Assembly: GCA_022641835.1 (NCBI GenBank)
Contig: CP048728.1
Coordinates: 1 to 51,647, forward strand
Source of the DNA: Petasospora fabianii
Lineage: Eukaryota; Ascomycota; Saccharomycetes; Phaffomycetales; Wickerhamomycetaceae
DNA: 51,647 nt
Direction: 5' to 3'
Positions 1-51,647 of this stretch are shown piece by piece (within the stretch, counting starts at the first letter, position 1; each line of letters opens with the position of its first letter). The notes under the pieces are model-generated. The model worked only from the letters and a program-made list of their open reading frames with translations. It was not told where the DNA came from and did no database searches. The position numbers were made by a program, and so were the translations under genes.

Positions 1-405
1 TAAATAATATTATTGTTATATAATATCTATTAAAATTATTTAATTCTGTTAAATTATTTATATTTGATATATTTAATTTATTATTAGTAGTAGTTTTATT
101 ATATGATGACATCTCTATTATATTAATAGTTAATAAACTTATTATTACTATATATATTAATGCTATTATATATGCATTATACATATTTAATATATATAAA
201 TCATTATATATATATATATCTTTTATTAAATTATTATTTGTTATATTTAAAAATATATCATATGATGTATCTAACATTATATATAAACTATATACTAATA
301 TTAATATACCTATTTTTATTATACTTCTATTTTTGTCATTAAATTACCTGTTTTATCTATTACTGAACTATAAATTAATAAAATAAATAAACTTAATGTT
401 AACAT
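1..405 (-). CDS. nad2: NADH dehydrogenase subunit 2, 5' part (gene crosses the window ends)
   Basis: N-terminal part of the proton-pumping ND2 subunit of complex I in the inner mitochondrial membrane. The ATG at 405-403 opens MLTLSLFILLIYSSV, a plausible first membrane helix. The frame runs to about 345, where it would stop; one base away the frame reads NDKNRSIIKIGILILVYSLYI and stays open to base 1, then continues in the same frame from base 51647. The junction codon is TTT/A+AT. The frame change lies in AATTTAAT (338-346) and would be removed by one more T. A promoter-like ATATAAGTA ends 12 nt upstream of the ATG. ND2 identity comes from the joined product (SIFIGIELQSYSLYILTG and downstream helices). 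Confidence 0.85.
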
Positions 406-416
406 TCTTTTTACTT

Positions 417-425
417 TACTTATAT
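417..425 (-). promoter_or_regulatory. ATATAAGTA promoter ahead of nad2
   Basis: Exact match, in the minus-strand sense, to the Saccharomyces mitochondrial promoter nonanucleotide ATATAAGTA, where transcription starts at the final A. That would give a 5' leader of only about 12 nt before the nad2 ATG. Function is inferred from the motif and its position. Confidence 0.6.
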
Positions 426-588
426 AAATAAATAATATAAATATTTATTGATATATATAAATATATATCATATATCAATATATATTTAATATAAAATATA
501 TAAATATATATTAATATTGTATTAAATATATATAATATTATTATTATTAATAAAAATATAATTATTATTATATATATATATATAAATT

Positions 589-598
589 GAATATGAAA
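589..598 (-). terminator. 3' processing motif after cob
   Basis: Minus-strand TTTCATATTC, about 46 nt beyond the cob stop. It shares the ATATTC core with the yeast mitochondrial mRNA 3'-end dodecamer (AATAATATTCTT) and recurs behind most genes of this genome. The rest of 406-643 is A/T-only sequence with no gene. Confidence 0.5.
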
Positions 599-643
599 TT
601 AAATTAATTATTATATATATTATATTAAATATATAATAAAAAA

Positions 644-3600
644 TTATTTGTTATTATGAACACGTCCTATATAGAATAGGATGTTTTCAAGAGTAGATAC
701 TAAAGGTACAATACCTAAGAAGTAGAAGAAATAGTTAAATGTAGCTATTTGTCCTACTTGTACGAAAGGAATTTCAACATGTAATTGTCCTAATTGTCCT
801 AATAATAAGAAATTAAATAGGAATAAGAAGAACATTGTTTTAGATATCATTTTAAATGTATTTCCTCTAACTACTGATCTATCTGTAATAGGTAATACTA
901 ATAATATTACAATTGCTGCAAACATTACAATAACTCCTCCTAATTTATCAGGAATTGAACGTAAAATAGCATAGAATGGTAATAAGTATCACTCAGGTAC
1001 ACAAAATATGTTAATATAGTATCATTTAAATACTATTTCAATAATTTCCATAATATATATATATATTATATATAATATATATTATTTTATATATTGTTCA
1101 GACTATGTCATTATCTTAGAATTTATAATCTCTAAAAATAGGTAGCGCTCGTGGCTTATAAATATTACATTATATTTATTATAGCTAGTCGTTGAACTTT
1201 TTTATTCTTAAAAAATACATAATATTATTATAATATAATAATAATATATATCAAATGTATTTTTAATGTATGAATAAACTTAGCTGCAAATTATCCATTA
1301 TAATTATAAATATATAATTATAAGGGACTTCCTTGCAATTCACTACCTTTTCATATTTATTTATACAATAAATATGCGACTGTTATTTTTTATCTATTTA
1401 TAGATAATAATATATGAAAATTAATAATAAAATACAAAATTATTTTCTTTAAGTCAATTTTTCAACATAGTATCACGATAAGTCATTGCTTTTTTTAAAG
1501 CAATATTTTTATTTTTATTAGAATTAAAATTAAAATATTTTGGAGATAATTTAATAGGTAATTTAACTTTATATTTAGTTTCTTTATAAACTGAAATATA
1601 ATAAGTAGGTAATATATTTAAATTAAAATAATTATTAACTTGATTAATATATTTTTGTAATTCAATAATTAATAAAGGATCTACTTTATTATAATCAAAG
1701 TTAGGATTATTATTAATATTACCTAAATCATAATTATATTTTAATTTTAATAATGCAATATGACCATCTCTTCAAACTTTAATTTTACCAAATAATTTAG
1801 AAGATTGAATTAATAAATTAATTTGATCCATTTTATTAAAATAATAATTAGGATAATTTAATAATAATTTAGAATAAGCTTTAATAGATGATTGACTTTC
1901 AATTGAAAATTCAATAATACTATTATCTTTAATAAGTTTTACTTTTGATCTAATATTTTTACTTTCTAAATATTTAATAATTAAATTAAATAAATCCATA
2001 TTATAAATAGTATTTTTTTGACTTATTCTTAAATTAGGTATATATCAAGGTAAATTATTATTGATATTATTACGAATTATAATATTAAAAGTACCATCAC
2101 CTAAATAAAACCCATGTAAAAATAAAAAATTCAATTCAAAATTAGTTTTACAATTATTATAAAAATTTAATTTAAGTTTATTAATATAATTTTCATAATA
2201 AGAATATTCAATATTTTCTAAAGTATATTTATTATTTAATCATAAATTAATTTTTGTTTTAATTGGAATTGTTCTTTGAGAGTTATCAATTAAATTATAA
2301 ATTAAATAAATACGTTTAATACCATTATATACATGATCTAAAGTATATTTAGTATGTTTATTTACTTTACCAAATTTTGAATAATAAAGATAATAAATTT
2401 TAAGTAATAATTGTAAACCAACATATTTATCTCCATAACATTTATTAAAATATGGAATTCATTTATTTACAATAACATTTCAATTTTTACTTAATATTTT
2501 AATATGATATTTACCTGATTTTAATTCTTGAACTGTGAAAGATAATTTATTATCAAATTCATAATTCATAATTTTAAATAATTTAATAATTTCTAAACTT
2601 GCATTTTGAGATATAAATACTAAAGGATTAAAAGTAATACTTTGTTTATTTTCAAAATATCCACCTACATGTCCTTCAGCTTGAAATAATCCATTTAATA
2701 AATACATAATTTCTTCTTTATTATAATTATTTTCAATTGGATATTTATTATTATCTAATAAATCTAAAATTTCTTTTTTATTAATACTATGTAAATTAAG
2801 ATTATTATTATTTTTTAATAATAATTTTGTATTTTTTAATTTATAATCATCATATTTATTATAACTATAAAAAAATAAAAAACTATTTATCGAAGCTGGT
2901 GTTACTAAAGGATTACCTGGAATATAGTTATCAGGGTGCTTTAAATTTTTATTTTTGGACTATATCTTCATAAATATAACATAAATAAAAAAAAATATAT
3001 TAATAATTAAATTAAAATTTATTATTAATATTTTTTCATTTAGTTTCAAATAATAATCAACTTTTAAATAATAATGAATTATCATTAATATAACCTTTCA
3101 TATTATAATAATAATAATATTCTTTTAATAAGAATAATCTTTTACCTTTATTAGATCTTGGTAAATTTTTATATTTAAAAATATAATTATGAAATAACAT
3201 ATGATCGGTTTCATTACATAATACTCATTTATAATAACCATTTTGTGATTTATCAAAATAAATATTACCTCCTATTACATCTAAATAAGGTTGTATATCA
3301 TTTAGATATCTATTTGTTACACTTATAAATAATTGTGGTCTATTATTTTGATAATAATAATTAATAGTTCCATCTGCATCAAAGAAACCTATAAATCAAC
3401 TATTATTTAAATCTAATTTATAAGGTTTTTTACATTTTATATTTAATATATTACAAACTTTTTCTAATTGTATTAAACGTTTAGATTGTCTAATATTTCC
3501 ATTAATAGCATTTATTAATTTTATCATACCTTCTTTATTTTGTAATCTATATCTTATTGCTTTAACTCCTGATCTTAATTTAATAGAACCTCCAAATTTA

Positions 3601-6600
3601 TTTTGAATTTGTTTTAACATTTTTTCATCTTCTATACCTACTGTTATTTCACAATTAGTATATTTTTTTTTTGTTATTCCAAATGTACCATCTCCGTCTA
3701 TTAAACCTGCTAATCATTCATTAAATTTATTATTATTATAATCATTATTATCATAATTATTATTATCATAATTATTATTATTATTATTATTTAAAGTTGA
3801 AATTGTACGATTATTTATATATTTATGTATGCGTGTAGTCTCTGAGATTCCTACTCATAATAAAAAGTATATTATTATTATTTTGGTTATCTGCTGATTA
3901 TATTTATTATAATAATATTTTACTAAATAGGGATTCGCATAAAATAAAAATAATAATAAATTATTTATATTTAAATCACTTATAATATTAGTTTTATTAT
4001 AATTAAAAAAATATTTCCAGCATATAGCATATGTTATTATTAAATATATTGTACATATATTTAATATAGGCCACTCCTTTTGACCTAATGTGTTAGGTGA
4101 GAAGAATACAAATAAACAGAAGATTAATAAGAATAAGAATACTGTTACTAAATCTTTAAATACAAAGTATCCATGGAATGGTAATCTATCTATATTATTA
4201 CTAATACCTAAAGGGTTTGTTGATCCATGTACATGAATTGCCATTAAGTGCATTACAACTAATGCAGCTAAAATAAATGGACATAAGTAATGTAATGCAA
4301 AGAATCTTTGAATTGTAGGGTTACTTACACTAAATGATCCTCAGATAAATGTTACTAAATCTTTTCCAATAAATGGAATAGCTGAGAATAAGTTAGTAAT
4401 AACTGTAGCCAATAACTAATAATATATATTATTCAGATAATAATCTATCTAATAAATAACTTTCTTTAATTATTTATTTGTTAATATAATATATACCCTG
4501 TACTTATTATATGATATGATCATTTGTTATTTTATATATAATATATATATATATATATATAAATTAATAAGCCTTGTGTATTATATATAAAGTATATATA
4601 ATAATTAGTTTCGAATGAACATTAAGCATCATTTCAGACACCTACCATTGAACCATTCTGTCGGGATAATATAATTTACCCACGGTCTTGTTATTTAACA
4701 TATAATTTTGACCTGTTTTCAATGATATCGCATTATATTATATATTATTAATAATAATTATTAATAATAAACATTTATTTTAATTATATATTGCTAAATG
4801 TTTATAAATATAATACTATATATTATTATTATTTATAATGTGATTTTATATAACATAGATTTAACTATATATGGAGATACAATATTATAAAGAAGTTTCA
4901 TAGATTCTTGTTTAATATAAATATTATATTGATTAGGTGGACCAGCTGAAACAACAGATGTTATTAAATTATATTTTTTAGTTAATAAATTAGATAAATA
5001 AATACAATCTTCATATCTAAATGAATTAGTAGCTAATTTTAATCCTTTAGATACTCTACCTCCATCATCTTGGATTCAAATAGCTAAAGCTAATGGTGTT
5101 AAATTATTACTAACTCAATCTTTAGGTATAATTTTTATATTATTAATATATCATAAACTATAAATATCATTAAATATATTATAAGTTCAAGTTGCAAAAC
5201 GAATAATATATTTTGTTTTACCTTTTTTACCTAATCTTGTTTTAATTTTAGGTTTTGTTGTATTACAATAACCTAAACTAGCTACTAAATAATGTAAATA
5301 TAATAAATATTCAGAATGAATTGATTCTTGATAAAAAATTATACGAGTTCCTTTTCCTCCTGAACGTTTTTCAGCATGTCCATCTCCTAATAATGAACCA
5401 CAAATAATACTTTTTATAGTATTACTTAAAGGTTTATTAAAATTTGTTACTTCTTTACGTTTTGTTATTTCCTTATCAAATTTATTTGAATTATAAAAAT
5501 CACTTAATAATTTATAACTTATTATTAATAATAAGTTAATATTTATTATTAATAATAATAATACATTTGAGGCACTAAGTTTACCTCAATGTGACATTTG
5601 TCCATATACACAACAATACAAATTAAATATTAAATATATTTAAATATTTCGACTGTGCATTAAGCATCATTTCAGATACCTACCAGTGGACCAGTCTGTC
5701 GCGATTTATTATTAAACCGACGATCTTATATTATATTATATTAAGTAATATAATACTTTAATCGTTTTCACTAGTATCGCCTAATATATTATATTATATA
5801 TAATATACTAAAGTTTTATGTTTAACTTTAACTTTACATATCTTTCCTAATAATAGTTAACAGAATATGTAGATAATAAAATATATTATTACCATAGTAG
5901 ACTATCTTTAATAAATAATATAATATTAAATATATCTTGTAACTTCATATTTAACTAAATTATTTTTATATACTAAACCTGATTTATAATTTAATGTTTT
6001 CAAATTAATATCATTATCTTTAACATTATTATATTTTAATATTAAATCATTATTTAAATAATTAATATAATTAATAGGTATATATATATATCCTAATTTT
6101 ATAGCTCTTCTTATTGTACGTTCACTACAACAAATATAATTACACATTTTATTTATATTTTTAAATTCACATATTATATTATTATTTAATTTAAGATATA
6201 TAGTTTTACTATATATATCTGATCTTAATAATAATTGTTCTTTAGTATTTAAAACTAAATTAGATGATAATTTTTTATTACTTAAATTAATTTTTAATTT
6301 AAACTCTTCTGATCTTTTATTTTTACGATCATGTTGAAATTTAGCTAAAATAGCTTTACGTTCATCTGTATATAAAGCTTTCATTTTATGAAATGTCTCT
6401 TCAGAGTGTTTATAACCAAAATTATTTATAGCTTCTGTTAATATATTAAATTCAGGTTCTAATAAATTTATATATGTTTGTTCTAATTTTAATAATTCTA
6501 TATTATTGTATTTTGTTATTATATCAGGATAATATTCTATTACCCCAAATATAAAATTATTTAATCCATACTTATTAATTGATTTTTTTACTAATTTACT

Positions 6601-7341
6601 ACCATGATTTGAATGTATACAATGATTAGCAAATTTTACATATAATTTATTTGTTATAGCTGAACCTATATATTTATTACCTGTTATTTTATTTATTATA
6701 ATATATATTCCACTTTTATTTTTTACTGTTTTAGTTATATTATCTCTTGTTTCTGACATATGTAAATTATCTCATCAATTTTCAACTTTTATACCTAATT
6801 CATTAAATATATCTTCTGGATTACGCATATCTTGTTTACTTATTGTATGATATTTTCTTTTTATTATCATTATATTATTATTATTTATTTTTTTATATTT
6901 ATATATATTATTTATTAAAGATTTTGGGCTATGTTGTGATGTTTGTTTACCCAGGAAAGCTGTAGCCATAGTAACAATAAAGATTAATACTCCTATTACT
7001 CAAACTAAAACTCTTGGTGATTTATAACTTCCATAATATAAAGCTTTACCTATATGTGCATACATACAAATAAAGAAAAATGACGCACCATTAGCATGAA
7101 TATAACGGATTAAATATCCGTAATTTACATCACGCATAATATGCTCTACTGATGCAAATGCTAAATCAATATGACTTGAATAATGCATTGCTAAGAAGAT
7201 TCCTGAACATATTTGAATTACTAAACATAATCCTAATAATGATCCTAAATTATATCAATAATTAATAGTTGATGGTTGAGGTGAATCAATTAAATAACTA
7301 TTAACTAATGATAAGAAAACTTGAGATTTTCTAATTGCCAT
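644..7341 (-). CDS. cob: Apocytochrome b, five exons
   Basis: Cytochrome b, the membrane core of complex III that carries both b haems and the quinol sites. Exons on the minus strand: 7341-6949, 5618-5583, 4409-4083, 2938-2889 and 1001-644 (393, 36, 327, 50 and 358 nt), total 1164 nt, 387 aa plus stop. Boundaries follow the group I rule (U before each intron, G as last intron base) and join into uninterrupted conserved sequence: [78 protein letters not shown]. The start [20 protein letters not shown] is family-typical. UGA encodes Trp in SHWG and PEWY. All four introns carry ORFs in frame with the upstream exon, so translation of unspliced precursors probably makes the intron proteins. Confidence 0.97.
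1421..2888 (-). CDS. cob intron 4 LAGLIDADG protein
   Basis: ORF of the fourth cob group I intron (intron 2888-1002), in frame with exon 4 through [13 protein letters not shown] and ending at TAA 1421. About 488 codons. Two LAGLIDADG-type motifs, [14 protein letters not shown] and [12 protein letters not shown], each with an acid at the catalytic place, so it could be an active homing endonuclease and/or maturase. The intron core follows the ORF: a P7-like GACATAGTCTGAAC near 1094-1107 and the GCGCTCGTGG and CTTCCTTGCAATT blocks between 1140 and 1350. These core blocks recur in two rnl introns (see findings). Maturase or endonuclease activity is inferred from the family. Confidence 0.85.
3012..4082 (-). 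CDS. cob intron 3 LAGLIDADG protein (bI4/aI4-type)
   Basis: ORF of cob intron 3 (intron 4082-2939), in frame with exon 3 after SPNTLG and ending at TAA 3012. A hydrophobic leader of about 80 residues precedes two standard motifs, [12 protein letters not shown] and [12 protein letters not shown], both with intact Asp residues. The block [20 protein letters not shown] is characteristic of the yeast bI4 maturase and aI4 endonuclease (I-SceII) pair. The cox1 intron 5 product in this genome has the same block, so they are paralogues. The S-element-like GGACTATATCTTC on the plus strand at 2957-2969 marks the 3' core. Likely acts in cob splicing and possibly DNA cleavage; which of the two is not decided by the sequence. 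Confidence 0.88.
4833..5582 (-). CDS. cob intron 2 LAGLIDADG protein (LAGLIDADG_2-like)
   Basis: ORF of cob intron 2 (intron 5582-4410), continuous with the 12-codon exon 2 and reading through a hydrophobic leader to [20 protein letters not shown], then LALAIWIQDDGG, and ending at TAA 4833. This order of motifs (SLLGDGHA with K/R-rich stretch, then W-x-DDGG) is the pattern of the LAGLIDADG_2 family found in fungal cob introns. Both catalytic Asp positions are kept. The core downstream of the ORF (4600-4740) resembles that of cob intron 1. Endonuclease/maturase role inferred. Confidence 0.85.
5926..6948 (-). CDS. cob intron 1 GIY-YIG endonuclease
   Basis: ORF of cob intron 1 (intron 6948-5619), in frame with exon 1 after ATAFLG and ending at 5926; two consecutive UGA Trp codons (VENWWDN) lie just before MSETRDN. 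The GIY-YIG domain is clear: [19 protein letters not shown], followed by the usual KSINKYG and FGVIEYY elements and [15 protein letters not shown] with the catalytic Glu. A C-terminal NUMOD1-like region ([32 protein letters not shown]) would bind DNA. It is the only GIY-YIG ORF in this genome. The intron core behind the ORF (5640-5800) resembles that of cob intron 2, whose ORF is of the other family. Confidence 0.9.
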
Positions 7342-7611
7342 TGTTAATATATAATTTTTTATTATTATAATCTTAATTTTTATAATTAATTTTTATAATA
7401 ATTATAATTAATTTAAATTACTTTTTTTATATTTATTTATTTTTAATAAATATCTTTACATTAATAAAATTAGTTAATATATATATATATATTATATATA
7501 TATATATCATTGTTATAATATTATATATAATAATAATATATTATTATTATATATTTAAATATTTTTATATAAATATAATTTAATTATAGATTCAATATAT
7601 TAAAAATAAAA

Positions 7612-7682
7612 TGAGAATAAGTGGAATCGAACCACTATGTACTGCTTAAAAGACAGTTGTTTTACCATTAAACAATACTCTC
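7612..7682 (-). tRNA. trnK: tRNA-Lys(UUU)
   Basis: 71 nt. Acceptor GAGAGTA/TATTCTC, anticodon loop CTTTTAA with anticodon UUU, T loop TTCGATT. Lies between tRNA-Gln and cob, which starts 270 nt downstream; that spacer (7342-7611) is A/T-rich and empty. Confidence 0.95.
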
Positions 7683-7703
7683 CTTTATATTAATATATAT
7701 TAT

Positions 7704-7777
7704 TTGAATTGGGGTGACTCGAACACACCATAGACCAAACTCAAATTTTGGGGACTTACCTATTAGTCTACAATTCA
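7704..7777 (-). tRNA. trnQ: tRNA-Gln(UUG)
   Basis: 74 nt. Acceptor TGAATTG/CAATTCA perfectly paired, anticodon stem CCAAA/TTTGG with loop ATTTGAG giving anticodon UUG, T loop TTCGAGT. Confidence 0.93.
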
Positions 7778-7879
7778 TATAGAACATAATATATTTCTTA
7801 TTAATTATTATTATATGTATATAATCTTATTAATAAATATATTAAATATTAATTAATTATATTATAATTATTTTTATTT

Positions 7880-7961
7880 TGCTACTTAAAAGACTTGAAC
7901 TTTTATACTATTAAGTAACGCATTTTAAGTGCGTCGTGTCTACCAATTCCACCAAAATAGC
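7880..7961 (-). tRNA. trnL(uaa): tRNA-Leu(UAA)
   Basis: 82 nt class II tRNA. Acceptor GCTATTT/AAGTAGC, D region GTGGAATTGGTAGACAC typical of Leu, anticodon loop CTTAAAA with anticodon UAA, long variable arm. Confidence 0.95.
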
Positions 7962-8095
7962 TTTAATATATTATATATATTTCTTATATATATATATATA
8001 TGATAAATAAATAAGAATTAATATATATAAATATATATATACACATTATGTATATTATATATAATAATAATTATATAATTATAATATATTAAATA

Positions 8096-8166
8096 GAATA
8101 TGAATATGAATATGAATATGAATATGAATATGAATATGAATATGAATATGAATATGAATATGAAAT
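8096..8166 (-). repeat. GAATAT hexamer array behind rps3
   Basis: About eleven tandem GAATAT units on the plus strand (ATATTC on the coding strand), ending in TTTCATATTC nearest rps3. It looks like an amplified copy of the 3' processing motif seen once behind other genes. It lies about 80 nt beyond the rps3 stop. Confidence 0.9.
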
Positions 8167-8247
8167 GGTTAAAATATTATTATTAATAATATAATAATAA
8201 TTATATTATATGTAATATAATATAAAGGATAAATTAATTAAATTTAA

Positions 8248-9385
8248 TTAAATTGTATTTAATTTAATAGAAATACCATAAGATCCAGTTTTATTTTTAT
8301 TAACTTTAGTTAATTTAGAGATAGAATGGTTAGCAGGGATATTATTTAATTTATATTTTTTATTAATATTAATATCAAAATTAATAAATTTTTTAAAGTT
8401 ATTAGAATTATTAGAAACTAATAATCCACTATATTTTTTATATAATTTATTAGATAATGAACCTAATAATAATTTTTCTTTAATAGAACGAGATACACCA
8501 GCTTTTTTAAGATTTTTACCTTTATATAATATACTTAAACCTATAAGATATTTATTTATTAATAATTCATTAGTTATTTTATTAATATTTAATGTATTAT
8601 ATATATCTTTAATATTAATATCATTTGTATTATTATTAATTATATTATTATATTTAATATTATTATTATTAATTAAATTTAATACATAATTATTCTTAAT
8701 ATTTAATGAATTATTAGTAGGTATATTATCTCTTAATAATTTACTTAAATGTTTACCTGATAATCCTGCTTTAAATTTATCATTTGTACCTAATATATGT
8801 GTTATACTTTTATTAAATATTGTATTATCATTATAATTATATTTAATCTTATTTGGTATTATTATTACTTTTTATTATAAATTTTACTTAAATATGTTGC
8901 TATATTTTCATTAAATAATATTGTATTATTATTATTATTTAAACATCTAATATACTATATATATCTTTAATTAATGTATTATAATATAATTTATGTTTAT
9001 CATCAATGTTTTTAGATAATATATTATTAGTATCATTATAATTAAAATTAATTGTTACTGTATTTATTGTATGTTTAAATGTTGGTTTATTTATAAATAT
9101 ACGTCTATTAATATTTTTTTATTAATATTTATATTCATTTCTTTAATTATGAATAATTTTATTAATAATTTACTTACTAAACGATCTATTAATAATGTAT
9201 TTATAATATCTTTCTTATTAAATTTATATAATTGATTATTTCAACTATTCATCATATTACTACTTTGTAATTTTGTTCCTTTATTATTATATTCTTGTAA
9301 ATATTTCTTTAAATATCTTAAATTATTATTATTCTTATTATTTAAATAATTATTTGATAATTTATATAAATATGATTTTTAACAT
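8248..9385 (-). CDS. rps3: Mitochondrial small-subunit ribosomal protein S3/Var1, frame interrupted
   Basis: Asn/Lys/Ile-rich protein of the small mitoribosomal subunit. Segments match Saccharomyces Var1 in order: MMNSWNNQLYKFNKK (Var1 has MNNWNTQIYNYNK), NELLINKYLIGLSILYKGK (Var1 DILMYKYLVGWSIKFKGR), YKLNNIPANHSISK, and the ending KTGSYGISIKLNTI before TAA at 8248. The likely start is the ATG at 9385, 46 nt behind an ATATAAGTA promoter. As given, the frame changes four times, near 9378, 9117, 8940 and 8871, each time in an A/T run and each time as if one base were missing. Undercalled homopolymers are the simplest cause; decay or frameshifting remain possible. Identity is good, integrity uncertain. 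Confidence 0.85.
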
Positions 9386-9430
9386 TACTTTTTTGTTTTA
9401 TTTTACTTTTCACGTATTAATACGTAATCT

Positions 9431-9439
9431 TACTTATAT
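9431..9439 (-). promoter_or_regulatory. ATATAAGTA promoter ahead of rps3
   Basis: Exact nonanucleotide on the minus strand, 46 nt before the presumed rps3 start. It lies between tRNA-Pro and rps3 and could start the rps3-tRNA-cob transcript. Confidence 0.55.
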
Positions 9440-9549
9440 AATAATATATAAATCTTTTTATATATATACATATTATATCATTATGTTATATATATTATAT
9501 ATAATTATAATATATCTATATATATATTATTTATTTATTATTATATTAA

Positions 9550-9621
9550 TCAGATAAGCAAGAATCGAACTTACTAACTCTTTCTCCCAAAGAAAGCGCC
9601 TCACCGGTTGGCTTTTATCTG
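9550..9621 (-). tRNA. trnP: tRNA-Pro(UGG)
   Basis: Acceptor CAGATAA/TTATCTG, anticodon stem CTTTC/GAAAG with loop TTTGGGA giving anticodon UGG, T loop TTCGATT. Directly behind rnpB, the same neighbour as in Saccharomyces mtDNA. Confidence 0.94.
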
Positions 9622-9635
9622 TTTTTTTTATTTAT

Positions 9636-9800
9636 ATTATATAATTAATAAGCTTATGTTTTGTATTAAATATTTAACTAAATTAATATTATATTATTAT
9701 TAATTAATATATATTTAAGGATTATTTTATTTTTATTATTATTAACTATAAATTACCTTATTTTACTTTTTAAATAACTTTCCTAATAATTATACTATAA
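9636..9800 (-). ncRNA. rnpB: Mitochondrial RNase P RNA
   Basis: RNA subunit of mitochondrial RNase P, which cuts tRNA 5' ends. The two universal P4-forming blocks are present in order on the minus strand: TTAGGAAAGTTA near 9774-9787 (consensus GAGGAAAGUC) and ACAAAACATAAGCTTAT at 9665-9649 (consensus ACANRANNNNGCUUA). About 110 nt of A/U-only sequence lies between, so this is one of the shortened yeast forms. It sits between tRNA-Ser and tRNA-Pro; Saccharomyces RPM1 also lies just before tRNA-Pro. Exact ends are estimates. Confidence 0.8.
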
Positions 9801-9807
9801 ATAATAA

Positions 9808-9889
9808 CGGAAAATAGGAGATTCGAACTCCTCAGGATTAAAATCCTATTATTTAGTAGATAACTTATCTTGCCAATGATCAATTTTCC
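9808..9889 (-). tRNA. trnS: tRNA-Ser for AGN codons, anticodon reads ACU
   Basis: 82 nt class II tRNA. Acceptor GGAAAAT/ATTTTCC, discriminator G, variable arm AGGAT/ATCCT, T arm GGAG-TTCGAAT-CTCC. It closely follows the Saccharomyces mitochondrial tRNA-Ser(GCU). The anticodon arm GTTAT-CTACTAA-ATAAT gives ACU where GCU is expected, so position 34 is A rather than G. No other AGY-reading tRNA-Ser is seen in the window. Confidence 0.88.
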
Positions 9890-9947
9890 ATATATTATAC
9901 TTTTTAACTCTTTATTTTATTTATTAAATTAAATATATTAATATTTT

Positions 9948-10019
9948 CGAATCCAATCAGACTTGCACTGACATACCCCATCGTGACAAGATGATACTTT
10001 ACTATTAAGCTATAGATCC
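9948..10019 (-). tRNA. trnD: tRNA-Asp(GUC)
   Basis: Acceptor GGATCTA/TGGATTC, anticodon stem CATC/GATG with loop TTGTCAC giving GUC. Confidence 0.93.
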
Positions 10020-10099
10020 TTTATATATATATATATATTATTATATATATATATTTTTTATATATGAGTATATATATAAATATATACATATTAAGTATA

Positions 10100-10166
10100 T
10101 GAGTAGTGAGAATCGAACTCACATAAAATGTGTGGAAGACATTGAGTTTACCATTAACCTATACTC
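10100..10166 (-). tRNA. trnG: tRNA-Gly(UCC)
   Basis: Acceptor GAGTATA with 3' CTACTC, anticodon stem AATGT/ACATT with loop CTTCCAC giving UCC, T loop TTCGATT. Confidence 0.93.
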
Positions 10167-10221
10167 ATCTTATTATTATTATACATAATATAATATTATA
10201 TTATGAATAATATATAAATAA

Positions 10222-10294
10222 CAAGGGCAGACAGAATTGAACTATCACTCAATTGATTTGAAGTCAACTGTTTTACCAATTAAACTATACCCTT
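10222..10294 (-). tRNA. trnW: tRNA-Trp(UCA)
   Basis: Acceptor AAGGGTA/TGCCCTT, anticodon stem GTTGA/TCAAT with loop CTTCAAA giving UCA, which reads UGA as well as UGG. Direct support for UGA = Trp in this genome. Confidence 0.96.
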
Positions 10295-10422
10295 TATATA
10301 AAAATATAAATATATATTACTTATAATAATAATAAATTATTATTATTATCTTATATTTAATATAATAATATATAGATATAAAATAATATAATATATAAAA
10401 ATAAAAAAGGGTAAGGTATAAT

Positions 10423-10432
10423 GAATATGAAA
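10423..10432 (-). terminator. 3' processing motif after nad5
   Basis: Minus-strand TTTCATATTC, 62 nt beyond the nad5 stop; same motif as behind cob, atp6, cox1 and cox2. Confidence 0.5.
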
Positions 10433-10493
10433 TAAAAATTATTGTATATATATATTGATATATTGTAATATTAAAATATATATATTAATAATA

Positions 10494-12422
10494 TTAGATA
10501 TAAATAATAATAATTAAAATTAATAAAGAGTATGAAATATAAATTAAATAATTATTAAATAAATGAGTATTATAATTAATTAAAGTTATAGATATATTAT
10601 TAAACATACGTTTTAAACCATTAGGTCCTAATATTTGTAAAATACCTTTATCAATTAAATTATTAAAGATACCAGATAGAACTAAAGCTTTTCTAATAAT
10701 TAAATTATTAAATATTTGATCAAATAAGAATCTAGTATTAAATAATGTATAGAAATTATATAATAATTTATTATTATAGATATAAATTAAATTATATTTA
10801 AATTCATAAATATAAATTAAAGAACTAATAGATAATATTATATTAATAATAGGTATTCATTTATAATAAATATTAATAGCAAAATGAGTATCTATTAAAC
10901 TTAAATTATTTGGATTAATAAATATACCATTTACATTATTACCTTGTCCTAAATATATATCTTGTAATATATAACCTATAAATAATGAACCTAAAGTTAA
11001 TATTAACATAGGTAAAATAAATAAATAAGTTGAATCATATATAAATGATCCATTTTTAAATTTAGGCATATTAAATTCATTAATATTATTATAAATAAAT
11101 TTACTTGATTGTGGAGTATTAATAAATGAATAATATATTAATTTTAATATATATATATTAGTTAATAAAGAACTTATTACTACTAATCAATATACTATTA
11201 AACCTGATATTGTATAACAACCTATAGATGATTCTATAATTATATCTTTAGAATAATAACCAGTTAATGAAGGTAAACCCATTAAAGATAATGAACCTAT
11301 TAATATACAAATATATGTTATAGGCATATATGCTAATAAACCACCTATATTTCTAATATCTTGATATTCATTAGCTATACTATGAATAATAGTACCAGCA
11401 CATATAAATAATAATGCTTTATATAAACTATGACATAAAACATGGAATAATGTTAAATTATAACTAGATAATCCTATAGAAACTAACATAATACCTAATT
11501 GACTCATAGTAGATAAAGCAATAATTCTTTTAATATCATTAGTATTAATAGCTATAAATCCAGCTACTAAACTAGTTATAGCACCTAATCATAATGATAA
11601 TAATAACATATTAGGACAATATTCCATAATATATGAAGATCTTATTAATAAATAAATACCAGCTATAACTAAAGTAGCTGCATGTAATAATACAGATACA
11701 GGTGTAGGACCTGCCATAGCTCATATTAATCAATTATGTAAACCTAATTGAGCACTTTTAGCACTAGCAGCTAAAATTAAACATAATATAATAATAGTAT
11801 TAATATCAGGATTAATATATGGAACTAATGAGAAAATAATAGAATAATTTAAAGATTTATAAATATAAATTAAATATACTAAACCAATAATAAAAAATAC
11901 ATCACCTACTTTATTAACTAAAATAGCATTTAAAGATGATTTAACATTATCAATATTATTATATCAAAAACCTATTAATAAAAATGAAGCTATACCAATA
12001 TATTCTCAACCTATAAATAACATTAAATAATTATCACCTAATACTAAAATTATCATAAATAATGTAAATAAAGCTAAATAAGTATAAAATCTTTGATTAT
12101 GACTATCACTTTCCATATATCCAGCTGCAAATATATTAACTATTAAAGATATAGTTATAATAGGTATTAACATAGTTATACTTAATAAATCTAAATTAAA
12201 TGAATAATCTATAGTTAAATATTCTATATTAACAAAATTTAATAAAGTTAATGTATATTCATTATCTGTTTTTAATATATCTATATAATAATAAATTAAT
12301 AATATAAATAATATAAATAAATTAGTTATATTAATAATTTTAGTTCAATTTACTCCTATATATCTTCCAAATAATCCACTTATTATTACATTTAATAATG
12401 GTAATAAAATAAATAAAATCAT
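10494..12422 (-). CDS. nad5: NADH dehydrogenase subunit 5
   Basis: Antiporter-like ND5 subunit of complex I, 642 aa. Conserved stretches include [52 protein letters not shown], and [17 protein letters not shown], with the Lys and His residues of the proton path. It begins [23 protein letters not shown] one base after the nad4L stop (TAA-T-ATG), so the two are surely co-transcribed. Ends IIIIYI before TAA at 10494. UGA encodes several Trp residues. No intron. Confidence 0.97.
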
Positions 12423-12423
12423 A

Positions 12424-12693
12424 TTATATATTTGTAGGTAAACTTCCTTTTAATTTATTATAATTTACTAATATTGTTAATCCTATTGCTGATTCTATTC
12501 CTGTTAATATTAATACTATTACTCCTCATACTAATCCTAATATATCATCATTTATATATCCACTTAATATTATAAATAATGTTACACCTAATAACATTAT
12601 CTCTATTGATATATATAATATAATTATATTAGATTTATGATTTATAATATATCCTATTAATCCTATAATTAATAATAACATTGTAAATTTCAT
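12424..12693 (-). CDS. nad4L: NADH dehydrogenase subunit 4L
   Basis: 89-residue ND4L subunit of complex I with three membrane helices. MKFTMLLLIIGLIGYIINHK, then IEIMLLGVTLFI with the conserved Glu, and TGIESAIGLTILVNYNK. Separated from nad5 by a single base, the conserved nad4L-nad5 pair of fungi. Upstream spacer 12694-12888 carries the cox3 3' motif and no gene. Confidence 0.96.
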
Positions 12694-12824
12694 TGTTTTT
12701 ATCTTTTATATATATTTTTATATAATATATTTTATATATATATACATATATATATATATTTATAATATTATATATTAATATTTATGTCATAAATAAGTTA
12801 AATTAAATTAATTTTAATTAAATT

Positions 12825-12834
12825 GAATATTAAG
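12825..12834 (-). terminator. 3' processing motif after cox3
   Basis: Minus-strand CTTAATATTC, about 55 nt beyond the cox3 stop; the AATATTC variant, closest to the yeast dodecamer core. Confidence 0.4.
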
Positions 12835-12888
12835 ATTATATTATTTAATATATAATTATATAGTATTATTATATATTAATAAAGAGTA

Positions 12889-13698
12889 TTAAGCTCCTCA
12901 TCAGTACATAACAATATATAAGAATAATCAAATAACATCAAGAACATGTAAGTATAAAATAGTAGTTTCATAGTTAACATGGTGAGTAGTTGTAAAGTGG
13001 TAGTTACGCATTCTTCAGTAACAAACAGCTAACATAACAATTAACATTCCCATATGAATAAAGTGTAATCCAGTACCTGCAAAGAATACTGAACCATAAA
13101 CACCATCAGCTAAAGTAAATGTAGCATTAGTATACTCAATATATTGACAAATTACAAAAATTACAATTAATCATAATGTTACAAATAAACCATTTAATGC
13201 ATGGTTTCTATTTCCTTCTATTGTAGCATGGTGACTATATGTAATAGTTGCTCCACTTGCTAATAAGATTATTGTATTTAATAATGGTAATTCTGTTGCT
13301 GAAATTGCTGTAATACCTACTGGTGGTCATACTGATCCTAATTCAATAGCTGGTGACATAGCTGAATGGAAGTATGCTCAGAAGATACCTGCAAATATTA
13401 AGATTTCTGATACTACAAATAATAAGAATCCATAGTTTAATCCTTTTCTTACTGCTAATGTATGATCTCCTAAATATGTCCCTTCTGCAATAATATCTCT
13501 AAATCATAATGTCATATTATATAATACTAAGATAAATGATGCAAAGAATACTGTATTACCTGCAATATATCCATGCATTGTTAATCCTAATGATAACATT
13601 GCTGATAATAATGAAAATGATATTGTAATAGGTCATGGTGATGGCTCTACTAAATGGAATGGAAATAGTTGATGACGTGATCTTTCTAAATGTGTCAT
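12889..13698 (-). CDS. cox3: Cytochrome c oxidase subunit 3
   Basis: 269-residue, seven-helix subunit of complex IV. Starts [20 protein letters not shown] and ends [12 protein letters not shown] before TAA at 12889. Conserved blocks: [41 protein letters not shown], and the helix [20 protein letters not shown] codes the Trp pair at the C-terminus and others. Upstream are tRNA-Arg and tRNA-Phe; nad4L-nad5 follow. Confidence 0.98.
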
Positions 13699-13871
13699 TT
13701 ATTATTTATTTTTATTTAATAATTATTACTTACTTTATTTCAGTTAATTAATACTCTTTATTAATCTTTATTTTTTTTTTCCTTTTGACTTAAATATATT
13801 ATATAATATATTTACAATCATTATATTTATTATATAATTATTATCCTTTATTTATTTTTATTTAAAATAAT

Positions 13872-13941
13872 ATTCCTTCTATGAGTTGAACATAGATAAA
13901 TAATATTAGAAGTATTATGCTTTGCCATTAAGCTAAAGGAA
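13872..13941 (-). tRNA. trnR(ucu): tRNA-Arg(UCU)
   Basis: Acceptor TTCCTTT/GAAGGAA, anticodon stem TAATA/TATTA with loop CTTCTAA giving UCU. Reads AGR codons. Confidence 0.92.
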
Positions 13942-13958
13942 TCATAATTATTTATATT

Positions 13959-14031
13959 TGCCCTTAAAAAGAATTGAACTTATATAGATAGAACTTCACT
14001 CTACTGCTTTACCAGATTAAGCTATAAGGGC
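13959..14031 (-). tRNA. trnF: tRNA-Phe(GAA)
   Basis: Acceptor GCCCTTA/TAAGGGC, anticodon stem GTAGA/TCTAT with loop GTGAAGT giving GAA. Confidence 0.94.
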
Positions 14032-14134
14032 TTTTAATTATATTATATTAATTATATAATATTATATATATATATTTTATATTTATATTTCTTATATAAA
14101 TATAATAAAATTTAATATATATTAAATATTTAAT

Positions 14135-14144
14135 TGAATATTAA
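14135..14144 (-). terminator. 3' processing motif after nad1
   Basis: Minus-strand TTTAATATTC variant, about 115 nt beyond the nad1 stop and beyond a palindrome (14189-14231). Confidence 0.35.
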
Positions 14145-14188
14145 AAAGATATTTATATATAATATAATATATTAATTATATATAAATA

Positions 14189-14241
14189 TTATAATTGTAT
14201 TAATAATTATGATTATTAATATAATGATAATTCTACGTAAT
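14189..14241. repeat. Palindrome copy 1, behind nad1
   Basis: Imperfect member of the palindrome family: arms around TAATAATTATGATTATTA, followed by the family tail TCTACGTAAT. Lies immediately downstream of the nad1 stop (14256). Confidence 0.75.
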
Positions 14242-14255
14242 AATTATATTATATA

Positions 14256-15287
14256 TTATCCATATAATGCAAAAGCATCAAATATATATAATAAATTAGG
14301 GATTAAAACTAAAATAGCGAATAGAAGAGGTATAAAGATAACTCAACATAAATTAACTAATAAATCATAACGTAAACGAGGGAAACTAGCACGAACTCAA
14401 ATAAATCCATAAATAAGTATAATAGATTTAATACTAATACTTAAAGCATAAGAAATACTTTCTAATAAGTAAATATAAGATAAATTATTAATATTAAAGA
14501 TATTAATTAAAGTTTGAATAGGTAAAATATTACCTATATATCCTCCATAAAATAAAATAACATTTAAGAAACATATAACAACAATATTATTATATTCAGT
14601 TAAATAAAATGATACAAAAGGAGAAGCACTTAATTCAGTCATATGACCTGAAACTAATTCAGATTCAGCTTCAATATTATCAAAAGGAGGACGACCAGTT
14701 TCAGCAACACTAGCGATATAATAAGTTATAGCTATAGGTAATAAAGGTAAACCTAATCAAATAGCTTGTTGATTTTCTATAAAACTATTAATATTTAAAG
14801 TATTATCTAAATATAAACATATTATAATATCAGTAGTTAATATTAATTCATAACTTATTAATTGAGCTGTTGAACGTATACTAGCTAATAAACTAAATTT
14901 AGAATTAGATGATCATCCTACTAATAATGTTCCAAATACTCCTATACTTCCTATTACTAATAAATATAATATACTATATTCAATATCACTTATTGCTATA
15001 CCTGGACCAAATGGTATTACTCCTCATGATAATAATGCAAAACATAAAGCAATAATTGGACTTATAATTATTAATATTTTATCTGATTCTCTTACTATAA
15101 TTATTTCTTTTAATAATAATTTTAATGCATCTGCGATTGGCATTAATAAACCATAATATCCTACTATATTAGGACCTAATCTTCTTTGCATATATGCTAA
15201 TGTTTTTCTTTCTGCTACTGTTAAATAAGCTACACATAATAACACACATACAAATAATAATAACATCTCTATTATGTTAAATAACAT
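14256..15287 (-). CDS. nad1: NADH dehydrogenase subunit 1
   Basis: 343-residue ND1 subunit that forms the quinone channel of complex [21 protein letters not shown], then the highly conserved [19 protein letters not shown] and [15 protein letters not shown], and the acidic loop [18 protein letters not shown]. Ends [14 protein letters not shown] = Trp. Both flanks carry palindromes of the same family. Confidence 0.97.
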
Positions 15288-15357
15288 TTCTGTATTTTTA
15301 ATTATTATTTTTATATAATAAGTTAAATCATTCTTAATTTTTATTATTTATATAAAT

Positions 15358-15411
15358 ATTATAATTATATTAATAATCATGATTATTAATATAATTATAA
15401 GTTTACGTGAT
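15358..15411. repeat. Palindrome copy 2, between nad6 and nad1
   Basis: A 38-bp perfect palindrome centred on TAATAATCATGATTATTA with outer arms ATAATTAT, followed on the plus strand by AAGTTTACGTGA. It lies about 100 nt beyond the nad6 stop. Confidence 0.85.
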
Positions 15412-15514
15412 TATATATTTTATATAAATAATAATATAAAAACTATTATTAAATAAAAAATATTTTATATTTTATTAATATTATTATATTAATATTTTAT
15501 TATATTTTATTATA

Positions 15515-16113
15515 TTATTTATTAAATGTTAAGACAATAGCACTAACTATAGAGAATAATAAAATAATAGATAAAGCTATAAATAAGATAGAATATTCAG
15601 TATATAATAAATATCCTATTTGATTTAAATGATTAAAATTAAATAAATTATTTCAATTATTTTCATATATATATGATATATTAGATGAATAATTATTATA
15701 AGAATAAATATTTTTATTAAATTAATAACATGTTTATATAAAAAATATACTATTAATATTATTAAAGGATAATTATTACTATTAATATTATTATTTAAAC
15801 CTATATTAAGTAAAGTATGACTAAAACTATTATGATCAACTGTATTTACTGATGAAAATAATGATAATATAAATAAAAATAATATAGCTATAGCTCCTAT
15901 ATATACTAATAAATATAATAAACTCATTATACTAATTCCTATAAAATATAAATATAATGATATATTTATAAATAATAATATTAAATATAATATACTATAC
16001 ATTGGGTTACTTACTACTATTATTAATACTGCACTTATTATTGATAATAATCCTATAATATCTAATATCATATTACTATTTAACATATTGATATCCATTA
16101 AATTATATAACAT
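15515..16113 (-). CDS. nad6: NADH dehydrogenase subunit 6, frame interrupted
   Basis: ND6 membrane subunit of complex I. The N-terminal frame gives DIIGLLSIISAVLIIVVSNP and LYLLVYIGAIAILFLFILS, the conserved ND6 helix with the pi-bulge region. The C-terminal frame, one base away, gives LYTEYSILFIALSIILLFSIVSAIVL and TAA at 15515, also typical of ND6. The frames meet near 15716-15723 at AATTTAAT, the same octamer as at the nad2 break; one more T would join them. Start could be at 16113 or at an ATG 5 or 9 codons later. Confidence 0.88.
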
Positions 16114-16276
16114 TTTCGTATTTTTTACAATTAATAATAATAATAAATTATTATTATTATGAATATATTATATATATATATATCTATCTTATCTATATTA
16201 AATATATATATATAATATATTAATTATTTAAGTTTTATGAATAATATTCATTATTTATATAATTATTATATATAAT

Positions 16277-16350
16277 CGTTTTTAGATGGATTTGAACCAC
16301 CAGTAGTCTCATTAACAGTGAGATGCTTTACCTGATTAAGCTATAAAAAC
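16277..16350 (-). tRNA. trnN: tRNA-Asn(GUU)
   Basis: Acceptor GTTTTTA/TAAAAAC, anticodon stem TCTCA/TGAGA with loop CTGTTAA giving GUU. Confidence 0.95.
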
Positions 16351-16360
16351 TTTAATTAAA

Positions 16361-16446
16361 TGAAGAGGGCATGAATCGAACATGCGAGGGAATACATCCG
16401 TTGAGTTTACAGCTCAATACCAACTACCAACATTGATAACCCCTTC
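16361..16446 (-). tRNA. trnY: tRNA-Tyr(GUA)
   Basis: 86 nt with a long variable arm. Acceptor GAAGGGG/CCTCTTC, anticodon stem TTGAG/CTCAA with loop CTGTAAA giving GUA, T stem GCATG/CATGC. Confidence 0.95.
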
Positions 16447-16491
16447 TTACATAATATATATATATCTATATATATAAATTATTTTATATAA

Positions 16492-16562
16492 TGGAGTTAA
16501 TGAGAATCGAACTCATATTTACTGCATGCAACACAATTGTTTTACCATTAAACTATAACCCC
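16492..16562 (-). tRNA. trnA: tRNA-Ala(UGC)
   Basis: Acceptor GGGGTTA/TAACTCC, anticodon stem ATTGT/GCAGT with loop GTTGCAT giving UGC. Confidence 0.93.
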
Positions 16563-16585
16563 ATAATTAATAAATAAATATATAA

Positions 16586-16671
16586 CGGATAAAGAGGGAT
16601 TCGAACCCCCGGTGTATAAAATACACTTAATAGCTCAAATATTATACCTTAAACCACTCGGTCATTTATCC
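16586..16671 (-). tRNA. trnS(uga): tRNA-Ser(UGA)
   Basis: 86 nt class II. Acceptor GGATAAA/TTTATCC, anticodon stem TAATA/TATTA with loop TTTGAGC giving UGA, large variable arm. Confidence 0.95.
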
Positions 16672-16695
16672 TTATATTAAAATAATTAATTATTA

Positions 16696-16766
16696 TGAGT
16701 TTAACTGGAATCGAACCAATATTTTTACCTTATCAAAGTAACATTTTACCGTTAAATTATAAACTC
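16696..16766 (-). tRNA. trnI: tRNA-Ile(GAU)
   Basis: Acceptor GAGTTTA/TAAACTC, anticodon stem TTACT/GGTAA with loop TTGATAA giving GAU; reads AUU and AUC. Confidence 0.92.
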
Positions 16767-16819
16767 GAATATTAAATATAATATATATTAACTTATATAT
16801 ATATTAAATTTAATTAAAT

Positions 16820-16829
16820 GAATATGAAA
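16820..16829 (-). terminator. 3' processing motif after atp6
   Basis: Minus-strand TTTCATATTC, 36 nt beyond the atp6 stop. Confidence 0.5.
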
Positions 16830-16864
16830 AATATATTATTAAATATTATTAATAATTATAATAA

Positions 16865-17635
16865 TTAGTGTAAGTATAATCCATCTTTAATATATCCACT
16901 AGCTAAAATAGAGAATACATAACTTTGAATCATAGCAATAGCAAATTCTAAAACAACAATAGCTAAAATACCAGCTAAAGGGATAAATCCTAAAACGAAA
17001 GTTAAAATAGATACACTCATTAAATTAAATACTAATGAACCTAAAATAGCCATTAGAAGGTGCCCTGAAAGTGTATTGGCAGATAAACGTAAACCTAATG
17101 AAATAGCACGAGCTGAGTATGATAATAATTCAATTAATACTAATAAAGGAGCTAAAGGTAAAGGACAACCAGCAGGTACTCAAAGTCCAAAGAACTCTAA
17201 TCCATGGTTATAGAATCCTAATATTGTAATTCCTAATCAAATAACTACAGATAATGATACGATAAATACTAAATGAGCTGAGATAGCAAATGAGTAAGGT
17301 ATCATACTAATTAAATTAGCTGTAAAGATAAAGATAAAGAAAGTATAAATTAATGGGAAGTAGTATCCTCCTAATTTACCACCTATTTGTCCTGATACCA
17401 TATTATGAATTGTATCATACATAGCTTCTTGTGATACATATCATCTACTTCCTACTATTTTTCCATTATTATCTGTTAATAATGCTAAACCTAATATTAC
17501 TATTAATACAAATACACAATATACTGTAAATGTTGTTATACTTAAATTTGATAAATCTATAAATGGTGATACAAATCCCATAAATACTTTAATATCAAAT
17601 TGATCTAATGGTGAATTTACCATAATGTTTGTCAT
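16865..17635 (-). CDS. atp6: ATP synthase subunit a
   Basis: 256-residue subunit a of the F1Fo ATP synthase, which forms the proton channel against the c ring. Starts MTNIMVNSPLDQFDIKVFMG, a fungal leader that is probably clipped. Conserved helix SLGLRLSANTLSGHLLMAIL carries the essential Arg; the last helix is LEFAIAMIQSYVFSILASGY. Ends KDGLYLH. It follows atp8 as in most yeasts, with its own ATATAAGTA 64 nt upstream. Confidence 0.98.
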
Positions 17636-17693
17636 TCTTTTTTGATTATTTGACTATATTAAATAATTTAATTATTTTTAATTTAATTTATTA

Positions 17694-17728
17694 TTTAATA
17701 CTTATATTTACTTATTTATTATTCAATA
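17694..17728. repeat. 35-nt direct repeat, copy A
   Basis: Block beginning TTTAATACTTATATTTACTT and identical over 35 nt to 35323-35357. This copy is the atp6 leader; it contains the promoter-like site. Confidence 0.85.
17699..17707 (-). promoter_or_regulatory. ATATAAGTA promoter between atp8 and atp6
   Basis: Exact nonanucleotide 64 nt ahead of atp6. It is part of a 35-nt block (17694-17728) that occurs again without change at 35323-35357 ahead of the rnl intron ORF. Confidence 0.5.
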
Positions 17729-17781
17729 ATTAATTGAATTATTAATATATATATATAATATATATATTATTTTTATTTATA

Positions 17782-17928
17782 TTATAATTTAGAGATAAAT
17801 AATCTTGTAACGTATAGACGTAAAATTCTTGGTAATAAGAATTGTGAGAATAATACTAGTAAAACTACTAATAATATAAATCCATATGTTAATTGATTTA
17901 AGAAGTAAAATGGTACTAATTGTGGCAT
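17782..17928 (-). CDS. atp8: ATP synthase subunit 8
   Basis: 48-residue stator protein of the Fo sector. MPQLVPFYFLNQLTYGFI is the fungal atp8 signature; one membrane helix, LLVVLLVLFSQFLLP, then the basic tail RILRLYVTRLFISKL before TAA. Too short for many gene finders. Sits between cox1 and atp6, the conserved cox1-atp8-atp6 order. Confidence 0.97.
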   Translation of the reverse strand: MPQLVPFYFLNQLTYGFILLVVLLVLFSQFLLPRILRLYVTRLFISKL

Positions 17929-18137
17929 TTTTACTATATTTTTATTAATTTAATAAACATAATTAATTATATTTTTTTAATTATGATTTAATATTTATTA
18001 ATATATATTATTTATTTTTATATAGATATTTTTATATCTTATCTATATATAAATAATAGTTAATATATTATATTTCTATAATATATAATTATATATATAT
18101 TACAATATATATATAATGATAAATTTATAATTTTGCT

Positions 18138-18146
18138 TACTTATAT
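18138..18146 (-). promoter_or_regulatory. ATATAAGTA promoter ahead of atp8
   Basis: Exact nonanucleotide on the minus strand 210 nt ahead of the atp8 start. Confidence 0.5.
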
Positions 18147-18377
18147 TAAATAATATATTATTAATATATTTATTATTATTATTTAATATATTATTATTAT
18201 TATTATTTAGTATATTATTATTATTTAGTTTATTATTATTATTTAGTATATTATTATTTAGTATATTATTATTAATATATAATATATTTTTATTATTAAA
18301 TATGTTATAATTATTATTAATTTTATATAATTATTATAAATATAATTATAATTATATAAAAAAATAAGTATAAAAAT

Positions 18378-18387
18378 GAATATGAAA
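18378..18387 (-). terminator. 3' processing motif after cox1
   Basis: Minus-strand TTTCATATTC, 66 nt beyond the cox1 stop. Confidence 0.5.
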
Positions 18388-18452
18388 TAGAAGTTATTAA
18401 AATAATAAAATAATATAATTTAGTATATTATTAATTATTATATTTAATAAAA

Positions 18453-32525
<14,073 letters not shown>

Positions 32526-33265
32526 TGTTTTATTGTTTATTATTGTTCCTATTAATTAATTATACATATATATAATATCTTAATATTTATATATATATTT
32601 AGATATATTTTATGTATATTTTAATATAATTTATCTTATTAATAGGTAGTTATATAATTTTTATTATATATTTTTATATATTTATATTTATAAATTTAAT
32701 AATATTAAATATAATATTATTTTTATAAATATAAATTTTTATAAATTAAATATTATTTATTAATATTTAATTACATTATATTATTTTTATATTATATTAT
32801 AAATAATATAATATAATTAATATTTCATTCATTACATTATTAAATAATGAATCATATATATTTATATTATTTCTATTATAGTATGATATATAATATAATA
32901 TATATCATTTTAAATTTTATAAATACATAATATAATAATATTATATTAATCATATTTATATTTTTTATTTATATGTTATAAATAAATATTTATTAGCATA
33001 TATATTATACATATATCTATATATATATATTTAATATATATATAATTGATATGTATAATATAATTATATTTTTTATAGAATAATTAATTAATTAATTTAA
33101 TTAATTAATAGTAATACTTTATTATTCTTTCTTATATAATAATAATTTTTATAATTATTATAGATTATTTAATTATATAATATTATGTTATATAATATGA
33201 TATATTATAAAATATCATTAAATCTAGTATAAATAGTATTATAATACTACATATAAATATATAAG
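32526..33265. other. Spacer ahead of cox1
   Basis: 740 nt of almost pure A/T between tRNA-Cys and cox1. I see no gene and no exact promoter; a one-mismatch ATATAAGTG lies further up, at 33472-33480. The region is presumably the cox1 5' leader. Confidence 0.8.
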
Positions 33266-33337
33266 AGAGAGGAGAGGGAATCGAACCCTTTTGTTACAAA
33301 TTTGCAATTTGTATGAGCTACCTTGCTCGCTCCTCTC
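33266..33337 (-). tRNA. trnC: tRNA-Cys(GCA)
   Basis: Acceptor GAGAGGA/TCCTCTC, anticodon stem ACAAA/TTTGT with loop TTGCAAA giving GCA. Confidence 0.95.
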
Positions 33338-33379
33338 TTAGTTATAATTAAATTATTTTTAATTTAATTATTTAATTAT

Positions 33380-33451
33380 TAATCTCAACCAGAATCGAAC
33401 TGGTACTCTCATCGTGAAGGGATGATGTTATAACCATTTAACTATAAGATC
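33380..33451 (-). tRNA. trnE: tRNA-Glu(UUC)
   Basis: Acceptor GATCTTA/TGAGATT, anticodon stem CATC/GATG with loop CCTTCAC giving UUC, T arm ACCAG/CTGGT. Confidence 0.93.
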
Positions 33452-33643
33452 TTTAAATTATTAAAATTTATTCACTTATATAGTAGAAAAATGAATATAT
33501 TAATAATAATAATATTATCTCTTATATATATATACTATAGTATATATTATATTATATATGTTTTATATTTATGTTATATGATAAAATATATTTATGTATA
33601 TGATAAAATATGTTTGTTTATGTTTATATTTAAGATATAATAA

Positions 33644-33716
33644 TGTTGCATTAGAGAGTTGAACTCTAAACCTTTTGATTACAAAACAAACGCTCTACCA
33701 ATTGAGCTAATGCAAC
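33644..33716 (-). tRNA. trnT: tRNA-Thr(UGU)
   Basis: Acceptor GTTGCAT/ATGCAAC, anticodon loop TTTGTAA giving UGU. Directly behind the rnl 3' end. Confidence 0.93.
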
Positions 33717-34177
33717 TTAAGTAAATAAATAAAAATATGTTAAGATTAGAAGTTATAATGCAAATTAGTTAATTAGTTAAATAGACAATTAATTGCCATT
33801 CACTATTATAAGATTATGTTATATAATCACTAATATTATTATATCTGTAAAACAAATTCGTATTTCATATGCTTTCAATACTTATAATTTATGAATTTAG
33901 CTAAACTACATAGATTTATAATATAAAACAAAATTAATATTTATGTATTAATAATTAATATATTTCTTTAAATTAAGAAAATTATTATTAAATCTAATAA
34001 TTCACCATTGATTCATTGTAAATGGTCCTTTCGTACTAACTTACAGATTTACTTTTATAATATAACACAGAAGATAGGAACCATACTGTCTCACGACGTA
34101 TTTACGTTTAATCCATATTTTTCAATATGGAACAGACTATAGCTTCAATTTAATTTTTATATTTTTTTGTTAATTAA

Positions 34178-35278
34178 TTAATTTTTTAATTTATTTAATT
34201 TTCATTCTTCAAATGTTAAATTTTGAGAATTAGTTGTTGTATTATATAATAATAATAATATTTTATTATTTGTTATTGGATTATTTTTATCATTAATTAA
34301 TTTATATATTTCAATAAAATTATAAAATTTATATAATTTTATTTTTAAACTATCTAAATTATTTAAATCAATATTTTCCATATTTTCTATACCTAACATT
34401 TTAGGTATTATAATATTATAAATATCATTTATATTAGTATTAATATAACTTATTGATCTTTCAATTTTATGATATTTTACTATACCTTTATTATTAAAAT
34501 AATTTAATAATTCCATTAATATTTTATCATTATAACTATCTTGAATTATTTTAAATGTTACATCTAAACTATTTTTATTTTTATTTTTTATTAAACGTAT
34601 ATTTAGACTTCCATCTCCATCAAATAATCCACATATAAATTCCTTTGTTAAAGGTTGAGTATTATTTGGTATACGTTCATGTTCATTTGTAAATAATTCA
34701 TTTAATGTTAATTTACTTAATTCTGAACTATATTTATTTATATAATAATAATAATCAAAATTTGATATTGTTTTTTTATTTATTATTATATCTTGTTCAT
34801 CTTTAGTTAAATGACGTAATTGTTTTGTTAATGGAACCATTGGATTAATATTTGTAGATAACATCATACAAAATAATCATAAATTTGATTTATATATTAT
34901 TTTTTCATTTATTAAAATATTTACTAATAATTTAAATTTTAAATATGAAAAATATCTATTACCTCTTACTTGATATTTATCAAAAAATGGTAATACTACA
35001 TTTACAATATCTTTTAGATTTGTTATTGTATAACTTGCTATTTTATTATTAGCTTTTTTTATACTTCCTAAATTATTTAATCTTTTTTTTATCTCTTCTA
35101 ATATATAAATATTATCTTTATGTTGCTTTACTATAAATCTTGGATTTATATAAAGTTTATTTTTACCTTTAATTATACTATTTGTAAATGTTCCATCTGC
35201 ATGTACAAATCCTGATATATAATTATTGTTTAATTTGTTTTTATTTTTATGTATATCTTTTTTTGTCATTTTTGTCAT
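34178..35278 (-). CDS. rnl intron 4 LAGLIDADG protein, free-standing ORF
   Basis: ORF inside the last rnl intron (35623-34105). Starts MTKMTKKDIHKNKNKLNN and ends KLNKLKN at 34178, reading one internal UGA as Trp (KSNLWLFCMM). Motifs YISGFVHADGTFTNSI and FICGLFDGDGSLNIRL, both intact, so probably a homing endonuclease. Because rnl is not translated, this ORF needs its own start; an ATATAAGTA site 50 nt upstream and a leader block shared with atp6 could provide it. Confidence 0.87.
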
Positions 35279-35322
35279 TATTTTTATATATTTAATATAA
35301 ATAAATATATTATTTATTTATA

Positions 35323-35357
35323 TTTAATACTTATATTTACTTATTTATTATTCAATA
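35323..35357. repeat. 35-nt direct repeat, copy B
   Basis: Identical over 35 nt to the atp6 leader block at 17694-17728. Here it lies inside rnl intron 4, 45-80 nt ahead of the LAGLIDADG start. Confidence 0.85.
35328..35336 (-). promoter_or_regulatory. ATATAAGTA site inside rnl intron 4
   Basis: Exact nonanucleotide 50 nt ahead of the intron ORF. It could drive the intron protein on its own, or be only a copied atp6 leader. Confidence 0.4.
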
Positions 35358-35804
35358 CTTATTGAATATTTATTAAAAAATTAATTAATTAAAAAAATAT
35401 TTAATTAAATGTTGATTTAATTATATATAACTCTTGTCGTTATATATCCAATATATATTTTTTTATATATTGAGTCGTTACGGGCCTAATCAAATATATA
35501 ATATATTATATATTTATTAACTCCCACGGTATTAGCATGTTATATATTATATATATAATTTAGCCTTCACCGTTTTCAATCAATTATCGATTTCTCTCAC
35601 AAGAAAAAGGGGCAATATTGATTACCCAACTCACGTAACCTTTTAATTGACGAACAGTCAAACCCTTACTAGCTGCTACAACCAGTAGGATAGGTCGAGT
35701 CGACCAAAACTCTTATTTATTGTTAACGTAATAACATTTAATTATTACTTCAATATATTACTATATTGTTCAGACTATGTCATAAATTACAATTATTTTT
35801 TTTT

Positions 35805-36404
35805 TTAATATGAAACTTTATATAAGAATTCTGACAAAATATGAGGACGAATACTATTAATAATAAAATTTCTATCTTTATAAGGTATATTTATCATAGA
35901 GTACATTTTATTATTACCATATGATTTTGTTAAATAAGTATGTAAACCATATTTTTTATTTAAAAATTCAGAAATAGTTGTATTAACATCTATCCCAAAA
36001 CTTTCAGTATGCAATACTAATCTATTATCACGTTTATTCATTGATCCATCTCCCATAATTCAATAAGCTAGTACCACTTCATCTATTTGTTGAAGTACTT
36101 CTAAAGTTATTGTTTTTTTACCATTTATATAAAATATATTATATAAATCTAAAAAGGTAGGATGAGAATAAGTTTTAAAATAAAAACTTTTTATTGTTTT
36201 ATCTTTATTAAATCTTACTCCAATATCATGTAAAAATGTATATTGTTTGAATATATAAAATAAATGATAAATAAAAAAATATTGTTCTTTTGATTGCTCA
36301 AATTTAACATAAGCATATTTACCATGTAATGCTATAGTAGCATCACTAATTATCATACCTATAAGTGCTGATTTTAATCATCCACTTACATTTGGTTGCT
36401 TCAT
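35805..36404 (-). CDS. rnl intron 3 LAGLIDADG endonuclease, I-SceI-like layout
   Basis: ORF inside the rnl intron at CACCTCGAT/GTCGAC (intron 36739-35705). 199 codons starting MKQPNVSGWLKSALIG. First motif LIGMIISDATIALHGK, second LAYWIMGDGSMNKRDN, followed by LVLHTESFG and IRPHILSEFLYKV. The order and spacing (ISDA...; INGKKTI; YW-x-x-DG; LxTxSF; hydrophobic end) follow the I-SceI family of yeast omega introns (LILGDAYI; NNKKTIP; YWFMDDGG; LNTQSF). Both Asp positions kept. Confidence 0.84.
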
Positions 36405-36794
36405 CTTTCATTCTTGTCATACTTTTGTATTATAATTAATTTTTTTTTTTTGCATTGTTTGTTATATGTTTTTTACTTTTCACATATATATATATATATG
36501 TCATCTTATCTTATATTTTTTTTCATTATTATTAATTGTAATTTTTGGGCGCTCGTGGAAGAATTATTGTTGATCTTACTCATCTTCTAGTCGTTGAACG
36601 TTTTTATAACTTTATATAGAATATATAAATTGATCGTTATAAACTTCGCTGCAAGTTGTCCATATATTATTTATGGATTTTCTTGCAATTCACCCAATTT
36701 AACCTCGACATCGATTTGTGAGTAGTAAATTATTATTTTATCGAGGTGGCAAACACAACTTACTATTTGTACTATTTCGTTGTATTACCCTGTT

Positions 36795-37151
36795 CAATTT
36801 TGTTATCACAATAATGTTTATTTATTGTTTCAATAATTTCCATATTATTTAATTAAATTAATAATATTTTATATATTGTTCAGACTATGTCATTATTTAT
36901 ATAAATGTTGTATTTATACAAATATCGGGCGCTCGTGGAGAAGTTATTGTTGTCGATACTCATTCTCTAGTCGTTGAACGTTTACATTACTAATATTATA
37001 TATATTCGACGTAATGCACTTCGCTGCAAATTATCCATATATATATTATATATATATTATATATGGACTTCCTTGCAATTCACCCGATTTACTCAATAAT
37101 TATATTATTATTGATAATTATATTTTTCAATATAATGGGACTTGATAATTA
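36795..37151 (-). other. rnl intron 2: group I intron at the omega site, without ORF
   Basis: 357-nt intron between GCTAGGGAT and AACAGGGTAATA, exactly where the Saccharomyces omega intron with I-SceI sits. Starts TAATTATC, ends CAAAATTG (terminal G). Core blocks: GGGTGAATTGCAAGGAAGTCC (its plus-strand form at 37069-37090), GCAGCGAAGTGCAT, GTTCAACGACTAG, CCACGAGCGCCC, GACATAGTCTGAAC. No reading frame. Core blocks recur in rnl intron 3 and cob intron 4. Confidence 0.85.
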
Positions 37152-37832
37152 ATCCCTAGCGTAACTTTTATCCGTTATCTTTACCTATAACTATATATAG
37201 TAAATGTTCATTATACCATACTTACGTATTTACTCCATTTGTTTATGTTGTAATTTATGCATAGTTATACTATTATATTTTTTAAATCTTTTTAGATTAA
37301 TTGTTTTCATGACAATTTAACTATACCTTCTTTATTCTATTATTTATGCAATTAACATAATTATATTTTATTATAATTATATTAAATTGTATATATATAT
37401 TTATAATTATTAATTAATTATTATTATAATATTTTTATAATTTATCATTACTAATATAAAGGACTTACTCAGTTTATTTATGTGAGAATGACGCCCCATC
37501 AAAACTATCTAACAGAGACTTTCTCTATCTTCATTATTATTAATATTAATAATAATGGTATTATATAGTTATTATAACATTATATAATGTATAGATAAGT
37601 TAAATATCTATAAATAAGAAGCTTCTCAATTTTACACCTAATATGCTACTTCATAAACTGAATATTTATAAATATTTAACAGTCTATCTATCAATAGTAA
37701 AGCTGCATAGGGTCTTTCCGTCTTACTGTGTTTTAGCAGTATCTTCACTGCTTATCCAATTTCGCTGGACCTATTCCGGAGACAGTTGTTATATCATTAC
37801 TCCATTCATGCACGACTATAATTATTAGACAA

Positions 37833-38876
37833 GTTGGGATAGGTAGATCTTTACAGATTTTCCCCCCCTAAGAACCGTACATGCGTATCACTACGCATAC
37901 GGCTCAAGCAACTACTTTTCATAATATTTTTTAAAATATTACTACTGTTTTAAATTTATTATCATTTTTATATTAATAAATATTAATATTTATTACTGTT
38001 CATACTACTTATTATAGATAATACTTGATTTATAAATCTTTATCTATACTATGTAGTACTATTGTAAATTATAATTGATGTCTTACACCAACCTATTTTT
38101 AATTTTTTAATATAAATGATCCTTCTGCATCAATTAATACTGTTATAAAATTAGTATTAATTAAATTAGAATTTAAATTATCAAACTCCTTTTTTAACAT
38201 TTATTATTATTATTTATTTTACTTTTCATATATATATATATATATGTAATATTATATATAATAATAATATTAATAAAAAAGGCTCATCACCAAGTAGAAG
38301 TCAGCAATTCTTTAGAATTGTCCATTAGGATCTATATTATTCATTACAAATAATCATTCGCTTTTTCTACTATCCTTTACCCTCTAATCATATTTTTTAT
38401 TTATAATTTATTAAAAATATCCATCCATATAATGGTTGGTATAAATAAATATAATATATTTATATATTGCAATAAATATATTTTATATATTTATAGATTG
38501 TAGGGTTTACCCTGTTACATAATAAATATTTTACAATAATACAAGATAGCTGACTTTGTTCCCATGATAAATAACGATTACATCTTTATAGTCTAGATAC
38601 CTTCAACTATTAATCTTTATCATTAAATAAGTGTAGCTTAGGAAACTTTATACCATCAGTTCACTTTCATTCTTCTTGTATTATCTTAATCTCAGCTCCT
38701 TAATATACTTAATAATATTAAGGCTACTTTTTTCTCTACAACTTAGAACATTAAATTACTTTAATGCACCTGTAGATAGATTTTATATTAGATGCACTAT
38801 AACTTTACCTTTTAATTATATTATTTATTTATAATTAAACATTCAAGAATACTTATTATATCTTTGCAGGTCGTAC
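37833..38876 (-). other. rnl intron 1: group II intron
   Basis: 1044-nt intron between GTAGCGAAATACC and TTGTCTAATAATTAT. Begins GTACGACC (consensus GUGYG) and ends CCCAAC (consensus AY). Domain V is complete at 37872-37905: 34 nt, outer helix GAGCCGTA/TACGGTTC with the AGC triad, 2-nt bulge TG, apical helix TGCGTA/TACGCA closed by a GTGA tetraloop. A G-rich domain VI follows. GGTATA near 38655 could be EBS1 against exon AATACC, a tentative match. The only group II intron seen here; it carries a LAGLIDADG scrap instead of a reverse transcriptase. Confidence 0.87.
38099..38200 (-). pseudogene. LAGLIDADG remnant in the group II intron
   Basis: 33-codon frame MLKKEFDNLNSNLINTNFIT followed by VLIDAEGSFILKN and TAA. 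The VLIDAEGSF stretch is a clear second-half LAGLIDADG motif. The usual length is 250-400 residues, so this is a leftover of an invading homing endonuclease in domain IV. No reverse transcriptase trace found. Confidence 0.65.
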
Positions 38877-40791
38877 GGTATTTCGCTACATTATAACCCT
38901 CAGAATAAGGCTGCTATTTGATTAAATATTTATATAAAATCTTTTACAATTTCATATTTTATCCTTTAACCATGGAGCAGAATTCAGACACTATACTAAT
39001 ACTTTTGTATCCGCAGTGTCCTGTGTTTTTAGTAAACAGTTGTATAACCTTATTTTTTTTATCCCTTTGTTGGCGAACGTGGGGGTGCTTTTTGCCGAGT
39101 TCCTTCGGAATAGTTTATCCATTCACTTTCATATTCTCTACTATACACACCTGTGTCGGTCTTAATTACGGTTTTAAACAATTATTTCTTTCTTGTACAT
39201 ATTTTAATACCTATAACTTTTTTATTTTATATGAAATATGCCCATATTAATTTATTAAAAAATTAATATATATAAATGTTATTTAAACCTATCGCATATA
39301 TTATAACTATATACTAGCTTAAGGACCGAATTTATAGTAAAACCATATGTATTATGTGAATAAGTTTAGATAATTGTATTAAACAATTAAACTTATTTTT
39401 CGCTACTCATGCCAGCATTCTCTATATAATTAACAATTATAATTATAATTATTTATCATTACATATAATATATATTAATATATATATATTACATTAATTA
39501 TTATTTATAATTATATTATATAGCTTATATTATAGCTATATTTTTATAATAATTTATCTAACTATTATATTATGTTTATTACATGCTCTGTTACCATATT
39601 AATATATTTATTATTTATATATTAATATATAAATTTTCGGTTATGAATTTATATTATTAATAATATTAAGATCCGTGTATTATCTGTATAATATTTCATT
39701 TTTATTTTTAATTAGTGCATTGTTACATGTTCATTATAGGATGGTTATTGTCAAACCCACCAACTAATTGGATTTGAAATATTATACATTATGTTCACTT
39801 AATTCATAATTTGGAACCTTAAATTGTATTTGGGGCTGTTTCCCTCTCGACTATGAACCTTATCGCACATAGTCTGACTAATTGACTTTTGATTATAATA
39901 TTATGAGATTAAATATACATGATAAATCAATAATTGACCCCCATATATAATTATATATATATATATTATATATATATATATAATTAAAAATATTAAGTGC
40001 TATACCTTATAATCATTATTATCAATCGCTATACTAACATATATTTCACAGAGAACCAGCTATCTATAAAACAGGTTAGTCTTTCACTTACTTATCATTA
40101 CTAATTGGATAATACTGCAACATTAACCCATTCGATCAATAAATCAATTATTAATTTTATAATATAATTAATTATATTATAAAATTATTTGATTATATAT
40201 CTTGTAATAATAAGATCTTTTATTTTCGGGCCAATTAATAATAACTTATTAACATTTTTCAAATATAATATTATATTATATTTATTAAATATTTTATTTA
40301 TATATAGTATTTTATACTTTGCTATTATTAATTACTTGCTGGCCCATTATGCAAAAGGTACGCATTAAATTAATTTTAATCTCATGCTGCTTATAAATTA
40401 TCCATTTCATATTTTCCTTTTCAGTACTTTTTATGCTTATTAATAATATTTAGCCTTGGATTTAGTTAATCCTTATTCAATCAGTTTTACCCAATTTACT
40501 TACTTTTTTTGGCTTTATTACTTTCACTCGCCGTTACTTATAATATCTCGTTTGATTTCTTTTCCTATGAATACTTAGATGATTCAGTTCTTCACGTTTA
40601 TTAATCTTTGGTTTCCCTTAGGTTTTAAGTAACTTTAATTACTATTAGTAACCTTCTTTATTAATAGCAATATACTCCTTGAATAACTCGTTTATGCATT
40701 ATAACACTTTTCAAATCTTTAACATATTTTTATTTATTTTCTTATTAATTATTATTTTTTTTTTATTTTAATAATTATAATTACTTATATT

Positions 40792-40800
40792 AATATTATT
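40792..40800 (-). promoter_or_regulatory. rnl promoter ATATAAGTA
   Basis: Exact nonanucleotide directly ahead of the large rRNA, as in Saccharomyces. Confidence 0.75.
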
Positions 40801-40824
40801 TTTATTAATATTAATATAATTTAA

Positions 40825-40898
40825 TAAGGAATATAGGACTCGAACCTATACTAATTCTGTGTGTAAAACAGATGCTATACCAATTAAGCAAATTCCTT
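40825..40898 (-). tRNA. trnV: tRNA-Val(UAC)
   Basis: Acceptor AAGGAAT/ATTCCTT, anticodon stem TCTGT/ACAGA with loop TTTACAC giving UAC. Confidence 0.94.
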
Positions 40899-40978
40899 TA
40901 TATTATACGTCATAGCTAAAGCTATGTTATATAATTTTTATTAATTAATATATTATTTTATTTATATATATATATATA

Positions 40979-40987
40979 TACTTATAT
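40979..40987 (-). promoter_or_regulatory. ATATAAGTA site ahead of tRNA-Val (first of two)
   Basis: Exact nonanucleotide in an AT-dinucleotide context; could start the tRNA-Val-rnl transcript. The context makes a chance match more likely. Confidence 0.35.
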
Positions 40988-41016
40988 TGACTATTAAATA
41001 TATATTTATATACTTA

Positions 41017-41025
41017 TACTTATAT
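41017..41025 (-). promoter_or_regulatory. ATATAAGTA site ahead of tRNA-Val (second of two)
   Basis: Second exact copy 38 nt upstream of the first, same strand. Confidence 0.35.
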
Positions 41026-41356
41026 ATATATATTATATATATATTTATATATTATAATTATATAATACCTATGTAATATGATGCAACATTGTTATTGTTG
41101 CATTATACATCCCCATAGCTAAAACTATGTTATTGTTTATTGTTACATAATATATTAATATTATATTAATAATATATTGATATATGTTCATAATATGATG
41201 CAATATTATTATTATTATCTCAGAATTATACCTAGCAACATATTTAATAATTATTTATATTTAATTAATATTTATATTTAATTAATATTTATATTAAATA
41301 ATTATTTATATTTAGTTATTTATTTATATATATATATATAATATATATTTGTTATT

Positions 41357-41366
41357 GAATATGAAT
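41357..41366 (-). terminator. 3' motif after rns
   Basis: Minus-strand ATTCATATTC within about 15 nt of the small rRNA 3' end. Confidence 0.4.
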
Positions 41367-41372
41367 AAAGAT

Positions 41373-43061
41373 AAAATATAGCCCACTGCAGGTTCCCCTA
41401 CAGTAACTGTATTTCGACTTCGCAATAATATAAAACCTATTACTAAATTAAACCATAATAATTAACATATTATTAACATAATAATTAATTAAAATAGTTG
41501 CTATATTGTATATATATGTAATATATATATAATATATTTAATTTTCATAATTAATTTTAACTTATCGCGTGACGAGTAATTAGTGCGAAACAATTAATAA
41601 TATTCACCGTTATTTACTTAATAACAGATTACTAGCAATTCTTGTTTCATACACCCGAATTTCAGAGTGTAATCCATACGAATATTACATATAAATATGT
41701 AACATGGTAAAATGTGTTTTATTTATCATTTAATTTTTATATATTATTTATAATTTTATTAAATTTTTTACATTTATTTATAGTACGTCTATAGCCCACA
41801 TCATTAGGGTCATAATGATTTGTCTTAATCCTATTTTCCTTATTTATTAAATAAGGAATTATAAATTATTAATATATTATTATTATAATATTATCTTAAT
41901 TTATATAGGGATACGTTCGTTTACGGAACTAACCTTAAACTTCACAGCACGAACTGAAGACAACTATGTAACGCCTGTAATATTATTTAGAAATATTATT
42001 CAAGATGTGGTAAGGTTTTCGCGGATCGACGAATTAAATAACATACTCCACTGCTATTGATTATAACCGTCTATTGTATTGGGTTTCTATTGAGTAATTA
42101 TACTCTCCTGGTGGAATACTATTGATTTCTCTTAAATAATTTAATTTAATTATTTTTTATAAATTATTCAGTACTCATAGTTTACTGCTAGAATTACTTG
42201 GGTATCGAATCCATTTTACTATTCTAGCCTTCATCCCTCAATGTCAGTTGATATATAATAAATACTTTCGCTTATAGCAGTCCTATGATTATTATAATAT
42301 TTCATCATTACTATCATAATTCTTTTATTACTTTTATCAACTCTATACTTATTTTTATTTTTTAAGTAAATTCTGCGGATCCTTTAAACCAATATGACTA
42401 ATACTTGCCCCCTATGTATAACCGCAACTGCTGGCACATATTTTAGTTGGGACTTATCTCCTATTATTGTCGTAACAATAATATATATTCTTTTGAATAT
42501 AAAATTACTATCATTATTCTCATTTGGATATAACTTTATTTTTAACAATTGATTCTTTTATTATTATATTTTTTTATAATTATAAAATATTATTGTATTG
42601 AATCTCGTTATTATAGATAACTGGGTCAATCTTTCGATCATTGCCCAATATTCCTCACTGCTGTATCCTATAGATATCGATTATATTTCATTATCGACGT
42701 GGCAATTATAACGCTAATTAATTGCTATAGATTGTCGGCTATGTATGGCTTTTAACCTACATAATACCTATACTAATAATAGCTCGACTAATAACAATAT
42801 TTTTGTAAAATATCTTTATCTTTTATCAAGTATTTAACTTAATTATTAGTTCCTATTCTATTATATTACTCACGAATACGCCACTTGACTATCATTATTT
42901 CATATTATTATTAAAATATATTTAATAATAATATATATATTAATTTATAATCGTTTGACTTGCATGTGTTATGTCTCTATATAGTATTTAGTCTGAACTA
43001 ACATCATATTCTTAATTTTTTTTATTAACTCTTTTTATAATTTATTTTTTTTATTATAATT
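41373..43061 (-). rRNA. rns: Small subunit rRNA
   Basis: Mitochondrial 15S-type rRNA, about 1.69 kb, uninterrupted. Starts at the promoter's last A (43061) with AAGAATATGATGTTAGTTCA and GACATAACACATGCAAGTCA, nearly as in Saccharomyces. Further landmarks: the 530 loop (GCCAGCAGTTGCGGTTATAC near 42430), TTTAAAGGATCCGCAGAA near 42380, GGATTCGATACCCAAGTAA near 42205, GCAGTGGAGTATGTTATTTA near 42050, and the 3' end TGTAGGGGAACCTGCAGTGG at about 41385-41404. Confidence 0.96.
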
Positions 43062-43069
43062 ACTTATAT
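43061..43069 (-). promoter_or_regulatory. rns promoter ATATAAGTA
   Basis: Exact nonanucleotide directly ahead of the small rRNA; the same placement as in Saccharomyces mtDNA. Confidence 0.75.
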
Positions 43070-43466
43070 TAATCTTTATTAATTATAAAAAATATTATAT
43101 TATTAAATATAATATATATTATTATATTATTTATTATTAATATAAATCTACGTGATTTATTTTATTATATATAAAAGTATTATATCTTATCTTAATTATA
43201 TTAAATATTATAAGATGATAATATAATATATATTTATTAATAATATTATTAATTAATATATTTATAGTATAGGTATAATATGTATATATATAGATAATAT
43301 ATATTAAAGATAATATTATAAATATACTTAATATACTTAATAATATATTTATATGTATATTTATATATATATAGGAATATGAAAAATATAAATTAAACGT
43401 AATATAATTTAATTAAATATTATATATATATATTTATTATATATTATATATATATATATTTATATA
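43070..43466. other. Spacer between cox2 and rns
   Basis: About 400 nt of A/T-rich sequence with the cox2 3' motif and a half copy of the palindrome family (ATCTACGTGATT near 43147). No gene seen. Confidence 0.8.
43375..43384 (-). terminator. 3' processing motif after cox2
   Basis: Minus-strand TTTCATATTC, 83 nt beyond the cox2 stop. Confidence 0.5.
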
Positions 43467-44210
43467 TTATTGTTCGTTTAATCAAGTTAAGAATTCTTTA
43501 AGAGAAACAACTTCAACTTTAATAGGCATAGCACTATGAGCAACACCACAAAGTTCTGAACATTGTCCGTAGTAAACACCTTCACGTTGAATTAAAGCAG
43601 ATACTTGGTTTAAACGACCAGGACATGCATCAACTTTAATACCTAATGAAGGAACAGCAAAATCATGAATAACATCAGCAGCTGAAACAATGAAACGTAT
43701 ATGTGTATTAACAGGAGCAACAATAGAAGCATCAACATCTAATAAACGTAATTGTCCATCTTCTAATAAATCTTCAGGAATAACATATGATTCAAATTCA
43801 ATTGTTTCTCCTGAATCATTAATGAAATCAGAATATTCATATTTTCAATATCATTGTAATCCTATAGCTTTAATAGTCATAGCTGGTGATATAACTTCAT
43901 CACATAAGTATAATAAAATAAATGATGGGAAAGCTATAATTAATAATACTACAGCTGGTAATATTGTTCAAATAATTTCAATTGTTTGTCCATGTACTAG
44001 ATATTTATGTGGTAATGGATTTTTACTTGAATCTTTTACAATACTATATAATAATCATGATACTATACATAATATTAATACTAAATAAAACATAATATTA
44101 TCATGTAATTCTATAATCCCTTCATGGTTAGGTGTTGCTGAATCTTGGAAATATACTCCTCAAGGTGTTGGTACATCATTTGTAATGATATTATTTATTA
44201 AATATAACAT
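43467..44210 (-). CDS. cox2: Cytochrome c oxidase subunit 2
   Basis: 247-residue complex IV subunit that carries the CuA centre. Starts [20 protein letters not shown], a short leader that is clipped in yeasts. Two helices, then GLQWYWKYEYSDF, and the CuA ligand set [15 protein letters not shown] and [17 protein letters not shown] (two Cys, two His, Met). Ends FLTWLNEQ. No intron. The plus-strand frame at 43690-44088 is its antisense shadow. Confidence 0.98.
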
Positions 44211-44545
44211 TGGGTTACTTTTTTTATATTCAATTTAATATATATATATATATTTTTAATTTATTAATATGTTTTATGTAATATGTTACAACATTATTAA
44301 TTGTTCCATCATACATCACATCTTCCAACATAATATTATTTTATATTATATTTATTATAAAAATATATACGATACGCACGCCATAGCTAACGATATGTTA
44401 TATATATATATATTTATATATTACTTTTTATTTGTATTATTATATAATTTATATAATTATATTATCACGTAGACTTATAATTATTATTAATTATTATTTT
44501 AATAAAAAGAGATATATATTATTATTGATTATTAAGTATTTTATC
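44211..44545. other. Spacer between tRNA-Met and cox2
   Basis: 335 nt, A/T-rich. Holds a worn TGCAACA-type element (44274-44335), a CATAGCT hairpin (44380-44400) and a half palindrome (44464-44485). No gene seen. Confidence 0.75.
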
Positions 44546-44620
44546 TACTTATAGTGGGAATTGAACCCTAACATTCATTGCATATGAGACAATTGTTTTA
44601 ACCAATTAAACTATATAAGC
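44546..44620 (-). tRNA. trnM: tRNA-Met(CAU), elongator
   Basis: Acceptor GCTTATA/TATAAGT, D arm TAGTTTAATTGGTTAAAAC and anticodon arm ATTGT-CTCATAT-GCAAT. It closely resembles the Saccharomyces mitochondrial elongator tRNA-Met. Confidence 0.9.
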
Positions 44621-44664
44621 TATTAATTATTAATTAATTATTATTATTAATTATTATTAATTAA

Positions 44665-44737
44665 GGGTAAATACTGAGAATCGAACTCAGAAATATTGTC
44701 CCACAAACAACCATTTTACCTTTAAATTATATTTACC
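44665..44737 (-). tRNA. trnH: tRNA-His(GUG)
   Basis: Acceptor GGTAAAT/ATTTACC, anticodon stem GTTGT/ACAAT with loop TTGTGGG giving GUG. Confidence 0.93.
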
Positions 44738-44785
44738 TTCTACAATATTATATTATATTTTTTATATCCTTTATAATATTATTAT

Positions 44786-44794
44786 TACTTATAT
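44786..44794 (-). promoter_or_regulatory. ATATAAGTA site ahead of tRNA-His/tRNA-Met/cox2
   Basis: Exact nonanucleotide about 50 nt ahead of tRNA-His; the next protein gene is cox2. Confidence 0.5.
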
Positions 44795-44870
44795 TCCCCA
44801 TAGCTAAAGCTATGTTATAATATATTTATATATATTATAATGATATATAATTAATTGTGTATTAGAGTTA

Positions 44871-45360
44871 TGTAATATGTTGCAACATGGTAATTGTTGC
44901 ATCATTTACACTCTTGCAACATATTACCAAATACTTTAGATATATATAGTATATAATATATATTTAATTATACTATTATTATTTATATATATTATATTTT
45001 ATATTATAACTAATTGTATGTTATTATATAATATGTTGTGCAACATTCTTAATATTCCATCCATATATTCTTTATATTTATATATATTATATAATAATAA
45101 TATATATATATTATATTATTATATATTAATATGATAATTATTTATAAATAATTATATATTATTATGTAATATGTTGCAACATTGTATATCTTGCATATAT
45201 ATATTCTTGCAACATATTCCTATCTTTATTTAATAATATGATATATATCATATATTATTTATTATATATATTATATTATTTATAACTAATTATATGTTAT
45301 TATGTAATATGTTGCAACATTGTTAATGCTGCTACATTATATATCTTGCAACATATTACC
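44871..45360. repeat. TGCAACA hairpin family, cluster of four (one orientation)
   Basis: Copies at about 44871-44927, 45029-45060 (partial), 45164-45219 and 45302-45360. Each has outer arms of the type GTAATATGTTGCAACA and TGCAACATATTAC around a variable middle, so each can fold into a hairpin of 50-60 nt. Confidence 0.85.
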
Positions 45361-45416
45361 ATATTATTTATATTTTTATTAATTATACATAATATTAATA
45401 TACATAATTTATATTA

Positions 45417-45470
45417 TAACGTAGACTTATAATTATATTAATAATCATGATTATTAATATAATTATAATA
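45417..45470. repeat. Palindrome copy 3, behind tRNA-Arg
   Basis: Perfect palindrome of at least 34 bp centred on TAATAATCATGATTATTA, preceded on the plus strand by AACGTAGACTTAT. About 75 nt beyond tRNA-Arg(ACG). Confidence 0.85.
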
Positions 45471-45545
45471 TTATTTATTATAAATAAAATATTATATTTA
45501 TTATTTTATATATTATATTAATATATTATCTAATTATTAATATAT

Positions 45546-45617
45546 CGCACTCTAAGGGATTCGAACCCCTATTTATAGTTTCGTAAACTACTATTCTAAC
45601 CATTAAATTAAAAGTGC
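45546..45617 (-). tRNA. trnR(acg): tRNA-Arg(ACG)
   Basis: Acceptor GCACTTT/AGAGTGC, anticodon stem GTAGT/ACTAT with loop TTACGAA giving ACG; reads CGN codons, which do occur in the genes. Confidence 0.94.
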
Positions 45618-45768
45618 TTTTCATATAAATTATATAAATTATTTATATTTATATATTTATATTATATATTTATTATATTATTTATTATAAATAAATTATT
45701 TGTTTAATAAATATAAATATTATAATTACTTATAATTTTATATAACATATTTTAATTTTTTTAACCTT

Positions 45769-45777
45769 TACTTATAT
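45769..45777 (-). promoter_or_regulatory. ATATAAGTA site ahead of tRNA-Arg(ACG)
   Basis: Exact nonanucleotide about 150 nt ahead of tRNA-Arg(ACG). Confidence 0.45.
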
Positions 45778-45907
45778 AAAATATTGACTTTAATATAAGA
45801 AGGGGAAGGGGGAAAAGAATTTGTAATATTAAATAAAAATTAATTATATATGTAATACATAAATAATAAATACAATATATATAGAAATGAATATAAAGAA
45901 CCATTGG

Positions 45908-46490
45908 AATATGATGCAACAATGTGTATGATGCAACAATAGACAATGTTGCAACATATTACAAATAATAATACAATAATTATAAATAAATATATATATA
46001 TATATATATAATATAAAATTATATGATATAGTATATATAAATATATATATAAAGAATGTATATATATATATATAAATATATATATATAATATATAAAAGT
46101 ATAGACTAATATTAAATATAATGTAATATGATGCAAGAGTGTAAATGATGCAACAATAACAATGTTGCAACATATTACAAATAAACTATACAATAGTTAT
46201 AAATATATTAATAGTATATAATTTAATTAATAAGTAAATAGAATTTAATAGAATTATATATATAAAGAATATATATATATATATATAGAAATAATAAATT
46301 ATAAAAGTATAAACTAATAATTAGTATATTGTAATATGATGCAACAATGTATAATGCAACAATAACAATGTTGCATCATATTACATAATTTATAATATTC
46401 ATTACATATATAATAATATATTTTTATAATATATAAAATATTATCTTAATATATAAATAATACACTTAATTAAAAGTTATTATAGTAATA

Positions 46491-46522
<32 letters not shown>

Positions 46523-46695
46523 ATATATTGTATGAATAAACAAATATATTTATTAATATATTATATAGTATTTATATATAATGTAATGTAGTATTAGCTA
46601 TGTTGCAAGATATGTATAGCAACAATAACAATGTTGCAACATATTACGCTAAATAAACTATGTTGCAACATATTATATTGTATTAACAATGTTGT
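45908..46695. repeat. TGCAACA hairpin family, cluster of five (opposite orientation)
   Basis: Copies at about 45908-45963, 46122-46178, 46330-46386, 46582-46648 and a partial one at 46658-46695. Middles contain CAACAATAACAATGTTG, itself a small hairpin. The copy at 46122-46178 is close to the reverse complement of 44871-44927; 39 nt at 46348-46386 are the exact reverse complement of 41071-41109. Confidence 0.88.
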
Positions 46696-47153
46696 TATAT
46701 ATAATGATATATTAATAATATCATTATTATTTATATAAGTGAACGTTAAAAAAAAAATAGTATTTTATTTAATATATTATTATTATTAATTTTATTAATT
46801 AAAATAATAATTAATATATATAGTAAGTAATATAAATATTATATATATATATATTATATATATATCTATCACTAGATATATATAATTAATAATATAATTA
46901 TGATATATGTGATATACTATAATAAAATACATTTATGTATATATAGAATAATATAATTTATTATATATAATATAATAAATTATATAGATTAAGTAATATA
47001 ATTTATATAATCATTATGTAATATACAATGAGAATATAATTATTATCATATAATAATTATATAATAATAATATATATATATATATGTAATATACTCACTC
47101 ATATGTATATAATTATGTTATATATATGTGTGTATATGTAATATATGTTATAT

Positions 47154-47163
47154 GAATATTAAA
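47154..47163 (-). terminator. 3' processing motif after atp9
   Basis: Minus-strand TTTAATATTC, 24 nt beyond the atp9 stop. Confidence 0.45.
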
Positions 47164-47186
47164 TGTTATTGAAAAATTAGTTATTA

Positions 47187-47468
<282 letters not shown>

Positions 47469-47587
47469 TTATATAATATATATTTGTATATACAACAATT
47501 TTATATTATAATATATATATATATACTACATAATAGTATATAATATATATATATATATATAAAGTTATATTATTAATATAACTTAGT

Positions 47588-47596
47588 TACTTATAT
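47588..47596 (-). promoter_or_regulatory. atp9 promoter ATATAAGTA
   Basis: Exact nonanucleotide about 170 nt ahead of atp9. Confidence 0.55.
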
Positions 47597-47699
47597 TAAA
47601 ATCATATATATTTATGATAATATTAATAGTTATTAGTTAGTTATTAATATAATATGTGTAAATATAAAAATTATATATAATATATGTTATGATATATGT

Positions 47700-47754
47700 T
47701 ATAACGTAGACTTATAATTATATTAATAATCTAGATTATTAATATAATTATAAT
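47700..47754. repeat. Palindrome copy 4, behind nad4
   Basis: Same family as copies 2 and 3 but centred on TAATAATCTAGATTATTA: the central CATG is replaced by CTAG, which keeps perfect symmetry. Starts about 10 nt beyond the nad4 stop. Confidence 0.85.
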
Positions 47755-47764
47755 ATAATTATTA

Positions 47765-49234
47765 TTAAATATAATAAATTAAAGAAGATACAGGTAAGTT
47801 TAAAGAATTAGTGATAAGACTAGGATAAATACCAAATATTAATATAAATGCAAATAAAACATTAATAATAAATAATTCTCTATTATTAATATCTTTAACA
47901 ATATTACATCCAAAAGATGAAGTTGATTTATATCCATATAATAATTTAGTAGTTAATTTCATTTGATATACAGCTGTTATAAATATACTAAAAGTACTAA
48001 ATATAGCAAATAATGAATTATATACAAATATACCATTAATAGATAAGAATTCACCTATAAAATTAGCTGATAAAGGTAATCCCATATTAAATAAACCAGC
48101 TATTAATAAATAAGTACTAAATAATGGCATATATGTAGCTAATGATTGATAATAATATATTAATCTAGTATGATAACGATCATATAAAACACCACCTATT
48201 AAAAAGAATAATGCAGGTGATGCAAATCCATGTGCTATACTTAATAATAAACTACCTTCTATACCTAATACATTATTAGAAAATACACTCATAATAGCAA
48301 TAGCCATATGTATAATAGAACTATATGCTATAATAACTTTAATATCAATTTGTTTTAAAGTAATAAATCCTATATAAAATATAGTTAAAATAGATATAGT
48401 ATAAATTAAAGGATTATAAATTAATACAACATCTGATAAATTAATTAATAATAAACGTATAATAGCATATATAGCTAATTTAATTATAACACCAGCTAAT
48501 AAAATAGATCCACCAATAGGAGATTCAGCATGAACTAAAGGTAATCAAGTATGAACAGGGAAAATAGGTGTTTTAACAGCAATACCAATAATTAAACCTA
48601 TAAATAAAATAGATTGTAAATCAATACTTAAAATAATATTATTAATATTAAGATAATCAATATTACCTAAAATATAAATATATATACCTATACTTAATAA
48701 CATAAATAATGAACTAAATAATGTATACACAAAAATATAATATGCAGCTTTTTCTTTTTCATTACTTCCAAATATACCTATTAATATAAATAAAGGTAAT
48801 AATGTAGCTTCAAATAATATATAAAATGATATTAAATCTAAACATATAAAATTTAATATTAATATAAAACTTAATAATACCATTATTATTATATATGTAA
48901 ATATTTTATTATTTTTATTATTTAATGATTTCTTATTTATATTATTTCAATTTGATAATATAGCTATAGGCATTAATATTATAGTTAAATTTATTAATCA
49001 TAATGATATTCCATCTATTCCTCAATTTATTAATAAATTATTATTAAGATATTGATATCCTAATATATTATTATTAAAATTATAATTAATATATACTCCT
49101 AAATACACTATTATTATCATTGTTAATAATCCTACTTTTTTTAAATATTCATCTTTATTTATCATATATTTACGATTATTTATTATAAATAATAATAATA
49201 TACTTATTATATTTATTGTTAAAAATATATTCAT
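47765..49234 (-). CDS. nad4: NADH dehydrogenase subunit 4
   Basis: 489-residue antiporter-like ND4 subunit of complex I. Starts MNIFLTINIISILLLFI. Conserved stretches: DGISLWLINLTIILMPI, DLISFYILFEATLLPLFILI, KTPIFPVHTWLPLVHAESPI, and HGFASPALFFLIGGVLYDR, with the Lys/Glu residues of the proton path. Ends VSSLIYYI. Several UGA Trp codons. Followed by atp9; preceded by three tRNAs. Confidence 0.97.
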
Positions 49235-49354
49235 ATTCTTTTTATTTCTATTTTTTTATTGAATAAATTAATTTGTTGTTAATATTATATATTATATATC
49301 TATAATAATAATTTATTTATTATTTTATTTATTATTATTTATATAACATATTAG

Positions 49355-49438
49355 TATGACTAATGGGAGTTGAACCCATATTATATATCTATAAATTAGA
49401 CCTAAACTAATCGCGTCTACCAATTTCGCCATAGTCAT
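49355..49438 (-). tRNA. trnL(uag): tRNA-Leu(UAG)
   Basis: 84 nt class II. Acceptor ATGACTA/TAGTCAT, D arm GCGAAATTGGTAGACGC typical of Leu, anticodon stem ATTAG/CTAAT with loop TTTAGGT giving UAG, long variable arm. So CUN is Leu, not Thr as in Saccharomyces. Confidence 0.94.
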
Positions 49439-49501
49439 TATTATTTTTTTTATTATTATTATATTTAATTTATATAATTATTTTTAATATAATGAATTAG
49501 A

Positions 49502-49572
49502 TAGAACAACAAAGAATCGAACTCTGATCCATCCATTATGAGTGGACTGCTTTACCTTTAAGCTATTATTCC
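49502..49572 (-). tRNA. Third CAU tRNA, possibly tRNA-Ile for AUA
   Basis: 71 nt. Acceptor GGAATAA/TTGTTCT, anticodon stem GTCCA/TGGAT with loop CTCATAA giving CAU, T loop TTCGATT. It resembles neither the elongator nor the initiator Met of yeast. AUA is read as Ile here and no other AUA reader is present, so a lysidine-type tRNA-Ile(CAU) is the likely identity. Confidence 0.85.
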
Positions 49573-49641
49573 TAATAATATATATATATATTTAATTTAT
49601 TATATTATTATTATTTAAAATATTAGATATTTTTTTAATGA

Positions 49642-49714
49642 ATGCACCAACACGAGTCGAACGTATATATAAAGGGCATGAGCCTTTTATGTTAACCAAT
49701 TACATCATAGTGCG
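49642..49714 (-). tRNA. trnfM: Initiator tRNA-Met(CAU)
   Basis: Very close to Saccharomyces mitochondrial tRNA-fMet (TATGATGTAATTGGTTAACA in the D region). Anticodon stem AAAGG/CCTTT with loop CTCATGC. First acceptor pair is C/A, the unpaired 1-72 end typical of initiators. Confidence 0.92.
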
Positions 49715-49835
49715 TAAAATATTATTAATTATTACTTATAATTAAGTAATAATAATATACATTTTATTTATATATTATATATATATTAAATTATATAAAT
49801 AATTATGATTATTTATATAAGTCAACGTTAAAAAT

Positions 49836-49845
49836 GAATATTAAA
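49836..49845 (-). terminator. 3' processing motif after nad3
   Basis: Minus-strand TTTAATATTC, about 90 nt beyond the nad3 stop, next to a half palindrome (AAGTCAACGTT). A short ATAATTT tandem repeat fills 49880-49933. Confidence 0.45.
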
Positions 49846-49933
49846 AAGGTTAAAATAAATAGTAATTAATAATATAATTTAATAATAATTATAATTTATA
49901 ATTTATAATTTATAATTTATTATTTATAATTTA

Positions 49934-50383
49934 TTATTTATTATTATATAATTTAGTACCACCAGATAATGGAATATATTTATTATTAAAATTATTATTA
50001 TTAAAATCATTACGTTTAAAAATTCTAGTAATATAAATAGCTTTAAGATTAATTTCCATAATAAAACCTATAATTAAAGCTAATAAGAATAATAATAAGA
50101 TATATAAACCATAAAGATTAGTTTGATAAATAGTTAAAGTATAAGGTAAAATAGAAGTTAATTCTAAATCAAAAGGTAAAAATAAAATAGCTATTAATAT
50201 AAATTGAATAGAATATGTTGTTCTACTTTGACGGAAACTATCAAATCCACACTCATATGGTCCAGTTTTATCTACATTATAATTTAATGATTTTGGTGTT
50301 ATAATATAATTAATTAATATAATAATTATAGCTACTAATGGTATAAATAAAATATATATTTTTAATGTATTGATAAATGTCAT
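49934..50383 (-). CDS. nad3: NADH dehydrogenase subunit 3
   Basis: 149-residue ND3 subunit of complex I. Contains the conserved loop KTGPYECGFDSF with the active/deactive-switch Cys and the helix FLPFDLELTSILPYTLT. The C-terminal tail (IFKRNDFNNNNFNNKYIPLS...) is longer than usual and Asn-rich. Follows nad2 after 56 nt. Confidence 0.97.
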   Translation of the reverse strand: MTFINTLKIYILFIPLVAIIIILINYIITPKSLNYNVDKTGPYECGFDSFRQSRTTYSIQFILIAILFLPFDLELTSILPYTLTIYQTNLYGLYILLLFLLALIIGFIMEINLKAIYITRIFKRNDFNNNNFNNKYIPLSGGTKLYNNK

Positions 50384-50439
50384 TATTTTTTATTATTATA
50401 ATTTAAAATGCATGAACTATTAAATATAATTTAAAATAA

Positions 50440-51647
50440 TTAAATTAAATTTAATGCTATAATATATGCTCCTTTTAAAATATTATTTCATTGAATGAAA
50501 TTAAAACAAATAATCATAATAAATGAACTAAATATATATGATAATGTATTACCAACTATTGGTATAATATTATTATTATTATAATTATTAATTAATTTAT
50601 TATCTTTATTATTATTATTATTTTTATCTTCTTTATTAAATATAACTATATTTAAAAAATATAAATAATAAATAGTAGCAATAATACTAGATATAATTAA
50701 TAAAATAGATAATCAAATATAATTATTATTAATAGAACCTATTAATAAATAATATTTACCATAGAATCCAAATAATGGTGGGATACCAATAAATGATCCA
50801 ATAATAATACATAAACTAATAATTAAGAAAATATTATTTTTAATACAAGCTAATTCATAAATATAAGTTAAATGATTAGTATAATTATTAATACCTCAAG
50901 GAGTATATACATTGTATAAACTAGCAATAATTAATAATAAGAAAATACTAATATGATTTAAACTATATTGTGAAATATAAATTAAGAAACCAACAGCAGA
51001 ATCAGTATTATTAACTAAAATAGATAATAATAAATAACCAATATTTAATAAACCACTATAACCTAAAATACTTTTAATTTTAATTTGAGTTAAACCTAAT
51101 ATTGATCCTAATAATAAAGATAAAGTAATAAATAAAGATAATATAAATATTAATTTATTATCTATATTTAATAAAGATATATTATTATTATTAAATAATA
51201 ATATATTATGATATAAATATCATAAATATGATAAAATACTAATTTTAGGTATAATACTAATATATGATGTAATTATAGTATTAGAATTCATATATAATAA
51301 AATAGATCAATTATATAAAGGTCCAGCACCTATTTTAATTAATAAACCAAATAAAACAAATATTCAACCAATTAATAAATTATCTTTAAATAATAAATAA
51401 TCTAATAAAATATTAATATTGTTTAAATAAATATTACCACTTGTATAATATAATAAACTTAAACCATATAATATAATTATAGAACCAAAACCACCTATTA
51501 AATAATAAAATAATGAATTATGTCCACTAATTTGTGATTTAGATGGCATACCTGTTAATATATATAAACTATATGATTGTAATTCTATACCTATAAATAT
51601 TGACATAATATTATTACTTGTTATAAATAATATTATTCCTATTATAT
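50440..51647 (-). CDS. nad2: NADH dehydrogenase subunit 2, main part
   Basis: Core and C-terminal part of ND2 (complex I proton-pumping module, inner membrane). The frame enters from base 1 of the window, opens with SNNIMSIFIGIELQSYSLYI and GMPSKSQISGHNSLFYYLIGG, both typical of fungal ND2, and ends GAYIIALNLI before TAA at 50442-50440. Many hydrophobic helices follow one another. UGA codons occur as Trp, for example in FIQWNNILKG. About 536 residues in all with the 5' part. nad3 begins 56 nt downstream, the nad2-nad3 pair common in yeasts, so the two are probably co-transcribed. Confidence 0.95.

What the first reader, a model, noticed from the sequence alone, without database searches (positions are those of the whole stretch)
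37833..38876. Group II intron in rnl carrying a LAGLIDADG remnant
Domain V is complete (34 nt, GTGA tetraloop, 2-nt bulge, AGC triad), yet the only coding trace inside is a 33-codon scrap with VLIDAEGSF (38099-38200). Group II introns normally carry reverse transcriptases; LAGLIDADG ORFs in group II introns are known only in a limited set of fungal rRNA introns. This one seems to have been invaded by a group I-type ORF that then decayed.
Basis: partly seen in the sequence, partly recalled or inferred. Interest (0 to 1): 0.7.

Follow-up and report, generated by a model that had tools for sequence, protein, structure and literature searches.

The report
Group II intron with dead endonuclease
A yeast-type mitochondrial ribosomal RNA gene carries a group II intron that looks structurally intact and holds the broken remains of a DNA-cutting homing enzyme; such hybrid introns are already known, but this insertion site is not among those listed in the one recent survey that could be read.

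Summary
Window 38876..37833 (minus) is a 1,044-nt group II intron in mitochondrial rnl, inserted after the base equal to E. coli 23S position 1942. The ribozyme looks intact beyond domain V: a domain III model built only from bacterial introns has one hit in the window, at the right place (57.6 bits, E 2.9e-13), and 9 of 14 counted pairs are changed on both sides yet still pair. The basal domain I helix sits in the bacterial register. EBS1/EBS2 candidates pair with the 5' exon (chance 3-5%). A local fold gives domain VI a bulged A; the whole-core fold does not. No reverse-transcriptase trace was seen. Best reading: a splicing-competent, now immobile IIB1 intron that once homed by DNA cutting. 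The kind is known: a 2026 survey counts 753 group II-LHE introns in 13 site families, 274 with degenerate ORFs. Site 1942 is not among them, so it may be a new site family. Splicing and the order of events are inferred.

The parts
37833..38876 (-). Group II intron (IIB1-like) in rnl, 1,044 nt, inserted after E. coli 23S position 1942
   Evidence: Rfam RF00029; bacteria-only domain III model hit; exon match and E. coli numbering
38877..38890 (-). End of 5' exon: IBS2 TGTAGC (38890..38885) and IBS1 ATACC (38881..38877)
38516..38876 (-). Domain I (bounds approximate); basal helix 38861..38848 with 38530..38517, 14 bp
   Evidence: same 5-nt spacing to the next motif as 7 of 9 bacterial introns that have the motif; 7 of 2000 shuffles as long
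38632..38637 (-). EBS2 candidate GCTACA
   Evidence: 6 Watson-Crick pairs with IBS2; 5.3% of shuffles of nt 186-265 as good, 11% for nt 101-340
38597..38601 (-). EBS1 candidate GGTAT in a hairpin loop
   Evidence: 5 Watson-Crick pairs with IBS1 ending at -1; 3.4% of shuffles of the loop as good; similar hairpins read by eye in bacterial introns
38291..38378 (-). Domain III
   Evidence: bacteria-only covariance model, 57.6 bits, E 2.9e-13, only hit in window; 14 of 14 counted pairs standard in the window, 9 changed on both sides
37908..38290 (-). Domain IV, carrying the decayed ORF; TT linker to DV at 37907..37906
   Evidence: position between DIII and DV
37940..38200 (-). Decayed LAGLIDADG endonuclease ORF, one domain recognisable, 7 in-frame stops
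37872..37905 (-). Domain V, 34 nt
37833..37871 (-). Domain VI; bulged branch-point A at 37840 (intron nt 1037, 8th from the 3' end) in the local fold; 3' end AC
   Evidence: the whole-core fold does not show the bulge
37816..37832 (-). Start of 3' exon TTGTC.. (rnl continues)

Best explanation
A group IIB1 self-splicing intron in mitochondrial rnl whose own mobility gene is dead. Inferred life history: the RNA pairs with the 5' exon through EBS1 and EBS2, splices by a lariat from the bulged A of domain VI, and so is silent in the mature rRNA. It once carried, in domain IV, an I-OnuI-type LAGLIDADG endonuclease instead of a reverse transcriptase. That enzyme would have cut intron-less rnl copies at the insertion site so that repair copied the intron in. 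After the intron was fixed the ORF gathered stop codons and lost one of its two domains, while the ribozyme was kept because rnl needs it to splice. Shown: ribozyme parts, the site, the relic and its family. Inferred: splicing, past homing at this site, loss of a second domain, and selection on the ribozyme.
For: DV/DVI at Rfam gathering level. Domain III found by a model built without the window, with covariation in two helices: 96.8% of 126 cells paired, 10 of 14 pairs with double changes, 0 of 500 shuffles for both measures; in the window itself 14 of 14 pairs are standard and 9 are changed on both sides against the commonest bacterial pair. Basal domain I helix in the bacterial register. 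Bulged A in the local fold. EBS1 and EBS2 pairings. Exons join to the 23S sequence at 1942. Relic: Pfam LAGLIDADG_1 E 4.7e-4; all 41 PDB sequences listed up to E 10 bear names of homing endonucleases or I-OnuI-type variants (aHE31 and aHE15 taken as such by name only), likewise all 39; hand-reversed control 0 hits; 0 of 1,000 shuffles. No RT domain in the three forward frames of domain IV, while 3 of 3 bacterial introns checked (L011, L024, L031) have RT and maturase domains there.
Against: The intron starts GTACG, one base off GUGYG. The minimum-energy fold of the whole core (intron 1-640 joined to 951-1044) keeps DV but not the canonical DVI with its bulged A, which only the local fold gives. 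EBS chance levels are modest (3.4%, 5.3%; 11% for EBS2 over a wider stretch), and a second GGTAT lies at intron nt 223. Domain II and most of domain I were not tested by comparison. PDB whole-sequence E-values (3qqy 2e-8) add two hits of the same piece to the two halves of I-OnuI; single halves in the five printed alignments, all engineered variants, have i-Evalues 0.0014 to 0.045. The Pfam score is under the curated cut-off and vanishes for the longer frame, so the same scan could also miss a short RT relic. No RNA evidence.
Confidence: 0.83

Rival explanations
1. The intron is an ordinary ORF-less group II intron and the LAGLIDADG look is chance in AT-rich sequence.
For: The 33-aa open piece alone gives no LAGLIDADG family; the 128-aa frame gives none in Pfam.
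Against: 0 of 1,000 shuffles, six frames each, reach the real score (19.6 against a best shuffle of 8.0 for an I-OnuI N-half piece, 23.1 against 8.6 for a C-half piece). In the PDB only endonuclease names are listed.
Confidence: 0.03
2. The endonuclease came inside a group I intron nested in domain IV (twintron) whose core was then lost.
For: LHEs are mostly group I passengers; complex introns exist in fungal mitogenomes (PMC12308204, passages).
Against: No group I match in 37600-39100 even at E 10, while two group I matches at gathering level lie elsewhere in this rnl. Domain IV is only 383 nt.
Confidence: 0.06
3. The LHE did not invade here: a composite group II-LHE element arrived complete, by homing from another lineage or by descent, and only decayed in this host. 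(Compatible with the best explanation; it differs in where the ORF was acquired.)
For: Group II-LHE introns are patchy and mobile (PMC13190283); the relic is not close to the window's own ORFs (best 8.0 bits among 17 ORFs, 15 of them with LAGLIDADG families), so a local donor is unlikely.
Against: Nothing found against it; no related intron could be fetched.
Confidence: 0.5

Closest known systems
Fungal mitochondrial group IIB1-LHE introns, families rnl-2059, rnl-1787, rns-788, rns-952, rnl-489 (PMC13190283: outline, section 0 part 1 of 8, section 5 parts 1-2 of 3, section 11, section 12 part 1 of 2, section 19, and passages)
   Same: rRNA gene host, IIB1 linker before DV, 34-nt DV, LAGLIDADG instead of RT; ORF in domain IV as in three fungal families; degenerated ORFs common (274 of 753).
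   Different: Insertion site 1942 is not among the listed rnl sites, and stretches around the window's own 1787 and 2059 sites are uninterrupted. An EBS2 candidate is present, whereas fewer than one quarter of rnl-2059 and rns-788 members keep EBS2.
I-UmaI intron of Ustilago maydis LSU rRNA (PMC3498182, passages)
   Same: Group II intron in mitochondrial LSU rRNA encoding a two-motif LAGLIDADG enzyme, shown to cut the intron-less site; of its top homologues only the Lentinula one appears preserved.
   Different: Other insertion site (GACGGGAAGACCCT target, near E. coli 2059); enzyme intact.
I-OnuI family homing endonucleases (PDB 3qqy; that it is the wild-type I-OnuI is recalled)
   Same: One LAGLIDADG domain matches.
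   Different: The relic has one recognisable domain, seven stops, no second motif.
Bacterial RT-encoding group II introns (L011, L024, L031 and others)
   Same: Domain III, basal DI helix and DV/DVI architecture; the loci were picked by a DV/DVI pattern, so only DI and DIII are independent likeness.
   Different: The three checked encode RT and maturase domains, two of them also HNH.

Membership tests
Group II intron | 34-nt domain V with tetraloop and 2-nt bulge | tested here: met
Group II intron | Domain VI with bulged branch-point A | tested here: inconclusive
   A at intron nt 1037 bulged in the local fold, not in the whole-core fold
Group II intron | 3' end AY | tested here: met
   ends AC
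Group II intron | 5' end GUGYG | tested here: inconclusive
   GUACG, one deviation; deviating 5' ends are reported (passage of PMC12308204)
Group II intron | Six domains DI-DVI | tested here: inconclusive
   DI basal helix, DIII, DV-DVI met; DII and the rest of DI not tested by comparison
Group II intron | EBS-IBS pairing with the 5' exon | tested here: met
   EBS1 5 bp, EBS2 6 bp; chance 3.4% and 5.3%, 11% for EBS2 over nt 101-340
Group II intron | Splicing of the transcript | not testable with these tools
   no RNA data
Subclass IIB1 | UU linker between DIV and DV | tested here: met
   TT at 37907..37906; criterion from PMC13190283
Subclass IIB1 | No domain Ia in the 5' strand of I(i)/I(ii) | not tested
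   detailed DI model not made
Group II-LHE introns | LAGLIDADG ORF, intact or degenerate, and no RT | tested here: met
   degenerate LHE; no RT in three forward frames, a scan that also missed the LHE in the long frame
Any of the 13 named group II-LHE families | Insertion at the family's site | tested here: not met
   site 1942; rnl sites listed are 489, 1787, 2059, 2080, 2698, the last two in Ulva numbering and 489 in Endoconidiophora numbering; the family of Ulva 2080 was also reported at 1911. The non-E. coli numbers were not converted here.
I-OnuI family LHE | LAGLIDADG_1 domain with I-OnuI-like flanks | tested here: met
I-OnuI family LHE | Two LAGLIDADG motifs in one open frame | tested here: not met
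   one motif, seven in-frame stops: a pseudogene, not an active enzyme

The most novel reading that the evidence does not exclude
This is a 14th site family of group II-LHE introns, at rnl 1942 in a budding-yeast-type mitochondrion, from a further independent capture of an I-OnuI-type endonuclease by a IIB1 backbone that still resembles bacterial RT-carrying introns, caught after loss of the enzyme.
Probability: 0.4. Interest if true: 0.5.

Novelty: new member of a known kind. Interest (0 to 1): 0.38.

Why it matters
It may add an rnl site to the list of places where a group II ribozyme lives with a DNA-cutting homing enzyme, and it shows the end state: ribozyme kept, enzyme dead. If relatives carry intact copies, the site would allow a test of whether the enzyme switch from RT to LAGLIDADG happened again in yeasts.

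Tried and rejected
Viral contigs: five pattern scans. One search gave 7 loci, none with an Rfam match at gathering level, so taken as chance; the other four gave none. No yeast relative could be fetched. A tblastn of the window's ORFs against the intron was noise; its output was cut and I judged only the part shown. nhmmer of intron 1-600 against 32 bacterial loci gave 14 hits, none under inclusion (best E 0.12); by the coordinates all 14 lie on the DV strand, 1.7-1.9 kb before DV, and that led to the domain III test. Frame 0 of the relic (KIGW..) was considered as a frameshifted continuation and dropped: no family. Whether the relic is the N or the C half of the enzyme stays open: the motif letters look like the first, the flanks score like either. 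One DIV frame gave DUF5831 at E 9.8e-4, 19.8 bits under its cut-off of 25; taken as chance. Species: a search for the window length was useless. PMC3138568, PMC1370344 and PMC2924541 are not held, so the site lists of Li 2011 and Toor 2002 were not checked. An earlier count said 8 of 9 bacterial introns share the domain I register; the recount is 7 of 9 with the same spacing and one more near it. The entry says the RF00029 match is the only one in the genome, which one search supports only for its best candidates.

Full report
The window is contig C16 (51,647 bases) of a 12.3-Mb, 16-contig assembly. It is a mitochondrial genome: rns and rnl by Rfam, cob and cox1 by Pfam, nad5 by likeness to solved chains, other genes by eye from the translations under code 4. 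The nad5 product is nearest to PDB chains 9iho, 6gcs and 7zm7; from memory at least the last two are fungal complex I. A weak VAR1 match and the small genome fit a budding yeast. The species is not known.

Observation. The intron is 38876..37833, 1,044 nt, GTACG...CCCAAC. Rfam's group II family matches 37833-37907 with 61.7 bits, its only match at gathering level in the window and the only one found in the assembly, where only the best candidates were scored. Domain VI has a bulged A, 8th base from the 3' end, in the local fold of nt 960-1044; the minimum-energy fold of the joined core keeps domain V but not this domain VI. The exons match E. coli 23S, and a 23S of 2,904 bases puts the site after position 1942.

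Is the ribozyme intact? A pattern made from the window's domains V and VI gave 32 bacterial loci. Of 17 rows with the domain III motif at the right distance, 4 were duplicates, one (L039) was dropped by eye as not domain III, and 4 with a longer insert were left out. The other 8 made model R1 without the window. R1 has one hit on both strands of the window up to E 10: 38291-38378 minus, 57.6 bits, E 2.9e-13 (rough calibration). On the alignment with the window added, 96.8% of 126 cells pair, 10 of 14 pairs have changes on both sides, and 0 of 500 shuffles reach either value (the tool warns that this is not a probability). In the window itself 14 of 14 pairs are standard and 9 differ on both sides from the commonest bacterial pair. 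The structure was chosen from these sequences, so the percentage paired leans its way; a third helix, badly aligned, was not counted. The basal helix of domain I is 14 bp, starts at nt 16, and its 3' strand ends 5 nt before GGTAAACCC. Of 10 bacterial introns given, L016 lacks the motif, 7 of the other 9 have the same 5-nt spacing (some of them near copies of each other), L024 has 7, and L033 does not fit; 7 of 2,000 shuffles gave a helix as long. EBS1 (GGTAT) and EBS2 (GCTACA) pair with ATACC and TGTAGC of the 5' exon; shuffles reach this in 3.4% and 5.3%, and in 11% for EBS2 if nt 101-340 are allowed. Domain II and the rest of domain I were not tested. The TT linker before domain V is the IIB1 criterion of PMC13190283.

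The relic. The frame that starts at 38200 runs 33 codons to a stop, but the likeness goes on through stops (7 between residues 22 and 87; codons printed). With X at stops, Pfam gives LAGLIDADG_1 at E 4.7e-4 and 21.4 bits (cut-off 23.1), residues 22-87 (by reference, 21.5 and 20.9 bits for two lengths). The PDB search lists 41 sequences, most named as I-OnuI variants, with 3qqy at 2e-8; with the 30 codons before the ATG added it lists 39, 3qqy at 2.3e-9. These figures add two hits of the same piece to the two halves of the enzyme; single halves in the five alignments printed have i-Evalues from 0.0014 to 0.045. A hand-typed reversal finds nothing. In 1,000 dinucleotide shuffles of domain IV, six frames each, none reached the real scores against two I-OnuI fragments. 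Against: the 33-aa piece alone and the 128-aa frame gave no LAGLIDADG family in Pfam. The window's own ORFs are not close: best 8.0 bits among 17 compared, 15 of which hold a LAGLIDADG family; the GIY-YIG ORF was not compared. The three forward frames of domain IV show no reverse transcriptase, but that scan also missed the relic in the long frame. The three bacterial introns checked (L011, L024, L031) carry RVT and maturase domains there.

Mechanism. Shown are ribozyme parts, exon pairing candidates, the site and the dead ORF. Inferred are splicing by branching, past homing by DNA cutting, loss of the enzyme's other half, and keeping of the ribozyme because rnl needs it. Group II-encoded LAGLIDADG enzymes that cut the intron-less site are shown for Ustilago (PMC3498182, passages) and reported for Leptographium in reviews (PMC4424553 and PMC8393795, passages).

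What is known. PMC13190283 (outline, section 0 part 1, section 5 parts 1-2, section 11, section 12 part 1, section 19, passages) counts 753 group II-LHE introns in 13 site families in rnl, rns and cox1; 274 have degenerated ORFs. Fungal rnl families are 489, 1787 and 2059. Its supplements were not seen. A search for rnl-1942, rnl-1943, mL1942, mL1943, L1942 and L1943 gave 27 papers, of which the 20 listed are not about introns by title. The words yeast and Saccharomyc do not occur in the main text of PMC13190283. Further searches for yeast rnl group II introns listed no title that names this intron; beyond the papers named here I saw only listings or passages, and the older site lists are not held. 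So the site may be new, and I do not claim that it is absent from print.

Verdict. A real IIB1-like group II intron with a dead I-OnuI-type endonuclease: a new member of a known kind, at a site not on the survey's list. Confidence was lowered from 0.85 to 0.83 on rechecking, because the whole-core fold does not show the domain VI bulge. Interest is moderate.

Noticed in passing
window 36500-37160 and 34178-36461: rnl has two more group I matches (RF00028 at 36862-37141 and 36545-36697): exon ends GCTAGGGAT (37160..37152) and CACCTCGAT (36748..36740) suggest introns at the omega-like site and near E. coli 2500 (site name recalled). Their cores look alike by eye; ORFs 35805-36461 (LAGLIDADG_2) and 34178-35317 (LAGLIDADG_1) lie nearby.
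   Followed up: partly
window 5926-7392: A cob exon runs in frame into an intron ORF with a GIY-YIG domain.
   Followed up: no
window 18453-32555: cox1 is split by many introns; 11 ORFs with LAGLIDADG families lie in this stretch.
   Followed up: no
window 8248-8871: 207-aa ORF with a weak VAR1 match (E 3.3e-4, 21.2 bits, under the cut-off of 33), a candidate mitochondrial ribosomal protein.
   Followed up: no
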